This document shows, one piece after another, positions 1 to 64,000 of a DNA stretch of 64,000 bases (its first letter is position 1; each line of letters starts with the position of its first letter). Below the pieces are notes generated by a model that saw only the letters and a list, made by a program, of their open reading frames with translations, searched no databases and was not told the origin of the DNA. Location of the stretch: assembly GCF_014697025.1 (NCBI RefSeq), contig NZ_JACJRC010000010.1:1-64000 (forward strand). The letters are read 5' to 3'. The translations under genes were made by a program, and so were the position numbers. Source of the DNA: Alkalinema sp. FACHB-956. GTDB taxonomy: Bacteria; Cyanobacteriota; Cyanobacteriia; Leptolyngbyales; Leptolyngbyaceae.

Positions 1-233
1 AACCGACTACTCTGTCAAACAACCCCCGTTCGCTCAACCCTTCTGGCTCTCTTGACGCTCTCAGTTGTCTTTACAATACCGGCATTCCCAGGACTTGAAC
101 AGCTTTTTGCCATACTGAGAATTGCTGGAAAACCCAATTAAGTATTGATAATTAAGTATTGGCCGTATTTTGTATTATTTGCTACAGACTGCCCGTGAAT
201 CGTAGCGTTGATCTACAGCTTGACTGCCAGAAT

Positions 234-2135
234 TTAGCGTTTGGCTAAGAGACAATCTACCCATGATGTTTGTGCTTGCATCGAGAGATTGGCCTGCGTA
301 GCCGAATCAGTATTTGGATTACCAGGGAATGTATTTTCAGAATTCTCTCCAGAATTGACCACAGTGTTTTCGATCGCGTCTCCAGAACCATTGGAAACCC
401 CGTTCGTGGGAATTAAACCCACCACATGGGGAACCGGACGTGGCGTATAGGCCACCAACGATTCTCCCTGAAATGCCAGTGATGTGCTTGCCCCAGAATC
501 CAACATCACGGCGTCACGATAGCCTGCCTTCAGCAATTTCTGTCCCAAATTCACCGAGCCGATCGGATCCTTGGAAACCCCAATCATCGGCTGACCCGAT
601 TGATTAATCCCCCAAAAGGCCCGATGTCGTTCCGCATTGAAATCAAATAAATTCCCAAAGGCGGCCTCCGGTTGGGCTTGCCCGTCTCGTACAAGCCATG
701 CTGCCGCCACAAACGCATCCGTCACCTTAGGCATTTCTGCCTGAATCCCCGCTAGGGAATTATGCTTTGCGGCATCAAAGGGAATATAGCGCACTTCCTC
801 CGGACTAATCAGGACCAAAGGCCGACCGTTGAGGCGCAAGTTTTCCCGATCGTTCCCCGGCACAAATTCCCCTGAGGTTTGGCTGTAGACCGGGCCAATC
901 ATCTTATTGGAATCGAGAAATTCCAAGGAAAAGAAACCACCATCCACCCCTGCGATCGCTGGTGTTCCCGCTAGGATGGCAGGCACCTGATCCCTTGTCT
1001 TGGCATGGATAGTCATCGGTTTACCGCCGGAGATGAAGACAAATCCAGTGTTCTCGATCGTCGGTTCCTGCTTCTGGATCGGCGACTGGAAATCAAAACC
1101 CACATTCCACTTGGGTAACGGTGCTCCCCCCCAAGCTTGATCCAACATCTCCGCAATGCGCGACTGTCCAATGCGCCCGATCGCTAACAAACTTTCCGAC
1201 TGACCCGCCAAGCGCTCATCCAAGTCATTCATGGTGAGTGCTGCACTGTAGCCCGCCTGCTGCACAAAATTAGCAACTTGCTGGTTATATTTGCCCTCGG
1301 GATAGGTAAAGTAGTGAATCGGAATCCCTAGTTCGCGCTCCAATACCTGCTTTGATTCGGTCAGTTCTGTCTTCAGTTGCGCTTCGGAGACTTTTGTCAA
1401 ATCTGGCGGATGGCTGACACTGTGAGCCGCGATCGTAATCAGCGGATCCTTGGCCATCTCCCGCAGTTGCTCCCAATTCAAACTCGATCGGCCCATCTTC
1501 TTGCCCACCTTGGCCGTGTAAATCGAGAAGGCAGCGGGATAGTTGTACTTTTTCAACAGCGGGTAAACGTGGGTATAGTGGCCTTCATAGCCATCATCAA
1601 AGGTCAACAAAATTGGTTTTGGGGGCAGTGGCATCCCCGTGCGCAGGTGCACCATCAACTGATCCAGACTGATGGGCGTGAGGTTCTTATCCCGAATCGC
1701 TTGCAAATGGGCTTCAAACTCAGCGGGAGTGACATCAAAACTGACTTGCTTCTCCGGCAGAATGTCGTGGTACATCATCACCGGAACCCGTGCTGCCCTA
1801 GCCCGCTCATGGATTTCGGGAAACGGTTTGGGATTGAGCATTGCCCCTAGGTTGGGGATTAACTGATCTGCCAGGTAGTTCAACGCGATCGCTGAAGCGC
1901 CCACTGCGGTTGTATCCTGTACCAACGGCTTCGCCAAACTGACCCAGGTGGACACTGGAATTCCTACGGTGGCGCATTGGGTAGGGGCCGACTGGCTAGA
2001 CCTTGCATCTCGACTCGGTTGGGCGGCTGCCGGAGAGATCAAGGGCGCACTGAAAGAACTACTCCACAGCAGACTAGCGCTCAAACCCAGGAGGGCGTTC
2101 CAACGCACCAGAAATCGCGATCGCACAACAGTCAT
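234..2135 (-). CDS. Secreted polysaccharide deacetylase fused to a phosphodiester glycosidase domain
   Basis: Predicted exported envelope enzyme with two catalytic domains. From the chosen ATG there is a basic n-region and a hydrophobic segment ending near SPAAAQ, a signal peptide. Counting from an upstream GTG at 2174, the NodB-type deacetylase spans about residues 130-330, with PVMMYHD, the metal/catalytic motif TFDDGYEGHY (191-200), the metal-binding HSVSH (251-255) and YFTYPEGKYN. From about 375 to 590 follows a NAGPA/DUF2233 phosphodiester glycosidase domain with GVDGGFF (409-415) and VMLDSGASTSL. The last 60 residues are Asn/Thr/Ser-rich. The family deacetylates N-acetylated glycans; the second domain cleaves sugar phosphodiesters. 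The combined substrate, perhaps peptidoglycan or exopolysaccharide, is inference. The GTG start is possible but adds residues before the signal peptide. Confidence 0.85.
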   Translation of the reverse strand: MTVVRSRFLVRWNALLGLSASLLWSSSFSAPLISPAAAQPSRDARSSQSAPTQCATVGIPVSTWVSLAKPLVQDTTAVGASAIALNYLADQLIPNLGAMLNPKPFPEIHERARAARVPVMMYHDILPEKQVSFDVTPAEFEAHLQAIRDKNLTPISLDQLMVHLRTGMPLPPKPILLTFDDGYEGHYTHVYPLLKKYNYPAAFSIYTAKVGKKMGRSSLNWEQLREMAKDPLITIAAHSVSHPPDLTKVSEAQLKTELTESKQVLERELGIPIHYFTYPEGKYNQQVANFVQQAGYSAALTMNDLDERLAGQSESLLAIGRIGQSRIAEMLDQAWGGAPLPKWNVGFDFQSPIQKQEPTIENTGFVFISGGKPMTIHAKTRDQVPAILAGTPAIAGVDGGFFSLEFLDSNKMIGPVYSQTSGEFVPGNDRENLRLNGRPLVLISPEEVRYIPFDAAKHNSLAGIQAEMPKVTDAFVAAAWLVRDGQAQPEAAFGNLFDFNAERHRAFWGINQSGQPMIGVSKDPIGSVNLGQKLLKAGYRDAVMLDSGASTSLAFQGESLVAYTPRPVPHVVGLIPTNGVSNGSGDAIENTVVNSGENSENTFPGNPNTDSATQANLSMQAQTSWVDCLLAKR

Positions 2136-2596
2136 GGGAGATGTCCGGGAAGTAATGGCAAGAAGGAGAGTCACACACGTACCTCATCCTCATTAACGCG
2201 GGCAATCTCGATCGTTCCGGCTAAATTGACTGCCAGCCCTAGAATTTTCTGCGATGGGGCAGTTGCAAGGATGGGTGAACGCTTTTATGACAAGGGCTGG
2301 ATAACATGGCTAGAGAACTACGCTATCCAAAGTGCAGCAAAAGCATGACCCGCAGGAAAATCAAAGGGGTGGGAAATCAAAGGGGCAACGAGATTGAGAA
2401 GGGCGTTTGAAAAGGCTTTGGAAAGGGTGTTCGGAAATGTATTCTATTATGTCTGGGAAAAAGAATGTATGTCTGGGAAAAAGAATGGCATCTGAAAAGT
2501 CTAAAGAATTTGTTTCAAATTTAGAAACTTTAGGGGGGTGTCCACAAATTCAATGGCAGATTGATAGGACATAGGATTCTTTGGAGATGAAGATTT
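2136..2596. other. Divergent intergenic region with 20-bp tandem repeat
   Basis: Gene-free space between two divergently transcribed exported-protein genes, so it should hold both promoters. It contains a perfect 20-bp tandem duplication (2448-2467 and 2468-2487, unit TATGTCTGGGAAAAAGAATG) and a looser repeat of AAATCAAAGGGG near 2357-2385. A GGAG element about 11 bases before 2597 can serve as ribosome binding site of the SIMPL gene. No convincing promoter boxes were assigned. Confidence 0.5.
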
Positions 2597-3385
2597 ATGC
2601 TATCCAATGCTGCCCGGAAGTTGTCTCAGCCAGTCTCGCCCTCACAGTCGTCTTTGCAGTCATCCAGCGCCACCCGATCGCGATCCCGTTACTGGGCTAT
2701 CTTACCGATTCTGCTTGGGATCATGGCCTGTAGTGTGGCACAACCCGCGATCGCGGCGGAAAAGTTACTGCGGACCTTAACGGTCACCGGTCGCGGGACC
2801 GAACGGATTCCCACCACGTTGACCCAAGTGCGTTTAGGCGTGGAAGCCCAAGGCAAAACGGCCAAGGAGGTGCAAGCGGAGGTGGCACGGCGAGCCACAG
2901 CGGTGGTGGAACTGTTGAAGGCTCGTAATGTGGAAAAACTGGAAACAACGGGGATCAACCTGAGCCCAAACTATGACTATCGAGATGGCAAACAAATCCT
3001 GGTGGGCTATGTTGCCTCGAACATGGTGAGCTTCCGTATTCCCACCGCCAAGGCCGGAACCATTATGGATGATGCGGTCAAATCGGGAGCCAGTCGCATT
3101 GACGGTGTGAGTTTTATTGCTACGGATGCCGCGATCGCCGATGCCCAAAAGGTCGCCCTGCGCAAAGCGACCCAGGATGCTCAAACCCAGGCGAATGCGG
3201 TCCTCAGCTCCCTGAATCTGACCTCCAAGGAAATTGTCAGTATTCAAGTCAATGGGGCCACTCCGCCGACCCCTCGGCTGTATGCTGCTGATAATTTTAA
3301 ACTCCGAGCCGAGGCAGCCTCTACCCCAGTGATGGATAGTGAGCAACCCGTAGAAGCGTCCGTCACGCTCGAAATCAGTTACTAG
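2597..3385 (+). CDS. SIMPL domain (DUF541) periplasmic protein
   Basis: A 262-residue exported protein. Residues 1-31 are Ser/Gln/Arg-rich, 33-53 form a hydrophobic stretch ending AQPAIAA, consistent with signal peptidase cleavage near residue 54. The rest matches the SIMPL/DUF541 family: LTVTGRGTERIP at the start, then alternating strands and helices, the segment VVELLKARNVEKLETTGINL, and a C-terminal VEASVTLEISY strand. Family members are periplasmic or outer-membrane-associated proteins of poorly defined function. It is a single gene facing the SirB1-type gene, with a long inverted repeat between their stop codons. Confidence 0.8.
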   Translation: MLSNAARKLSQPVSPSQSSLQSSSATRSRSRYWAILPILLGIMACSVAQPAIAAEKLLRTLTVTGRGTERIPTTLTQVRLGVEAQGKTAKEVQAEVARRATAVVELLKARNVEKLETTGINLSPNYDYRDGKQILVGYVASNMVSFRIPTAKAGTIMDDAVKSGASRIDGVSFIATDAAIADAQKVALRKATQDAQTQANAVLSSLNLTSKEIVSIQVNGATPPTPRLYAADNFKLRAEAASTPVMDSEQPVEASVTLEISY

Positions 3386-3391
3386 CGCCCA

Positions 3392-3449
3392 CAGGAGCGG
3401 ATGAGCCAGGACAATTCATCCAGCTAATACCCCTGTCCATCCGCTCCTG
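3392..3449. terminator. Hairpin between convergent genes
   Basis: A perfect 12-bp inverted repeat (CAGGAGCGGATG at 3392-3403 and CATCCGCTCCTG at 3438-3449) lies seven bases after the SIMPL stop codon and before the convergent SirB1-type stop. A further AGGACA/TGTCC pairing can extend the inside of the stem. There is no T-run on either side, so intrinsic termination is plausible but not proven. Confidence 0.5.
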
Positions 3450-3479
3450 GGTCAACCCATGACCCCTTGACTCCAGGAT

Positions 3480-4322
3480 CTAGGGGCGATAATCCCAGCG
3501 ATCGCCCCGATCGAGCTTGGCTAACAGTTGCAAGATTAATTTTCGATCCTGGGTTGTGGGCTTGACCGTGAGATACTGTTCCAGATCTTGGCGGGCCTCT
3601 ACCCAGCGATTCATTTGATAGTAAATAATGCCCCGATCGCGCAATTCCGTTGGCGTATCTGGGAACAGCAACAGAATGCGATCGATCGCAGCTAAGGACT
3701 TGTGGTTATTTCCAGAATTGATGTAAGTGGCTTTGAGGTTCACTAGCATCCGCGCTAGAAATTGCCGATTGCTCACTGGGGTTAACCAATTAGGGTCAAC
3801 CCTAAAGTTGGGATTCTCTGCTTGCCCTAGCAATACTGCACAGTCGTCTTTAAACAAGACTTCGCCTCGGTTAAACGCATCCACGTAGAGATCCATCTCG
3901 CCTACCACCGGACGAATCAAAAAATGGCCGGGAAACCCAATGCCCACCATCGGAAAGTGAATGCGTTTCGCGATCGCGAGGTACACCAACGACAGGGTAA
4001 TGGGAATCCCCAAGCGGCGATCGATCACCTGATTGAGATAACTATTACGTGGATCGTAGTAATCCGATTGATTGCCGGAAAAGCCTAAATCATCATAGAG
4101 ATACTGATTAATGGTTTGAATGACTTTCAGGGGATACCAGGTATCTGGCAATCGGACTTGGACTGCTTCCGCCATCCTATCCAGCGTATAGAGATATTCC
4201 TCCACATTCAGGGTGGGATCTTCTTCTTGGGCAATGTATAGAGCAGCCCGTTCCAAGCAAATTTGCGCCTCAGGCTGACAAATTTCTCGAATAAAACACT
4301 GCCGAGCAAGCGAGAATTGCAT
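3480..4322 (-). CDS. SirB1 family protein (transglutaminase-like core plus TPR)
   Basis: A 280-residue cytosolic protein without signal peptide. Residues about 30-190 resemble the SirB1/transglutaminase-like family, with DDLGFSGNQSDYYDPRNSYL, NQVIDRRLGIPITLSLVYLAIAKR and VGIGFPGHFLIRP, the usual landmarks. The C-terminal part (about 200-265) forms tetratricopeptide helices, including DRGIIYYQMNRWVEARQDLE. Such proteins are widespread in cyanobacteria and proteobacteria; the biochemical role is unsettled. It is the last gene before the convergent SIMPL gene. Confidence 0.85.
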   Translation of the reverse strand: MQFSLARQCFIREICQPEAQICLERAALYIAQEEDPTLNVEEYLYTLDRMAEAVQVRLPDTWYPLKVIQTINQYLYDDLGFSGNQSDYYDPRNSYLNQVIDRRLGIPITLSLVYLAIAKRIHFPMVGIGFPGHFLIRPVVGEMDLYVDAFNRGEVLFKDDCAVLLGQAENPNFRVDPNWLTPVSNRQFLARMLVNLKATYINSGNNHKSLAAIDRILLLFPDTPTELRDRGIIYYQMNRWVEARQDLEQYLTVKPTTQDRKLILQLLAKLDRGDRWDYRP

Positions 4323-4394
4323 AGAGACTGATCAATGAGGAACTAATAACGACTGGCGATCGATCAAAAAGGAATGCTTATCACAAGGAAGACT

Positions 4395-4455
4395 GAGGAC
4401 CAAGTCTGTAAGCTCAGGAAGTCTGTAAGCTCAGGAAGTCTGTGAGCTTAAGTAT
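4395..4455. repeat. Short tandem repeat, about 18 bp, three copies
   Basis: Three near-identical copies of AAGTCTGTAAGCTCAGG (the last with GTGAGCTTAAG) lie between the SirB1-type gene and the CruP-like gene. They show no inverted symmetry and look like slippage-type duplications, as at many other places in this window. Confidence 0.7.
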
Positions 4456-4525
4456 GTAGGCTCGCTCATAATTTAGCGCTTTTTGCAACGGAAATACATG
4501 GCAGCCAGCCAATCTTCTCATTGGC

Positions 4526-6082
4526 TCATGGGTCTTCATAGTCTGCCCCGGAGCCATATTTCCATGCAGCTAAGCGACAATGCCAGAGATACTGCCGATC
4601 GGGGGGGAGGGTGGCAATCCAGGTTTGTAAAGAATTTATAAACGATCGACTCCACCAATGCAAAACCGTATAGGTCGCTAAATTCCCGTAATGTCCCAAC
4701 CAATCGAACAATGCAGGCAAGCCCACTTGAGGTAGGATTTTGACAATGAGTAATGGGTGGGCGATCGAAGCTTTAGCCAGGGTTTTAAACAGCGGTACGA
4801 ATTGCACCACATCCTGCAAAAAGGGCTTCAGGACTGGATCTCCCAGCGTTTGCATTTCTTGGAAAATATCGCGTAGCAATTGATTGATTTGATCGGGTTC
4901 TAGGGTTTGCTTGACTCCAACACTCATCGATTTCTGGAACAACCAAGTGACTTGTAAATTGGGTTGGTAGGGTTGCAATTGTCCTAACGATCGCCGATCG
5001 AGTACATCAGCCTGTAACGCTTCATCCAAGCCTTGGGTCAGGCGTTCCAAATGCCGCACCATCGCTCCAAAGCCACCAAAACTTAAGGGCGACTGCGCTC
5101 CGCTACTATCCCCGATCGCTAAAATCCGATCCCATTTCGGCTGTAAGGGACTGTTGCGGTAGCAGGGAAACATGCCAAACAAAGCCCGCTGGAATTGCAA
5201 CGCTTCTAATTCGATCGATTGATAACTGGGGAGAAGTCGAAAATATTCATCAAACAACGTTTCTAGGGAAATCCGATCGGGTTCCGCATCCAGATAGGTA
5301 AACAGATAGGTTGTGCGGCCATCCCGTGCCGGAAACGCTTCCCAGAAATATTGGCATTGATTTTGAATCGGTGTGAAGGAGGCAATCAGATCCCCCGCCG
5401 GATTCTCTGGAAAACCTGTAGCACAGGTACCAACGACTAAGCAGACCGCATCGGGTTTCTGTCCGTTTCTGGCTTGGCGCGTTACCGGGGAAAAATGCCC
5501 CATAACATCCAGCATTAAGCGGGCAGTCAAGGGGGTATCCGTCGATCGCACCGCCACCCCATTGGGATGCACCGTACAGCCCTTAAAAGGCGTCTGTTCC
5601 AATAAATCTCCGCCCGCATCGAGAAATTTTTGTTTCAGGAGGGCTAATAACTGAACGGGATCAACTCCGATATTTAAAACATCCTTAACCCAAATCTCCT
5701 GCTCCGCAAAACTGATGCGAATGGGATTAAATTCTGTCGCGATCGTTGTTGCCAATTCTGCTTCCGTTAGTAATCCCAATTGCACAAATTTCTGTAATTC
5801 CTGGCGGGAAATATTCCACTCCTGCACCCGCCCCTGCAGAATTCCCTGCTCCAGCAACGCCACTCGGTAACCGCGCTGGGCCAACACCGCCCCAACTAAA
5901 ATGCCCAACGTTCCCCCACAGATCAGCACATCCCAGGCGATCGTCGATAGGGGTTGGTCACTGGTTTCGACCACCTGCGGCGTGGGAATGGTGCCTTCCC
6001 GTAGGGATTGCCAAAGCTGGTCTGCCCGTTGCAAGCCTGCATAGGAGCCCAGCGGGGTGAGAATCGATCGGGTAAGGGACAT
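4526..6082 (-). CDS. cruP: CruP-type FAD-dependent oxidoreductase (lycopene cyclase paralogue)
   Basis: A 518-residue flavoprotein. The N-terminal Rossmann dinucleotide motif is WDVLICGGTLGILVGAVLAQ (about 50-69) followed by GYRVALLEQG, with an acidic residue ending the second strand. The EWNISRQEL segment and the C-terminal FAD contact ILAIGDSSGAQSPLSFGGFG (about 325-345) resemble the CruA/CruP lycopene cyclase group; length fits CruP better than the longer CruA. CruP proteins are conserved in cyanobacteria and plants and are linked to carotenoid metabolism or oxidative stress; cyclase activity is debated. It follows the nuclease gene on the same strand after a gap of about 100 bases. The symbol rests on motif similarity recalled from the family. 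Confidence 0.7.
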   Translation of the reverse strand: MSLTRSILTPLGSYAGLQRADQLWQSLREGTIPTPQVVETSDQPLSTIAWDVLICGGTLGILVGAVLAQRGYRVALLEQGILQGRVQEWNISRQELQKFVQLGLLTEAELATTIATEFNPIRISFAEQEIWVKDVLNIGVDPVQLLALLKQKFLDAGGDLLEQTPFKGCTVHPNGVAVRSTDTPLTARLMLDVMGHFSPVTRQARNGQKPDAVCLVVGTCATGFPENPAGDLIASFTPIQNQCQYFWEAFPARDGRTTYLFTYLDAEPDRISLETLFDEYFRLLPSYQSIELEALQFQRALFGMFPCYRNSPLQPKWDRILAIGDSSGAQSPLSFGGFGAMVRHLERLTQGLDEALQADVLDRRSLGQLQPYQPNLQVTWLFQKSMSVGVKQTLEPDQINQLLRDIFQEMQTLGDPVLKPFLQDVVQFVPLFKTLAKASIAHPLLIVKILPQVGLPALFDWLGHYGNLATYTVLHWWSRSFINSLQTWIATLPPDRQYLWHCRLAAWKYGSGADYEDP

Positions 6083-6188
6083 GGGTATTACGGCAAAAAC
6101 AGTCAGAAACCAAAGGTGGCCTCCCTAGGCAGCGCCTCAGGGATTCTACCAGCAGTTTACAAGGTAACCATTCCCCATTGCATAACCC

Positions 6189-7682
6189 CTATGCCACCGA
6201 GCCGTGGAGCTGCTGGGAATGCCGATCGGCGGACTGGAGAAACTCCACTAGCCATTCCTTAATCAAATGGGTGGCACGGCAATCATCTTCGTTATAGACC
6301 AAAATCGAGTCCAGGAAAGACCGATCGCCCGTCTGCAACCATTGGGCATACCAGTAAATCGACTGGGCACCGTTGGCGCTGGAATCCCGCCATTCAAAGC
6401 CAATCCAGCGGGCAATATTTTTCAGGGCATAGCTTTCTACGGGCAAGGTAGCTACCCGAGTGACGACTTCATGTAAATCGATAAACCGAGGCAGCATGGG
6501 TTGAATCAGGTGCTGCGGTGTGTCATACAGCTTGGCCAACTTGTTGACCGTCTGCACTTCGTAGGGGCAAAAATGAAAAATGGGCGCATCTGGATACGCC
6601 CATACCAAATCTAGAAGTTCTTGCCACACCCGCATTTCATGGTCTGGATGGTCAGCCAGAAAGGCGTGGAACTGTTGGGTCTGTTTCTGTCGATCGACGA
6701 CCAAGACCCCATGCAGGTAGATGAAATCTAAGGACGGTTCAGATTCAATGTCGAAATAAAGTTCGATCGAGGAGGTGGGAAGAAATTCGTTAATAAAGCG
6801 AGGCCGCTGGTGCACGGGGGGATAGTCTGTGGTGGGTAGCGCCTGGTTTTGGAGGGTTGCCTGGGCTTGCTGGGTGATTTTCTTCGCCATTTCCAAGCCG
6901 AAGCCGGGTAAGGTTTCGAGGGCCTTGGGAGGCGTCTTGGCGAGGGATTCCAGGGAGGTCAGGTTGAGGGCTTGCAGTTCCCGGTAGCGGCTCTGGGTGA
7001 CGCCCGGTAAGAGGGACAGGTGCTCCGTTTCTTTGGCCGTTTCGTAGCAATGACTGTACCAATGGCAGAGACTACAGCGATTGCGGGAGATAAACACCTC
7101 TGGACTGGCTTCGGCCTGGAGGCTGGCAATACAACTAGTCAGAACCTCTTCCATGCGGGGAATCATTTCCCACAGATCGATCGAGTATTGTCCTTTTTCC
7201 CGCAGGAACAAATAAGATTCTTCCGGCCAGGTGCCCTGTACTGCCGCCAGCACTTTGACGTGGTAAGCCGCCACGATTTGGTATTCCGTTTTGGAACGCT
7301 TACTCAGCTTAATTTCCACGGGGGCATACAGCCAATCTCCCAGGTCGGACGTTCCCGCCTGCCTCACGAGCAGGTCTGGGTTGCTCATTAAGGTAGTGCC
7401 CTCAACCTCCGTCAGCAGTACACCCTGGTAAATAAAGTCCGCCCCTTGTTGCATCAGTTCTAGGGTCTTGGCAGCGGCGATCGTCCAGTTGTGGCTGGGG
7501 TAGACGGGTCGCACATAGTCCAAGGTTTCGAGAATTTCGCGGTGGTGAGCAGCACTATCCTGCATCAACTTGACCACGTAGTCGTTCATGGAGTCACGCT
7601 GAAGCGGGTCGCCGTGGGTATCAAGGAAAGCGCGGCGGCTGCATCGTTGATAGTTCAACAAAAGCTCTGCCGTTATGAGCAT
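6189..7682 (-). CDS. TM0106-family RecB-like nuclease with C-terminal RNase H-like domain
   Basis: A 497-residue protein with three modules. Residues 1-215 are Cas4/RecB-like: a PD-(D/E)XK core with D103, E123 and K125 (in PVEIKLSK) and four cysteines, C14 plus C203, C206 and C212, arranged like the Fe-S cluster ligands of Cas4/AddB nucleases. Residues 250-270 hold a helix-hairpin-helix (LPGFGLEMAKKI). Residues 305-480 resemble a DEDD exonuclease/RNase H-like domain, with D311 and E313 in YFDIES and a terminal YNEDDCRAT. The family is annotated as putative nuclease without a settled role. No cas genes are nearby, so a CRISPR function is not indicated; DNA repair is a guess. Confidence 0.85.
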   Translation of the reverse strand: MLITAELLLNYQRCSRRAFLDTHGDPLQRDSMNDYVVKLMQDSAAHHREILETLDYVRPVYPSHNWTIAAAKTLELMQQGADFIYQGVLLTEVEGTTLMSNPDLLVRQAGTSDLGDWLYAPVEIKLSKRSKTEYQIVAAYHVKVLAAVQGTWPEESYLFLREKGQYSIDLWEMIPRMEEVLTSCIASLQAEASPEVFISRNRCSLCHWYSHCYETAKETEHLSLLPGVTQSRYRELQALNLTSLESLAKTPPKALETLPGFGLEMAKKITQQAQATLQNQALPTTDYPPVHQRPRFINEFLPTSSIELYFDIESEPSLDFIYLHGVLVVDRQKQTQQFHAFLADHPDHEMRVWQELLDLVWAYPDAPIFHFCPYEVQTVNKLAKLYDTPQHLIQPMLPRFIDLHEVVTRVATLPVESYALKNIARWIGFEWRDSSANGAQSIYWYAQWLQTGDRSFLDSILVYNEDDCRATHLIKEWLVEFLQSADRHSQQLHGSVA

Positions 7683-7789
7683 GGAAATCGATCGAGGGAG
7701 TTAGGGTGGACTCGAGCCGGAAGATGCTATGGGACTTTACAGGGATTCACTTATGCTCTAGTTTAGGCCAGAAAGTTCCTTCTGCGTGT

Positions 7790-8974
7790 ATGACCTTCGA
7801 TCGGATTCTCACCCATCGCCAAGAATTTCCTTTTCTCGACCAGTACGCCTACTTTAACTACGGCGGCCAGGGACTCATGTCTCGTCGAGCGTTAGAGGCT
7901 GTGACCCAGGCCCAGGAGACGTTACAACGCATTGCACCCTTTTCCCAGGCGGCCTACGACTACAGTTTGCAACTGACGGAGGATCTGCGGCGCACGATCG
8001 CGGGGGAACTGGGAGCCCCACCGGACAGCATCACTTTGACCGAAGACACCACGGTTGGCTGCAACATTGCCCTCTGGGGACTGGATTGGCAGGCGGGCGA
8101 TCATTTGCTAATCACGGACTGCGAACACCAGGGGGTGTTGGCGATCGTTCAAGAACTTCAGCATCGCTTTAGCATTGAGGTCTCGGTCTGTCCGCTGTTG
8201 CCAACGCTGAATGGGGGCGATCCAGTGACCACGTTGGTGAGTTATTTGCGCCCGAACACGCGCATGGTGGTGCTGAGCCATGTCCTGTGGAATACGGGAC
8301 AGGTGTTGCCGTTGGAGCCGATCGTTGCTGGTTGCCGGAGTCATAGCGATCGGGTGCGAATTTTAGTAGACGCGGCCCAGTCGGTGGGGGTGTTGCCGCT
8401 GAATCTGACCACCCTAGGGGCGGATTACTATGCCTTTACCTGCCATAAGTGGTGGTGCGGTTCCGCAGGGGTGGGCGGCCTGTATGTGCGCCCGGAGGTA
8501 CGGGAGGCGTTACGTCCAACGTTTATTGGCTGGCGCAGTATTCGCACCAATGCCCAGGGCAAACCGATCGCCTGGGAAGGGGGTGGAAAACGCTATGAGG
8601 TCGCGACCTCGGCGGTGCTGTTGTATCCCGGAGTTACCACTGCCATTCAGGTGCAGCAGTCCTTAGGTTCAGCGGCGGAACGCTATGGCATGATCTGCGA
8701 TCGCAGTCGCTACCTTTGGGAACAATTGCAAACCATTCCCCAGGTGACAACACTACGTACAACGCCCCCAGAGTCAGGATTAGTTTCCTTTCAAATCACT
8801 TCCGGCCCGCAGCAAGCTCAGCATAGGGGATTAGTGATGGGCCTAGAATCCCAAGGCATTTTAGTCCGGTTGTTGCTAGATCCCAATTGCATCCGAGCTT
8901 GCACCCATTACTTCACAACGGAGGCTGAGATCGATCGCTTAGTTGCTGAGATCGGGGCGATCGTCGGTAAATAG
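7790..8974 (+). CDS. L-cysteine/cystine C-S lyase (C-DES type, PLP-dependent)
   Basis: A 394-residue class V aminotransferase-fold enzyme from the chosen ATG (the open frame extends upstream to 7706 with residues unlike the family). The order of motifs YFNYGGQG, TTVGCNIALWGLDW, TDCEHQGVLAIVQ, ILVDAAQS (D194) and FTCHKWWCGSAGVGGLY (PLP lysine K220) closely follows the cyanobacterial cystine lyase C-DES of Synechocystis as I remember it. C-DES cleaves cystine to cysteine persulfide, pyruvate and ammonia and can feed sulfur to Fe-S cluster assembly. It is divergent from the nuclease gene. A related desulfurase or epimerase activity cannot be ruled out. Confidence 0.82.
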   Translation: MTFDRILTHRQEFPFLDQYAYFNYGGQGLMSRRALEAVTQAQETLQRIAPFSQAAYDYSLQLTEDLRRTIAGELGAPPDSITLTEDTTVGCNIALWGLDWQAGDHLLITDCEHQGVLAIVQELQHRFSIEVSVCPLLPTLNGGDPVTTLVSYLRPNTRMVVLSHVLWNTGQVLPLEPIVAGCRSHSDRVRILVDAAQSVGVLPLNLTTLGADYYAFTCHKWWCGSAGVGGLYVRPEVREALRPTFIGWRSIRTNAQGKPIAWEGGGKRYEVATSAVLLYPGVTTAIQVQQSLGSAAERYGMICDRSRYLWEQLQTIPQVTTLRTTPPESGLVSFQITSGPQQAQHRGLVMGLESQGILVRLLLDPNCIRACTHYFTTEAEIDRLVAEIGAIVGK

Positions 8975-9240
8975 TTCGGCCATTAGTACAGTAATAAACC
9001 GCAAGCTCGATCGGCTCAAACCCCTACCAGCACTCAAACTACTGCTCAAATTACCGCTCAAATTACGGTGACTCCTACAGCCCCTGGGATAGCAGGTTTT
9101 CTAGGATGCCTATGCCTTCGATCGCCAGTCTAGCAACGACGATCGAAATGTTTGCACTTTCTAAAAATCCTTGCTATAGTACAGAAGTACTAAGTACCTG
9201 CATACTAGTACTCGATGTTTCGTAAGGGGACTTTTGGGAA

Positions 9241-10665
9241 ATGGGCGTTAAGCATGTAGCCATTGAGTCACTTCCATCGCCACAGGTCTTACCATCACAG
9301 GTATTGCCATCACAGGTCTTACCACCACAGGTATTGCCGCCACAGGTACCAGCATCTGGACTCCCCGTAGAGTCAGCCAAATCCGCTCGCCGGGGACGTT
9401 CTAGCAAGAAAACCACAACCCCAAAAACGATCGAAAAACGCACCATCGACAAAAACCTAACGGAGGCCACCCTAGCCAATTTGAACGGAGCTGAGCCGAT
9501 CGAGGCCAATACGCCCGTTGGTAAATCTCGCCGTGCCGTGCCCAGCCCAAAACCCCCTGCCACCCAAACCCGTTGCCTCACCAAACCCTTGCCCTCCAGT
9601 AATGCCCCTGCCGTCTGGACAGCCCCCTCTAGTCAAGTATTGGAGCAAATTAAGGATTTTCGGCAGCAGCTAGAGGCCATGCAAACCCAAATCGCCACTA
9701 TGAATCAGCAGTCCGCCGCCCTGGACACTAACCTAGGAGAACTGCGCAAGCTCTCCCAGCAAATGCAATCCCTCGCGAAATCCCACGCAGCGCAGCAGGC
9801 TAGATCTACACAGTCTCCAGCGCCCCATCCCCGTCTGGATGATTGGGGTTCCCAGTTACCCGCCAGTTCTGAAAATTCAGGCGGCCCAGAATTCCAGCCT
9901 GCGGTCAAACCCAGCTTTGTCTCCCGCTCCCAACCGATCGCGCCCTATTCCGCCTCCGCTCACGCTACAAAAGCCGTCAAACCCAGTCTGATTGTCACCA
10001 CGTCCCAACGGCAAAGCCCCGCGATCGAACCTCAGCCTTCCCCGGCCACTGCCTCAACCCATTCCGCTGGTACTCCCCCCGCAAAACCCAGCTTCATTCA
10101 CCTGAGCCAGTCTCACCCCAGCCAGTCTCACCCCAGCCAGTCTCGCCCCAGTCAGTCTCACTCCAGTCAATCTCCCAGCCAGTCTAGCCCTTCAACGCTG
10201 GCCCAACCCAGCCCACAATCTCGACCACAATCTCGACCACAACCTGCCGCAAAGCCGACTGCACAATCGATCGCACAAGTTGTGACTGCCCCGGTTTCCC
10301 CGAATCCGGCTTCCCCGAGCCCACGATCGGCGCGGATTCGTCGCCCACCGTCCTCGACGCAAGCCCATGGGATGCCTTCCCCCCCTCTTCGGCTGCGGTT
10401 ACAAGCTCTGTTACCCATTCCCCAGAACCCAGTCACGATCGCGATCGATGCCATGCTGTGGACGCTGACAGCAACGGGGGTGCGGCTAGGGATTCAAGGG
10501 GTGATTGTGTGGATTCCGAGCTTGGCGGTGCCGTTAACGCTAGTCATGTTATTACCGGCGATCGTGGCTGCTTATTTAGCCTTTTTCGTGCCTCAATCCA
10601 GTACGACTGTGATTTATCGATTGTTGCTGATCACGTTGGGATTGTTTCTGGGATCAAAAATTTAA
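9241..10665 (+). CDS. Uncharacterised Pro/Ser/Gln-rich protein with C-terminal membrane helices
   Basis: A 474-residue protein not assignable to a family. Residues 15-40 consist of five five-residue repeats (LPSQV/LPPQV) encoded by a 15-bp tandem repeat. Residues about 130-185 form a predicted coiled coil (QVLEQIKDFRQQLEAMQTQI and onward). The middle is low-complexity Ser/Pro/Gln, including SQSHP repeats at about 290-320. The last 75 residues are hydrophobic, with two or three membrane helices (IQGVIVWIPSLAVPLTLVML; LLLITLGLFLG at the end). It looks like a tail-anchored protein with a long disordered cytoplasmic or periplasmic arm. An AAGGGG element lies upstream of the ATG. First gene of a plus-strand run of four unknowns. 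Confidence 0.65.
   Translation: MGVKHVAIESLPSPQVLPSQVLPSQVLPPQVLPPQVPASGLPVESAKSARRGRSSKKTTTPKTIEKRTIDKNLTEATLANLNGAEPIEANTPVGKSRRAVPSPKPPATQTRCLTKPLPSSNAPAVWTAPSSQVLEQIKDFRQQLEAMQTQIATMNQQSAALDTNLGELRKLSQQMQSLAKSHAAQQARSTQSPAPHPRLDDWGSQLPASSENSGGPEFQPAVKPSFVSRSQPIAPYSASAHATKAVKPSLIVTTSQRQSPAIEPQPSPATASTHSAGTPPAKPSFIHLSQSHPSQSHPSQSRPSQSHSSQSPSQSSPSTLAQPSPQSRPQSRPQPAAKPTAQSIAQVVTAPVSPNPASPSPRSARIRRPPSSTQAHGMPSPPLRLRLQALLPIPQNPVTIAIDAMLWTLTATGVRLGIQGVIVWIPSLAVPLTLVMLLPAIVAAYLAFFVPQSSTTVIYRLLLITLGLFLGSKI
9282..9348 (+). repeat. 15-bp in-frame tandem repeat
   Basis: About five copies of a 15-bp unit (ACAGGTCTTACCATC with variants) inside the N-terminal coding part of the Pro/Ser-rich protein; it encodes repeated LP(S/P)QV. 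Confidence 0.75.
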
Positions 10666-10690
10666 CCGTAGTTTTAGCAAGGATTTTTGG

Positions 10691-10738
10691 TCGGTTTTAG
10701 TTTCGGTTTTAGTTTCGGTTTTAGTTTCGGTTTTAGTT
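10691..10738. repeat. Four perfect 12-bp tandem units
   Basis: Four uninterrupted copies of TCGGTTTTAGTT occupy the space between two genes, ending 22 bases before the next ATG. The T-rich repeats could affect termination of the upstream transcript or translation of the downstream gene; they may also be simple slippage products. Confidence 0.9.
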
Positions 10739-10760
10739 GCGCTATGGAGGTTGATTCATC

Positions 10761-11201
10761 ATGCGATCGCACCTAGAAAGACCCACTTGGAGAGCCCTGC
10801 CTTGGCAAGCTTGGCTCCGGCCTCTCCGTCTCGCTTGGACACCTAAGCAATTATTAGCGGGAGGAACTGCCATCTTGACCCTGGGACTCTGCTTGGACTC
10901 GAAGGTTTTTTCCGCTGCTAGCCAGTCATCTATTGCCGATCGCTGCGTGCAAGTTGTGGAATCCAAGGCCCAAATTTCTCGACAACAATTGGGGCAATTT
11001 TTGACCATTCCAGAGGCAACGGCACGACCTCAAGTCACGAAAGTTCTCCCCAAGCCCTACTGCTATCTGGCCAGCCTGCAAATTCGCACAGGCAGCAAAG
11101 CCGATCGCGCTGTCTATCCCCTCGCCTCCAATCCCAAAACCTGGTTGGTGGTTTTATATGAGGGCGATCGCTATATGGGATATGACTTTATTACCCATTA
11201 A
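10761..11201 (+). CDS. Uncharacterised membrane-anchored protein, 146 aa
   Basis: No family recognised. The N-terminus is rich in Arg/Trp (residues 1-28), followed by a hydrophobic stretch (LLAGGTAILTLGLCLD, about 31-46), which may be an uncleaved anchor or signal peptide. The soluble part holds DRCVQVVESKAQISRQQLGQ, two spaced cysteines and a C-terminal strand-rich YPLASNPKTWLVVLYEGDRY. It starts 95 bases after the Pro/Ser-rich gene in the same direction and may be cotranscribed with it. GCGATCGC-type sites inside it match the host pattern, so no recent transfer is suggested. Confidence 0.7.
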   Translation: MRSHLERPTWRALPWQAWLRPLRLAWTPKQLLAGGTAILTLGLCLDSKVFSAASQSSIADRCVQVVESKAQISRQQLGQFLTIPEATARPQVTKVLPKPYCYLASLQIRTGSKADRAVYPLASNPKTWLVVLYEGDRYMGYDFITH

Positions 11202-11329
11202 GCTGAATACAATCATCTTGTTGCTGTGTTGATGGGTTCTGAGGGCTTTTAGCGTTGCTCTAAACGGATTAATTTAGTTTTTTCTGATTCTAAATCTGAT
11301 TTCCTTTTGTTTCTGACTCCCCTTTATTC

Positions 11330-11782
11330 ATGTCGCTTTCGCCCATATTGCTTATTTTTATAGTTTTGATCAGTTGCCTCTCTGGTTGTAGTACTTCCCA
11401 ACAATCCCCACCCCTTGCTGAGATTAAGCTCTATCAAAACTGGGAGTTACAAGCGGGCGATCGGGTGGGAGGCTATGAAGTCACTGGCGGGTTAGGTGAT
11501 ATTTCGATCGCGCTGAAAGGTCAATCGATCTATGCGCCCTTTAACGGCGACACACAACTGGATAAACGTCGCTGTGTCTATTTTGATAGTCCAGAAGTTC
11601 CGTCCTATAAGTTGCGATTTTGTGGGGTGCAGTCGCCCAAGGTTGGAAAAGTGCAGCAGGGCGAAGCGATCGGTCGGGGTGAGACGCTCCAATTTGCAGC
11701 CCTACGCAGGCAACCCAATGGAACCTGGGCCATTGTTGAACCCTCAAAAATAATGTTGGAGAAAACCCTAAAAGCCCCATGA
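11330..11782 (+). CDS. Lipoprotein with degenerate LytM/M23-like beta domain (tentative)
   Basis: A 150-residue protein with a clear lipoprotein signal: hydrophobic PILLIFIVLISCL then lipobox LSGC, with Cys at about residue 20. The mature part has phrases reminiscent of M23 peptidase-type beta-sandwich proteins (GQSIYAPFNGDTQ, VGKVQQGEAIGRGETLQFA, RRQPNGTWAIVEPS), but none of the metal-binding histidines (no HxxxD or HxH), so it cannot be an active zinc peptidase. A regulator or scaffold role at the envelope is inference. Its stop codon overlaps the start of the next gene (ATGA), indicating translational coupling. Confidence 0.65.
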   Translation: MSLSPILLIFIVLISCLSGCSTSQQSPPLAEIKLYQNWELQAGDRVGGYEVTGGLGDISIALKGQSIYAPFNGDTQLDKRRCVYFDSPEVPSYKLRFCGVQSPKVGKVQQGEAIGRGETLQFAALRRQPNGTWAIVEPSKIMLEKTLKAP

Positions 11783-12966
11783 AGTGGATTATCAATTGGC
11801 AAATTGTGCACGGTAAAGTGCAGAAATCCTTGGTCGTGTTGTTTAGTTTTTGGTCATTGTGGCTGGGGATGAGTTATGCAGCCCAAGCGGATGGGGTTGT
11901 GGGCTTTGACGCGATCGAGATCGAACAAGCGGCTGTAACGCCACAGGTGATTCAACAACCGCTGATTAAACAACCGCAGGGGCAACTGTCCCGGCCCAAT
12001 TCCGCTAGTTTGACACCGCCTTCCCCGACGCTATCGGTATCTCAACCCCCAGCCAATCCCTCCCAAAATCCCTCCAGTCCTGCGGATGCCGAAGCTGAAG
12101 TGGTTGTCTTTCCAGCGGAGTCTCGTGCAGCGATCGCACCGACTGATTCGTCAGTGGCCCAAGGGGAGCCAGAAGTCGATCGAACGGTTGATCGAATGGT
12201 TGATCGAACAGTTGATCGAACAGTTGAAACAACCCCTAGGAACTTCGATCGTCCATCACCTTCGCTAGGTTCACCATCAACCAGTCACGGTAATGTAGAT
12301 CAGATTGGTAATCACAACGCATTCGACAATGCTGATACTACGATTTTTGCCGGGGGGGCAAACTCACTGGTCGCTCGGGCTGTGGGCAGTGCTGAGGGAA
12401 CCCGCCGCCCCGATGGAGGCAAAAATCCTGCCTACTATGGCCATGTCGATCCCGGTAATGCGCAGTGGAACCTAGGCAGTTTTTCCTACCAGCATGGAGC
12501 CGCATCCCCGGCAGAGGCCGACGATCGTCAACTGCGCCGACTGCAAAAACAAGACCAAATGATTCGGGAACGGGCGGCCCAGTACGGGATGCAGCTAGGT
12601 TTGAAAGAACGGTTAAATGCCATTGATTTGGCGAACCAAGCGCCCTTAGCGGCCCTCGATCGCGGGGGCTATGTGGAACGGCTGAAGGCGGCTAAGCAGG
12701 CAGGTTTATCTGGAGAGGCTGCCATTCTAGAGGCCCGGGTCAATGCCTACCGCCACCCGGACACCCAGCAATGGGATGCCCCTGGCTTGGGCAATAATGA
12801 AGCCTTTATTCGCCACGATCAAGCTCGCCGCATGGATGCGATCGCCCAAGCGATGATGGTCGATCAAACTTGGATTCGCAAACGGGGGCAATTTCAGCGA
12901 GTCCCGCGATCGTCAGGAACGGAAGTGGCTCAGGTTATGCAAATGGATCAAACCTGGACTCGTTGA
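11779..12966 (+). CDS. Uncharacterised secreted protein with GGKNPAYYGHVDPGN motif
   Basis: A 395-residue exported protein: basic N-terminus, hydrophobic SLVVLFSFWSLWLGMSYAAQA, likely cleavage near residue 36. Residues 40-160 are low-complexity Pro/Ser/Gln, with a 12-bp repeat giving VDRTVDRMVDRTVDRT. The C-terminal 220 residues look like a conserved domain: GGKNPAYYGHVDPGN, WNLGSFSYQHGAASPAEADD, a charged helix with RRLQKQDQMIRERAAQYGM, then LNAIDLANQAPLAALDRGGY and RMDAIAQAMM. I recall similar hypothetical proteins from other cyanobacteria but no function. Coupled to the lipoprotein gene by a four-base overlap and followed by a strong terminator. Confidence 0.75.
   Translation: MKWIINWQIVHGKVQKSLVVLFSFWSLWLGMSYAAQADGVVGFDAIEIEQAAVTPQVIQQPLIKQPQGQLSRPNSASLTPPSPTLSVSQPPANPSQNPSSPADAEAEVVVFPAESRAAIAPTDSSVAQGEPEVDRTVDRMVDRTVDRTVETTPRNFDRPSPSLGSPSTSHGNVDQIGNHNAFDNADTTIFAGGANSLVARAVGSAEGTRRPDGGKNPAYYGHVDPGNAQWNLGSFSYQHGAASPAEADDRQLRRLQKQDQMIRERAAQYGMQLGLKERLNAIDLANQAPLAALDRGGYVERLKAAKQAGLSGEAAILEARVNAYRHPDTQQWDAPGLGNNEAFIRHDQARRMDAIAQAMMVDQTWIRKRGQFQRVPRSSGTEVAQVMQMDQTWTR
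12176..12227 (+). repeat. 12-bp in-frame tandem repeat
   Basis: About four copies of GGTTGATCGAAC-like units in the low-complexity region of the secreted protein, encoding repeated VDR(T/M). The unit contains the CGA/GATCG core common in this genome. Confidence 0.75.
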
Positions 12967-13020
12967 ACGTCGGCTAAGGCGCAATAGAGATACACTAGAG
13001 ACGTAATAGAGACGCAACAA

Positions 13021-13043
13021 AAAAGGGGAATGCTCCCCTTTTA
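13021..13043 (+). terminator. Intrinsic terminator after the secreted-protein gene
   Basis: AAAAGGGGA (13021-13029), a four-base loop, then TCCCCTTTT (13034-13042) gives a nine-pair stem ending in a T-run. The A-run on the other side makes it usable by the convergent DUF4870 gene as well. Confidence 0.85.
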
Positions 13044-13115
13044 TCAAGATTGAATTGATCAACCTTGAATGATTCAATTGAACCGCAATCTTTTGAAGCG
13101 CACCGAAATTCCGCT

Positions 13116-13490
13116 CTACAGTACCCGGAAAATAAAGGGATAGCGGAAGGCTTCATCGGGATTGGCCAAGGTTTTGAGAATAGCGACGATCGACCAACCA
13201 AAGTGCCACAGGAACCCAAAGGCAATCATTGGAAAGAGCAGAATCCCTAAAATGCCAAAGGTCAGGAATGACAACACGCCGTAAATTCCACCGATCACGC
13301 TGGCCCAGAACCAAATATTTAAGTGGAAATTAATCGACTCCTTGGCATTGGCTTTTACCACCGGATCGTCGGAAATCATCAGCACGACGATCGGCGCAAA
13401 AATGGTGACAACCGAAACTCCGGCCAAGGTAAATCCGTGGCAAATCAATGAAAGTAAGCTGCGTTTACCAGAATCATATGAGCCTTGCAT
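13116..13490 (-). CDS. DUF4870 domain membrane protein
   Basis: A 124-residue integral membrane protein with three to four hydrophobic segments (SLICHGFTLAGVSVVTIFAP; LNIWFWASVIGGIYGVLSFL; LTFGILGILLFPMIAFGFLW). The segment VKANAKESINFHLNI is the hallmark of DUF4870 (YtzI/Tic20-like superfamily). Ends in FRYPFIFRVL, typical of the family. Function unknown. Convergent with the upstream secreted-protein gene and upstream of the minus-strand slipin gene's terminus by about 130 bases. Confidence 0.88.
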   Translation of the reverse strand: MQGSYDSGKRSLLSLICHGFTLAGVSVVTIFAPIVVLMISDDPVVKANAKESINFHLNIWFWASVIGGIYGVLSFLTFGILGILLFPMIAFGFLWHFGWSIVAILKTLANPDEAFRYPFIFRVL

Positions 13491-13621
13491 CTTAAAAAAT
13501 TCCTCCAGTTCACCAACAGCTTCATCCTATCGGAATTCCCCCTAGAAACCGTAGAGGAGTTTACCGTACTTCATGGTTGAGACGAAATTGCACGTTTGTT
13601 GCCTCGATCGCAGCATTCCGG

Positions 13622-14443
13622 TTAAGCCTGATTCGTAAAGTCCGATGGTTGATCGGAACGGGGCGCAACAGAGTTGGAGTCATTCACCAGGGGGGCTGGA
13701 TTGGCCAGTCGGTGGGCGAGATTGATCACATCGGATGGAATCATGACGATCGTCGTTGTGTTATTTTCCGTACCCACTTCCGTCAGCATTTGTAACCGTC
13801 GTAGCTCCAGAGCAGCGGGATTCAGGGCAATGTTCTGGGAGGCTTCAGCTAACTTGATAGATGCTTCCTGCTCAGCGGCAGCTTTGATGAGTCGTGCCCG
13901 TTTTTCTCGAATCGCTTCTGCTTCCTTTGCCATTGCCCGTTGCATACTCGTCGGGATTTCCACATCCTTAATTTCTACCCGTTCAATGACAATTCCCCAA
14001 GGTTCCGTGACTTCATCCACAATCTCCTGAACCCTCAAATTAATCTTGTCTCGGTTCTGTAAAACATCATCTAAAATGTTTTGTCCAACGACGTTCCTCA
14101 GCGTTGTTAATGCTGTTTGATAAACGGCTAATTCATAGCTCTGTACCCGATTGATAGCCTTGGCTGCATCCAAAATTCGGTAATACAACACAGCATTGAC
14201 CCGAATGGTTACACTATCTGCGGTCACTGTTTCCTGGGGCTCAATGCTAACGGTACAAGTGCGCACATCCACCTGTACTTTTTGATCAACCATGGGAATA
14301 ATCCAGTACAGTCCCGGCCCCATCACACCCTTCGATCGCCCCAACCGAAAAATGACACCCCGTTGATATTCCCGATCGATCTTAAAACCGGATAAAGAAG
14401 CGAGCAAAACTAATCCAATGAAATAACTCAAAAAACTGTTCAT
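13622..14443 (-). CDS. Slipin/stomatin-like SPFH protein
   Basis: A 273-residue SPFH (band 7) protein. A single N-terminal hydrophobic segment (SFLSYFIGLVLLASLSGF) anchors it; then the SPFH core starts with REYQRGVIFRLGRSKGVMGP and GLYWIIPMVDQKVQVDVR, continues through IRVNAVLYYRILDAAKAINR and ends with the helical IKDVEIPTSMQRAMAKEAEA segment. Slipins form membrane microdomain oligomers and often act with NfeD-type proteases, but no nfeD gene is adjacent. Start placed at the ATG giving MNSFLSYF, preceded by GGGG at suitable distance; a longer frame to 14476 adds eleven unlikely residues. Confidence 0.9.
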   Translation of the reverse strand: MNSFLSYFIGLVLLASLSGFKIDREYQRGVIFRLGRSKGVMGPGLYWIIPMVDQKVQVDVRTCTVSIEPQETVTADSVTIRVNAVLYYRILDAAKAINRVQSYELAVYQTALTTLRNVVGQNILDDVLQNRDKINLRVQEIVDEVTEPWGIVIERVEIKDVEIPTSMQRAMAKEAEAIREKRARLIKAAAEQEASIKLAEASQNIALNPAALELRRLQMLTEVGTENNTTTIVMIPSDVINLAHRLANPAPLVNDSNSVAPRSDQPSDFTNQA

Positions 14444-14773
14444 AGTTGCCCCATGTCTTGATAAATTAGTTTGCAAATAGTAATGAAGTAAAAAACAGAA
14501 AATTCCTCAACTGGTCAACTTGACGGATAGCAAGACATTTGTAGTGATGCAGAGTGGGTATAGTGATGCAGATGTAGTAATGCAGATTGGGTTAGTAATA
14601 CAGATTGGGTTAGTAATGCAGATTGGGTGGAGTGATGCGGATTGGGGCACTCTGCTCCCAAGGAATGTGGGTGATCAGATCATCTGTCAGATAATCTGAT
14701 TGTAGACATGACCCTAGACCGATCGTCTGCGGCAAATCTAAACGCAAGCTAAAGATTTCCTGGAATTTTTCCC
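14444..14773. other. Intergenic region with degenerate tandem repeat
   Basis: Between the divergent slipin and methyltransferase genes. About 14540-14645 is a degenerate tandem array of a unit near 18-20 bp (GTAATGCAGATTGGGTTA with variants, five to six copies). No open reading frame with coding character is seen. Both promoters should lie here. Confidence 0.6.
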
Positions 14774-15748
14774 ATGGCTGATATCACGCCTGCCTACGAA
14801 CTCAATCCCACTGGACGGTTCAGCGATCGTGCGGAGGAGTACGATCAATATCGCCCCAGCTACCCTGCTGCCGCGATCGATCGCATCCTCAGCCACCTTA
14901 CCCCTGCGCCCATGGCTGTAGACTGTTCCATGAATTGCAACAGACCCACTGCCGCCGATATTGGGGCTGGCACTGGAATTGCTGCTCGCTTACTGGCCGA
15001 TCGGGGCTTGCAAGTGTGGGCAGTGGAACCGAATGCCGCCATGCGGACAACCGGACAGCGCAGTGTACAAATACAAAGCAGTGTACAAATGCAAAGCAGT
15101 GTACAAGTACAAAACAGTGTACAAGTACAAAACAGTGTACAAGTACAAAACAGTGTACAAGTACAAAACAGTGTAGAACCTCACCTGACAACCCCCAATT
15201 CCCAGCCCATCACCTTTTGGGACGGAACTGCCGAGGCTACCCAATTGCCCCCAGCTTCCATGGACGTGGTTACTGCCTTCCAAGCCTTCCATTGGTTCCA
15301 CCCCGATCGTGCCTTGGCGGAATTTCACCGGATTCTCAAACCAACAGGCCGTCTCGCGATCGTCTGGAATAACCGAGATCGATCGGACGCCTTCACTGCC
15401 CTGTATGGCAAATTCATGAAGCAGGCCAGTCCCACTCCCACCCTCGCTGAACGTCGCGACAATCCTGAACCGCTCTACCAGTCTGCGCTCTTTACCCACA
15501 CCCACCATTACGCCATTGCCCATACGCAATCGCTAGATCTAGCGGGCTTACTGGGCCTCGCCAAAAGTCGATCCTATGTGCCACTGGCAGGCGCAGCCCA
15601 CGATCGCCTCATGACTGATTTAACGCAGCTTTACCAGCAATTCGCCGATGACGCAGGTCGAGTCTTTATTCACTACCGGACTAACCTTTACCTTGCCACC
15701 CCTATATCGACTCCCCCGATCGCGCGGGTTGATAGCCCTGCGGAATAA
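14774..15748 (+). CDS. Class I SAM-dependent methyltransferase with repeat insertion
   Basis: A 324-residue methyltransferase of the UbiE/Methyltransf_11 type. SAM-binding motif I is ADIGAGTGIAARLLADRG with the acidic residue after strand two in VWAVEPNAAM; later motifs are FWDGTAEATQLPPASMDVVT and AFQAFHWFHPDRALAEFHRI, then LKPTGRLAIVWNNRDRSD. Between motif I and the TAEATQLP segment the protein carries about 38 residues of SVQVQN repeats from an 18-bp tandem array, probably looping out of the Rossmann fold. Substrate unknown; similar proteins act on small molecules. Standalone gene. Confidence 0.85.
   Translation: MADITPAYELNPTGRFSDRAEEYDQYRPSYPAAAIDRILSHLTPAPMAVDCSMNCNRPTAADIGAGTGIAARLLADRGLQVWAVEPNAAMRTTGQRSVQIQSSVQMQSSVQVQNSVQVQNSVQVQNSVQVQNSVEPHLTTPNSQPITFWDGTAEATQLPPASMDVVTAFQAFHWFHPDRALAEFHRILKPTGRLAIVWNNRDRSDAFTALYGKFMKQASPTPTLAERRDNPEPLYQSALFTHTHHYAIAHTQSLDLAGLLGLAKSRSYVPLAGAAHDRLMTDLTQLYQQFADDAGRVFIHYRTNLYLATPISTPPIARVDSPAE
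15061..15168 (+). repeat. 18-bp tandem repeat, six copies, in frame
   Basis: Six consecutive 18-bp units (consensus CAGTGTACAAGTACAAAA, the first two diverged) followed by a partial seventh. The last four are identical. The array is open in several frames on both strands, which produces spurious overlapping open frames. It encodes SVQVQN repeats inside the methyltransferase. Confidence 0.95.
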
Positions 15749-15749
15749 A

Positions 15750-15798
15750 AACCAAAAGAAAGGATAGGAACCGGTTATTTCTAACCCCATTCCTATCC
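15750..15798 (-). terminator. Terminator of the pentapeptide-repeat gene
   Basis: GGATAGGAA (15762-15770) and TTCCTATCC (15790-15798) form a nine-pair stem. Read on the minus strand it is followed by TTTCTTTTGGTTTTTATT, so it terminates the minus-strand gene ending at 15864; it can also back up the convergent methyltransferase transcript. Confidence 0.7.
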
Positions 15799-15863
15799 GC
15801 ATTCCATCCCAATTCCGATCCTGGGATCCCATCACGGGGAGAAGCCCCCACAGGTCATCTGGA

Positions 15864-16427
15864 TTAACCTCGGCAACCCAAGGATTCCCGAGTACTCACA
15901 CCTGTTTGGGAGTTGATCCCATCGGCGATCGCGCAGAGTTGTTTGACCTGCAAGGCTGTCAAAATTGCCCCGGTAAAATCCGCTCCGGTAATGGTTACGC
16001 CATTAAATTCTGTCCTCAGGAGCATAGAATCAGTCAGATTGGCGTCCCGAAAATCGACATTGTACAGGCGCACTTGGTCAAAAATGGATTGGGTCAGATC
16101 GGCTCCCCGAAACACAGTTCCAGTAAACGTTGAGGTACTGAAGACGGCCCCTACCAAGTTCGCTTGGCTAAAATTTGTATCATTTAAATTGGCATTAGCA
16201 AACTCCGCTTGCGCCAGCTGTGCTCCTGTCAAATCCCGTCCAACCAAAGTTGACCCTGCCTCCGCCAAGGGATTACCACTTGCCGCTGCCGAAGCGGCTG
16301 CCTGAGCCGGGAGATCCCATCCCAAACAACCGACAACCATGACCCCGATCGCCATCACGGTGCAGAGCCGCTGCCGCCAGCGATCGCAACACACCACCAA
16401 GAAAGTTGAGAGCAGCCTAAACATCAT
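15864..16427 (-). CDS. Exported pentapeptide-repeat protein
   Basis: A 187-residue protein with an N-terminal signal (basic start, hydrophobic VMAIGVMVVGCLGWDLPAQA, cleavage near residue 43). Residues about 65-165 are pentapeptide repeats of the A(D/N)Lxx kind: LTGAQLAQAEFANANLNDTN, then FSQANLVGAVF and GADLTQSIFDQ. They should fold as a right-handed quadrilateral beta-helix. The C-terminal LTALQVKQLCAIADGINSQT resembles the end of other cyanobacterial lumenal or periplasmic pentapeptide proteins. Location periplasm or thylakoid lumen; function unknown. Confidence 0.88.
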   Translation of the reverse strand: MMFRLLSTFLVVCCDRWRQRLCTVMAIGVMVVGCLGWDLPAQAAASAAASGNPLAEAGSTLVGRDLTGAQLAQAEFANANLNDTNFSQANLVGAVFSTSTFTGTVFRGADLTQSIFDQVRLYNVDFRDANLTDSMLLRTEFNGVTITGADFTGAILTALQVKQLCAIADGINSQTGVSTRESLGCRG

Positions 16428-16461
16428 GACGCACTATTGAGAGAATTCGTCCTCTCCCAGT

Positions 16462-18021
16462 TTAGTGGGCTATTGCACTGGGTTGAAGGGGGACCAACTC
16501 AGAATTCGCTGCCATCGCAGTGGACGCCATCCCCAGCGAGCCCACTAAGGGAAGGGTATTGGTGATCGGTGTCGAGAGGGTAGTTGAACCGCCAGATAAG
16601 CGAGCATCGGGCGCAACCGGTGGGATCAACATCCCAGTGATGGGCAATTCAATCCGAAACTCTGTTCCTTGCCCCAACACAGAATGGCAACTCAATTTGC
16701 CTTGGTGGGCCTCAATAATCTGATAACAAATAGAAAGCCCTAACCCTGTTCCTTTCCCGATCGGCTTGGTGGTGAAAAAGGGATCAAACACTTTGGCCTG
16801 AACGATTTCAGGAATCCCTGGCCCATTGTCCGCGATGCAAATAACCACCCGATCGTGCTGAACGGCAGTGTGGATGGTGATGGTTGGACGAGCCCGTTCG
16901 GAATAGAGCTCCGGTCTTTGCCGCCCGTAGTCCTCTAGGGCATCCAAGGCATTACTGAGCAGATTCATAAAGACTTGGTTAATCCGACCAGGATTGCAAG
17001 TCACCGCTGGCAAGTTGGCATAATCCCGCTGAATTTGAATTCCCGGCCAGCTCATGACTGGTTTGCATCGATGGCGTAGAATCAACAGCGTGCTTTCTAA
17101 GCCTTCATGGAGATCGACATCTTTCAACTCTGCTTCATCTAATCGAGAGAAGTTACGTAGGGATAAGACCAACTGACGCACACGATCGGTTCCACTGTAC
17201 ATCGAGTTCAAAACTCGGGGTAAGTCGGCTTTGAGGAATGCAAATTCAATCTCATCCCGATAGGCTTGAATTTCATCAACGGAGGCCGATTGCTCGTAGA
17301 GTTCGATTAACGCTAACAAATCCTGTGTATACTGCGAAACATGGGGCAGATTGCCATAGATAAAATTCACTGGGTTATTAATTTCATGGGCAATCCCCGC
17401 CACTAGCTGCCCTAAACTGGACATCTTTTCAGCTTGCAGAAGTTGCGTTTGCGTTTGGTGTAAATCAATTAAAATTTCTTCTAACTGTTTGGTTTGCTGT
17501 TGTGCAGTTTCTGCTGCACTTAAACTACTTTGATAGAGATAAACTAGTTGATCTGCAATGGTTGCTTGTTCAATGTCACTTTCCTTCTCATACTGATGCA
17601 CGACACAATCTAGTGCATTCAATAACTCGTAATTTGCAGTGGTGAGAACTTCTTGCACCACTGGATGCGCGATCGAACGCTGATCTTCTGGCAATGCCAA
17701 GACTCGACGAACATTCGCAATATAGTTAGAAACGAGATCATTTAACCGTACTGGAGGCTCAAAATAAAGCGCTAAAACTGCTTGAGAGGGCGAACCGGGT
17801 AAGTTCAATTGCGCATCACCATGGATGAGCCCTCGGTGCGATCGCTCCATCAAATCAATTACATGGTGAAGTTCTTGGTGTAAAGCGATGGCTGGCTGCA
17901 AATCCGTGGCATAAATCCACTGTTGTAGCAGACAGGCGATACGTTGAGACAACATCCGCTGACGACCACTAACATTCACGATCGCTGCATTGATTTGCCG
18001 AGACAGGGTGATTGGATTCAC
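16462..18021 (-). CDS. Soluble histidine kinase with PilJ/NarX-type sensory domain
   Basis: A 519-residue kinase without membrane helices. Residues about 5-135 resemble the PilJ-type (type IV pili methyl-accepting N-terminal) four-helix sensor, with SGRQRMLSQRIACL and a second similar helix pair. A coiled coil (165-200) leads to the dimerisation/phosphoacceptor helix with H212 in GIAHEINNPVNFIYGNL, then the N box NQVFMNLLSNALDAL (about 355), G1 DNGPGIP (about 410) and G2 GKGTGLGLSI (about 430). No receiver domain or partner response regulator lies beside it, so it is an orphan. The C-terminal 55 residues are a Ser/Thr/Pro-rich tail. Confidence 0.88.
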   Translation of the reverse strand: MNPITLSRQINAAIVNVSGRQRMLSQRIACLLQQWIYATDLQPAIALHQELHHVIDLMERSHRGLIHGDAQLNLPGSPSQAVLALYFEPPVRLNDLVSNYIANVRRVLALPEDQRSIAHPVVQEVLTTANYELLNALDCVVHQYEKESDIEQATIADQLVYLYQSSLSAAETAQQQTKQLEEILIDLHQTQTQLLQAEKMSSLGQLVAGIAHEINNPVNFIYGNLPHVSQYTQDLLALIELYEQSASVDEIQAYRDEIEFAFLKADLPRVLNSMYSGTDRVRQLVLSLRNFSRLDEAELKDVDLHEGLESTLLILRHRCKPVMSWPGIQIQRDYANLPAVTCNPGRINQVFMNLLSNALDALEDYGRQRPELYSERARPTITIHTAVQHDRVVICIADNGPGIPEIVQAKVFDPFFTTKPIGKGTGLGLSICYQIIEAHQGKLSCHSVLGQGTEFRIELPITGMLIPPVAPDARLSGGSTTLSTPITNTLPLVGSLGMASTAMAANSELVPLQPSAIAH

Positions 18022-18193
18022 AGGAGCTTAGCCCAAAGAAAGAAGAGTGACGATAGGCGTAAGAATTAGAATCTAAAAATAATTTTTTAGTTATTTTTGG
18101 ATATTTACTCTTTCTACCGAATTCTAGGCCCCAACAATGTAAAGTAAGGCACAATTACTAATGACTCTTACTAATGACTCTGGTAATCTTGCG

Positions 18194-18985
18194 TCACCTG
18201 TATGATGTTCCAGCCTGGGTTCCAGTATATTCCCGATCAGCGACGGCAACAGCGATCGTCACCGCCCCCGGTTGCCCGTCCTGCCGAAATACCCGTTTCT
18301 TGACTAATAAATTCGCGATGTTGATTGTAGAGCCTACTGAGGGTTGAGTAGAGTCTGCTGAGAGTTGAGCAGCCAACAATGCCGCTGCGGCTGCCACACT
18401 GGGTGTTCCAACTTGGGTGGCCACGATGTCAGATGGTACTGGGATCGGGACCTGTTGTAATTGCTCTGCTGCGAAATATTGCACAGGATAGGAACGTGCG
18501 CTCGCTAGTTCGATTAAGCCCCCTTCATCTGCTTTTAAATCGATCGTGGCTAATCCTGCGATCGCCCCTTCTGCTAAATGATTTTCCTGAAACACACGTT
18601 GCAACCCTGCCTCAATCACCGATCGAGGGGTTGCCCGCTGGCATCCAATCCCCACCCACAATACTCTGGGATGCCACTGCACCTTAGGAAAGTTGGACTG
18701 GGGGGCAAACTTCCGCTGTCGATAACTAATCCAAACCCGCGCTTGGGCCTGAAATTCTGGCTTTGTGTCTGCACTATATTCCAGCTCATCCCACACAAAG
18801 GGATGGGTATCTGGCAAATTCCTTGCCCACAAATCGCAACCCGAATCCTGCAGAACCTGTACCCGATCGCCCCGCGCGATCGCCGCATTCACCCCCGCCC
18901 AATCACCACTGCCTTTTTGCCATCCGAAAAGCTGTCCCCATTCCTCAATTGAACAAACATGGACTGTCAAATCAAACACTCCCAC
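18194..18985 (-). CDS. CbiG-type cobalamin biosynthesis protein
   Basis: A 263-residue protein whose second half is the CbiG C-terminal domain: LWVGIGCQRATPRSVIEAGL, IAGLATIDLKADEGGLIELA and YFAAEQLQQVPIPVPSDIVA then GTPSVAAAAALLAA. CbiG opens the delta-lactone ring of cobalt-precorrin-5A in the anaerobic (early cobalt) cobalamin route. Full-length CbiG is longer and has an N-terminal domain; here residues 1-105 do not show the usual N-terminal motif and are Trp-rich, so the protein is a variant or only the C-terminal module. Unlinked to other early cob genes in the window. Confidence 0.75.
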   Translation of the reverse strand: MGVFDLTVHVCSIEEWGQLFGWQKGSGDWAGVNAAIARGDRVQVLQDSGCDLWARNLPDTHPFVWDELEYSADTKPEFQAQARVWISYRQRKFAPQSNFPKVQWHPRVLWVGIGCQRATPRSVIEAGLQRVFQENHLAEGAIAGLATIDLKADEGGLIELASARSYPVQYFAAEQLQQVPIPVPSDIVATQVGTPSVAAAAALLAAQLSADSTQPSVGSTINIANLLVKKRVFRQDGQPGAVTIAVAVADREYTGTQAGTSYR

Positions 18986-18992
18986 TCACAGA

Positions 18993-19026
18993 AAATAGGG
19001 GACACTGTGATAAGTGTCCCCTATTT
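18993..19026 (-). terminator. Strong terminator of the FG-GAP/CARDB gene
   Basis: A 14-pair perfect stem: AAATAGGGGACACT (18993-19006) and AGTGTCCCCTATTT (19013-19026) with a six-base loop, followed on the minus strand by TTTTCTGT. It separates the large secreted-protein gene from the cbiG-type gene, which therefore needs its own promoter just upstream of 18985. Confidence 0.9.
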
Positions 19027-19081
19027 GCAAACCTAATTGTAAGCTATCGCTGCATAAAAGCTAACCTTCAGTACCTGTCAG

Positions 19082-21997
19082 TTAGGTAATCGGCTGTAAG
19101 TCTACTTGGAAACTCGCAAAGTCAATGCCTAGGCCCTGATTCAAATTATTATCTTCAACAGATTCTTCAATCAAGTTGCCGGGATCAATCCGCATCCCAA
19201 TGTAAACCGTCTTAGTACCAGTCCCAAGATTTTGCCAGAAGTTATCCAAGGAGTCTGGCAAGAAAATGTTGCGGGTCTGAACACCAGATGTAGCAGGGCC
19301 TGAAGCAGTGCTACCTGCGATTCCAGCAATCTCAACCAAGTCAGACACCAGAGTACTGTCGTCAGCGTTACCAATAATGTTGTCCTGAGATAGCACAAAC
19401 TGAATGTTGATCTTATTGTTGAAGTCTGTCGTAGGACGACGACCTTGGTTTTGGACACTGTAGCTGACTTGCAATGTGCCCTCTGGTAGATAGGTCTGCG
19501 ATGGATTGATAACAGTCAGGGATTGCCCCACCAGTTCGGCTACTTGAACATTATTGGCCACAAAGCTGGAAGAATCCAGGAAGTTCCCTTGATTGGTATT
19601 ATTCTGTTCACCTTCGGCTCCTTCCACTAGATTGTTATCGGCATCAATCACGACGCCAATGTAGTAAGTACCCGCATCTCGCGTCCAGAACTTCTTCGGA
19701 TCGATGTTCCGGCCATCCGGTAGCACTAAATCCTCTATCAGTGTGAAGGTGCCTGTCGTTGGATCTTGACTTCCTACCACTGCTGGGTCAACACCATTGG
19801 TTACATCAACCGTTTTCAGCAACACCGTGGTACTACTATCTGGATCGATCGTCGAAGTTCGAGACAGGTAGTACTTCACCTTAAAGCTACCCGTCTTCAC
19901 CGTTCCGCCGTTCTTGATGGTGAGGAAAGATTTTACAGTTTTCCGCTCAGGGTTGCCTGTATTAGTCACGTCCGGCAAATCTGTTGAGAAATCGTTGGAT
20001 CCTGTCGGTGGATTAGTGGCTGTCGTCTCTGCGAGTCTAAAGTTGGTTCCAAAGACATCAATAGTTCTGGGGACCCCTTCAACATTCAATGTATAGGGCA
20101 GCAAACCATTGGAACTGCCGCCTGCATTGACTTTGAGGTAGTAAGTTCCTGTATCTAGAATGATCGCATTCCCTTCAGTTGGGTAGGGCACAGCTGTAGT
20201 TGTCAGATTGCCATTGGCATCAGCCTTGTACAGCTCTAGCGAAACGGATGAGTTTTCATCTGAGGCCTTAAAGTCTGTAGACTGAAGAACTGTGAACTTG
20301 TACCAGTCAGTCTTGTTGTTGCGGTTACTGACGGTGTCTTTATAGACACCTTTATTATTCAGAACCCCAATATCGAAAGCTTCAGTGGAACTGGAGCCCC
20401 CGATCGTCTGGAACTGACTGGTCAATTGAACTGACCCAAATTGAGGCTCTTTGTAATCCCCATAATTTAGACTCGGTAGCTGCCACGCAGAACCGGTAGC
20501 ATTGGACAGTAATTTACTTTCAACGATGGTGAGTCCATCCATCTTCCAAACGTAGACATCCCCTGCTTGGCCTCGCCAAAGGATATGAGATGTGGAATTG
20601 TTAAAGCCATCAAAATCATGAACGCCTAGTACCTCGTAACCAGATCCGACAAAAGGATTACTGCCGTTGGTAAGAGATAATTGGCGGGCCGCCGTATAGG
20701 CTAATCCATTAGTTCCTCCTCCCATGAGCCAGCCATAGGTGCCCCCTTGTCCATTGTCAGTATTACGCCAGAGAAAATCAGCAATTCCATCCCCATTCAA
20801 ATCTTTAATGGCAGCAACCTTATAGGCTGATGACACAGAATAGGCCACACTGTCTACCAGTGTTGTTCCATTCATTTTCCAGATGGCTAGTTGATTGCGT
20901 TGATCATTACGCCAAATAATATCAGCCTGACCATCCCCGGTAACATCGACAAAGCCAATGATCTTATAATCTAAAGATGGTTGGATCGGTACAACAGTGG
21001 CTGAAAGAATTGCAGTACTACTCAGAGTCCAGAGAGCCACCTGATTGGAAAACCGATTCTTCCAAAGGACATCGGCTCCAAATTGGCTATCAATATTATT
21101 GACTCCTACAACATCCCAACCAGAAGAGGCCGGCAACGTAAAACCCAGCGCTCGGTTGAGGATTGTTCCACCACTGATCGTTGGAACGCCCGTTTGGGGA
21201 TTTTTTCCCATCAGCCACATGGCGATGTCACCGGAAACCAGGTTCCGCCATAAAATGTCAGCCGTCCCATTACCATCTAGATCTTTCAATGACTGAACAT
21301 TCCACTCTTGCCCAACTCTAATGACATTGCCAAGGCTATCTCGAATTGCAGCAGATCCTGGAGCAAAGGTCATGCCATCATTAGTCCACCAGATTGCAGC
21401 TGCACCATAGTCGCTAGAGTTAATATTACGGTTTTGCCAGAAAAAGTCATTAGTACCATCCCCGTCAAAATCACCAGTTCCCACAAGCACATAATCACTA
21501 CTAATGGGTTGTGATGATGTTCCTACAACGGTTGTGTCCTGAATCCTCCACGGAGCAAAAACATTAGCAGCTGAATTGCGCCATAGGATACTACCCGAAA
21601 AATCGGAGCTACTGGTGACTACCGATAACTTGTAGTCAGCGGAAGGTGCGGCTGAACCGAGATCCACTTTGAGATAGTAAGTTCCTGCACCCGCTGCTGC
21701 ATCATTAAGAACAATCACATCACTGAGGCGACCTTGGTTGTTAGTCGGTAGGTTTTGGACTAAATCATTCTCAGTCGCTACAGCACTATCGGTACGACGA
21801 TAGAGTGATAGCCTGGCGTCCCCAGTCAACCCGTTCAAAACAATTTTCAGGTTGCTATCACTCGATAACGAAAAGCGATAATAGTCAACCTCGTCGCCCC
21901 CAGTAGCACTAAGAGAACCTGTAAGTGGTGACGATCCTGCCGTAGTTGTGATGTTAGTAGGAGTTGCGAAAGAATTATTGTTCAGGTTAGCAGGCAT
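19082..21997 (-). CDS. Large secreted protein: PPC, six FG-GAP repeats, PPC, CARDB
   Basis: A 971-residue, strongly beta-structured extracellular protein. From the chosen ATG (MPANLNNNSF, preceded by AAGG) a pre-peptidase C-terminal-like domain spans about 15-125 (GGDEVDYYRFSLSSDSNLKI). Six FG-GAP/VCBS units follow, each with a calcium-binding core: GDFDGDGTNDFFWQN, LDGNGTADILWRN, VNNIDSQFGADVLWKN, VTGDGQADIIWRN, LNGDGIADFLWRN and FDGFNNSTSHILWRG. A second PPC domain follows (about 540-650), then two CARDB-like domains (about 655-971) with GTYYIGVVIDADNNLVEGAE and VYIGMRIDPGNLIEESVEDN. No Sec signal is visible, which is usual for type I secreted cyanobacterial surface proteins. Adhesion or calcium-dependent surface role is inferred. 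Confidence 0.85.
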   Translation of the reverse strand: MPANLNNNSFATPTNITTTAGSSPLTGSLSATGGDEVDYYRFSLSSDSNLKIVLNGLTGDARLSLYRRTDSAVATENDLVQNLPTNNQGRLSDVIVLNDAAAGAGTYYLKVDLGSAAPSADYKLSVVTSSSDFSGSILWRNSAANVFAPWRIQDTTVVGTSSQPISSDYVLVGTGDFDGDGTNDFFWQNRNINSSDYGAAAIWWTNDGMTFAPGSAAIRDSLGNVIRVGQEWNVQSLKDLDGNGTADILWRNLVSGDIAMWLMGKNPQTGVPTISGGTILNRALGFTLPASSGWDVVGVNNIDSQFGADVLWKNRFSNQVALWTLSSTAILSATVVPIQPSLDYKIIGFVDVTGDGQADIIWRNDQRNQLAIWKMNGTTLVDSVAYSVSSAYKVAAIKDLNGDGIADFLWRNTDNGQGGTYGWLMGGGTNGLAYTAARQLSLTNGSNPFVGSGYEVLGVHDFDGFNNSTSHILWRGQAGDVYVWKMDGLTIVESKLLSNATGSAWQLPSLNYGDYKEPQFGSVQLTSQFQTIGGSSSTEAFDIGVLNNKGVYKDTVSNRNNKTDWYKFTVLQSTDFKASDENSSVSLELYKADANGNLTTTAVPYPTEGNAIILDTGTYYLKVNAGGSSNGLLPYTLNVEGVPRTIDVFGTNFRLAETTATNPPTGSNDFSTDLPDVTNTGNPERKTVKSFLTIKNGGTVKTGSFKVKYYLSRTSTIDPDSSTTVLLKTVDVTNGVDPAVVGSQDPTTGTFTLIEDLVLPDGRNIDPKKFWTRDAGTYYIGVVIDADNNLVEGAEGEQNNTNQGNFLDSSSFVANNVQVAELVGQSLTVINPSQTYLPEGTLQVSYSVQNQGRRPTTDFNNKINIQFVLSQDNIIGNADDSTLVSDLVEIAGIAGSTASGPATSGVQTRNIFLPDSLDNFWQNLGTGTKTVYIGMRIDPGNLIEESVEDNNLNQGLGIDFASFQVDLQPIT

Positions 21998-22403
21998 AGC
22001 TGTGGCCTTGTAAGATGGCAGATGGTTCGACGGATTCCCAAGGGTTAGTGTGCCCCAGGAAAGAAGATTTATTTCAGAAAGAAGCGCGAATATTACCAAA
22101 CCTAGGCGAGGTCTCGCTTGGGGGATGTCCCCTCAAGTAATACGCCTAAGTTGCAGGAGAATGTTGCCCGCTATTGTAGTGGCAGCAAATCATTTGATTA
22201 ATCAGCGTTAACTCGGAAGTTTATTTGTAGATATCTTGAAGTTTATTTGTAGATATCTTGAAGTTGGGAACAGCAGGTGCCATATCCCTAATTCATTGGG
22301 TCATTACATCCTAGAGTTCAGTAACGCTGGGCCGTTGAAATAACGGTGGTCAGGGAGTGAGCTAGTTGCTTCTTATCCTAATAGGTATTGAGCTAGGACC
22401 TGG
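21998..22403. other. Intergenic region with 24-bp direct repeat
   Basis: Upstream of the FG-GAP/CARDB gene and downstream of cobO. Contains a direct repeat of GAAGTTTATTTGTAGATATCTT in two adjacent copies (about 22215-22262). Near the cobO stop codon, GGTATTGAG (22384-22392) and CTCAATACC (22410-22418) can pair, a possible weak terminator that overlaps the end of the coding region. No gene seen. Confidence 0.5.
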
Positions 22404-23057
22404 CTAGAACTCAATACCGGCTTGTGCTTTGACACCTTGCTCCTTAAAGGGATGTTTCACTAACGTCATTTCTGTCACTAAATCTGCTTTATCAATCAGA
22501 TCAGCAGGTGCACCACGTCCAGTCAAAATGACATGTTTATCTTGCGGCTTTTGCTCTAATTCTTGAAGTACTTGAGAACTACTCAGGTACCCCAGCTTTA
22601 ATGCAATATTAACCTCATCCAGAAGAATAAGCCGATAATCCGGATGACGAATGAAATCTTGAGCTTTCTGCCAAGCGGTCTGAGCCCTTTGGATATCCCG
22701 ATCGCGATCCTGGGTTTCCCAGGTAAATCCTTCCCCCATGGCGTGGAACTCTAATTGTTCTCCCCAAGGGGCAAAGGCTGCTTTTTCTGCGGGTTCCCAT
22801 GCTCCTTTAATAAACTGCACGATCGCAACTTTGTACCCATGGCCGAGCGATCGTAAGACCATCCCTAAGGCAGCCGTTGTTTTCCCCTTCCCGTTCCCGG
22901 TGTGGACAATAATCAGTCCTTTTTCTTGATTTTTCTCTGCAAGTCGCTTTTCCTGCACTGCTTTGCGACGCTGCATTTTCCGCTGATACTGTTCTTCTGT
23001 CAGCGTTAAATCTGCTGCTGTTTGTTCTAGATCCGGGGGCAAATCCGATGAAGGCAT
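22404..23057 (-). CDS. cobO: Cob(I)yrinic acid a,c-diamide adenosyltransferase
   Basis: A 217-residue CobO/BtuR enzyme that transfers the 5'-deoxyadenosyl group of ATP to cobalt(I) corrinoids. The unusual P-loop GNGKGKTT sits at residues 54-61, followed by AALGMVLRSLGHGYKVAIVQ and FIKGAWEPAEKAAF. ILLDEVNIALKLGYL is the Walker B-like segment, and VILTGRGAPADLIDKADLVT and the terminal VKAQAGIEF complete the family pattern. The N-terminal 45 residues are a charged helix, commonly seen in CobO. Standalone gene; other cobalamin genes of the window are 4-8 kb away on either side. Confidence 0.93.
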   Translation of the reverse strand: MPSSDLPPDLEQTAADLTLTEEQYQRKMQRRKAVQEKRLAEKNQEKGLIIVHTGNGKGKTTAALGMVLRSLGHGYKVAIVQFIKGAWEPAEKAAFAPWGEQLEFHAMGEGFTWETQDRDRDIQRAQTAWQKAQDFIRHPDYRLILLDEVNIALKLGYLSSSQVLQELEQKPQDKHVILTGRGAPADLIDKADLVTEMTLVKHPFKEQGVKAQAGIEF

Positions 23058-23428
23058 AACACTTTCTCAGTCAAGATAGGGAATTCGAGAACACTCAAAG
23101 CGTGCTACAGAGTACTTTAACGTGAGTTCGACCAACGAGTATTGTCCCTTACAAATCCCCTGGGCTTGGCTGAAGAATTCACTTTCGGGGGTGTCAGGGG
23201 ACTCGACTCCCCCAACATAGCAGCCTCGACGATCGCGCCGCACCACGAATTCATCGAACTCACGCTACTTTAGGATAGGTAGGCGGCGATCGAAGCCACC
23301 AACGTTTCCATAAAACTACCAACGTTTCCATAAAAAAAGGACACTTCAGAATTGAAGTATCCCTGAATCTAAACAATGGGACCAGTCTTAAGCTCAAACT
23401 TGTCCCACAGGACTATCCTGAACCTGGA
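23058..23428. other. Intergenic region between cobO and petH
   Basis: Holds the petH terminator and the cobO promoter region. Also a 20-base tandem duplication around 23298-23331 (AACGTTTCCATAAAACTACC, second copy running into an A-run). The central part (23150-23280) is rich in CCCC/GGGG tracts and shows no coding frame. Confidence 0.5.
23332..23362 (-). terminator. petH terminator
   Basis: On the minus strand GGATACTTCA, a short AT-rich loop and TGAAGTGTCC pair with one mismatch, followed directly by TTTTTTTA. Hairpin at 23339-23362, T-run at 23332-23338. It is 67 bases beyond the petH stop codon. Confidence 0.9.
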
Positions 23429-25070
<1,642 letters not shown>

Positions 25071-26072
25071 ATGACTAAGCCAGACCGTGTGGTACTCATC
25101 GGCGTTGCTGGAGATTCCGGCTGCGGTAAGTCCACGTTTTTGCGCCGCATCACCGATCTGTTCGGGGAAGATTTTGTAACGGTGATCTGCCTCGACGACT
25201 ACCACAGTCTGGATCGTAAGCAGCGCAAAGAAACTGGGATTACAGCCTTGGATCCCCGTGCAAATAACTTTGATCTGATGTATGAGCAGATCAAAACGCT
25301 GAAAAGCGGCAAGAGCATCATGAAGCCAATCTACAACCATGAGACTGGCGAAATTGATCCGCCCGAAAATATTGATCCGAACCACATCATTGTGGTGGAA
25401 GGTTTACACCCGTTGTTTGACGAGCGTGTAAGAGGTTTGTTGGACTTCAGCGTTTACCTTGATATTGACGATGAGGTCAAAATTGCTTGGAAGATTCAGC
25501 GCGACATGGCTGAGCGTGGCCACAGCTACGAAGATGTACTGCAAGCCATTAATGCCCGGAAGCCTGACTTTGAAGCTTACATCGATCCGCAAAAGCAATA
25601 TGCTGACGTGGTCATCCGTGTGTTGCCGACCAACCTAATTAAGGATGATACAGAGCGCAAAGTCCTGCGGGTTCAGATGATCCAACGGGATGGTGTGACC
25701 GGCTTTGAGCCAACCTACCTGTTTGATGAAGGGTCTACGATCGATTGGATTCCCTGCGGACGTAAGCTCACCTGTTCCTATCCCGGCATCAAGATGCACT
25801 ACGGGCCTGATGTCTACTACGGCAACAGTGTATCGGTGCTCGAAGTCGATGGACAGTTCGACAAGCTGGATGAAGTGATCTACATCGAGAAGCACCTGAG
25901 CAACACCTCTGCGAAGCATCCCGGCGAAGTCACCGAGTTGCTGCTGCAACACCGTGAATATCCAGGTTCTAACAATGGAACCGGTTTGTTCCAAGTGTTA
26001 ACGGGTGTGAAGATGCGCGCCACCTATGAGCGGCTGATCCAAGAAGCTAGCAAGGTTGCAGCGAGTGTTTAA
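25071..26072 (+). CDS. prk: Phosphoribulokinase
   Basis: A 333-residue Calvin-cycle enzyme that makes ribulose 1,5-bisphosphate from ribulose 5-phosphate and ATP. The P-loop is GVAGDSGCGKST (residues 11-22), and C18 with C40 (in VICLDDYHS) are the regulatory cysteine pair oxidised in the dark. The second pair lies in DWIPCGRKLTCSYPGIKMHY with the spacing used for CP12/GAPDH complex formation. Catalytic and substrate segments include LDDYHSLDRKQRKETGITAL, LDPRANNFDLMYEQI and IIVVEGLHPLFDERVRGLLD. Length matches the cyanobacterial class. Single gene with its own terminator. Confidence 0.97.
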   Translation: MTKPDRVVLIGVAGDSGCGKSTFLRRITDLFGEDFVTVICLDDYHSLDRKQRKETGITALDPRANNFDLMYEQIKTLKSGKSIMKPIYNHETGEIDPPENIDPNHIIVVEGLHPLFDERVRGLLDFSVYLDIDDEVKIAWKIQRDMAERGHSYEDVLQAINARKPDFEAYIDPQKQYADVVIRVLPTNLIKDDTERKVLRVQMIQRDGVTGFEPTYLFDEGSTIDWIPCGRKLTCSYPGIKMHYGPDVYYGNSVSVLEVDGQFDKLDEVIYIEKHLSNTSAKHPGEVTELLLQHREYPGSNNGTGLFQVLTGVKMRATYERLIQEASKVAASV

Positions 26073-26452
26073 TGCACTGATTGGAGCGGCGGTGGGACGA
26101 TCGAACGCCTTCTCAGGAAGCTTTGGGTCGCTTGTCCGCACTCGTTAGATAACTTGCAGTAGATAACTTGCAGTCATACGTTGTATGGAGGCTGAAGTAG
26201 ACACGGAATTTTCCTGTCTATCTTCAGCCTTTTATGTGCTTGGACTTTTGTTGTGAGATGGCGTGAGGCCGGACGCTTTAGTTCGCCAACCCCATTGATT
26301 TAATTGGGTAATTGCTGCAATAAGATCTGCTACGCAGTCCCGATCGCGGGAGCGTACCGCTTTATCTTTATAATGTTTTATTAAACTGCATTTGAGAATT
26401 TGCTCTCAGAATTGTTGTTTTTAGCTCAGTCGCATTTAAGAAGGAAGGGGCG
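26073..26452. other. Intergenic region after prk
   Basis: Contains the prk terminator and a 14-bp direct repeat, AGATAACTTGCAGT twice in tandem at about 26147-26175. The AT-rich stretch 26360-26450 probably carries the promoter and leader of the GxRPI-repeat gene; AAGGAAGGGGCG just before 26453 is a suitable ribosome binding site. Confidence 0.5.
26189..26235 (+). terminator. prk terminator
   Basis: GGCTGAAG-TAGACA and TGTCTA-CTTCAGCC (26190-26229) form a long stem with a short AT-rich loop and a one-base bulge, followed by TTTTAT. About 115 bases after the prk stop codon. Confidence 0.9.
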
Positions 26453-27208
26453 ATGGCGACCAATCGTAGAACTAGATCTGCCGGTACCAGCCGCAGTAAA
26501 ACAGCCAGTACCTCTGTGGAAAAAGCCGATTCATCTTCTACGGATACGTCGGAATCACCTACCCCAGAACAACCCACTGCTGAACATGCGCCTACTGAAA
26601 CACCTGAAGAGCCCATTGCAGTTGATTCACCCATAGCTCAGTCTGTTGATTCTGCTGAACCTGAAGCGAGTTCTGCTCCTGTCGAAGACACCCAACAGGT
26701 AGATATCCCAAAACAGGCAGCAGTGGAATCCCAAGAACCCCAAGCTGTTACCCAGGCATCCCAAGGAGAAAAGGCGATGAGTCAAGAGGAAACCGTCCAA
26801 ATTACGCCCCAACCTGTCCAGGAAGGAACGGCGATCGTCACCAGCCCGTCCACATCCTATATGGATCGTCCTGTTATGCCCAGTGAACTTGAAGTAGCAG
26901 GCACAATTCAATCCGCAGGCATCCGTCCGATCGCAAGTAGCAATTTAGCTGTCGTCGGAACCATTCTGAATGGTCGTCCTATCATGTCCTCTAGCTTTAA
27001 AGTTGCTGAGCTTCTTCCTGGGAATAGCCCGATTTTCTGCGATGAGGTGAAGTATCTCTCCGGTGATGCAGGCTTACCTGGCAACCGTCCGATTCTGGTG
27101 AGTCCGCCTGCGCTCCTCGCGGCCTCGGTGCTAATGGGAAATCGGCCAATCTTCTCCAATGAAACCGTTGATCCGGAACCTGCGGTGCTGATGGGTTACT
27201 TAGATTAA
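26453..27208 (+). CDS. Uncharacterised protein with acidic disordered N-half and GxRPI repeats
   Basis: A 251-residue protein without signal or membrane segment. Residues 1-15 are Arg-rich, 16-140 are Ser/Thr/Glu/Pro/Gln-rich and probably disordered. Residues 140-251 contain a repeated module of about 20-25 residues built on (G/D)xRPI-xxS: DRPVMPSELEVAGTI, IRPIASSNLAVVGTI, GRPIMSSSFKVAELL, NSPIFCDEVKYL, NRPILVSPPALLAASVL and NRPIFSNETV. I do not recognise a named family, though repeats of this kind seem familiar from cyanobacterial hypotheticals. It follows prk but is separated by a strong terminator, and has its own terminator. Confidence 0.75.
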   Translation: MATNRRTRSAGTSRSKTASTSVEKADSSSTDTSESPTPEQPTAEHAPTETPEEPIAVDSPIAQSVDSAEPEASSAPVEDTQQVDIPKQAAVESQEPQAVTQASQGEKAMSQEETVQITPQPVQEGTAIVTSPSTSYMDRPVMPSELEVAGTIQSAGIRPIASSNLAVVGTILNGRPIMSSSFKVAELLPGNSPIFCDEVKYLSGDAGLPGNRPILVSPPALLAASVLMGNRPIFSNETVDPEPAVLMGYLD

Positions 27209-27260
27209 AGTTAGGCTGCCAAAGACTACACTTCAGTAGACTAAAGCTCAATTTTCCAAG

Positions 27261-27293
27261 AAGAAGGCTCTTTATGAGCCTTCTTTTGTTTTG
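27261..27293 (+). terminator. Terminator of the GxRPI-repeat gene
   Basis: AAGAAGGCTC (27261-27270), five-base loop, GAGCCTTCTT (27276-27285), then TTGTTTTG. Ten-pair perfect stem about 50 bases after the stop codon; also faces the convergent SRPBCC-like gene. Confidence 0.9.
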
Positions 27294-27334
27294 AACCCTG
27301 AATCCAGCCACGACTGAGACATTAACTGAGACAT

Positions 27335-27745
27335 TCAGGAATCGTGGGGACGCCTGATCGATTCAAATTTTTTCAGGTGCTGTTTGAGACAGAGCAGGCT
27401 GAGGGTTTGCCCGAGATCGATCGGGAGAAGCGACACCCCTTCAATGCGCGACTGCACCCAGCCTTCACCCCACGCCCACTCGTGGAATCCGTCAATGCCT
27501 TGGCTCAGGAGCAGACAGAGTCGATGGTTTTCCACACACTGAACGGTGTGACGGACGGGTAATAATCCGCCGGCCAAGGAGAGAAACGTAGAGTTTGCTT
27601 CCAGGGTGGGGGGAAGATCGATCGGGAAACGTTGAAACCGTAACCACTGCACCAGTTCATCACTCTGGGTAAGGCAGCGCTTGAGGGTCTCCGTTGAGGC
27701 ATCCACCTCAATGCGTAATGTACTCTGCTGAAACGATCCAAACAT
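27335..27745 (-). CDS. SRPBCC-like conserved cyanobacterial protein
   Basis: A 136-residue soluble protein. It begins MFGSFQQSTLRIEVDAS, as START/SRPBCC lipid- or ligand-binding folds do, and contains the segment LSQGIDGFHEWAWGEGWVQS followed by IEGVSLLPIDLGQTLSLLCL, which I associate with a conserved cyanobacterial group. Two strands and a long C-terminal helix fit the fold. Ligand and role unknown. Divergent from hslO. Confidence 0.7.
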   Translation of the reverse strand: MFGSFQQSTLRIEVDASTETLKRCLTQSDELVQWLRFQRFPIDLPPTLEANSTFLSLAGGLLPVRHTVQCVENHRLCLLLSQGIDGFHEWAWGEGWVQSRIEGVSLLPIDLGQTLSLLCLKQHLKKFESIRRPHDS

Positions 27746-27912
27746 GGTGCCCTAAACCTGTGCAAGCGTCCTGGATTGATTGTAAGCGAACAAGATGGGG
27801 GGTTGGATATACCGCCTGGAGACTTCGGTTTCCCCACTAGTCCAGGTTTGTTCCCTTTCCGCCTTCCCCCTACAATGGAGAAAAGGATGTAACAAAAGGT
27901 AAAAGAAGACCC

Positions 27913-28821
27913 ATGGCCGACCAGCTAATTCGGGCAACGGCAGCAGATGGCGGAATTCGGGTGGTAGGCGTCATTACCACCGATCTCGCCCAGGAAGCAC
28001 GGGAACGCCACAAACTTTCCTACGTGGCCACTGCTGCATTGGGGCGAGCCATGACGGGGGCATTATTATTGGCTTCTAGCATGAAAAAAGCTGGCTCACG
28101 GGTCAATGTGCGTCTCAAAGGAGATGGCCCGCTGCGTAGTATGACAGCAGATGCAGGATTAGATGGCACTGTGCGGGGTTATGTTGCGGATCCTGCTATG
28201 GAAATTGCTTTGAGCGATCGGGGCGGTTTGAATGTAGGCGGTGCGGTGGGACGTAGCGGCTATGTCCACGTCATGCGGGATGAAGGCAGTGGCACTCCCT
28301 ACACCAGTACGACTGAGCTCGTCTCGGGGGAGGTGGGAGAGGATTTAACCTACTATCTGGCCAACTCGGAACAAACCCCGTCTTCCATGATTTTGGGAGA
28401 GTTTATCAATGCTGATGGGGTGGTAGCGGCGGGGGGCTTGTTAATCCAAATTTTGCCGAAAGCTGTAGATAATGACCTCCTTGTCACCATTTTGGAATCC
28501 CGGATTTCGGAGATGCAGTCCTTCACGGCAATGCTGCGATCGGGCAAACAACTCGCGGAAATTATGGAGGATATTCTCGGGGATTTGGGGTTGGAGATCT
28601 TCCCAGACGTTCAACCGGTGCGATTTCACTGCCCCTGTAGTCATCAACGAGTGCTCAGTGCCCTCAAGCTCTTGGGTCAAGAGGAACTCCAGGACATGAT
28701 TAATCAAAATGAAATTGCCGAAGCAACCTGCCATTTCTGCAATACCATCTACTACGCCGATGTTGAGGAGTTGCAAAAACTGCTGGATGAATTGCGATCT
28801 CGCACAGTTGAAGCGAGCTAG
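27913..28821 (+). CDS. hslO: Redox-regulated chaperone Hsp33
   Basis: A 302-residue cytosolic holdase activated by oxidation. The core domain includes LIRATAADGGIRVVGVITTD and YVATAALGRAMTGALLLASS, then VAAGGLLIQILP. The zinc-binding switch has C240, C242 (FHCPCS) and C273, C276 (CHFC), the CxC-x30-CxxC arrangement of the family, so the redox switch is intact. The end LQKLLDEL is typical. Single gene with an inverted repeat some 110 bases downstream. Confidence 0.96.
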   Translation: MADQLIRATAADGGIRVVGVITTDLAQEARERHKLSYVATAALGRAMTGALLLASSMKKAGSRVNVRLKGDGPLRSMTADAGLDGTVRGYVADPAMEIALSDRGGLNVGGAVGRSGYVHVMRDEGSGTPYTSTTELVSGEVGEDLTYYLANSEQTPSSMILGEFINADGVVAAGGLLIQILPKAVDNDLLVTILESRISEMQSFTAMLRSGKQLAEIMEDILGDLGLEIFPDVQPVRFHCPCSHQRVLSALKLLGQEELQDMINQNEIAEATCHFCNTIYYADVEELQKLLDELRSRTVEAS

Positions 28822-29393
28822 CCTACTGGAGCGAAGCCAATTGTTGTCCTGACCTAAGCAATAACCTGGGTCATGGGGGGCAGGTGGGCGATGGTCTATT
28901 TTTCCTTCGGAAGGAAGTCTTAAATGAGACTAGGGTGAGGTCGATCGCGCAAAGGAGACCTCACCCTCTGATCCAGTTCTCAGGATCCACCCTGCTCGTC
29001 AACTGTTAAAGACTAGGGTGGTTCTCCTTGTTTTACATGAAGGTTTGATGACATTCGTAATCAAGACTCCGTATATTTACTTATTCCAAACGAGAAAAAA
29101 TTATAAAAAATCGCTGAAATCCACAGAACTTAAAGGTTTCGAAGATCTTTTTCGGATAAGTCCGAATAGAATTAATCATTGAAAACTTGAGCTAGTGCGG
29201 GTTCCAGCAATTCTGCTGGCTCCATGGGTTTAAATCTCAAATCCATCTCATTTGAGATTTGTCGGCCTAGGTTAAGCCATCGAACGTCTTCCCCACGCTT
29301 GAACCTTTTAGATCAAACTCATAGATCAAACCCACTAGATCAAACCCACTAGATCAAACTTAATCTCAACCAACCTATAAGGAGAGTGTGACA
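28822..29393. promoter_or_regulatory. Long leader region upstream of the HU gene
   Basis: Holds several structured elements: a perfect 11-bp inverted repeat AGGGTGAGGTC/GACCTCACCCT (28932-28942, 28957-28967); CCAGCAATTCTGCTGG (about 29202-29217); a second perfect 11-bp inverted repeat AAATCTCAAAT/ATTTGAGATTT (29232-29242, 29250-29260, seven-base loop); and a 14-bp tandem array of ATCAAACCCACTAG (about 29313-29360). The first may terminate hslO although it lacks a T-run. GGAG at 29381-29384 is the HU ribosome binding site. Confidence 0.55.
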
Positions 29394-29678
29394 ATGAACA
29401 AAGGTGAATTAGTGGATGCGGTTGCTGAAAAAGCCAGTGTGACGAAAAAACAAGCCGATGCTGTGATTAGTGCCACGATCGAAACCATCATGGATGCGGT
29501 GGCCCAAAATCAAAAAGTGACGTTGGTGGGTTTTGGATCATTTGAGCCTCGCCAACGCAAGGCGCGGGAAGGTCGGAATCCGAAGACGAATGAAAAAATG
29601 ATGATTCCAGAAACCACCGTGCCAGCTTTTTCTGCGGGCAAGCTATTTAAAGAAAAAGTTGCGCCCCCTGAAGATTAG
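29394..29678 (+). CDS. HU family DNA-binding protein
   Basis: A 94-residue nucleoid protein. MNKGELVDAVAEKASVTKKQ opens the helical dimerisation part; VTLVGFGSFEPRQRKAREGR and NPKTNEKMMIPETTVPAFSA form the DNA-grasping arm, with the conserved Pro of the intercalating tip; FSAGKLFKEKV closes the family. ATG at 29394 has GGAG nine bases upstream; a GTG at 29388 is also in frame. The last 20 coding bases, through the stop, are duplicated immediately downstream, so the C-terminal VAPPED is copied as untranslated DNA. Confidence 0.96.
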   Translation: MNKGELVDAVAEKASVTKKQADAVISATIETIMDAVAQNQKVTLVGFGSFEPRQRKAREGRNPKTNEKMMIPETTVPAFSAGKLFKEKVAPPED

Positions 29679-29697
29679 TTGCGCCCCCTGAAGATTC
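29658..29697 (+). repeat. 20-bp duplication spanning the HU stop codon
   Basis: GTTGCGCCCCCTGAAGATTA at 29658-29677 is repeated at 29678-29697 with only the last base changed. The first copy encodes the C-terminus and most of the stop codon of HU. Confidence 0.95.
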
Positions 29698-29770
29698 CTT
29701 AGATTCTAATGCCTCACCCCGGTGTTACTGGGAAAAATCAGTTCTGGGTGTTAGTCAGAGAAGCCAGTCA

Positions 29771-30958
29771 TTGATCGTAGTAGAAGATAAACCAGACTTG
29801 ATTGTGAATCGTCCAACGCATGGGGGAAATTTGCAGTGGGCAGCGGCGATCGCTGGCTGCGCCCCCCATGCTATCCTCGATTTTTCCGCCAGCATTAATC
29901 CCCTCGGCCTGCCGACCAGCGCGATCGCGGCAATTCAAGCCCATGTGTCAGCGCTCATCACCTATCCTGACCCGAGTTATCGCAGCCTGCGGCAGGCGAT
30001 CGCCCAGCACCACGGCATTGACGCTGACTGGGTTTTACCTGGCAATGGTGCCGCCGAGTTGATTACCTGGGCGGGTCGAGACTTGGCCACCCATTGTGCA
30101 GAAACGATTCTGTTTACACCAGCCTTTAACGACTATGGACGGGCGCTGAAAGCGTTTCAGGCAACCATTTATCCCTGTGGCCTGTTGGCAGATCGGACTG
30201 ACTGTGGGGCTAACGACTGTAGGGCTAATGACTGTGGGTCTAGCGAATCCGGGTCTAGCGATAGTCTAAGTACCTACCCTGATTCTCATATTCTGGCCAC
30301 TTTACCCCCTCCTAACCGGCGTGGTGTTCTGCTGAATAATCCCCACAATCCTACGGGGAGGCTATTCGATCGGGCCTTTGTGGAGGCATTGGTGACGACC
30401 TTTGACTGGGTGGTGATTGATGAAGCCTTTATGGATTTTGTTCCGCCGGAGCACCATGACCAAGTTAGCGTTGTGCCTTGGGTGGAGCGTTATCCTAATT
30501 TGGTGGTGATTCGATCGCTGACGAAGTTCTACGCCATGCCGGGACTGCGCCTAGGCTATGCCATTGCTCACCCCGATCGACTGCGGCAGTGGCAACAGTG
30601 GCGCGACCCTTGGTCGGTCAATGCATTGTCAGCTGCCGTGGGAGAAGCGGTTCTCCAAGACAGGGCCTATCAGCAAGCAACCCATGCTTGGTTCAGGCAG
30701 GCAAAACCGTTACTTGAAGCTGGATTACGGCAAAGGCCGGGGCTACAGGTGTTGCCCAGCGCCGCCAATTTTTTCCTAGTGCAATGCGATCGCGCTGTCC
30801 CCCTCCTCCAACAACAGCTGCTCCAGCGGCACCAAATTCTGATTCGCGACTGTTTGAGTTTTCCAGAATTAGGCGATCGTTATTTTCGGGTGGCCCTGCG
30901 CACGATCGCCGAAAATCAGACCTTACTAGAGGGTCTGAGGAATGTGCTGGGCGATTAA
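29771..30958 (+). CDS. cobD: Threonine-phosphate decarboxylase / CobD-type aminotransferase-fold enzyme
   Basis: About 395 residues if translation starts at TTG 29771; GTG 29804 is an alternative, and no in-frame ATG precedes the conserved THGGNLQWAA. Motifs: ILDFSASINPLGLP, YPDPSYRSLRQAIAQHHG, PGNGAAELITWAGRD, LLNNPHNPTGRLFDR, VVIDEAFMDFVP, and the PLP-lysine segment SLTKFYAMPGLRLGYA. This order matches CobD, which makes (R)-1-amino-2-propanol phosphate for the cobalamin nucleotide loop; histidinol-phosphate aminotransferase is the close relative but lacks HGGN. Residues about 140-165 are a Cys/Ser/Asp-rich insertion (DCGANDCRANDCGSS) from a short tandem repeat. It lies 90 bases after HU. 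Confidence 0.8.
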   Translation: MIVVEDKPDLIVNRPTHGGNLQWAAAIAGCAPHAILDFSASINPLGLPTSAIAAIQAHVSALITYPDPSYRSLRQAIAQHHGIDADWVLPGNGAAELITWAGRDLATHCAETILFTPAFNDYGRALKAFQATIYPCGLLADRTDCGANDCRANDCGSSESGSSDSLSTYPDSHILATLPPPNRRGVLLNNPHNPTGRLFDRAFVEALVTTFDWVVIDEAFMDFVPPEHHDQVSVVPWVERYPNLVVIRSLTKFYAMPGLRLGYAIAHPDRLRQWQQWRDPWSVNALSAAVGEAVLQDRAYQQATHAWFRQAKPLLEAGLRQRPGLQVLPSAANFFLVQCDRAVPLLQQQLLQRHQILIRDCLSFPELGDRYFRVALRTIAENQTLLEGLRNVLGD

Positions 30959-31029
30959 GCGCAAGATTAATCTAATGCGCTGGGCGATTAATCCACAGTC
31001 AACGACAGGGGTGATCCACCTACTAATTA

Positions 31030-31073
31030 CTCCGAATGTAATTGCTCCGAATGTAACTGCTCCAAATCCTTAT
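31030..31073. repeat. 15-bp tandem repeat, three copies
   Basis: Three copies of ATTACTCCGAATGTA with small changes between cobD and the FAD oxidoreductase gene. Confidence 0.75.
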
Positions 31074-31131
31074 CCTGCCAGTATCCTAGGCTAGTCCTGA
31101 TAGGACAGCCTTCTACCTGCCCAGAAACCCT

Positions 31132-32628
31132 ATGCCCATTGAGTACGACCTCGTTATTATTGGAGCCTCTGAAGTGGGGATTGAAGCGGCTAAAATTGCC
31201 GCTCGCTATGGCGCAAGGGTTGCCTTGGTGCAACAGGGAGAACTCGAAATTGGGCCGATCGTCCAACGAGTTTTCTTAGAACGCATCTTTTCCGCCAGTG
31301 GTCAGTTCCCCTGGGGAGAGCCTTGGCGCGATCGACCGAGCGATCGATGGCGCGATCAACAGAGCAATCAACAAACTGCCCGATCGCGGCAGGGGCAGCG
31401 GCTCGGCCAATTCATTCAAACGGCGATCGCGGATTATCAGCGGCTCTCTTCCCCAGAAGCCCTGGGAATGCTGGGGATTGAAGTGATTGCCGGTAGGGGC
31501 CAATTTTGTCGCGTGCCCAAGTCAGGGTTTCTCCTGGAAGATCAACGAGTCTTGCGATCGCGGGCCTTTTTGTTAGCGTTACCCCAGGAGCTTGTTGTTA
31601 CGATTCCGGGGCTGGCTGAGGCGGGTTATCTGACGATCGAGACTGTACTGACAGCGCTGCATCAACCAACATCGACGCAGATTCTCCAGCCAACCATGAC
31701 TCTCATCGGTGAAGATGAGCAGACCGTCGCGTTAGCCTGGGGATTCCAACAACTCGGGAACCAAGTCACCTTAATAACCGGGTCTTCCCAGATTCTCCCC
31801 CAGGCGGATCCGGATGCGGCCTTTCGGTTTCAAGCCAAACTGGAGGCCCAGGGGATTCGGATTCTCACCCATACAGACGTCACTCAGGTTAGTCGGCGCA
31901 ACGATCGACTCTGGTTACAACTGAACCCAAGCCAGATCCAGCCCAATGCCCTGGCGACCGACGCGATCGTCCTCACGTCCCGCCGAATCAACTTGACCTC
32001 GCTGGGCTTAGAGAAACTGGGCGTGCATCTGCCGCTGGCGTTGGATGGGCCGTTTGATCAGTTACCAAACATGACGCTGCAAGCCTTTGGCTGCCCAGTC
32101 TATGCCTGCCCACCCACCCCTGCCCACCCCTATAGCGTTGCCCATGCCTGGATACAGCGAATTTTGCTGACGCCTTGGCGGCGATCGCCTGAGGTCTATC
32201 CTGCCCTCTACGCAGTCCAGACTCCGATTCCCATGGCAGGCGCGGGCCTTACAGAACCCCTGGCGAAAAACCAACAGGGTCGGGATTGTGTGATTTTGCC
32301 AGCGGTTTTTCCCGCCACCGCCCTCGGGCACGACTCACCCCTATGGTGCAAGGTCATTACCCGACGGAATGGCGAATTACTGGGTATTCATGCGGTCGGA
32401 GACGGCGCGATCGCAGTGGTGGAATTATTGAATCAAGCTTTGAATCAGCGACTCAATCTCAAAGCGTTAGGCAATCTCACGAGTTTACCCACTCGCCAAG
32501 GGGCGATCGTTCAGCAGTTAGCTGAGCAATGGCAACACCAGCAACGCCCCCATTGGCGGCAGGAATTATGGTTAGATTGGTTTGCTTGGCGACGGATGCG
32601 GGCCATGAAGCAGAGCCGATCGTCCTAA
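31132..32628 (+). CDS. Disulfide-oxidoreductase-like FAD protein lacking the active-site cysteine pair
   Basis: A 498-residue flavoprotein with the class I pyridine nucleotide-disulfide reductase layout: FAD motif DLVIIGASEVGIEAAKIAAR (6-25), NAD motif MTLIGEDEQTVALAWGFQQL, and a C-terminal dimerisation domain (LWCKVITRRNGELLGIHAVG, then AIAVVELLNQAL). The redox CxxxxC expected near residues 40-50 is replaced by LEIGPIVQRVFLERI, with no cysteine, and a following charged Arg/Asp/Gln stretch (about 65-90, repeat-derived). It cannot therefore act by the usual dithiol mechanism. Similar cysteine-free relatives exist in cyanobacteria; substrate unknown. Convergent with the LOG gene. Confidence 0.8.
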   Translation: MPIEYDLVIIGASEVGIEAAKIAARYGARVALVQQGELEIGPIVQRVFLERIFSASGQFPWGEPWRDRPSDRWRDQQSNQQTARSRQGQRLGQFIQTAIADYQRLSSPEALGMLGIEVIAGRGQFCRVPKSGFLLEDQRVLRSRAFLLALPQELVVTIPGLAEAGYLTIETVLTALHQPTSTQILQPTMTLIGEDEQTVALAWGFQQLGNQVTLITGSSQILPQADPDAAFRFQAKLEAQGIRILTHTDVTQVSRRNDRLWLQLNPSQIQPNALATDAIVLTSRRINLTSLGLEKLGVHLPLALDGPFDQLPNMTLQAFGCPVYACPPTPAHPYSVAHAWIQRILLTPWRRSPEVYPALYAVQTPIPMAGAGLTEPLAKNQQGRDCVILPAVFPATALGHDSPLWCKVITRRNGELLGIHAVGDGAIAVVELLNQALNQRLNLKALGNLTSLPTRQGAIVQQLAEQWQHQQRPHWRQELWLDWFAWRRMRAMKQSRSS

Positions 32629-32730
32629 CCTGCTGGATTGCCCTTGGGCTTAGCACGCATAAACGATTGGCCCTTTGCCTAGGATGATTAGCCTTTTGCC
32701 TAGCACGTAGGATAGATGCGGTGCCGCGAA

Positions 32731-33801
32731 CTACTTGCGTTCGGGGTGTTGGAAATCTTCCGCTGTTGGATCGCCCATGCGGTTAATGACCCGAATCATT
32801 TGATACAGGCGACCTAAATCCCGCTGGTTAAAGTGCAGCACTAACCGAGGCAGCATATAGGTTTCATCGTGGGCTTCCTTCGGGAGCGCGGCACTTTTTT
32901 CAATCTTACCCTTGACCAAAATGTCGCTGAAGCGCTCATTCAGTTCCGCCAGATTGTCGTCGGTCAGTTCTGCTTTCAGCCGCAGCACCAGTTGTTGATC
33001 GACATAACGGCTGGAGTGGTAAACCTGATAGAAGCTCGCGATCGCATTACAGGCCACATCTAGGCGATCGGTAATCGTATACAAACTGGTGTCTTCAGGG
33101 CTAATTAAACCATTGGCCAATAAGTTCTTTTCAATGTATTCCGCCCATTCCTGCCAGTAATGTCCACCGGGTTTATCCACGAGAACCAAAGGAACTGGTA
33201 CAGATTTGCCCGTTTGCGTCAGGGTGATGCACTCAAAAGCTTCGTCCAGCGTCCCAAACCCACCGGGGAATAGGGCTAAAGCATCACTTTCTTTGAGGAA
33301 AAAGAGTTTTCTCGTGAAGAAATATTTGAAAGAAACCAGCTTTGGATCGCCAGCAATAAATGGATTGGAGCCTTGTTCAAAGGGCAGTTGAATGTTCAGT
33401 CCAAAGGAATTCTCCAGTCCGGCTCCTTCATTCCCCGCCTGCATAATGCCTGGGCCAGCCCCAGTGATCACCATAAAACCTTGGGCGGTCACACATTGAG
33501 CAAATTCCTTGGCCATCCGGTATTCCGGCGTTCCTGAGGCAATCCGAGCTGAGCCAAAAATGGCAATTTTACGGACATGGCGATAGGGATAAAATGCCCT
33601 GAAGGCACGATCCATATCCTGCAATGAAGCGGTCAAAATTTTCCAATCCAACCGATCAATTTCTGCATCGCTCAAATTGATCAGGGTGGCTAAAGCGTTC
33701 AGAATAACGTCGCTATTTGGGGATCCTGGCAATTGATCCAACAAATGATTAATTTCAGCACGTAGAGCCGCAATTGCACCAGGCGAAGGATATGCAACCA
33801 T
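32731..33801 (-). CDS. LOG family protein (TIGR00730-like), long form
   Basis: A 356-residue protein. The core resembles cytokinin riboside 5'-monophosphate phosphoribohydrolases: KIAIFGSARIASGTPEYRMA, VITGAGPGIMQAGNEGAG and the signature LFPGGFGTLDEAFECITL (PGGxGTxxE). It is about twice the usual LOG length, with an extra N-terminal helical part (1-80) and a C-terminal extension (about 270-356) containing LVLHFNQRDLGRLYQMIRVI. Long forms of this kind occur in cyanobacteria and their substrate is not settled; nucleotide hydrolysis is likely. Separate transcription from thioredoxin is suggested by the hairpin before it. Confidence 0.85.
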   Translation of the reverse strand: MVAYPSPGAIAALRAEINHLLDQLPGSPNSDVILNALATLINLSDAEIDRLDWKILTASLQDMDRAFRAFYPYRHVRKIAIFGSARIASGTPEYRMAKEFAQCVTAQGFMVITGAGPGIMQAGNEGAGLENSFGLNIQLPFEQGSNPFIAGDPKLVSFKYFFTRKLFFLKESDALALFPGGFGTLDEAFECITLTQTGKSVPVPLVLVDKPGGHYWQEWAEYIEKNLLANGLISPEDTSLYTITDRLDVACNAIASFYQVYHSSRYVDQQLVLRLKAELTDDNLAELNERFSDILVKGKIEKSAALPKEAHDETYMLPRLVLHFNQRDLGRLYQMIRVINRMGDPTAEDFQHPERK

Positions 33802-33870
33802 TCACATCTCCATATTCGGGTTTCCATTCTATCTAGATTTCCCGAAGAAATAGGTTAGCCCGCATACAGA

Positions 33871-33900
33871 AAGCGCCTCAGACTTTTGCCTGAAGCGCTT
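33871..33900 (-). terminator. Terminator of trxA
   Basis: AAGCGCCTCAGAC, TTTT loop and GCCTGAAGCGCTT form a 13-pair stem with two mismatches, 36 bases after the thioredoxin stop on the minus strand. Confidence 0.65.
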
Positions 33901-33935
33901 TCGGGTCAATTAAAAAATTGTGAAGGGAGCTGGAT

Positions 33936-34259
33936 TTATAGATATTTTTCCAGTGTGTTCGCTAGCGTGGTTTTGGGAACAGCCCCGACCACCATATCTA
34001 CCCGCTGGCCACCCTTGAAAATCATCAATGTCGGGATGCTCCGAATACCGTACTTATTCGCAACACTCGGATTTTCGTCCGTGTTAACTTTTACGACTTT
34101 TACTTTGTCTGCGTAATCTTTCGCAATCTCATCTACAACGGGAGCCACCATGCGACAAGGGCCGCACCAGGGAGCCCAGAAGTCAACGAGTACCGGCACG
34201 GTGCTCTCCAGCACCTCTTGGTCGAAGGTGGCATCAGTAACTTGCGCGGCTTCTGACAT
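33936..34259 (-). CDS. trxA: Thioredoxin
   Basis: A 107-residue m-type thioredoxin. Active site [10 protein letters not shown]; flanks VPVLVDFWA before and [20 protein letters not shown], then the cis-proline segment [20 protein letters not shown] after it. The ATG for [12 protein letters not shown] was chosen; a TTG two codons upstream is less likely. Monocistronic, bounded by hairpins on both sides; reduces disulfides of Calvin-cycle and other targets, possibly including PRK encoded 8 kb away. Confidence 0.96.
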
Positions 34260-34368
34260 GCTCAAAAATCCTTGCCTAAAACTCTAGGAGTTGATTTTAT
34301 CACAGGGGACAGGTGTCAAAACCCTTCTGGCCACTGCCCTTTTGGAAGAAGACCTTAAAAATAAGGAA

Positions 34369-34392
34369 CCGCCTAAACCAAAGTTCAGGCGG
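34369..34392 (-). terminator. Hairpin downstream of guaB3
   Basis: CCGCCTAAAC and GTTCAGGCGG pair with one mismatch; on the minus strand the tail is TTCCTTATTTTTAAGG. It lies 250 bases after the guaB3 stop and upstream of trxA, so it could end a guaB3 transcript. Confidence 0.55.
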
Positions 34393-34639
34393 AGTGTGGT
34401 GTGAGGAGTGAACGGAAACATGCGTCTCCGCTACCTTCTATTGTAAGTTAGGAATTCAAATTTTCCCAGGCCAGAACCGTTGACTCAGGGAAGTTTTTAT
34501 GACCTAAGTCATGAATGTTCGATCGCTCAGGAATGCTGGTGTGATGGTGGTCTCCCTCGTTCCAGCAAGATTGATCGGGTAGGCAGCGGGAACGACGATC
34601 GCCGGAAGCGGCCCCCGTTGCTGTCCCAGGTTGAACCGA

Positions 34640-35803
34640 TTACTTACCCATTCCTAACTGTTGAGCTTTTTGGTAAACCTTCCCTTCCGTTAAGAGCGAA
34701 GGGGCAATCACGACTTCCACCTGTTGCATTTCCTTAATGGTGCTCGCACCCAGCGTTCCCATACTGGTTTGCAAAGCTCCTAGCAGGTTGTGGGTTCCGT
34801 CATCTAACCCCGCAGGGCCACGCAAAATCTGCTCCAGGGTACCTGTTGTGCCGACTCGAATACGAGTACCACGGGGCAGAACAGGACTCGGCGTTGCCAT
34901 GCCCCAATGGAATCCCCGACCCGGTGCTTCCGCAGCCCGTGCAAAGGGCGAGCCAATCATGACTGCATCCGCACCGCAGGCAATGCACTTACAGATGTCG
35001 CCACCGGTAACGAGACCCCCATCAGCAATGATGGGAATGTACTTACCCGATTCCTTTTCAAAGTCATCCCGCGCTGCTGCACAGTCTGCAACGGCAGTGG
35101 CTTGGGGCACACCGACGCCCAAGACACCCCGCGAAGTACAAGCCGCACCCGGCCCAATTCCCACCATGATGGCCGCAGCACCCGCTCGCAGGAGTTGCAA
35201 GGTGACATCATAGGTCACACAGTTGCCCAGAATCACAGGAATCGGCATCTCTTCGCAGAATTTAGCCAGATCCAAGGGCTGAATCTCCGTTGGAGAGAGG
35301 TGATTGGTCGAAACCACCGTGGCCTGGATGAAGAACAGGTCGGCCCCCGCGTTAGCGGCTACCATGCCAAACTTGGCTGCTCCGGCGGGTGTTGCACTGA
35401 CGGCTGCAATGCCCCCTTGAGCCTTAATTTCTTGAATCCGCTTTTCGACCAATTCTGCCTTGATCGGCTCGCGATAGATTTCCTGCATGAGGGGAACAAA
35501 CTCGTCTTTTCCCACGGAGGCAATTTTGTCGAGCACAGGGTTGGGGTCAGCGTAGCGGGTTTGCACCCCCTCCAGATTCAGCACCCCTAATGCCCCTAAC
35601 TCGGACAGGCGAATGGCCATTTTGACATCTACCACCCCGTCCATGGCACTGGCGATGATAGGAATTTCCCGCTCAATGCCCCCGATCGTCCAGCGGGTGT
35701 CAGCTAAGCTAGGATCAAGGGTACGTGCCCCTGGAGCCAATGCAATTTCGTCGAAGCCATAGGCTCTACGAGCAGTTTTACCTCTGCCAATTTGAATGTC
35801 CAC
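34640..35803 (-). CDS. guaB3: GuaB3 family IMP dehydrogenase-related protein
   Basis: A 387-residue TIM-barrel protein of the IMPDH/GMP reductase superfamily. The GTG start at 35803 gives (V/M)DIQIGRGKTARRAYGFDEI, the usual GuaB3 opening. The catalytic loop GIGPGAACTSRGVLGVGVPQ carries the Cys that attacks the purine C2; the phosphate site is IIADGGLVTGGDICKCIACG and AVMIGSPFARAAEAPGRGFH. CBS domains are absent, and the length fits GuaB3 of cyanobacteria and actinobacteria, distinct from GuaB. Role in purine nucleotide interconversion; precise reaction varies in the literature I recall. Confidence 0.9.
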   Translation of the reverse strand: MDIQIGRGKTARRAYGFDEIALAPGARTLDPSLADTRWTIGGIEREIPIIASAMDGVVDVKMAIRLSELGALGVLNLEGVQTRYADPNPVLDKIASVGKDEFVPLMQEIYREPIKAELVEKRIQEIKAQGGIAAVSATPAGAAKFGMVAANAGADLFFIQATVVSTNHLSPTEIQPLDLAKFCEEMPIPVILGNCVTYDVTLQLLRAGAAAIMVGIGPGAACTSRGVLGVGVPQATAVADCAAARDDFEKESGKYIPIIADGGLVTGGDICKCIACGADAVMIGSPFARAAEAPGRGFHWGMATPSPVLPRGTRIRVGTTGTLEQILRGPAGLDDGTHNLLGALQTSMGTLGASTIKEMQQVEVVIAPSLLTEGKVYQKAQQLGMGK

Positions 35804-35975
35804 GCTATCTTTCCCAAGACTATTTGGACTAGGTTATCAAATTTGCGGCGCTGTTTGTGTTGCGTTCTCGGGGACTGGACGGCGGGCTCTGTCCCTCCGC
35901 CTTTGGCCGTTGCCTGATAGGATGAAATGAGAAAATTTGTGATTCCATTTCGCCGGAGACCACCCCTTCGATTCC

Positions 35976-36494
35976 ATGCTTTCCACAGAACAACTTACAC
36001 AAGTCGCCCAATGGCTGGGAATTGCCACGATCGCCCTTGCAGGTTTAGCAACACTGGCCTTTGCTTTGCAATGGAGCTTTCGTTTCCGGATGGTCGGCGT
36101 GGCCAGCTTTACCGGTGTCCTGACGGCTGGAGTCTTTGCATTGAGTCTGGCTTGGTATCAACGCCCAGAAGTCCCAGGGGCGGTTCCCTTCTCGCGGGTG
36201 TTTGATAATTCGACGGATCAAGTGGTCATTGCCGTTCCTTCGACGATCACCCCTGAGCAACTTGAGGCCACCCTCCAACAAGCCTCCTTTGATTTGTACT
36301 CACCGGGCCGGACCTCCCCCGACGGCACGATGACGATTCGCGCTAGAACCATCCTCCATCCCCAACCAGGACTTTCTCAGCCGGTGTATTTAGGGGTTGT
36401 GCGTCGGTCTATGGGCGTGCGGAATGATGTGAATCAACAAATTGAAATTGACCGAGACACATTGGTAAATTTGCCCAAAAATTCAGTGGGCTAG
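35976..36494 (+). CDS. ycf51: Ycf51 family membrane protein
   Basis: A 172-residue protein with two N-terminal membrane helices (LGIATIALAGLATLAFALQW and VGVASFTGVLTAGVFALSLA), separated by a short basic loop. The soluble part (FDNSTDQVVIAVPSTITPEQ, YLGVVRRSMGVRNDVNQQIE) matches the Ycf51/DUF2518 family found in cyanobacteria and red-lineage plastids. Function unknown. It begins 172 bases after the divergent guaB3 start and is followed within 30 bases by the dehydrogenase gene, likely one operon. Confidence 0.9.
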   Translation: MLSTEQLTQVAQWLGIATIALAGLATLAFALQWSFRFRMVGVASFTGVLTAGVFALSLAWYQRPEVPGAVPFSRVFDNSTDQVVIAVPSTITPEQLEATLQQASFDLYSPGRTSPDGTMTIRARTILHPQPGLSQPVYLGVVRRSMGVRNDVNQQIEIDRDTLVNLPKNSVG

Positions 36495-36522
36495 GTATTT
36501 TATTGCAGGTTGAGGTTTGATC

Positions 36523-37677
36523 ATGGCAACCACATCATCCTCCTCTCTTCTGGTTTCTGCGATCGCACCCGCGCAAGTGGTTCGAGGCTGGGATGCGTTG
36601 GAACAGATGGGGATTCCGATCGCGCGTTTGGGCCAACGGCCTTTATTAGTCGGTGGAGACGCCACTTTGGCAGTTGTTGAATCCCGGCTTAAGCCCGTGC
36701 TGGCGCAACAGAATTTAGTCGCTGCCTGGGGACGATACGGCTTGGACTGTAGTGAAGCGGCGTTGGCGAATTTACAGAGCGCAGCAGACTCCCATCAGGC
36801 GGATCTCATTATTGGGATCGGGGGTGGCAAGGCGTTGGATCTGGCGAAGCTCTTGGCCTACCAGCGCCGCTTACCGATCGTGACGATTCCCACCTCAGCC
36901 GCTACCTGCGCCGCTTGGACGGCGTTGTCCAACGTGTATTCCGAGGCGGGGGCATTTCTCTACGATGTGGGATTGCCTGCCTGTCCGGATTTACTGGTTT
37001 TAGACTACGGGCTAGTCGCCACTGCGCCGCGCCGCACGCTGGTGGCTGGCATTGGTGATGCGATCGCCAAGTGGTATGAAGCCTCGGTCAGCAGTGGTCA
37101 TTCTGAACGGACGTTCTTGGTCGCTGCGGTGCAACAGGCCAGGGTGCTGCGGGATCTCCTGTTCCAGAAGTCCAAGCAAGCGATCGAGGAGCCAGGAACT
37201 GAGATTTGGCAGGATGTGGTGGATGCCTCGGTGCTGTTAGCGGGGGTGATTGGAGGGATTGGCGGTGCTCAGTGTCGTACAGTGGCGGCCCATGCAGTAC
37301 ACAATGGCCTGACCCACCTCCCCGCGGCCCACGGAGCCCTCCATGGCGAAAAAGTAGCCTACGGTATTTTGGTGCAACTGCGGCTAGAAGAACTGTTACA
37401 GGGGAACCAATTAGCCGCGACCGCTCGTCAACAGTTGCTGAAATTTTACGACGAGATTGGCTTGCCGAAAACCTTAGCCGATTTGGGCCTGGACAGAATT
37501 ACGATCGCAGACTTGGAGCAGGCGGCGATCGTGGCCTGCAATCCCCAATCGGATATTCATCGCCTTCCCTTCCCAGTGGAACCCAGCCAACTGCTGGCTG
37601 CGATGGTTTCCACCACTGCACCTACCGCCTTTTCCGCCGTTGAATCTGCCGCTTTCCTTGAAGAGGTATCCCTATGA
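36523..37677 (+). CDS. Iron-containing alcohol dehydrogenase family protein (glycerol dehydrogenase-like)
   Basis: A 384-residue group III dehydrogenase-type enzyme. The NAD site is ADLIIGIGGGKALDLAKLLA; IPTSAATCAAWTALSNVYSE is the substrate-proximal stretch; metal-ligand candidates are the Asp in GIGDAIAKWYE and histidines in AHAVHNGLTHLP and AAHGALHGEKVAYG. The pattern matches the glycerol dehydrogenase-like branch, though cyanobacterial members are uncharacterised and may act on other polyols or phosphorylated sugars. Start at ATG 36523 (MATTSSSS). Overlaps the aminotransferase gene by four bases (ATGA), so the two are translationally coupled. Confidence 0.85.
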   Translation: MATTSSSSLLVSAIAPAQVVRGWDALEQMGIPIARLGQRPLLVGGDATLAVVESRLKPVLAQQNLVAAWGRYGLDCSEAALANLQSAADSHQADLIIGIGGGKALDLAKLLAYQRRLPIVTIPTSAATCAAWTALSNVYSEAGAFLYDVGLPACPDLLVLDYGLVATAPRRTLVAGIGDAIAKWYEASVSSGHSERTFLVAAVQQARVLRDLLFQKSKQAIEEPGTEIWQDVVDASVLLAGVIGGIGGAQCRTVAAHAVHNGLTHLPAAHGALHGEKVAYGILVQLRLEELLQGNQLAATARQQLLKFYDEIGLPKTLADLGLDRITIADLEQAAIVACNPQSDIHRLPFPVEPSQLLAAMVSTTAPTAFSAVESAAFLEEVSL

Positions 37678-38885
37678 CCCCCACTTGGATTTCCACCGCC
37701 GATCGTCTCAAAGCACTTCCCCAGTACGTCTTTGCCCGGTTGGATGAACTGAAGGCCAATGCCCGTGCCCAAGGGGTCGATTTGATTGATTTGGGGATGG
37801 GAAATCCAGATGGAGCTACACCGCAACCTGTTGTTGACGCGGCTCAACGGGCCTTACAGGATGTTAAGAACCATGGTTATCCGCCCTTTGAAGGCACGGC
37901 CAGTTTCCGGACCGCCATTACCGACTGGTATCAACGTCATTATGATGTGCAGCTAGATCCCGATGGGGAAGCTCTGCCATTACTGGGATCAAAGGAAGGG
38001 TTAACGCACTTAGCGCTGGCCTATATCAATCCCGGCGACACAATTTTGGTGCCGAGTCCCTCCTATCCGCCCCATTTCCGGGGGCCATTGTTGGCGGGGG
38101 CAGACTTGTACCCCTTAATGCTATCGGCAGAGAAGGATTGGCTGATTGATCTGGGAGCGATTCCCGATGAGGTCGCGCAGCGGGCTAAGATTCTTTATTT
38201 CAACTACCCCAGCAATCCCACCACGGCAACGGCTCCCCGCGAGTTTTTTGAAGAGGTGGTGGCCTTTGCTCGGAAGCATGAGATTTTGCTGGTGCATGAC
38301 CAAGCCTATGCGGAATTGGCCTTTGATGGCTATCAACCGACGAGTTTGCTGGAAATTCCCGGCGCGAAGGACATCGGTGTTGAGTTCCACACCCTCTCCA
38401 AGACCTACAACATGGCGGGCTGGCGAATTGGGTTTGTCGTGGGGAATCGCCATGTCATCCAAGGGTTGCGCACCCTAAAGACCAATCTGGACTATGGGCT
38501 TTTCTCGGCCTTACAAGCGGCGGCGGAAACGGCGCTGCGGTTGCCAGAACCCTACATTCAGGAAGTGCGCGATCGCTATCGCACGCGGCGGGACTTTTTG
38601 ATTGAGGGCTTGGGTAAGTTGGGCTGGACGATCCCCAAACCCAGCGCCACGATGTACCTTTGGGTACCCTGTCCGATCGGTCAAACCTCGACGGATTTTG
38701 CACTTTCTGTTCTGCAAACTACGGGAGTGGTGGTGACGCCGGGGAATGCCTTTGGGACGGGAGGAGAAGGCTACGTGCGGGTTAGCTTGATTGCGGAGTG
38801 CGATCGGTTGCAGGAAGCCCTCGATCGGCTAACTCAGGCGGGCATCCGCTACGATACTCCGGCCCTTGTTTCGATGGAATCCTAA
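37674..38885 (+). CDS. Class I/II PLP aminotransferase (AlaC/aspartate aminotransferase-like)
   Basis: A 403-residue fold-type I aminotransferase. IDLGMGNPDGATPQPVVDAA, PLLGSKEGLTHLALAYINPG, LVPSPSYPPHF, FNYPSNPTTATAPREFFEEV, LVHDQAYAELAFDGYQPTSL and the PLP-lysine segment HTLSKTYNMAGWRIGFV are all present. The MGNPDG opening is shared with E. coli AlaC and with cyanobacterial enzymes annotated as aspartate aminotransferase; substrate is likely alanine, aspartate or a related amino acid. Coupled to the dehydrogenase gene; the pair could link oxidation of a polyol or hydroxy compound to amination, which is inference. Confidence 0.88.
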   Translation: MTPTWISTADRLKALPQYVFARLDELKANARAQGVDLIDLGMGNPDGATPQPVVDAAQRALQDVKNHGYPPFEGTASFRTAITDWYQRHYDVQLDPDGEALPLLGSKEGLTHLALAYINPGDTILVPSPSYPPHFRGPLLAGADLYPLMLSAEKDWLIDLGAIPDEVAQRAKILYFNYPSNPTTATAPREFFEEVVAFARKHEILLVHDQAYAELAFDGYQPTSLLEIPGAKDIGVEFHTLSKTYNMAGWRIGFVVGNRHVIQGLRTLKTNLDYGLFSALQAAAETALRLPEPYIQEVRDRYRTRRDFLIEGLGKLGWTIPKPSATMYLWVPCPIGQTSTDFALSVLQTTGVVVTPGNAFGTGGEGYVRVSLIAECDRLQEALDRLTQAGIRYDTPALVSMES

Positions 38886-38990
38886 ACGGGTTCCTTGGAA
38901 ATCACTCTGTTCCTTGGAAATAACCAGGGTTACGATCACCCTAGACGCGGTTTCAGTTCACCGCAACAGCAAGCAAAAATAATCAAAATA

Positions 38991-39025
38991 CAAAATAAAA
39001 GGGGGCAATTTTCATTGCCCCCTTT
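38991..39025. terminator. Bidirectional terminator between aminotransferase gene and pilQ
   Basis: GGGGGCAAT (39001-39009), TTTC loop and ATTGCCCCC (39014-39022), with AAAATAAAA before and TTTC after, gives a nine-pair GC-rich stem usable in both directions between convergent genes. Confidence 0.92.
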
Positions 39026-39057
39026 CTCACCATTTAACCCTTCACAACCCAATCACT

Positions 39058-41229
39058 CTAGTTGTTGCTCTTTTGCAGCATCTGCTGAGCTTCCTTGCTG
39101 GGGTTATAACCAAACCCAAAGGTAGACCGATCGCTGTCGTCAACAATCTTAGGCGTTACCAGCACGATAACTTCTTTGCGTTCATTTTGCCGCTCTGTCC
39201 GACGGAAGAGTGCACCTAATAGTGGCAGATCACCCAGAATTGGCACCTTCCGCACATTAGCTCGATCGGCTTCTTGAATGACCCCGGTGAGTAGCAAGGA
39301 TTGGCCATCCCGAATCCGAATCAATCCTGTGTTAACCTCACGGCTTTGCAGGAGCGTAACTTGTTGTTGAGCAATCTGTCCACCGGCAGGCAAACTCACA
39401 CTTTCCGTCCGTTGAGGTGACTTAATCACGGGTTTAATGCGCATCGAGATAAACCCGTTATCGTCGATCCGCTCCACAGCCAAGTCCAGGGTTAACCCAG
39501 CTTCCTGTTTTTCAATCGTGACTGTCACCGTTGGCGGAGAACCTGCCTGCGTTTCTACTTTGAAGTTCGTAATGACTTCTTCAGTCAGTTTCACCTGGGA
39601 GTTTTGGCCCTCCTGTACCACTAGGGTTGGATCAGTCAAAATCTTGGCGTTCTGATTCACGATCGCCGCTTGCAGTTGGCCTAACCAGCGATTGCCCACA
39701 TCAAAGGAGATGGGTGGAATGACTGATACCGGCGCTAAACCCACCGATTGATCAACCAAGGTTGCAGGGGCAGAGGCGGGACTACGGCTCCCCAGGTTGA
39801 TAATGGCGGTTCCACCGGAGTTCACAACGTTCGTGTCGTTGATATTGAAGGAGAAACTGGTCCCTGCCCGGTTAATACCCAGTAGGTTCACATCAATAAT
39901 CTTGACGCTAACGGACGCTTGGCGCTTCCGGGCATCTAATTGGGTTAACAATGCCGTCGCGATCGCCACTTTACGCGGTGAGCCGGTCAGCGTAATGCTA
40001 TTCAAGCGGTTATCGCCCGATACCGAAAGTCCCCGTAAAATCAGGGGGCCAACCCCTTCATTGGCTCGCAGTGCCAGGATGGTCGGCGTCCGAGTTTCGA
40101 TCGTTCTGGCGGCTGCCCCTTCCCCAACGGTTTGTACCTGCACCTGGGTGATGGGCAACTGGGTTTCTGCCCCTTGGGTCGTCAAAAAGTTAGAGGCATT
40201 TTCCGTTGTGGTTTGGTTGAGCCGAATTGTGCGGGAAATCACATTCCGCGCATCATCCGGCAGCCGAGGTCCTACAAACACCGTGCGGCCCACGCGATTG
40301 GCTTCCAGGCTAGCACATTGAGAACCCCCGCCTGGTGCACCGCTAGACGCTCCCGAGGGGGCAACACAGGCAATTCTCAGGACGTAGTTGAAAACATCCT
40401 GGACAGATTCATTCTCAATATCCAGAGATACCGTCGGCCCACCAGAGCTAGAGCCAGAACCCGGTGCGCCAGGGACTGCTGCTCCAGGGCCAGATCCAGG
40501 CGTTTCTGCAAAGGCCAGGTTCATGCCTGCCGCCCGTGCCAAAAGCGACAAGACTTCCCGCACAGGGGCATCCCGCAGCACCAAGCGTGGAATCCGCTCA
40601 CTGGTACCTAGGTCGATATAACTCGGACTGGTGTCAATCTGTGCCACCGCCATATCACCCACTGGAGGCGGAGAAGCCTTGGGCAGCAGCGGCGGTACCG
40701 GCGTGATCGGTGCAACGGGAGCCGTCCGGGGGGCTGTGGGATTCGGGACAAAGGGCGCGATCGAAGGCGCTGGGGTGGGGGCAGCGCTGGGGGCTGGGGG
40801 GGCTTGGGCGATGCGATTGTCGCCCGGTTTGCCATTCACGCTAAACACCACACTGCCGCCATCTTTGCGGGTAATTTGTCCGGTGGGGGTACCGTTTTGG
40901 CCGACCACCGTCACCTGGACGCCGTTATTCACCGGAGACACCATGACTGAAGCAATGCCTGGAGCCGGATTATCCTGACGTAGGGGTTGATTCTTGGCTA
41001 ACTGGGCATTGAAAATAAACCCTGTCCAAGTATTACCTCGGTTGGTATTAAAGACTTGAGGCGCTTTACCGCCTTCAGATTGGGTCTTCAGGATAACGTC
41101 AAATCCCGTTTGACTGGGGCTGACTTGCACATCGGTCACTTGGGTGGACGCTGCAAAGGCAGGGTGGGCAACTGCGACTAGCGCGACCGTTGCAGCCAGT
41201 GCTCCACTAATTTCTCGAAACTGTCTCAC
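39058..41229 (-). CDS. pilQ: Type IV pilus secretin PilQ
   Basis: A 723-residue outer-membrane secretin. Signal peptide ends at HPAFAAS (about 26). An AMIN domain (30-140) binds peptidoglycan; 140-205 is Ala/Pro-rich; an STN/N0-type segment near 215-260 (PRLVLRDAPVREVLSLLARA) is followed by N1-type repeats and the secretin core (about 500-705) with PTLVVQEGQNSQVKLTEEVI, LAVERIDDNGFISMRIKPVI and VPILGDLPLLGALFRRTERQ, ending VIVLVTPKIV. Forms the pilus exit pore for motility and DNA uptake. Last gene of the pilMNO-pilQ set, 136 bases after pilO. Confidence 0.95.
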   Translation of the reverse strand: MRQFREISGALAATVALVAVAHPAFAASTQVTDVQVSPSQTGFDVILKTQSEGGKAPQVFNTNRGNTWTGFIFNAQLAKNQPLRQDNPAPGIASVMVSPVNNGVQVTVVGQNGTPTGQITRKDGGSVVFSVNGKPGDNRIAQAPPAPSAAPTPAPSIAPFVPNPTAPRTAPVAPITPVPPLLPKASPPPVGDMAVAQIDTSPSYIDLGTSERIPRLVLRDAPVREVLSLLARAAGMNLAFAETPGSGPGAAVPGAPGSGSSSGGPTVSLDIENESVQDVFNYVLRIACVAPSGASSGAPGGGSQCASLEANRVGRTVFVGPRLPDDARNVISRTIRLNQTTTENASNFLTTQGAETQLPITQVQVQTVGEGAAARTIETRTPTILALRANEGVGPLILRGLSVSGDNRLNSITLTGSPRKVAIATALLTQLDARKRQASVSVKIIDVNLLGINRAGTSFSFNINDTNVVNSGGTAIINLGSRSPASAPATLVDQSVGLAPVSVIPPISFDVGNRWLGQLQAAIVNQNAKILTDPTLVVQEGQNSQVKLTEEVITNFKVETQAGSPPTVTVTIEKQEAGLTLDLAVERIDDNGFISMRIKPVIKSPQRTESVSLPAGGQIAQQQVTLLQSREVNTGLIRIRDGQSLLLTGVIQEADRANVRKVPILGDLPLLGALFRRTERQNERKEVIVLVTPKIVDDSDRSTFGFGYNPSKEAQQMLQKSNN

Positions 41230-41365
41230 AGTACACTCCTCTGATGGAAAAGGGTGATGGAAAAGGGTTGTGAAGCGGTCGCGCCTTGGGAAAGATCGCG
41301 ATCGTCTAATCTATCAAGGTCAACACAAGCAAGGTCAACGTCAAACGAAGTCCTTGCCCTTAGCC

Positions 41366-42322
41366 CTACTTGGCCGCAGGACTGGGACTAGGGCTGGGGG
41401 CTAATTTCTTCGTCTCATCGGGGGTGAGGGGAATGAGCGCATCCATCTTGAAGGAAGTCGTCACTAAGGAATCGGGTTGACAATTCGTCAAAAACCGGAT
41501 TTGGTCAGCGGACTTAATGGTGCCGTCCCCTGGGTTGACTTCGTAGAGGCGACCGACTTTGGCTTCTTGGCCGCCCCGCCCCCGTTTGACGTTGAGTTCA
41601 CGAACAATCAACAGTGGCTGCAATCGCTCGATCGTGCGGAAAATGTTTTGGGTTTGATTAAAACTCCCTTCAAACTCAACGGTAATGGTCTTGCGTTTCA
41701 GCTTGTTGTTGAGGGATTCTCCGAGGGACCCATCGTTCACCACCCCTGGAATGGCAGTGGCTGCCGCTGGATTGTTTGCCTGGGCCGGATCAACAAAGGG
41801 TTGAAACTTCCGCAGTTTCGCTTCAGCCACGATCGGGCCAAATTGCTCTTCAAACTTTTGAGCACTGGCTAGATTGGTGTATTGCTCTTTAACCCAACTG
41901 GGGCAACTGGCTAATTTTGTCCGTTTTTCATTGACAACCCCGCGATTATTCTTTTCAATCAACTGACTGAGATCAAACAGAATCGTATCGAGGTTCTTTT
42001 CTGAGGCAAACAAAGCCAAAACTTGCTGACGCTGCTGTTCCACTTTGGCTAATCGCACCTTGGAATCTTTCAGCTTCTTTTCGATCGTTTGCTGTTCTTT
42101 CAGTTGCTCCTGCTTCTCGGCCACTTGCGCCTTGAGCTGGTTGTATTGATCCAATGCCGGCTGACCCAGATTCAGCCACAATAGGATGGCACCGACGACT
42201 CCACCAACCCCCAACAAAACTCCCGTCACCGTTGGAGTGAAAGTGATGCCAAAGGCCGAGGGATAATTGGGGCCTGAATCAAATTCAGGATCTTGAGGAA
42301 TAAAATCTCCACTAGCGGTCAT
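41366..42322 (-). CDS. pilO: Type IV pilus inner-membrane protein PilO
   Basis: A 318-residue bitopic protein. One membrane helix (VTGVLLGVGGVVGAILLWLN, about 34-53), a coiled coil (LKAQVAEKQEQLKEQQTIEK onward, to about 110), then a ferredoxin-like periplasmic domain with VEFEGSFNQTQNIFRTIERL and QPLLIVRELNVKRG. The C-terminus is Pro/Ser-rich. PilO pairs with PilN to connect PilM/PilC to PilQ. Its ATG overlaps the pilN stop (ATGA-type overlap, 42319-42322). Confidence 0.9.
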   Translation of the reverse strand: MTASGDFIPQDPEFDSGPNYPSAFGITFTPTVTGVLLGVGGVVGAILLWLNLGQPALDQYNQLKAQVAEKQEQLKEQQTIEKKLKDSKVRLAKVEQQRQQVLALFASEKNLDTILFDLSQLIEKNNRGVVNEKRTKLASCPSWVKEQYTNLASAQKFEEQFGPIVAEAKLRKFQPFVDPAQANNPAAATAIPGVVNDGSLGESLNNKLKRKTITVEFEGSFNQTQNIFRTIERLQPLLIVRELNVKRGRGGQEAKVGRLYEVNPGDGTIKSADQIRFLTNCQPDSLVTTSFKMDALIPLTPDETKKLAPSPSPSPAAK

Positions 42323-43134
42323 GGTTTAATCACTCCCTTGTTTTTGAGGGACTCAATGCGGCTAACAAGACCCACTGCTCCCTTGCGATCGAGTTCCCGA
42401 ACCAAATCAGCAGTCGGCACTTCGGTCACTGCCGTTTGAATGGAAAACTTGATGTCACCTGGAAACTTGGGAATGTCTAATGTTTGAGAAGAGCCCGTAT
42501 CCTTGCGTTCGATCGGCAAGCTGATCTGCGACAGCGCCTTAGGATCTTCCCGTTCTACAGAAACGATGCTAGTTTGATCCCCCTTCAGGAAGTTGGATTG
42601 CTGCAACACGACTAGAAAATCGTTCACCTCTTCAAAGCTGCGGGCAATGCCTTGAATCACCACAACACCCGAGGTGGGACTGTTGGCGGCGGCGGTTCCC
42701 GCTTGTTGCCCTTGAGGTTGCTGTTGGGTAATGGAACTTAACTGAATCCCCGCAGGCATGCGATCGCGCAGATCCTGAGCCATAGCAGACCAGGGTTTAA
42801 TTTGGTTAAACACAGAGGCTAACGCTTGAATTTCGTCTTCCGCTGCTTTTACCTTTTTCTCGGCTTCGGCTAACTCTTTTTTCTTCGCTTCCAAGTTCCC
42901 CAGTTGGCTATCTAAGCGCGCTTGCTCATCTTGCAAGGCTCCATTTTGCCAATTGAGAAATCCCCAAGCCCCCAATGTGCCAAACAAGCACAGCACCATC
43001 AAGCCCGTCCCCAGATATAAAGGCCGTTTGTCGTCTGGAGAGAGTCCTGTACTGAGGCCGCCGCGACTTCTAGATGCGGAATCGGGTTTGAGATCGGGAC
43101 GATCGTTGAGAAAATTAATATCTAAGCTGTACAT
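42319..43134 (-). CDS. pilN: Type IV pilus assembly protein PilN
   Basis: A 271-residue bitopic protein. The cytoplasmic N-terminus MYSLDINFLNDRPDLKP carries the NFLxxR-like motif that inserts into PilM. Membrane helix YLGTGLMVLCLFGTLGAWGF (about 40-59), coiled coil (LDSQLGNLEAKKKELAEAEK), then a periplasmic ferredoxin-like domain with WSAMAQDLRDRMPAGIQLSS and VVVIQGIARSFEEVNDFLVV. Starts one base before the end of pilM and overlaps pilO, so the three are coupled. Confidence 0.93.
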   Translation of the reverse strand: MYSLDINFLNDRPDLKPDSASRSRGGLSTGLSPDDKRPLYLGTGLMVLCLFGTLGAWGFLNWQNGALQDEQARLDSQLGNLEAKKKELAEAEKKVKAAEDEIQALASVFNQIKPWSAMAQDLRDRMPAGIQLSSITQQQPQGQQAGTAAANSPTSGVVVIQGIARSFEEVNDFLVVLQQSNFLKGDQTSIVSVEREDPKALSQISLPIERKDTGSSQTLDIPKFPGDIKFSIQTAVTEVPTADLVRELDRKGAVGLVSRIESLKNKGVIKP

Positions 43135-44238
43135 CTACCATGCCTCCCGTAAACCTAGGCCCAGCACGACGCCTAAACTCGGTCTAACCGTATCTGGAAT
43201 TTCCTGGGTGGTTTCCAATGCCAACGCTGCTACAGGATCGATTTGACTACAGGGCAAGCTCAATCGTTGGGTAAAAAATTCGTCTAGTTGGCCAATGGCA
43301 GCCCCTGGGCCAGCCAAGAGCAACTGAGCGACCTCTAGGTTTTCCCCTTGATTGGTATAGAAGTCGATCGATCGGCGCAACTCATCGGCGAGCTCACCTA
43401 AGATCCGCAACATGGCTGCGGTTCCTGGGTTGGTGCCCCCAGGCCGCCCGCCCATGTCGGCACTCACAGGAATGGTCATCCCCTGCAACAAATCAATACT
43501 GCGTGAAGGCGGTAAGTTCATGGCGCGGGACAGAGCACTTTGGATTTGGTAGGTGCCAATTGGCACGGTGCGGGAAAATTGCGGAACGCCATCCACAGTG
43601 ATCGAAATTTCAGTACTTTCAAACTCAATATCGACGATCGCAACGGCTTCTTGGGGGGCGAACTGACGCAACTGGTCTCGAATGGTGCGAATTAGCGAAA
43701 AGCTGCTAATTTCTAACACATCAATCTCCAGTCCCGCTTGCCGAAAGGTGCGGATGTAGGAGTCAGTCATTTCCTTGCGGGTAGCCACCAACAGCACTTG
43801 AACTTTTTCAATGCCATCTTCGTCGATGAACAGGCCCAGCTTTTGGTAGTCCACATCTGCTTCTTCCCGTGGGAAGGGCAGGTACAGACCCGCCTCCTGG
43901 TTCAGCACCATGTCCCGCAATTCCCGATCGTCTAACTCCGCAGGAACCGGAATAATCCGCGTCACCGTATCTCGCCCGCCAAGCACAGCTGTGGCAACCT
44001 GTTTTGCCTTGATTTTGTTCTCTGCCATGGCTGATTGAATTAATTCCGCCATAGCAGATTGATCGACAATTTGACCTTCCTGAAAAATGCCTTCTGGAAC
44101 AGGAATGGTTACATAATTTGCCAGCCGAAATTTTTGCCCTTGCCGCCGCAAAAGCACGATGTTGACGCGATCGGGAGCCAATTCAATACCGACCCCTTTC
44201 GACTTCTTTGAAAATAGACCCTTAAAACTGTTAACCAC
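43135..44238 (-). CDS. pilM: Type IV pilus assembly ATPase-fold protein PilM
   Basis: A 367-residue actin-like cytoplasmic protein. KKSKGVGIELAPDRVNIVLL starts the first subdomain; VTRIIPVPAELDDRELRDMV, EAVAIVDIEFESTEISITVD (phosphate region), QFSRTVPIGTYQIQSAL and LEVAQLLLAGPGAAIGQLDE (adenosine region) follow the FtsA/PilM pattern. It binds the N-terminal peptide of PilN and links the cytoplasmic motor to the periplasmic PilN-PilO complex. First gene of the pil operon; the promoter should lie in the following 500-base space. Confidence 0.94.
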   Translation of the reverse strand: MVNSFKGLFSKKSKGVGIELAPDRVNIVLLRRQGQKFRLANYVTIPVPEGIFQEGQIVDQSAMAELIQSAMAENKIKAKQVATAVLGGRDTVTRIIPVPAELDDRELRDMVLNQEAGLYLPFPREEADVDYQKLGLFIDEDGIEKVQVLLVATRKEMTDSYIRTFRQAGLEIDVLEISSFSLIRTIRDQLRQFAPQEAVAIVDIEFESTEISITVDGVPQFSRTVPIGTYQIQSALSRAMNLPPSRSIDLLQGMTIPVSADMGGRPGGTNPGTAAMLRILGELADELRRSIDFYTNQGENLEVAQLLLAGPGAAIGQLDEFFTQRLSLPCSQIDPVAALALETTQEIPDTVRPSLGVVLGLGLREAW

Positions 44239-44753
44239 AGCGTTGCTAGCCCACTATGAACGAGTTTGAAAGTAAGAAATGGCGAACCGAAACACGACAA
44301 CTCACTGTTGAATACAGTGTGTTCTACCGCATGGTACACAATTTATTTCAGAATGAACGACTAGTTTTGCCAAGATGATCAATCTCTCGCAATCTAGCGC
44401 GACTCTTGCTATAGACTCGATCTGAAAATCGAGCAATTATCCTATAGAGACTGCGTTAGAGTTCCTCTTCAGATAGCAAATTGCATCTCATTTTGGAGAG
44501 AATTTGCATCGACTGAATGTTCCAATCGATGAAATCTAGAAACTCTAAAAAGTAGGTTCAATTTATAAGCATGAAGCTACTCAATTAGCCCAAGATGTTC
44601 TTCGTTGAAGAAACATTTGATCTAAATACGAATAGCACCCCAACAGTGATGTTACACACAATCTTCAAAAACGCACGAAAAAATCTGAGTTTTCCGCAAG
44701 ATTCGCTCCTTTGGTAGACTGACCGGGATAGTCAAGCCCCGTTCCTAAGCTGG
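44239..44753. other. Intergenic region between pilM and the sugar-binding lipoprotein
   Basis: AT-richer than its surroundings, no coding frame recognised. One small inverted repeat CTCGAT/ATCGAG (44416-44433). It must hold the pil operon promoter (minus) and the promoter of the plus-strand lipoprotein gene. Confidence 0.5.
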
Positions 44754-46175
44754 ATGGTGCGATCGGGGGTCACTGGAGAGAAAGTCATGATGGATGGGAT
44801 ATACAGTGGATGGAGCCGATGGCGGAACAGGCTGTTGAGCAAACCGTTCAGCAAACCGTTCAGCAAATCGTGGGGTAAACCGTGGGGTAGGCCGTGGGGC
44901 AAAGCATGGCAACGGTTTTGTCTCTTAGGTCTGTTGGGAGTCCTGACCAGTTGGCTCATCAGCTGTGGGGGGAATGGCCAAAAAGCAGCAGGCTCAGGGG
45001 AAGTGGAATTTTGGACCATGCAGCTTCAGCCCCAATACACCAGCTACTTCAACCAGCTAATTAGCCGTTTTGAGGCTGATAACCCCGGCATCAAAGTCAA
45101 GTGGGTTGATGTGCCCTGGGCTGCCATGGAAAGCAAAATCCTCACGGCGGTGGCCGCCAAAACTGCTCCCGATGTGGTCAATTTGAATCCTAACTTCGCC
45201 TCCCAACTGGCGGAGAAAGATGTCTGGATGGATCTGACCAACAAAGTACCGTCCGACATCCAACAACAGTACTTACCCAACATTTGGAAAGCCAGTACGC
45301 TGGAGGGCAAAACCTTTGGAGTGCCCTGGTACCTGACGACACGCATTGCGATCTACAACCGCGAGTTACTCCAAAAAGCGGGATTGGCTCAACCCCCTGC
45401 TACGTTTGCTGAGTTATTTAAGGCAGCAACCCAAATTAAGGAGAAAACGGGGAAATATGCCTTTTTCTCGACCCTGGTACCGACGGATTCTGGGGAAGTG
45501 TTGGAATCCTTTGTCCAGCAGGGCGTTTCCCTTGTGGACAGCCAGGGCAAAGCTGCGTTCAATACACCGCAAGGGAAGGCGATCTTTCAAAGCTGGGTAG
45601 AGTTGTATAAAAATGGACGACTGCCTAAGGAAGCACTGACCGAAGGTCACCGCCATGGCATTGATCTCTACCAACAAGGGGAAACAGCTATCCTGTCATC
45701 CAGCCCAGAGTTTCTGCGTACCATTGGGAATAATGCTCCGGCGATCGCGAAAGTTTCGGCTCCCGCAGCCCAGCTCACCGGAGAAACTGGGAAGAAAAAC
45801 GTGGCAGTGATGAACTTAGTCATTCCTAAAATGACGGATCAGCCGGAAGCCGCCCTAAAATTTGCCCTTTTTGTCACCAATAACGAAAATCAATTGGCCT
45901 TTGCAAAGGCGGCTAACGTTTTGCCGTCTACCCAAGCAGCTCTGCAAGATCCTTACTTTAGCCAGGTTCCCGCCCAAGCGACCCCACTGGATCAAGCCCG
46001 AATTATCAGTGCTAAACAACTTCAGGAAGCCGAGGTGCTCATTCCAGCTATGAAAAATGTCAAGCAATTGCAAAAGCTGATCTATGAAAATCTCCAATCT
46101 GCGATGCTGGGGCAAAAATCGGTTGATCAAGCGATCGGGGATGCTGAGAAGGGGTGGAATGAAGCCAACCAATAG
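44754..46175 (+). CDS. Extracellular sugar-binding lipoprotein of an ABC importer
   Basis: About 473 residues. The lipoprotein signal has an unusually long basic n-region (1-54), partly a 9-12 bp repeat product (KPFSKPFSK, GKPWGRPWGKAW), a hydrophobic LLGLLGVLTSWLIS and the lipid-modified Cys at C71 (LISC). Mature protein: VEFWTMQLQPQYTSYFNQLI, NPGIKVKWVDVPWAAMESKI, APDVVNLNPNFASQLAEKDV, FGVPWYLTTRIAIYNRELLQ and GHRHGIDLYQQGETAILSSS, the family 1 solute-binding pattern. Starts at ATG 44787 or 44790 would shorten the n-region only slightly. No permease or ATPase gene is adjacent, so it is an orphan component. Confidence 0.88.
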   Translation: MVRSGVTGEKVMMDGIYSGWSRWRNRLLSKPFSKPFSKSWGKPWGRPWGKAWQRFCLLGLLGVLTSWLISCGGNGQKAAGSGEVEFWTMQLQPQYTSYFNQLISRFEADNPGIKVKWVDVPWAAMESKILTAVAAKTAPDVVNLNPNFASQLAEKDVWMDLTNKVPSDIQQQYLPNIWKASTLEGKTFGVPWYLTTRIAIYNRELLQKAGLAQPPATFAELFKAATQIKEKTGKYAFFSTLVPTDSGEVLESFVQQGVSLVDSQGKAAFNTPQGKAIFQSWVELYKNGRLPKEALTEGHRHGIDLYQQGETAILSSSPEFLRTIGNNAPAIAKVSAPAAQLTGETGKKNVAVMNLVIPKMTDQPEAALKFALFVTNNENQLAFAKAANVLPSTQAALQDPYFSQVPAQATPLDQARIISAKQLQEAEVLIPAMKNVKQLQKLIYENLQSAMLGQKSVDQAIGDAEKGWNEANQ

Positions 46176-46228
46176 AACCCGAGGACTATAGCGATCGGTA
46201 ACCCAAAACGAGATCGGAAACCGTAACA

Positions 46229-46257
46229 AAAAAGAGGGCTGCTCAAGCCCTCTTTTT
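46229..46257 (+). terminator. Terminator of the sugar-binding protein gene
   Basis: AAAAAGAGGGCT (46229-46240), GCTCA loop, AGCCCTCTTTTT (46246-46257): a twelve-pair stem with T-run. Followed by a 17-18 bp tandem duplication (TTTATGCAGTGATTTGC twice). Confidence 0.95.
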
Positions 46258-46331
46258 ATGCAGTGATTTGCTTTATGCAGTGATTTGCTTCTTGATCCTC
46301 ACTGCCCCATGCTTACCTCAGTCTTTCAACC

Positions 46332-47849
46332 TCATGGCGTGTTATTTAATCCAGGTGGAGTGGTCGAGGTGTTCAATGCAGGCGGCAAAGCTGAGGAATT
46401 TTGACTAGCATCCAGCGAGGGAACGGTCGTTGGAGTGGGTGTCGAGGGAGGATTCCGGAGAGAACTTAAACCTGGGTCAGGTGCTGTTCCATTATTCAGT
46501 CCCGGAGGCGTCCCGTTATTTCCCACTCCATTGGGCGCAGTTCCGTTATTCAATCCTGGTGGGGTACCAGGATTTGGAAGACCAGGATTGGGTAACTGTG
46601 GGGGTTGTGGCGCAGGAGGTTGTGGGATTGGCGCTGGGGGTTGCGGCGCAGGAGGTTGTGGGATTGGCGCTGGGGGTTGCGGCGCAGGAGGTTGTGGGAT
46701 TGGCGCTGGAGGTTGCGGCGCAGGAGGTTGTGGGATTGGCGCTGGAGGTTGCGGCGCAGGAGGTTGTGGGATTGGCGCTGGGGGTTGCGGCGCAGGAGGT
46801 GTAGGTACTGGTGGATCGAGTTTAGATGGTTCTACCCTGCTTCCTCCATTTTGAGCTCTCACTAGAAAAGGCTGTTCCGAAGCACCTCGATCTTCTCCCC
46901 GATTTTCTTGACCTTGCCCTAAACTCACACTCGATGAATTGCCAGGTGGGGGTGAAACAACTGAAGCGGTTCCAGTTATCTGACCATTAAATTGGATCCT
47001 TGCATCGGGCAAGTTAGGATTGGCTAAATCAAAGGCGGCTCCCCCTGCCACAGTACTGGGCAAGGATGGGGTGCCTGCTTTGACCAGTCGGTGGGCGGGG
47101 TTTTTCAGAATATCGGGAGTTTCAGCGATCGCACCTGCAAAGGGCACCTGCTCTTGCAACGCTTGAACCGTTTCTTCCTGCACCTTGGCAATATCAGGAT
47201 CGGAATGCCGTCCGTTACGGCCCTGTAGATCTAGCCCCTTGACCATTTCACTCGTTTCATAGAAGCGGCGTAGGTCAAATTCATAGAGGCCGATAATTTT
47301 GTCTTTTTGTAGGACAACCATCTCCCCAGCCCGGAGCCCCAGTTTTTGTTCACCACTTTTATTTTCAATTTCCATCGGGCCGGTGGGGTTATTGGTGAGT
47401 GCCCCTACGACCGTAATGTCATCCTCTTCGATGTAGCGAATGAAGAGTGCTGATCCCCGTACGCCTGCGGTTGCGTTGGGCGTTCTGAAGGTTCCTCCCC
47501 CCTGACCTGGCGGAATGACAAAGAGAAAAGTGCCCTTGCTGAGATCATAGTGGCGCTGGTTAGGCCGGAAGCTAAAGGTGGAAAGTTCACCCACTCGAGC
47601 AAAGGTTCCATCGTTAAACCGGAGGTCGGCACGGGAGGCTTTGCGAGTAGAGAGCAGATCTCCCGGTGTCAAGCGATCCTCAATGCGGGCAGAACGACGT
47701 CCTTGGTTTTTCAGGGCAACTTGGACTTCACGAACCAGTTTTTTGACCCGTGCATCTGTTAAGGGTGCGGCGATCGCGCCATTCCATTGAAGTACCAACC
47801 CCAGACTAAACCCTGTGATGGCCGCAAGAGGGAACCATTTACTAAACAT
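46332..47849 (-). CDS. FecR-domain exported protein with long proline-rich tail
   Basis: A 505-residue protein from the chosen ATG (MFSKWFPLAAIT), which gives a signal peptide ending near NGAIAAP; the open frame continues upstream to 47960 through implausible repeat-derived sequence. The FecR domain follows: IEDRLTPGDLLSTRKASRAD, LRFNDGTFARVGELSTFSFR, GTFLFVIPPGQGGGTFRTPN and ATAGVRGSALFIRY. C-terminal half is low complexity: IPQPPAPQPPAP repeats from a 36-bp array, then Asn/Gly/Pro-rich blocks (GTPPGLNNGTAPN). FecR domains sense envelope state in other bacteria; here without a sigma factor. Divergent from the beta-barrel gene. Confidence 0.85.
   Translation of the reverse strand: MFSKWFPLAAITGFSLGLVLQWNGAIAAPLTDARVKKLVREVQVALKNQGRRSARIEDRLTPGDLLSTRKASRADLRFNDGTFARVGELSTFSFRPNQRHYDLSKGTFLFVIPPGQGGGTFRTPNATAGVRGSALFIRYIEEDDITVVGALTNNPTGPMEIENKSGEQKLGLRAGEMVVLQKDKIIGLYEFDLRRFYETSEMVKGLDLQGRNGRHSDPDIAKVQEETVQALQEQVPFAGAIAETPDILKNPAHRLVKAGTPSLPSTVAGGAAFDLANPNLPDARIQFNGQITGTASVVSPPPGNSSSVSLGQGQENRGEDRGASEQPFLVRAQNGGSRVEPSKLDPPVPTPPAPQPPAPIPQPPAPQPPAPIPQPPAPQPPAPIPQPPAPQPPAPIPQPPAPQPPAPIPQPPAPQPPQLPNPGLPNPGTPPGLNNGTAPNGVGNNGTPPGLNNGTAPDPGLSSLRNPPSTPTPTTVPSLDASQNSSALPPALNTSTTPPGLNNTP
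46608..46803 (-). repeat. 36-bp tandem array encoding IPQPPAPQPPAP
   Basis: About five copies of a 36-bp unit, itself built of related 18-bp halves, in the coding region of the FecR protein. Copies differ at a single position (GGGGG versus GGAGG). The array yields overlapping Gly-rich and Arg/Trp-rich open frames on the other strand. Confidence 0.92.
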
Positions 47850-48538
47850 AACTGCCCCGCAAGTTGAGTGTAATAAGAAGTCGCTCCGATGCCATGCACC
47901 CTCAGTACCTAGTAGATATACCGCACCTAGTAGATATACCGCAGTAGATATATCGCACAATCCTAGAGAACGTCACCCCCCATCATTCATATATGGGCGT
48001 CACATACACATATGGGCGTCACACATAGAAGTCAATATGGGAGTGAGTCGGCCCGTTGAAATTTGCTTCAGTGACAATTTTTCTTCAGTGCCGATAATGA
48101 TTATCTGATTAGTAGATCCTATATGCCTATCACTCGATCACTCAAACATACTGTATCGTGTCACACCCTCATACTTTGATAGCACACCCCATTGACAGCA
48201 CTACAGGCATTTGTAGTTTTCTGTATTATTCTGTATTGCTTGGATGATTTGTCACGACAACTTTCAGTACCTAGTATGGCAAGTTCTTGTCCAAAGAACC
48301 TAGGGAATCGTAATACTTAACACCTGCAAGCCGAGATCTCATGGAAATGCAATGGGTAACAAGCCCTAGGGAATACCGGGTGGTTGAAGAAGCTCTGCCT
48401 GCACTCATCATAATGGGGATGACAGGAGATGCAATAGCAGTTAAAAAATAAGGCAGATCTGGATTTTGTTGTCCTCTAAACGGAGTAGAGCTGAAGGATT
48501 GTGTGTAGCATCTAGGCAGAGATCAGTCCCCCAAAAAC
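47850..48538. other. Intergenic region between FecR protein and beta-barrel genes
   Basis: Gene-free divergent control region. Contains an 18-bp tandem repeat (ACCTAGTAGATATACCGC at 47907-47924 and 47925-47942, third partial copy after) and a 19-bp repeat (ATATGGGCGTCACATACAC at 47991-48009 and 48010-48028 with changes). The remainder is AT-rich. Short open frames here have no recognisable features. Confidence 0.6.
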
Positions 48539-50173
48539 ATGAGTCCCTCAATCGAGGTAGCTCGATCGGGGGTTCCCGTCATGTTGGGTGGGCACTTCTG
48601 TGGACAAGCATTTATTCATCTGTATCTTCAGTCATCTGCATCCTTTTCCGAGTTCTGTTTAGAACACCCGCTCATCAAACTTGAAGGTGATTGTCTCTTG
48701 CTCCAGCAACTTCACAATGACTCGACGCCGTTGTTGCGGTGGATAGCCAACCTCAGCTGTCTCCTTGCCCTCACCAATGTTGGGGTGAGCTTGCCTGCCT
48801 GGGCAGATTTGGCTCCTCCTCTCCCCCCAAACAACAATGGCTCAGCACCAGTCAATTCACCACCTCCCTTGCCGCCGCTTTTCAATCGACCCGATCGACC
48901 TACTTTTGGATCCCCTCCAGATTTACGCCTAGCCCCACCACCTGCCAGACAGATCGGGCCTCTTCCCAATCCCCTAGCCCTACCCCAGAATTCACCACTA
49001 AATAGTACATTTCAGAACAATTTACCCATTAATTCTTTCGATTCGCTTGATCTATCCTTCGAACGTTCCCAGTTCTCCCATGGGAGGGACTTTTCTCCCA
49101 ATGTTCGCGAGATCCCTGAGCGAGAAATCCCTAATCGAAAAATATCTAATCGAGTAACCCAGTGGACATTGCTGGACACGATCGCGCTCCAGCCCTGGCA
49201 ACCTGTAACGATCGCTGAAATGGAAGCGATCGCTTCTCCCCTGCCAGCACCGTCTCGAGCTACTGCCCAATTGGCTCAAAATCCTGGAAATGATCCAGAA
49301 TTGGGGGAAATTCGCCTCAAACCGAATACGGATCCCGAGCTAGGAACCTTAACCTTACGTCCAATTAGTGCTTCGGATCCAGAATTAGGAGACTTACGTA
49401 TTCGGGAGCCCCGCCCCCTGCCCGCGCCCCCACCCCCCAAAGCGCCCTCTGTCTTCTTGTTAGGTCGGGTAGATTATTTTCGCAATACCAATATTTTTTC
49501 GTCCGCTTTTTTGCAGGAATCCGATGGCTTGATCCGATCGGGGTTGACCCTGTTCTATGCACCAGCCCTCGGCCCTCAAACCTATGCAGTAACGTCGATC
49601 GATGCCAATGTCATTCGATACGCTAATGCCTCGCTCTTAAACTACGATGAACTGCGATTTCGGGCGGGAATTTTGCAAAGGCTGAGTCCCCGCATGTTTG
49701 GGGAAATTGGCTGGAGCAACCAACAACTCTTTACAGCGAAGGAAGGGTTACGGAATGTTCTGACCGGAGAACGGTTTCTGAACGATAATTCTTTGCGAAT
49801 CGAATTTTCTCGCCAAGATCCGCTCACTCGACAGCTCAGCTTCAATACTTACTACCAATTTCGTTGGAGCTTGGTGGATGAGATTAAAGACTACGATCGA
49901 CTGATCAATACTTTCATCAGCTCCCTCAGCTATCAACTGTCCCCCAGCTTGCAAGCGGCCCTGGATTACCAGTTCATTTGGACACACTTTACCCAGCAAT
50001 CGCGGGAAGACTGGTACCATCAACTGGCGGGTCGTCTGAGTTACACACTGAATCCCCGTACCCAAATCAATATTTTTGGGGGACGTAGTTTCGGTAACTC
50101 TTCTAATCCAGGGCTGAACTTCAATGGGTGGCTACTGGGAGTCGGCGTGGTATTTAATGTGCCACTTTTTTAG
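48539..50173 (+). CDS. Outer-membrane beta-barrel protein with DPELG repeats
   Basis: Up to 544 residues; start uncertain. The signal-like hydrophobic segment LRWIANLSCLLALTNVGVSL ending PAWA lies at 66-89, so a TTG start at 48731 or 48734 would give a normal signal peptide. Residues 90-250 are Pro/Asn-rich; at about 250-295 three units of DPELG-x-(I/L)-x-(I/L)-(K/R) occur (DPELGEIRLKP, DPELGTLTLRP, DPELGDLRIRE). The last 230 residues alternate polar and aromatic/hydrophobic residues as in porin-like barrels (FYAPALGPQTYAVTSIDANV; LSFNTYYQFRWSLVDEIKDY; WLLGVGVVFNVPLF) and end in the terminal Phe typical of outer-membrane proteins. Divergent partner of a FecR-domain gene. Function unknown. Confidence 0.75.
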   Translation: MSPSIEVARSGVPVMLGGHFCGQAFIHLYLQSSASFSEFCLEHPLIKLEGDCLLLQQLHNDSTPLLRWIANLSCLLALTNVGVSLPAWADLAPPLPPNNNGSAPVNSPPPLPPLFNRPDRPTFGSPPDLRLAPPPARQIGPLPNPLALPQNSPLNSTFQNNLPINSFDSLDLSFERSQFSHGRDFSPNVREIPEREIPNRKISNRVTQWTLLDTIALQPWQPVTIAEMEAIASPLPAPSRATAQLAQNPGNDPELGEIRLKPNTDPELGTLTLRPISASDPELGDLRIREPRPLPAPPPPKAPSVFLLGRVDYFRNTNIFSSAFLQESDGLIRSGLTLFYAPALGPQTYAVTSIDANVIRYANASLLNYDELRFRAGILQRLSPRMFGEIGWSNQQLFTAKEGLRNVLTGERFLNDNSLRIEFSRQDPLTRQLSFNTYYQFRWSLVDEIKDYDRLINTFISSLSYQLSPSLQAALDYQFIWTHFTQQSREDWYHQLAGRLSYTLNPRTQINIFGGRSFGNSSNPGLNFNGWLLGVGVVFNVPLF

Positions 50174-50234
50174 CGCTGGTGTGTTTAGCATGGGTTGATT
50201 TAGCACAGGTTTGGCGTAGAGCCTGGGCTGGACG

Positions 50235-51251
50235 TTAGATCTCAACGGGTTCAATCAAATACGAGCACCAGTCACTCCAACTACCGGGATACAGTTTTGC
50301 GGGAATGCCCACTTGATGGAGAGACAGTAGGTTGACGCAGGCGGTTACCCCCGAGCCGCAATAGACAATGATTTCTGGCCTGATTTCTGGGTTTTCAGAA
50401 ATTTCGGGTCTTGCAGAGCTTTCCGGGATTTCAGTCCCATCGCCTAGGAGGGTGTGCCAGCGATCGCGCTGCCAGTCCAACGATCGCACAAAGCCCTGTT
50501 CATCGGTAACTTCTTGCCAAGGGGCATTGATGGCACCGGGAATGTGGCCGGCCACGGGATCGATCGGTTCCGATTCCCCCCGGTAGCGGACGGCTTCCCG
50601 CGAGTCAATCAAGAGACTGGGCGGAACCGTCTCAGCTTGGGATGGTTGATGCCCTTCGATCGCTGGAAGACCCGCACGAATCCTGTGAATATCGACAATT
50701 GCGCTGAGGTTGGGCTGGGGGAGAAAGTTTCCCTGCCGAGGCAACGGAAGGTCAGTAGTGGTAGGCAATCCGGCGGCTTGCCACGCAGACCAACCACCAT
50801 TGAGAACCGCGACCCGATCGTGCCCCAGGTAACGCAATAGCCACCATAACCGCGCCGCAAATGCGAATCGAGAATCGTCGTAGGCCACCACCCAGGTTTC
50901 TGAGGTTACGCCCATGGCTGTTAATTTGTCTGCCAAAACTGTTGGATCAGGCAAGGGATGGCGACCTCCATGGCGACCCACGGGACTCGAGAGATCTTGA
51001 TTGAGGTCAAGATAATAGGCACCGGGCAGATGACCCGCTTCATATTGCTGCCGTCCGAGGTGGGGCTGCATGAGGGAGAAACGACAATCCACAATCACGA
51101 TCGCAGGATGAGGAATCGCAGAACGAGGGATCGCAGGATGAGAATGGGCCTCATTTGCGGGATTGCTGCTCTCCGATTGCAATTGCAATTGCTGGAAAAG
51201 ATCTTCGATCGAAATCACTACCGATCGTACGCAGTCATCTAAAGCGACCAT
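50235..51251 (-). CDS. Two-domain rhodanese sulfurtransferase
   Basis: A 338-residue thiosulfate/3-mercaptopyruvate sulfurtransferase. First, inactive rhodanese domain (about 20-180) includes GAYYLDLNQDLSSPVGRHGG and WVVAYDDSRFAFAARLWWLL; the second (about 195-338) has LLIDSREAVRYRGESEPIDP, GHIPGAINAPWQEVTDEQGF and the catalytic loop YCGSGVTAC, the first Cys being the persulfide carrier; CGSGVT favours the mercaptopyruvate/thiosulfate type. A repeat-derived AIPRSAIPHPAI insertion lies at about 38-52. Convergent with the beta-barrel gene. Confidence 0.92.
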   Translation of the reverse strand: MVALDDCVRSVVISIEDLFQQLQLQSESSNPANEAHSHPAIPRSAIPHPAIVIVDCRFSLMQPHLGRQQYEAGHLPGAYYLDLNQDLSSPVGRHGGRHPLPDPTVLADKLTAMGVTSETWVVAYDDSRFAFAARLWWLLRYLGHDRVAVLNGGWSAWQAAGLPTTTDLPLPRQGNFLPQPNLSAIVDIHRIRAGLPAIEGHQPSQAETVPPSLLIDSREAVRYRGESEPIDPVAGHIPGAINAPWQEVTDEQGFVRSLDWQRDRWHTLLGDGTEIPESSARPEISENPEIRPEIIVYCGSGVTACVNLLSLHQVGIPAKLYPGSWSDWCSYLIEPVEI

Positions 51252-51881
51252 ACCGATTTTCTATAACAGACTTTCCAATTGTCTGACCAGATTTGAATCC
51301 AAGAATGACACAAAATTGGGTTTGAAATTGGGTTTATAGAATCCTAGAATTTTGCCACCCAGCTAACTTAATCTCGCGGATTTAATCTAGCTTATTGAAT
51401 GAATCTTTCTCAACATCTCAAAGGGCCTAGTCAAAATGACTAGACCCTGAATACTAGAGATTAATTCAATTTGCAACTTGGTTCAATTACGAAAGCGAAA
51501 TCGTGGACAAAATCACAGTAGTCAACAGACCTTAAAAATCGCTCTCAGTCTATTCAGACTGTACTTCTAGATGGATTGTAGAGAAGCCTCAAACAAAGTA
51601 ACTAGCAGGTACATGTTAATTGAGTTGAATGGCGTTTGAGACCAGATTCCAGAGCTAAGATTTTGAGACCGAAGATAAAGCTCAAAAGTTAACCTTTGTG
51701 ATGGGATCAAAGCAGGAGGCACAAGCTTTAATCAGGGATTTAGAGAGGAGGTGTCTGGCTCCTTTAGTGCCTGCATCTAATCTACTCGGTACAGACTGAA
51801 AAAAACAAGAGTTTTATCAAAGTTGATGGCTTGTTACATTTTGCAATACTTCAGTTTGAGGTGATTTAAAAATCAGCGTTC
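51252..51881. other. Intergenic region with an imperfect palindrome
   Basis: No gene seen. AGGGCCTAGTCA and TGACTAGACCCT (51422-51447) form a 12-bp inverted repeat with one mismatch and an AA(A) loop, lacking a T-run, so it may be an operator or an RNA hairpin. A direct repeat AAATTGGGTTT occurs twice near 51315-51338. The region is upstream of the rhodanese gene and downstream of the peptidoglycan-binding gene. Confidence 0.5.
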
Positions 51882-52673
51882 TTAGCGTTGTAAAGCCCGC
51901 CAGGTGGCTTCACCAACAACCCCATCCACATCCAACTTCGCTTGCTCCTGTAAGGCTTTGACGGCTGCTTCCGTTTCATCCCCAAAAATGCCATCCGCCA
52001 GACTTTGTAATAACCCGATCGCGCGGAGTCGTTTCTGTAATTGAATGACTGCATCACCGCTAGCGCCCTTCCGCAGAACGGGATAGGCATCCTGGGTCGT
52101 CCCTTGGGGGGACTGGGGTTTGGGTGCTGAGGCCGTTTTGGGCGGAGGGGCGATCGGGGTAGAGGATTTGGGAGGCGCTGTCTGGGGAGCCGTTGGGCTG
52201 GGGGGCGTCGCACTAGGTGATGCACTAGGCCCTGAACTAGGCAGTGTGGTACCGGGTGCAGGCGGCAGTAATTTGGCCCAGGTTCCATTCCCTACGATGC
52301 CATCTTGACTTAAGCCAGCGGCCTGCTGGAAGCGAGTGACCGCAATCAAAGTTTCTTCGGTATAGGTTCCTGTCAGACTCCCGTTGTAGAACCCTAACAG
52401 TTTGAGCATGCCTTGGAGTTCCAAGACATCGACTCCCTGACTGCCCAGCTTGAGCAATGGCCGGTTGAGTGCCGCCGTGGGAGTGGGAACTGTGTTGGGG
52501 ATAGTTGCCACGTTGGGGATAGTTGCCACAGGAGACACTTCGGCCTGGGCGCTGGTGGACGCAAAATGCCAGGGGGTATTGCAAGGAGCGATCGCGCCCC
52601 AAAGCCCCAAAATTCCAGCTCCTGCAATCCTGACAAGGAGATTGTGTCGTTGATGGTGAGTATCCTGTCTCAT
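51882..52673 (-). CDS. Exported peptidoglycan-binding protein with two PG_binding_1 domains
   Basis: A 263-residue protein. Signal: LLVRIAGAGILGLWGAIAPC then export cleavage around TSAQA. Residues 45-65 include a repeat-derived VATIPNVATIPN. The first binding domain (about 75-140) has LGSQGVDVLELQGMLKLLGF and VTRFQQAAGLSQDGIVGNGT; a Pro/Ser/Ala linker (140-195) follows; the second domain (about 197-263) has LRKGASGDAVIQLQKRLRAI and IFGDETEAAVKALQEQAKLD, ending VDGVVGEATWRALQR. No catalytic domain, so likely an envelope attachment protein. Confidence 0.9.
   Translation of the reverse strand: MRQDTHHQRHNLLVRIAGAGILGLWGAIAPCNTPWHFASTSAQAEVSPVATIPNVATIPNTVPTPTAALNRPLLKLGSQGVDVLELQGMLKLLGFYNGSLTGTYTEETLIAVTRFQQAAGLSQDGIVGNGTWAKLLPPAPGTTLPSSGPSASPSATPPSPTAPQTAPPKSSTPIAPPPKTASAPKPQSPQGTTQDAYPVLRKGASGDAVIQLQKRLRAIGLLQSLADGIFGDETEAAVKALQEQAKLDVDGVVGEATWRALQR
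52493..52530 (-). repeat. 18-bp in-frame duplication
   Basis: GTTGGGGATAGTTGCCAC occurs twice in tandem in the N-terminal part of the peptidoglycan-binding protein, encoding VATIPN twice. Confidence 0.85.
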
Positions 52674-52941
52674 CCCAGAAATTCCCTCAGCTTGCCACGC
52701 AGACGTTTAACTCCCCTGAAGTTTATACTATCTCTGACTTAGATCGGACTGAGATCGACCTGAGATTCGACCTGAGATCGACCTGAAGATTAGATTCAGA
52801 TTACGTTGACGGAGCCGCGATCGTGCATCTTATGGCTGAGTCATCTACGGCTAGGTCAGCTACGGCAGCGATCGTAGCAATCACTGGGCAAGACGACTCT
52901 ACGGGCTTCTACAACTCGTGAAGCCATTTGCGGAGTAACCT

Positions 52942-54063
52942 ATGGAATACTTCACGGAGCAAGCAACCATGACCCGGACTTCCTATCCCCTTCTACTGCG
53001 GTTCCAAGGCTGTCTTTTGGGTGCAGTTCTGGGAGCATGGCGGGGATCTCAGGGCGGCTGGACAGGGTCTGCGCTCCAGGATGAGTCTCCCGCTATCCTG
53101 TCGTCTGCTTGCGGTCAGTTGAGTCAACGGCTGGTGCAGTCTACCCACAGCTTGGTGGCAGCTAGGAGCGACCCCAGCAACGATCGCACAGTACTGAGTA
53201 CGTTTCCTCTACCGACTGATGCAGCGATCGCGGGCTTACTGCCGTGGTTGACGGAAACCACTCCCCCCTTGGAAGGGGCGATCGGCCTGTTGCCCTATCT
53301 GCTGTACGGCCATGAAAGTCCCAGAGCGCTGAATCATATCCTAGAAAGGATCCTCCCCACTTTGCGGCCTAGCCATTGTTCGCTGTTCGGGCTGGTGGGT
53401 GGAGGATTATCCCTGGCGTTGCAAAATTCTGAGTCCCCTAAAACAGCCCTAGCCCAATTTCTGCGACCGTGGTTAATGGCATTTCCGGTTATGGAGAAGC
53501 GGGATCAGGCGCAGGCGGATCATCCCCAGGGAGAGTCTGGCTTCAACCTATCCCATATCAGTACCTTAGAAGATTGGCTGACGCAGCAACGCAGTCTAGA
53601 GTTTGTCCAGCAATGGTTACAAACCCGATCGCAGATGCCTAAGGATGCTCAGCAGGTTTTGCAGGTTCTTTATTGCTTTCTCTCCACCCCACAAGATGTG
53701 GGAACGGTGGTCGATCGAGCGGTGCGGGCCAGCGATCATCCAACCCTGACGGGAGCCCTAGCGGGAGCTTTGGGGGGAGCTTACAATGGGGTGATGGGTT
53801 TACCGATCGCTTGGCGAGCCTGGGGTAGGACTGCGAACTCGGTTAGAGCGAACAGAATCCTAGAAGACACAAGACTAGAAGACACAAGACTAGAAGACGG
53901 GGGACTAGCAGATAGGATATTAAACGAGCCTCAGAGTGAATGGCTAGCTACACAGTTACTCCTTGCTTGGGCTGGGATTGATCCACAACTACGCGCTAAG
54001 GTAACAGCGCCATCGGTTGCGGCCCCCCGATCGTTGAAAGTGCGATCGCGCAACCGTCCCTAA
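52942..54063 (+). CDS. Degenerate ADP-ribosylglycohydrolase-like protein
   Basis: A 373-residue all-helical protein with the outline of ADP-ribosylglycohydrolases: FQGCLLGAVLGAWRGSQGG near the start, PTDAAIAGLLPWLTETTPPL in the middle, and DHPTLTGALAGALGGAYNGV then LPIAWRAWG near the end. In active enzymes these hold the magnesium ligands (GD at the start, an (S/T)DDT, and DxD(T/S)); here the GD is GA, no SDDT is visible and the second Asp of DxDT is Pro (DHPT), so it is probably inactive. Tandem 15-bp repeats give LEDTRLEDTRLED near residue 310. GGAG six bases before the ATG supports the start. Domain call is by pattern and moderately sure. Confidence 0.65.
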   Translation: MEYFTEQATMTRTSYPLLLRFQGCLLGAVLGAWRGSQGGWTGSALQDESPAILSSACGQLSQRLVQSTHSLVAARSDPSNDRTVLSTFPLPTDAAIAGLLPWLTETTPPLEGAIGLLPYLLYGHESPRALNHILERILPTLRPSHCSLFGLVGGGLSLALQNSESPKTALAQFLRPWLMAFPVMEKRDQAQADHPQGESGFNLSHISTLEDWLTQQRSLEFVQQWLQTRSQMPKDAQQVLQVLYCFLSTPQDVGTVVDRAVRASDHPTLTGALAGALGGAYNGVMGLPIAWRAWGRTANSVRANRILEDTRLEDTRLEDGGLADRILNEPQSEWLATQLLLAWAGIDPQLRAKVTAPSVAAPRSLKVRSRNRP

Positions 54064-54733
54064 CTGAGTGTGGAACATGATGTGACCAGGGACAGTGATC
54101 GCTTTGTAACCCTGACTGGACAAGGGATGGGGGATAGTCCAAATTTCTAGAAGGAAATTTCCCGGACACCCTCATTGACAAGCCGTATTATTGACACGAA
54201 GATCGATAAATTGATTTTTTTAAAATACTTTTTTAGAGTGCTTTTTGAAATGATTGATTTTGCAATGATTGAGGAGGCTGCCTCCCGATTGCTGTTGTAA
54301 TCCACAATTTCTACAATATATTGTGATATTTTCCATCTATTCAACTGTTTTATTGATCTTGTTTATTCTGATTTGAATTGGATTAATCAATCGGTACTTA
54401 TACCTGTTTTACTAAAGTTTTAAGGGTTGTCAAAACTTAAATTGTATGGAGATGACACTATAGCTTTTAACATTCACGCTCCGAGTTTGCACAGGTCTCG
54501 CTATTCATACTGCAAGTATGTCTGCTTCCGGTAGTGATCCTTCCAGCCGAGCATTCGTACTTTGAGTCTTCATGCTTCTTGGATTTGGCGATCTTGATTC
54601 AGGCTTCTAGGATGTAGAGTTGGGATCAGCGATCGCCAAGATATCACGATCGATGAGTGGATTTTGAACCAACAACTAGTCTTTTGCTAGGGATTTAGGC
54701 TGATTTCATAACGTTATTGATTAGGAATTCACG
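54064..54733. other. AT-rich intergenic region upstream of pgpH
   Basis: The largest gene-poor gap but one; 54195-54470 is strongly AT-rich compared with neighbours. AAGTTTT/AAAACTT (about 54414-54438) is a small inverted repeat. No open frame with coding features, and no RNA gene recognised by motif. Promoter and leader of pgpH presumably lie at 54600-54730. Confidence 0.5.
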
Positions 54734-57025
54734 ATGTCAAAACGTTTCGCTCAGATTATGCGTCATCTCCATCCCCAGTTATTTGGCTTGATTGCGGTGA
54801 CTTCATTAACCATTGCCTTGGGTCAACGGTTTTATTCCCAACCCCAATTGGCGATCGGGAAAATGGCCCCGCAAACGATTATTGCCCCTGCAAACGCAAG
54901 TGTAGAAGATGCGGAAGCCACCGAAGCAAAGCAACAACAGGCCCGCAAGGATGTGAATCGATTTGTCATGATCGATCCCCAGGTGCAGTCGGCCACGCAG
55001 CAAAAATTACACCGGTTGTTTGATCAAGGTAACCGGATTCGCAAATTGGCCGGGGCGTTGCCTTACTTGAAACCCGCAGATTTGCCGATCGCTGTGCAAC
55101 AGTCTCTCCGCAAGTGGAGTGATGCGGAGTGGCAGGCAGTGCAAACAGATATTCTCAAACAGTCCAAGGCGATCGGGCCAAACTCACAGCGCCTAAAACA
55201 ACTGCAATTAACCGCTGTTAAAGATCCCAATCAACAAAAAGTCATTCAAGCGATTCAAACCTATCTCCGTCGCCAGACTTCAGCCGACTTCAGCCCATTT
55301 CTGCGCACGGTGCAAGAGAGCCGTCAAGCTTACAAAACAGCCATTTCTGCCCTGCAAGATGCGACATTTGTCGATTCTAAATTGCAATTTGACCCAGCGT
55401 TATTAGATTGGTCAGACCCAACTTGGAAGCAAATACAAACCACAATTAGCAAAATTGCCGATCGTATGTTGGCGCAGGGGATTGCCCAGGGATTGCCCGA
55501 CGAGGCTCTGCAACAGGCGATCGATCTACAAGTTCAAGGCAGTCTCCCAACCAACACCCAGACCACTGCGAAAAATCTTCTAAAATTATCGCTCCAGCCG
55601 AATTTAGTTCCTGATCTAGCGCGCATTCAGGCCACGGCGGATAAAAATGCCAACGAAGTGCCGCCTCAAATGGTAACGATTCGCAAAGATGCCGTGATCG
55701 TCTATGGCGGGTCAAAAATTGAACGATCGCAGTTTTTATTATTAGAGTATTTTGGACTGAGCGAACGACGTACTAACTGGATCGGTCTGTGCATGTTTGG
55801 GGGTGGTGTTGCAGTTGTCGTTCTGGTCTTTTCTCGATTGATGCCTTCGCTCACGGAGCAGTGGCGACGGCGGGATGACGGGTTAGTGCTTCTCTTAGCG
55901 TTATCTACACCGTTGTTGTTGATGTTAAAAATTCCAGTCCCTAATTTGTCGATGATTGGGATTTTAAGCAGCACCTTCTATGGCGCTCCGGCGGCGATTT
56001 TGCTGACTGCGGGACTGGGGGGATTGCTGCCCGTGGGCATGGTGCTAGGGATTAAGCAATGGTTGCCAAGCCTATTGGGGGGACTGTTGGCGGCAATGCT
56101 GGCTGGGAAACTACGATCGCGGGAAGAACAAGCGCTATTGGGCTTAATGATTGGCCTGCTGCAAGGCACCACCTATGGACTCTTGGGGATTCTTACGGGG
56201 GGCTTTAGCTACGCCTTAGTAACGGAAATGGGCCTGCAAGCACTGGTGGGTGTGATTTGGAGCATTGTCGCGATCGGGTTAAGTCCCTATCTGGAACAAT
56301 TTTTTGACCTCGCTCCCACCATTCGTCTCTTGGAACTGGCGAACCCTAACCGACCGTTGCTCAAGCGGCTGGCAGCGGAGGCTCCGGGTACCTTCCAGCA
56401 CACCATTTTTGTGGCAAACTTGGCGGAAGCAGCGGCGCGGGAATTGGGTTGCAATGTGGAATTGGTTCGAACGGGCACCCTGTACCATGACATTGGCAAA
56501 ATGCATGATCCCCTAGGATTTATTGAAAATCAAATGGGCGGCACTAACAAACATGATGTGATTGATGATCCCTGGGAGAGTGCGAAAATCATCAAAAAAC
56601 ATGTCACTGAGGGCATTGTCATGGCCAAAAAAGCACGATTGCCAAAAGCAGTGCAGGCATTTATTCCAGAGCACCAAGGCACAATGTCGATCGCCTATTT
56701 CCACTATCGTGCCCAGCAGAGAGCCCAACAGGATGGGAGTAAGGTGGTGAAGGATGTTGATTTTTGCTATGACGGGCCTGCACCCCAGTCGCGGGAAACG
56801 GGCATTGTGATGCTGGCGGATTCCTGTGAGGCGGCCCTGCGATCGCTCAAAGATGCGACTCCGGATATCGCGAATAATATGATTCAGAAAATCCTACGGG
56901 CCAGATGGCAAGATGGACAACTGGCTAATTCCAGTCTGTCACGGGAGGATCTCACCAAAATTGGTCAGGTCTTTTTGCAGGTATGGCAACAGTCTAACCA
57001 TCAAAGAATTAGCTATCCTAAGTGA
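54734..57025 (+). CDS. pgpH: 7TM-HD family phosphohydrolase (PgpH-type, cyclic di-AMP phosphodiesterase candidate)
   Basis: A 763-residue integral membrane protein. An N-terminal anchor (LFGLIAVTSLTIALG) precedes a large extracytoplasmic 7TMR-HDED domain (about 40-335); about seven membrane helices follow (WIGLCMFGGGVAVVVLVFSR, GAPAAILLTAGLGGLLPVGM, GLQALVGVIWSIVAIGLSPY and others); the cytosolic HD domain (about 555-720) has FQHTIFVANLAEAAARELGC, the metal motif LYHDIGKMHDP, then HVTEGIVMAKKA, IPEHQGTMSIAYF and VMLADSCEAALRSL. The architecture is that of PgpH proteins that hydrolyse cyclic di-AMP; cyanobacteria make this nucleotide. The macrodomain gene follows within 75 bases. Confidence 0.92.
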   Translation: MSKRFAQIMRHLHPQLFGLIAVTSLTIALGQRFYSQPQLAIGKMAPQTIIAPANASVEDAEATEAKQQQARKDVNRFVMIDPQVQSATQQKLHRLFDQGNRIRKLAGALPYLKPADLPIAVQQSLRKWSDAEWQAVQTDILKQSKAIGPNSQRLKQLQLTAVKDPNQQKVIQAIQTYLRRQTSADFSPFLRTVQESRQAYKTAISALQDATFVDSKLQFDPALLDWSDPTWKQIQTTISKIADRMLAQGIAQGLPDEALQQAIDLQVQGSLPTNTQTTAKNLLKLSLQPNLVPDLARIQATADKNANEVPPQMVTIRKDAVIVYGGSKIERSQFLLLEYFGLSERRTNWIGLCMFGGGVAVVVLVFSRLMPSLTEQWRRRDDGLVLLLALSTPLLLMLKIPVPNLSMIGILSSTFYGAPAAILLTAGLGGLLPVGMVLGIKQWLPSLLGGLLAAMLAGKLRSREEQALLGLMIGLLQGTTYGLLGILTGGFSYALVTEMGLQALVGVIWSIVAIGLSPYLEQFFDLAPTIRLLELANPNRPLLKRLAAEAPGTFQHTIFVANLAEAAARELGCNVELVRTGTLYHDIGKMHDPLGFIENQMGGTNKHDVIDDPWESAKIIKKHVTEGIVMAKKARLPKAVQAFIPEHQGTMSIAYFHYRAQQRAQQDGSKVVKDVDFCYDGPAPQSRETGIVMLADSCEAALRSLKDATPDIANNMIQKILRARWQDGQLANSSLSREDLTKIGQVFLQVWQQSNHQRISYPK

Positions 57026-57096
57026 TGAGAATGATGAAAAAGATAACGCTATCCTGAGAATAATCACTTCAATTAAGATTCACCCGGTAGATCACG

Positions 57097-57612
57097 ATGC
57101 TAAACCGAATTGAAATTATTCAAGCCGATATTACTAAACTGGCAGTAGACGCGATCGTCAATGCAGCAAAAACGTCCTTGTTAGGCGGTGGAGGTGTGGA
57201 TGGAGCGATTCACAGCGCCGCAGGGCCGCGATTGCTGGCGGAATGCCGATCGTTAGGCGGCTGCGAAACGGGACAGGCTAAAATCACGCGGGGCTATGAC
57301 CTGTCTGCGCAATGGATTATTCATACCGTGGGGCCTGTCTGGTACGGCGGCAACCAGCAGGAAGCGGAATTGTTAGCCTCCTGTTATCAGCACTCGTTGA
57401 TGCTGGCGGTGGAACGGCAGGTGCAAACGATCGCCTTTCCAGCCATTAGTTGTGGCGTGTATGGCTATCCTGTTGACCAAGCCACACAAATTGCGATCGC
57501 GGAGACCACCCGCTTTTTAGAAACCAATTCCACGATCGAAAAAGTGTTGTTCACCTGTTTTTCTGATTTCATTTATCAAGCGTATCTGCAAGCCGTGGAC
57601 GCCGCCGCCTAA
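57097..57612 (+). CDS. Macrodomain protein (O-acetyl-ADP-ribose deacetylase type)
   Basis: A 171-residue MacroD-like protein. Ligand-binding motifs: [20 protein letters not shown] with the downstream [35 protein letters not shown] and [20 protein letters not shown]. The catalytic Asn/Asp and [10 protein letters not shown] are intact, so removal of acetyl or ADP-ribosyl groups is expected. It lies 71 bases after pgpH on the same strand and 3 kb from an ADP-ribosylglycohydrolase-like gene, hinting at shared ADP-ribose metabolism. Confidence 0.95.
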
Positions 57613-57825
57613 GGCCGCACTGGGTCTCAGCGTCTCTCCATTCCCCTGCATAAGCTAGCGAGGCCATTAGGTAGATCTTCGTAATTCCTTCGATGAACAA
57701 TTTCACGGGGAATCCGTCATCTTTACCCACGCGAGTTCCTGCTCTCGGGATTGCTCTGCTACGTTGAGGCAGCGCGATCGCTGGGGTTGGCGCTTGGGTT
57801 ACTTGCCCTCCTTGCTAGATCTTCT

Positions 57826-59376
57826 ATGAAATCCCTTCAGTTTCTTGCCATGAGTACTGCCCTCAGTACTGCCATGGTCACTCAGTTTATTCCGAGCGCG
57901 ATCGCCCGTACGGAGATCTTTGGCCAGCCGGGACGGGATGGTATCTCGGGTCGCAGTGGCCGCAGTGGTAATGATGGCCAAAATCAATCGATTCAACTGA
58001 TCAATAGTCCAGTGATCAATAGTCCAGTGACCAATAGTCCAGTGACCAATAGCCTACAGACGCTTGACCTGTCTGGGAGTCGTGGCGAAAACGGGGACAA
58101 TGGCGGCTATGGTGAGGATGCCCAATACTGTCAGTCGCCCCGCAATGTCCCCTACAATCTACAAGGTGCCAGGGGCGGCCACGGGGGTAACGGCGGTCAC
58201 GGCGGCAATGGCGGCAACGGCGGCAACGTGACGATCTTTTTGAGTGAATTGGCGCAGCTACGGAACTTGCAACTGCGCAATTCCGGGGGAATGGGTGGAC
58301 AAGGTGGCCGGGGTGGCCCAGCAGGACGGGGCTGTCAACCCTACCGACAAACCTGGACGATCGACATTTGTGAATGGGCATTGATGCGTCGGTCTCGCAA
58401 GGAGGCCAATGCCAGTTGGCAGGAAGTGGATCGCGAAAAGCAAGACTGCGAAGAATCAGGCCACAAATCCTACGAACATAACAATGAAACTTATGAATAT
58501 CGTTGGGAACATCGCGGCGTAGTCGATCACGATCGCTACTATGCCACGGCGGGAGAAGCCGGTAGACCGGGGCAAGAGGGTCGCCGGGGAACCGACGGCA
58601 GCTATGGTACGGTGGTTCTGGTACCCGGTGTGCAGATTCCCCAGGAAACTCTCACGGTGCAAGCGCCGATCGCGCAAATTCAGGGCCAATCGATCGGGCT
58701 ACTGAGAAACAATTGGCTGAATAGAACAGATTTAGGGCAATACCTAGCTCCAGGATCGAATGTTTCTGGGGAATATCAACTCCTGCAAACTGTGCGGAAT
58801 CAGTTTCAAGTGGAGTGGAAAACCAATAAATCCATCGATCTTCTTGGTAACCCAGCGATCGCGGCCCGCATTGACAAGATCGGGGATTTATCGTTCCAAA
58901 TTCCGGGTCATTTAGAATACCGGAATACCCGCAATGATAAAGGATACAAACTTGAAATTGTCAATGGAATTGCACCGGGACGGCTCAAGCAAATCAAGTT
59001 TCGGGGCTTCGATCAATTTAAAGACGCTCGTAACTTTGCGCTGATCGATGAAGGTAAATTAATGCAGGAAATTATAAGTCTGGAGGTACAAGTCAAGGTC
59101 AGCAATGGCAAACAAACGATCTCGGATACCTATGCCATTAACAATATCAATGGCAAGTTATCCACCGAGAATACTATTACCGTTTTGGGTGATATTTATA
59201 AACTGCAACTCAGTGATAAATTTGCACCGTTGCTCCAACCGGGTCAGCCCCTCACCTACACCCTCACTACGACTCAGACCACGCGATCGGGCGCGACCTA
59301 TCAAGCGCAAATGCGGGTAAAACAAGTCGTCGATCAAGTCACTTTTCCCAGCGTGGACTACTTGCCCAGTCCATAA
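57826..59376 (+). CDS. Secreted protein with collagen-like Gly-rich segments
   Basis: A 516-residue exported protein. From ATG 57826 the N-terminus LQFLAMSTALSTAMVTQFIP ends SAIARTE, a signal peptide. It continues with GQPGRDGISGRSGRSGNDG, a 15-bp repeat giving INSPVINSPVTNSPVTNS, then Gly-rich blocks (LSGSRGENGDNGGYGEDAQ; GARGGHGGNGGHGGNGGNGG) and GMGGQGGRGGPAGRGC, suggesting collagen-like or glycine-helix extended structure. A charged region with two Cys (ICEWALMRRSRKEANASWQE) links to a C-terminal beta-rich half (about 290-516). No family recognised. The longer frame to 57751 would place the signal poorly. Confidence 0.75.
   Translation: MKSLQFLAMSTALSTAMVTQFIPSAIARTEIFGQPGRDGISGRSGRSGNDGQNQSIQLINSPVINSPVTNSPVTNSLQTLDLSGSRGENGDNGGYGEDAQYCQSPRNVPYNLQGARGGHGGNGGHGGNGGNGGNVTIFLSELAQLRNLQLRNSGGMGGQGGRGGPAGRGCQPYRQTWTIDICEWALMRRSRKEANASWQEVDREKQDCEESGHKSYEHNNETYEYRWEHRGVVDHDRYYATAGEAGRPGQEGRRGTDGSYGTVVLVPGVQIPQETLTVQAPIAQIQGQSIGLLRNNWLNRTDLGQYLAPGSNVSGEYQLLQTVRNQFQVEWKTNKSIDLLGNPAIAARIDKIGDLSFQIPGHLEYRNTRNDKGYKLEIVNGIAPGRLKQIKFRGFDQFKDARNFALIDEGKLMQEIISLEVQVKVSNGKQTISDTYAINNINGKLSTENTITVLGDIYKLQLSDKFAPLLQPGQPLTYTLTTTQTTRSGATYQAQMRVKQVVDQVTFPSVDYLPSP
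58002..58062 (+). repeat. 15-bp in-frame tandem repeat
   Basis: Four copies of ATCAATAGTCCAGTG with small changes in the collagen-like protein, encoding (I/T)NSPV. Confidence 0.85.
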
Positions 59377-59387
59377 AATCAAAGTAC

Positions 59388-59431
59388 TAGCGGGCATCCT
59401 GGGGACATTATCAAGTCACCCTGGCCCGCTA
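59388..59431 (+). terminator. Possible terminator of the collagen-like gene
   Basis: TAGCGGGC (59388-59395) and GCCCGCTA (59424-59431) form an eight-pair stem with a long loop, twelve bases past the stop codon. No T-run follows. Confidence 0.4.
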
Positions 59432-59476
59432 AACCACTCGCTCAATCAGACTAGCTTCTCGCTCAATCACACTAGC

Positions 59477-59635
59477 CTATTGCGAGAGGGTTGAACTGTG
59501 ATTGGGAGCCGGGGCCGGTGGGTGACGCTGCGTGTTAGTCAATCCCAAATAAGCCAGAAAGATCAGAACTCCAACGACCATCACCATTTGGAGCGATCGT
59601 TCGATGATGATAAAGCCCCGTAGCCATCTATCCAT
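59477..59635 (-). CDS. 52-residue single-pass membrane protein
   Basis: Minus-strand frame of 53 codons including the stop, preceded by GAGGAGA seven bases before the ATG, a better ribosome binding site than most in the window. Reads MDRWLRGFIIIERSLQMVMV then VGVLIFLAYLGLTN and a Pro/Ala/Asn tail QRHPPAPAPNHSSTLSQ. One membrane helix (about 15-37) with basic residues on the inside and a short polar tail outside. Not assignable to a family. It is 215 bases downstream of the CHASE2 cyclase gene on the same strand. Confidence 0.7.
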   Translation of the reverse strand: MDRWLRGFIIIERSLQMVMVVGVLIFLAYLGLTNTQRHPPAPAPNHSSTLSQ

Positions 59636-59815
59636 CGGAAATCTCCTCAAACCCTAGGGTTTAATTCACGCATGGCTGCATTGTGCTGTGCTGCGCTGTT
59701 TGCCTGTATGCTCGTGGCCTGTATACTCGTGTGCCTTGATTCTGAGCTACCTATAAAGATTCTGAGGTACCTACAAGTTCCTAGGGTTTGATTCCGCAAA
59801 GCATGGGAAAAATTA

Positions 59816-59849
59816 GCTCCAGGAAAATTAGCCCCAGGAAAATTAGCGG
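59816..59849. repeat. 15-bp tandem repeat, three copies
   Basis: ATTAGCTCCAGGAAA, ATTAGCCCCAGGAAA and a truncated third copy just past the stop codon of the cyclase gene. Confidence 0.8.
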
Positions 59850-61760
59850 CTAGGCAGCAGGCTGGTTACTGGCGTCCTCGCTGGCGATCCGTTGGTCGGC
59901 TTTCTGAATCGCATAGACCTCAGTTTTTTGCTGGCGGCCCCGGAGCTTGAGGGTTTCCACAGGATAGCCCTGCACCCGATGCCCCACCTGGATAAACGTA
60001 TCTTCACTCATCAAAATGTCATAACAGTTCTGCCGATGCAATTGTTTATTCAGCGCTTCCAACCGAGCTGCCACATTGACCGCATCCCCGAGGATGGAAT
60101 AATTAACCCGTTTGGCTCCACCAATGCTGCCCGCAACGACTAAGCCTGTGTGGATGCCAATCCCTGCCCGAATCGTCGGTTGACCGGCTGCTTGTAGTTG
60201 TTGATTTAGAATGGCCAGCCGTTCCTGCATGGCGATCGCGGCGGAGACAGCATTTAACGCATCCTGCTGAATTTCTTCCGCATTGGCACTGGGAAATGGA
60301 ATACCAAACACTGCCATAATGGCATCACCAATATATTTATCAACAACGCCGTGATGCTGATGAATACAATCCGTCATTGCATCTAGATACTGGTTTAACC
60401 AATCCAGCAATTCCCGAGGCAACATGGTTTCGGAAATGGAGGTGAAACTCCGAATATCGGTAAATAGAACCGTGACAACCATTTCCTGGGCCGTGAGCTG
60501 TCCCTGTTGAAAAATTTCGCTGCGGTGATTCCAGATGAGGTTGGCGGTTTCTGGGGCGACGTGACGGGCAAATAATCGCATTACCAGTTGCTTTTCCCGT
60601 TGCTCTAGCAATTGCAAGCTGGTTCCTGCAATTAAAAAAGTCCCGATCGGGGCAAAGGTGGGCAACCAGAGATTAAAACCCATCAACGCCGCCACCGCAA
60701 TGGCAATCCAGGCACAGGGTAAGATTAAGGCCACGGCGGTTCGTTGACGAAAACCCAGGGGAAAGAGCACTAAGTTAGCAATAATCCCAATGCTGGCCAA
60801 AATCAATAGCTGAGTCCCGTCGGACGATCGCTGGAGCAAGCGCTGGTTCAACAAATTATCAATCACCGCTGCGTGCATATAGACGCCGGAGGTGGGTAAA
60901 TGCTGCTCCAGGGAGGTTTGCAGCGGATCGTTGCCCGTGGCAGTCACACCCACGAGGACAATTTTGTTGGCAAAGGCATGGGGATCGACTTTGCCTTTGA
61001 GAATTTTGACGAGGGAATAGGTGGGCACGCCTTCGGGGCCTTGGGTCAATCCCGGCCAATTAATCCAGGCGGTTTGTTCGGGTTGCTTTGGGTGGGCGGG
61101 GGGGAGCCTAACGGGGGGAGCCAGTGGCGGTTGATCCGGGGCTTGGACAATTTGGCGGAGGCTCTGGTTGTAGGCTTGCAGCATCGCCACACTCAGGGCG
61201 GGAAACCCTCGCATGTAGAGGGCAACTTGGCGGAAGATGCCATCGGGGTCGGGACGGCTGTGGATGTGGCCTTGGCCAGTGACTTGGGTTAATTGGGGGA
61301 CTAAGTTAATCACTTTCTTATCCCGATTGGCCGCGATCGCAATCACCGCTTTGCCATTAATTTCCAACGCTTGGGCAAACTTAGCATCTTCCGGAGTCGG
61401 TTCTGCAAACAGCAGGTCAAAGCCAACGGCAGCGGGTTGGGAGGCTTCTAGGGTTTGTAGTAGGTCTGTGTAGAGGTGGCGGGGCAGGGGAAATTGCCGA
61501 TAGTGTTCCAGTGTGGCATCGTCGATCGCAACCACGACAATGCGATCGTCCCAGCCGGGATGGGGCAATTGTTCACGAATTTGGAAGAGCAAGTTATAAC
61601 CTAACCGTTCCAGCGGTTGCCATGCCCCGACCTGCCACAGTCCACAGCCGAGCAGGACTGCCACCGCAGCGGGAGTGATCCGGCGGTTATTCAGACAATT
61701 TTCCCAATACCTTGCAAGACGAGTTTTGCACCGTTGCCATCCCGATTGGACGGTCATCAT
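59850..61760 (-). CDS. CHASE2-domain adenylate cyclase
   Basis: A 636-residue membrane sensor. One N-terminal helix (ITPAAVAVLLGCGLWQVGAW, 29-48) precedes an extracytoplasmic CHASE2 domain (50-315; GWDDRIVVVAIDDATLEHYR, IVLVGVTATGNDPLQTSLEQ), then three helices (318-385) and a class III cyclase catalytic domain (425-620). Metal aspartates D435 (FTDIRSF) and D479 (GDAIMAVFG), substrate lysine K475 (VDKYIGD), adenine-specifying D559 (ILGDAVN), and N562 with R566 (NVAARLE) are all present, so an active adenylate cyclase is expected. FecR-domain gene lies directly upstream on the same strand, 114 bases away. Confidence 0.95.
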   Translation of the reverse strand: MMTVQSGWQRCKTRLARYWENCLNNRRITPAAVAVLLGCGLWQVGAWQPLERLGYNLLFQIREQLPHPGWDDRIVVVAIDDATLEHYRQFPLPRHLYTDLLQTLEASQPAAVGFDLLFAEPTPEDAKFAQALEINGKAVIAIAANRDKKVINLVPQLTQVTGQGHIHSRPDPDGIFRQVALYMRGFPALSVAMLQAYNQSLRQIVQAPDQPPLAPPVRLPPAHPKQPEQTAWINWPGLTQGPEGVPTYSLVKILKGKVDPHAFANKIVLVGVTATGNDPLQTSLEQHLPTSGVYMHAAVIDNLLNQRLLQRSSDGTQLLILASIGIIANLVLFPLGFRQRTAVALILPCAWIAIAVAALMGFNLWLPTFAPIGTFLIAGTSLQLLEQREKQLVMRLFARHVAPETANLIWNHRSEIFQQGQLTAQEMVVTVLFTDIRSFTSISETMLPRELLDWLNQYLDAMTDCIHQHHGVVDKYIGDAIMAVFGIPFPSANAEEIQQDALNAVSAAIAMQERLAILNQQLQAAGQPTIRAGIGIHTGLVVAGSIGGAKRVNYSILGDAVNVAARLEALNKQLHRQNCYDILMSEDTFIQVGHRVQGYPVETLKLRGRQQKTEVYAIQKADQRIASEDASNQPAA

Positions 61761-61811
61761 AGTAATTATATCCTAGCGATTGCATCCCAGAGATTGATGG
61801 ACTGCACCCCA

Positions 61812-61887
61812 ATTGCTTGACCGTAGCCAGATTGCTTGACTGTAGCCAGATTGCTTGACCGTAACCAGGTTGATTTACCGCAACCAA
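61812..61887 (-). repeat. 19-bp tandem repeat, about four copies, overlapping the FecR gene end
   Basis: ATTGCTTGACCGTAGCCAG at 61812-61830, 61831-61849 and 61850-61868, with a diverged fourth copy at 61869-61887. The fourth contains the stop codon of the FecR gene, so downstream copies look like duplications of its 3' end. Confidence 0.85.
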
Positions 61888-62765
61888 ATCGTGTGCGTTT
61901 TTTCTTTGCCGAGGGGCGTCCGCACGACGATCGTGGCCCAATTGCGTTGCTGGGTTCGGGACTCTAGACGAAAGCTGCCATCCCGCCCGACTTCCAGTTC
62001 TTGGTCACCGTAGATCACGGCATTAATGGGATCAACTTTGCCTGCGACTCGCACCAAGCCCGATCGATAGGCGTCGGAGGTGTTGAGCTTGAGGGAGAGA
62101 TCTTCGACGGTGGGGCGGGGTGGGGTGGGTGGTTCGCCGGGATAAATCAGGGAAGAATAGCCCGCTTCCACCATGACGCTTTGGCCTTGGGCTTCGGCGG
62201 CAACGCTACCTTCGTTGGTCATAATGGCGGTACGACCTTGGGGACTGACGGCTACCCCAAATTCAGTGCCGCGCACACCTGCAATGCCGGAGGGGGTTTT
62301 GACTTCTAGGCGAGACCCTTTGTTGGTGAAGGGACGGACTTGGAGGGCAACTTGACCCCGGTGAACGTTAAGCAGAGTGACTCGGCCCCCATCGGCGGCA
62401 ATGGTGAGGTTCCGCACGGTGAAGTCAGTCTTTTCGGCGACTTTGACAATGCCAATATTGGAGTCGATGCCGATGACAGCACTCGATCTCGCGGCGGTGG
62501 TGAGTCCTTGGCCTGCGCTGAGGCGATCGCCGGATTGGGCCGGTCGAGGTCGGGATCCTTTATAGGTGACTTTCCCTTGGGTTTGTCTGACTTCTAAGCT
62601 GCGTTGGCCTTTGGGGAGTTGTACGTCGTTGGCGTAGACAGCCTGGGCTCCCAGCAGTAGAGTCGTGGTTGTTGCTAATAATACTCCCGTGAATCGCCCG
62701 AGGGAGACGGTTGCGTGAGGAGTAACGCGGAAAAAGTGCAAGAGGGATACCGGGAAATCAACCAT
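61875..62765 (-). CDS. FecR-domain exported protein
   Basis: A 296-residue protein. Signal: LGRFTGVLLATTTTLLLGAQ ending VYAND. FecR domain (about 55-200): LEVRQTQGKVTYKGSRPRPA, RLSAGQGLTTAARSSAVIGI, LLNVHRGQVALQVRPFTNKG, RLEVKTPSGIAGVRGTEFGV and AIMTNEGSVAAEAQG, all typical. C-terminal 80 residues fold as a beta domain (DPINAVIYGDQELEVGRDGS, WATIVVRTPLG), perhaps an Ig-like fold. Likely periplasmic. Cotranscribed upstream of a CHASE2 cyclase, a pairing found in several cyanobacteria as far as I recall. Confidence 0.9.
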   Translation of the reverse strand: MVDFPVSLLHFFRVTPHATVSLGRFTGVLLATTTTLLLGAQAVYANDVQLPKGQRSLEVRQTQGKVTYKGSRPRPAQSGDRLSAGQGLTTAARSSAVIGIDSNIGIVKVAEKTDFTVRNLTIAADGGRVTLLNVHRGQVALQVRPFTNKGSRLEVKTPSGIAGVRGTEFGVAVSPQGRTAIMTNEGSVAAEAQGQSVMVEAGYSSLIYPGEPPTPPRPTVEDLSLKLNTSDAYRSGLVRVAGKVDPINAVIYGDQELEVGRDGSFRLESRTQQRNWATIVVRTPLGKEKTHTIWLR

Positions 62766-62908
62766 AGCAAGTTCCGTTTGTATAGGAAATATCTCAATCC
62801 ATGTGTAAATATATCGAGTCTATTGCGTATAGAAAAGCACCAGGATCCTTTTCTCCTTGGCATCCGTGTTTTCCGGATAATTTGGGTTTTAACCATCTAA
62901 AGCTATGA

Positions 62909-63259
62909 TCAGGAATCCCAAAATTCACTGATGAGTAACTGCTGAATTTGCTCCTGCAAAGGTTTTACCTTGGTTTGCACAATGTCCCAGAGCACTTCAT
63001 CTTCAACCTGGAAATAGGCATGGGCGAGGATATCTCGCAGTCCTGCAATTTTTCGCCATTCAATTCCAGGAGCCAGATCGCGGATATTCTGTGGAATCTG
63101 CTTGACGGATTCACCAATGATTTGCAAATTGCGGGCGACAGCATCGATCGTTTTTTCATCGGCCACAAATTGTTCAAAGGTTAGCCCTTGGCTATAGCGT
63201 TGAACTTTGGCACAGGCGTCCAGGATATCTTCCAAATACAGTCGAAGATTACGCGACAT
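62909..63259 (-). CDS. hepT: HepT-type (DUF86) ribonuclease toxin
   Basis: A 116-residue HEPN-superfamily protein. The RX4HXY motif is R75-DILA-H80-A-Y82 (in GLRDILAHAYFQVE), the RNase active-site signature, and the helix with VARNLQIIGESVKQIPQNIR is typical of DUF86. HepT toxins cleave RNA and are neutralised by the MntA nucleotidyltransferase through AMPylation of the Tyr. Overlaps mntA by 11 bases, toxin downstream of antitoxin. Confidence 0.93.
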   Translation of the reverse strand: MSRNLRLYLEDILDACAKVQRYSQGLTFEQFVADEKTIDAVARNLQIIGESVKQIPQNIRDLAPGIEWRKIAGLRDILAHAYFQVEDEVLWDIVQTKVKPLQEQIQQLLISEFWDS

Positions 63260-63539
63260 GAATGGCTTCCTGTTCGACGGTGTGGCGAATTTGGGGGTTT
63301 AGGGATTTCCAGCTAACCAAATCAACCTGGGTACCTAGTTGGTCTTCTAGATACAATTTGACATCCATGTAGCGATCGAAGGTGAGGGGAGCGTCCCAAT
63401 CCACCAGAATATCGACATCACTGTCTGCATGGGCGCGATCGCGGGCGACGGAACCGAAGATCGATAACGATCGCACACCTAGCCCTCTGAGTACTTCTCG
63501 GTGCTGTCGTAAAATGGCTAGGGCTGTCTCTCGTTGCAT
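63249..63539 (-). CDS. mntA: MntA-type minimal nucleotidyltransferase antitoxin
   Basis: A 96-residue MNT-fold protein. The GSX10DXD motif is G29-S30 with D41 and D43 (FGSVARDRAHADSDVDILVD). The third carboxylate probably lies in the following strand (VDLVSWKSL). MntA adds AMP residues to HepT and represses the pair. First gene of the module; ATG for MQRETALA chosen. Its neighbours are unrelated, so the pair may be a mobile addition, but its base composition and HIP1 content look like the host. Confidence 0.93.
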   Translation of the reverse strand: MQRETALAILRQHREVLRGLGVRSLSIFGSVARDRAHADSDVDILVDWDAPLTFDRYMDVKLYLEDQLGTQVDLVSWKSLNPQIRHTVEQEAIHVA

Positions 63540-63715
63540 ACGGATTGCTTAACTTGTGGCTGAATTTAAAATGCCTAAATCGCTGCTTTTCTTCTGAGAT
63601 TGACAGGTCTCTTATAGCTCTATTGTAAGTCCAAACTGTAAGTCCAAGTCTCATGGGATCGCGGTTTCGGGTAGCATGGAAGCGCTAGTTTCGTGTGATA
63701 GGTTGCAGATTTGCC

Positions 63716-64000
63716 ATGACGATTCCCAGGACGATCGCGCCTCTTTCTTGGTCTGAATTGGAAGCATTGACGGATTTTCAACTGGATTATGTCAATGGCC
63801 CGACGAATGCGCAGTCGCGGTTGCGGTTGTTTGGGCAGCCGGAGTCGGCGGTGCGGGTGACGTTGTACCGCGATCACCATGCTTGGTGTCCCTATTGCCA
63901 AAAGGTGTGGCTGTGGTTGGAGGAAAAGCAAATTCCCTACCGCATTGAAAAGGTGACGATGTTTTGTTACGGGGAGAAGGAGCGCTGGTATAAGCAGAAG
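63716..64000 (+). CDS. Glutathione S-transferase family protein, truncated by window end
   Basis: The frame from ATG 63716 stays open to the window edge (95 codons). It reads [20 protein letters not shown], then [20 protein letters not shown] and [20 protein letters not shown], the thioredoxin-fold N-terminal domain of a GST with a CPYC motif after an approximately 50-residue N-terminal extension, which is usual for the cyanobacterial/plant group. Only the beginning is seen; the C-terminal helical domain lies outside the window. Confidence 0.85.

Follow-up and report, generated by a model that had tools for sequence, protein, structure and literature searches.

What function unites four consecutive plus-strand genes of Alkalinema sp. 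FACHB-956 that match no usable family? The window analyzed here is a 64,000-nucleotide stretch of contig NZ_JACJRC010000010.1, in which an initial annotation had placed a four-gene envelope cluster. All four open reading frames lie at the positions claimed, and we refer to their products as G1 through G4.

9241..10665, plus strand: G1, 474 amino acids (open reading frame list)
10761..11201, plus strand: G2, 146 amino acids (open reading frame list)
11330..11782, plus strand: G3, 150-amino acid lipoprotein, lipidated Cys20 predicted from the lipobox
11779..11782, plus strand: ATGA stop/start overlap of G3 and G4
11779..12966, plus strand: G4, 395 amino acids, with a signal-like start, a Pro-rich linker, and a predicted C-terminal lysozyme-like domain
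12337..12867, plus strand: G4 domain, profile match
12394..12396, plus strand: codon of Glu206, candidate catalytic acid, invariant and ending a model helix
13021..13042, strand not assigned: terminator-like hairpin 3′ of G4

The overlap is as described, with the G3 stop codon (TGA, 11780-11782) sharing bases with the G4 start (ATG, 11779). Among relative G3/G4 pairs, the nearest possible G4 start falls at −4 in 12 of 63 and within 30 bases in 29 of 63. A strong terminator had also been proposed downstream. The hairpin at 13021-13042 is present (folding energy −12.5 kcal/mol, z −3.3), but the adjective holds only in part, as a consensus scanner calls this site on the minus strand only; across the region, the same scanner finds 2 terminator-like sites versus 5.1 in shuffles.

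The grouping of the four genes exceeds chance, given that the same order recurs in relatives. We examined 74 named cyanobacterial G4 loci drawn from L101-L180 (the best 80 of 194 relatives, a sample that thus favors copies resembling that of the window; 6 of the 80 were left out as their upstream sequence was too short). In this sample, G2-G3-G4 occur in order at 58 loci and all four genes at 40, with G2 present at 64 and a G1-type C-terminus upstream of G4 at 42; six loci carry G2 without G3, and 10 carry G4 without any of G1-G3. The gene order spans many genera, and some copies reside on megabase contigs. Because L061-L100 and L101-L180 overlap in part, some loci recur within the set searched with the M23 profile (95 from operons, 22 others). 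Profile searches of 386 phylum genomes, in which the best 8-10 candidates per genome were scored and counts may be too low, placed G2 and G3 in an identical set of 10 genomes and G4 in 23 that include all 10; neither G2 nor G3 was detected in the other 13. Together with the 10 solitary loci and the six with G2 but no G3, this indicates that G4 can do without G3. With the window's own genome included in both counts, G2, G3, and G4 were all present in 42 of 58 genomes and all absent from 12; of the 35 genomes from the family, 33 contain G4 and 34 contain G3.

Gene fusions were sought in 10 regions where two profile matches shared one open frame. Five of these (L266-L270) matched G2/G3 together with G4, four (L271-L274) matched G4 only, and L275 gave no match; G2 and G3 are fused in L266, L267, and L268. 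The adjacency across cyanobacteria that the initial annotation had suggested looking for is therefore real, the prospect of genes never adjacent in related genomes is contradicted by the 58 ordered loci, and adjacency, G2-G3 fusions, and genome co-occurrence agree with the proposal that the four genes act together at the envelope. At the biochemical level, joint action of the four proteins is a plausible extension of these patterns.

G3 had been described as a lipoprotein with an M23-like but catalytically empty fold. Its lipobox reads LSGC, ending at Cys20, and a loose lipobox pattern is retained in 49 of 60 aligned relatives. Residues from about 45 to 145 form a degenerate LytM/M23 domain. 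The AlphaFold2 model (mean pLDDT 90.7) returned the LytM domain of PrgK as the top Foldseek match (E 5e-4), and VIA comparison gave Z scores of 10.2 to LytU, 9.7 to DipM, and 9.5 to EnvC. By hhalign, G3 matches M23 with a probability of 11% (E 0.003), so the assignment is carried by the fold and by column shuffling, in which the G3 profile outscored 100 of 100 shuffles. The intact M23 zinc site is absent from the window copy, which contains no His at all, and its motifs are largely missing from the 60 relatives. HxH occurs within the last 110 residues of one relative, and H...D anywhere within that stretch, irrespective of motif position, in five; in columns taken from the hhalign alignment, the second His of HxH is kept in 27 of 60 and the first in two. 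G3 is thus a degenerate LytM/M23 domain whose zinc motifs have been lost, as fold and profile agree.

G4 begins with a signal-like sequence read by eye (AQA) that, in the window copy, falls below the 1.6 hydropathy threshold used here for hydrophobic segments. Its C-terminal domain, distinguished by AEGT, GHxDPGN, FSYQH, DLANQ, and DQxRR motifs, has no match among Pfam, NCBIfam, or PHROG families, and PDB sequence searches with G2, G3, and G4 profiles yielded designed repeat proteins, SecA, and one hypothetical protein, none usable. The AlphaFold2 model of the domain is confident (mean pLDDT 93.5). The top Foldseek match in the PDB is the SpmX muramidase (probability 0.96, E 0.06), and none of the PDB matches passes 0.001. 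In VIA, P22 lysozyme aligned with Z 8.6 (rmsd 4.0, 136 aligned), MltF and MltE with Z 7.8, and the first 30 rows (Z 8.6-6.8) comprise lysozymes/endolysins, lytic transglycosylases, and chitosanases, with many MltF entries; by the tool's own note, Z near 8 may reflect chance arrangements, and these lists are not searches, which leaves room for a family outside them. In BFVD, the named top matches after G4's own homologue are lysozymes and endolysins.

Of 16 sites checked, chosen from positions already conserved in G4, 14 are invariant in 139 of 139 phage and host sequences, including Glu206, His222, Asp224, and Asp347. In lysozyme-superfamily enzymes, the catalytic Glu lies at the C-terminal end of a core helix; Glu206 is the last residue of model helix 18-27 (domain-model numbering) and aligns with the GH24 Glu in a weak hhalign alignment only. 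Membership in GH24 by sequence (Phage_lysozyme, PF00959) was rejected, with 3 of 100 shuffles reaching the hhalign score (18 and 9 of 100 for two unrelated negative pairs). No lysozyme family was matched when 86 G4-domain members were compared with Pfam at E up to 1, and PF00959 has zero matches in the organism's own genome. The underlying alignment, A4, holds the window copy and 85 of 115 locus matches, the other 30 having been dropped by eye as thinning. A lysozyme-like fold for G4 is supported by these models but not proven.

Relatives of G4 are also found in 35 viral contigs, on five plasmid records, and in a phage-like region (L100). The phage domain sits beside terminase, ends proteins of 950-1020 amino acids, or is fused or adjacent to M23 peptidases. 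At L181, for example, terminase, portal, and capsid genes lie beside the G4 relative, and Microcoleus phage My-WqHQDG encodes an amidase, G4, and then two M23-bearing genes. M23 lies within 3 kb of G4 at 10 of 35 viral loci by a profile partly built from L088, L185, and L214, so that these three, and with them their copies L186 and L187, were bound to match; the same protein is encoded in L185 and L186, and likewise in L187 and L088. Pfam independently finds M23 in L088, L100, L185, L188, and L214. Visual inspection alone suggested an M23-like stretch in the 4554-amino acid phage protein encoded at L190; the M23 profile missed it, and it is not claimed. Among host operons, L267 and L270 carry G4-M23 fusions, and HxxxD and HxH are readable in the latter. 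Known lysozyme-superfamily members share their substrate with M23 peptidases. This shared substrate and the fusions mean that the resemblance of G4 to lysozymes does not assign it to an enzyme family unrelated to its neighbors. A tree of 88 operon, 18 solo, and 32 viral rows, several on very long branches, requires 11, 10, and 5 changes, respectively, and lends no support to a single origin of any of these sets.

G1 had been called a coiled-coil, tail-anchored Pro/Ser-rich protein. Pro, Ser, Thr, and Gln make up 44% of its residues, a coiled-coil-like stretch spans about 130-190, and hydrophobic segments occur only at its end (416-453 and 456-474 by hydropathy), within a conserved C-terminal membrane part. 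Tail anchoring is therefore correct, though with more than one segment, and G1 probably faces the cytoplasm. PADLOC returned one weak coiled-coil match for the four proteins, to G1. Such matches were set aside, among them FcmC (NF052682; annotated as ParR-like), which scored 17.2 against a cut-off of 90 over residues 118-193 only. For G2, labeled a small anchored protein, the N-terminal hydrophobic stretch is present, while anchoring is less certain as the stretch in the window copy lies below the 1.6 threshold. The protein forms a conserved small domain with invariant Cys62 and Cys101 and matches no family in Pfam, NCBIfam, PADLOC, or PHROGs. The topologies of G1 and G2 are predictions from such features. 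For the cluster as a whole, Pfam and NCBIfam searches of all four proteins and PHROG searches of G2, G3, and G4 gave no usable family.

We favor, with a probability of roughly 0.6, a cell-wall remodeling module in which G4 cuts, the dead LytM protein G3 controls, and G2 and G1 provide a link to the inner membrane. G4 would be exported, and its C-terminal domain, putatively a member of an undescribed lysozyme-superfamily family also present in phages, would cleave peptidoglycan glycan strands using Glu206. G3 may dock on G4 or on peptidoglycan and switch or target the enzyme, in the way that DipM acts on SdpA and the LytM portion of PrgK on its muramidase domain; the activity of G4 and its regulation are modeled on these analogies. 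G2 and the coiled-coil, membrane-ending G1 could link G3-G4 with a particular cellular site or signal. Catalysis, the sign of regulation, complex formation, and the cellular process are all inferred. A bolder history, which we offer tentatively and somewhat doubt, is that a new lysozyme-superfamily family serving phage entry and exit was captured by cyanobacteria, that its M23 partner decayed into the regulator G3, and that the membrane pair G1-G2 was added, so that four parts spanning the envelope would switch glycan-strand cutting.

A captured phage lysin could instead have lost its activity and now serve as a peptidoglycan-binding scaffold or localizer to which G3 docks. SpmX, whose muramidase domain is the best PDB match of G4, is reportedly proposed to play such a role, and the LytM partner here is itself dead; against this, 14 of the 16 sites are invariant in phage and host alike, and the L270 host copy, fused to M23 with readable zinc motifs, suggests active enzymes. 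We consider lost activity unlikely. Two further readings were weighed. The genes might be left over from a phage or mobile element rather than form a host system, as the viral, plasmid, and L100 copies would allow, but G1, G2, and G3 profiles have no match in the 35 viral loci (pieces of contigs) and the order persists in many genera, partly on megabase contigs, which makes this highly improbable. Less far-fetched, though still improbable, is that G4 is secreted to attack other bacteria or incoming phages, with G3 as an immunity or restraint protein: G4 resembles phage lysins and in some relatives lies at two or more sites in the genome, and the LytM domain of PrgK lowers the activity of its muramidase (PMC11323569). 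The stable gene order and a PADLOC result limited to one weak match in G1 count against this reading, and the near-constant presence of G4 and G3 within the family fits a household role better.

In filamentous cyanobacteria, work on the control of wall cutting has centered largely on amidases. The remodeling module would add G4 as a named candidate for glycan-strand cutting and testable roles for four unnamed families, in a conserved set that joins a dead LytM protein with an unclassified lysozyme-like protein having phage relatives. The G4 domain could also help to recognize unannotated phage entry and lysis proteins.

Among the open-access articles listed as matches, we recognized none describing this operon or the G4 domain. 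One close parallel is DipM of Caulobacter, a catalytically inactive LytM regulator acting with the lytic transglycosylases SdpA/SdpB (PMC10336132). Both systems pair an inactive LytM domain with a glycan-strand cutter, a putative one in the case of G4, and the G3 model resembles the DipM LytM domain (Z 9.7); unlike DipM, G3 is a lipoprotein whose presumed partner is encoded in the same operon, and G4, unlike SdpA/SdpB, is not recognizable as SLT by sequence. PrgK of plasmid pCF10 likewise combines a degenerate LytM domain, the top Foldseek match of G3, with a muramidase, for which the authors suspect a phage origin (PMC11323569). PrgK, which belongs to a Gram-positive conjugation system, carries both domains and CHAP on a single chain, whereas two proteins are involved here in cyanobacteria. 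By fold, G4 ranks the SpmX muramidase domain and the phage lysozymes of GH24 among its best matches, and an invariant Glu-Gly occurs on both sides, but there is no significant sequence or profile match, and the GHxDPGN, DLANQ, and DQxRR motifs are peculiar to G4. EnvC/NlpD-type LytM activators resemble G3 in their dead LytM fold (Z 9.5 to EnvC) and envelope location; their known partners are amidases (PMC10336132), whereas the fold matches of G4 are lysozyme-like.

Within a 6.16-Mb genome whose nearest relatives are cyanobacterial, four plus-strand genes form a cluster in the window, and none of the four products has a Pfam or NCBIfam match above cut-off. The G3 lipoprotein gene and G4, encoding a protein with a predicted lysozyme-like C-terminal domain, overlap by a shared ATGA. 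The features are as follows.

9241-10665, + strand, G1
10761-11201, + strand, G2
11330-11782, + strand, G3, lipoprotein
11779-12966, + strand, G4, protein with the predicted lysozyme-like C-terminal domain
13021-13042, hairpin after G4 (-12.5 kcal/mol, z -3.3)

Because the consensus terminator scanner calls the hairpin on the minus strand only, it may also be a terminator for the convergent gene at 13116-13490.

Judged from genome counts, the G2-G3-G4 set occurs commonly in some lineages and is missing, or escaped detection, across most of the phylum. Among 58 genomes (own included), G4 was present in 45, G3 in 44, and G2 in 43; all three occurred in 42 and none in 12. G3 and G4 were found together in 43 of the 58 (Fisher p 1e-9, a statistic that ignores kinship). 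Within the same family (35 genomes, own included), the counts were 33 for G4, 34 for G3, and 33 for G2. A phylum-wide sample of 386 genomes yielded G4 in 23 and both G2 and G3 in an identical 10, every one among the 23, although these counts may be underestimates, since scoring was limited to a few candidates in each genome. Of the best 80 of 194 relatives, 74 named loci had 2.3 kb or more of sequence preceding G4, and gene order was assessed in these. Upstream of G4 were G3 (58 loci), G2 (64), and a G1-type C-terminus (42); all four genes occurred in 40 loci, invariably as G1-G2-G3-G4, while G4 lacked all three partners in 10 and G2 occurred without G3 in 6. The body of G1 is of low complexity, which is why G1 seemed unique in the first clustering; its C-terminal membrane part is conserved.

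The C-terminal domain of G4 was modeled with a mean pLDDT of 93.5, and its top PDB matches were the SpmX muramidase domain and phage-type hydrolases. The first 30 matches in the VIA structure comparison were lysozymes/endolysins, lytic transglycosylases, and chitosanases, with P22 lysozyme the best (Z 8.6, rmsd 4.0 over 136 residues). In a viral structure library, solely the domain's own homologue fell under E 0.001, and the neighboring named matches were lysozymes and endolysins. Sequence-level kinship to GH24 (Phage_lysozyme, PF00959) was not significant by Pfam scan, hhalign, or column shuffles. Given this result and the moderate scores, the lysozyme-like fold is supported, not proven. Fourteen of 16 checked conserved sites were invariant in 139/139 sequences, including Glu206, His222, Asp224, Asp283, Gln287, Arg320, Asp347, Gln348, and Arg351; Glu206 ends a helix in the model and aligns with the GH24 Glu-Gly in a weak hhalign alignment.

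The G3 model (mean pLDDT 90.7) resembles LytM domains, including those of PrgK (Foldseek E 5e-4), LytU (Z 10.2), DipM (Z 9.7), and EnvC (Z 9.5). Its profile places LQFA of G3 on HLHFE of M23 peptidases (hhalign E 0.003, probability 11%), scoring 38 versus a maximum of 25 across 100 column shuffles. The window G3 contains no His; among 60 relatives, one has HxH, and five have an H...D string at any position within their last 110 residues. Judging from these sequences, the zinc site is lost. The second His of HxH is kept in 27 of the 60 and is probably left over from an active ancestor. Residues invariant across the 60 include Cys82, Cys98, Trp133, Glu137, and Pro138. The host-operon G3 is M23-type without a zinc site, matching the pattern of LytM regulators.

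The G4 domain is also encoded on 35 viral contigs. One of them, L181, encodes a G4 protein whose start is signal-like directly 5' of a terminase, and portal and capsid genes come next (PHROGs); by eye, L182 is similarly arranged. In 15 of the 35 viral loci the domain resides within a 950-1020-aa protein; an example is Krakvirus S39C11, whose annotation reads LysM domain-containing protein. In Microcoleus phage My-WqHQDG, its neighbors are an annotated amidase on one side and two M23-bearing genes on the other. An M23 profile search placed this domain within 3 kb of G4 in 10/35 viral, 1/95 operon, and 2/22 other loci, where the latter two sets include repeats and the profile is partly circular, having been built partly from L088, L185, and L214. 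Peptidase_M23 (Pfam) and the G4 domain share one protein in L185, L188, L214, and genome locus L100, and on a Leptolyngbya plasmid, a protein carrying the annotation M23 metallopeptidase spans the G4 match. M23 domains are often found with the G4 domain in phage loci, a pairing that suits wall opening. Besides Peptidase_M23 and the G4 domain, the L100 protein (9372-11540, 722 aa), near capsid-like genes, contains a membrane part and a trypsin-like protease. By eye, L084 and L088 place G4 relatives amid small, mostly unnamed genes resembling a mobile-element module; in L088, an M23 gene (Pfam) and a trypsin-like gene (by eye) adjoin the relative.

Three loci from two genomes encode G2-G3 as a single protein (L266, 284 aa; L267, 285 aa; L268, 281 aa), with G4 coming next in all three. 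The L267 G4 bears an upstream M23 domain with HxH present and HxxxD missing, and the L270 operon encodes G2, G3, and then a G4-M23 fusion with both zinc motifs readable. These fusions link G2 with G3, and G4 with peptidoglycan endopeptidases.

LytM-controlled wall enzymes are already known as a kind. DipM has an inactive LytM domain that stimulates the lytic transglycosylase SdpA (PMC10336132), and PrgK has a degenerate LytM domain that reduces the activity of its muramidase, for which the authors find a phage origin tempting to suppose (PMC11323569). By analogy with both, G3 probably controls G4, positively or negatively, or targets it, and G2 and G1 would connect to the inner membrane. The enzyme activity of G4 is predicted, with moderate support for its fold. 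The G4 family, its operon pairing with G3, and G1-G2 would represent a new variation on this theme, as no description of them was found in the databases and open-access literature searched.

ExbB/ExbD-like genes, recognized by eye, follow the operon in 6 of 41 neighborhoods and hint at the envelope only. These neighborhoods are L070, L071, L074, L082, L087, and L098, where ExbB/TolQ-like and ExbD/TolR-like genes lie downstream of G4 and, in some cases, a TonB-like gene is encoded on the opposite strand (clusters c8, c9, and c13; all by eye). In the window, four perfect copies of the 12-bp unit TCGGTTTTAGTT lie between G1 and G2 (10691-10738), and an RNase_H_2-type protein with a weak helix-hairpin-helix match (6189-7682) is encoded two genes upstream of the cluster. 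An 18-bp tandem repeat (6.4 copies, 15061-15175) within ORF 14774-15748, methyltransferase-like by eye, encodes repeated VQNSVQ residues.
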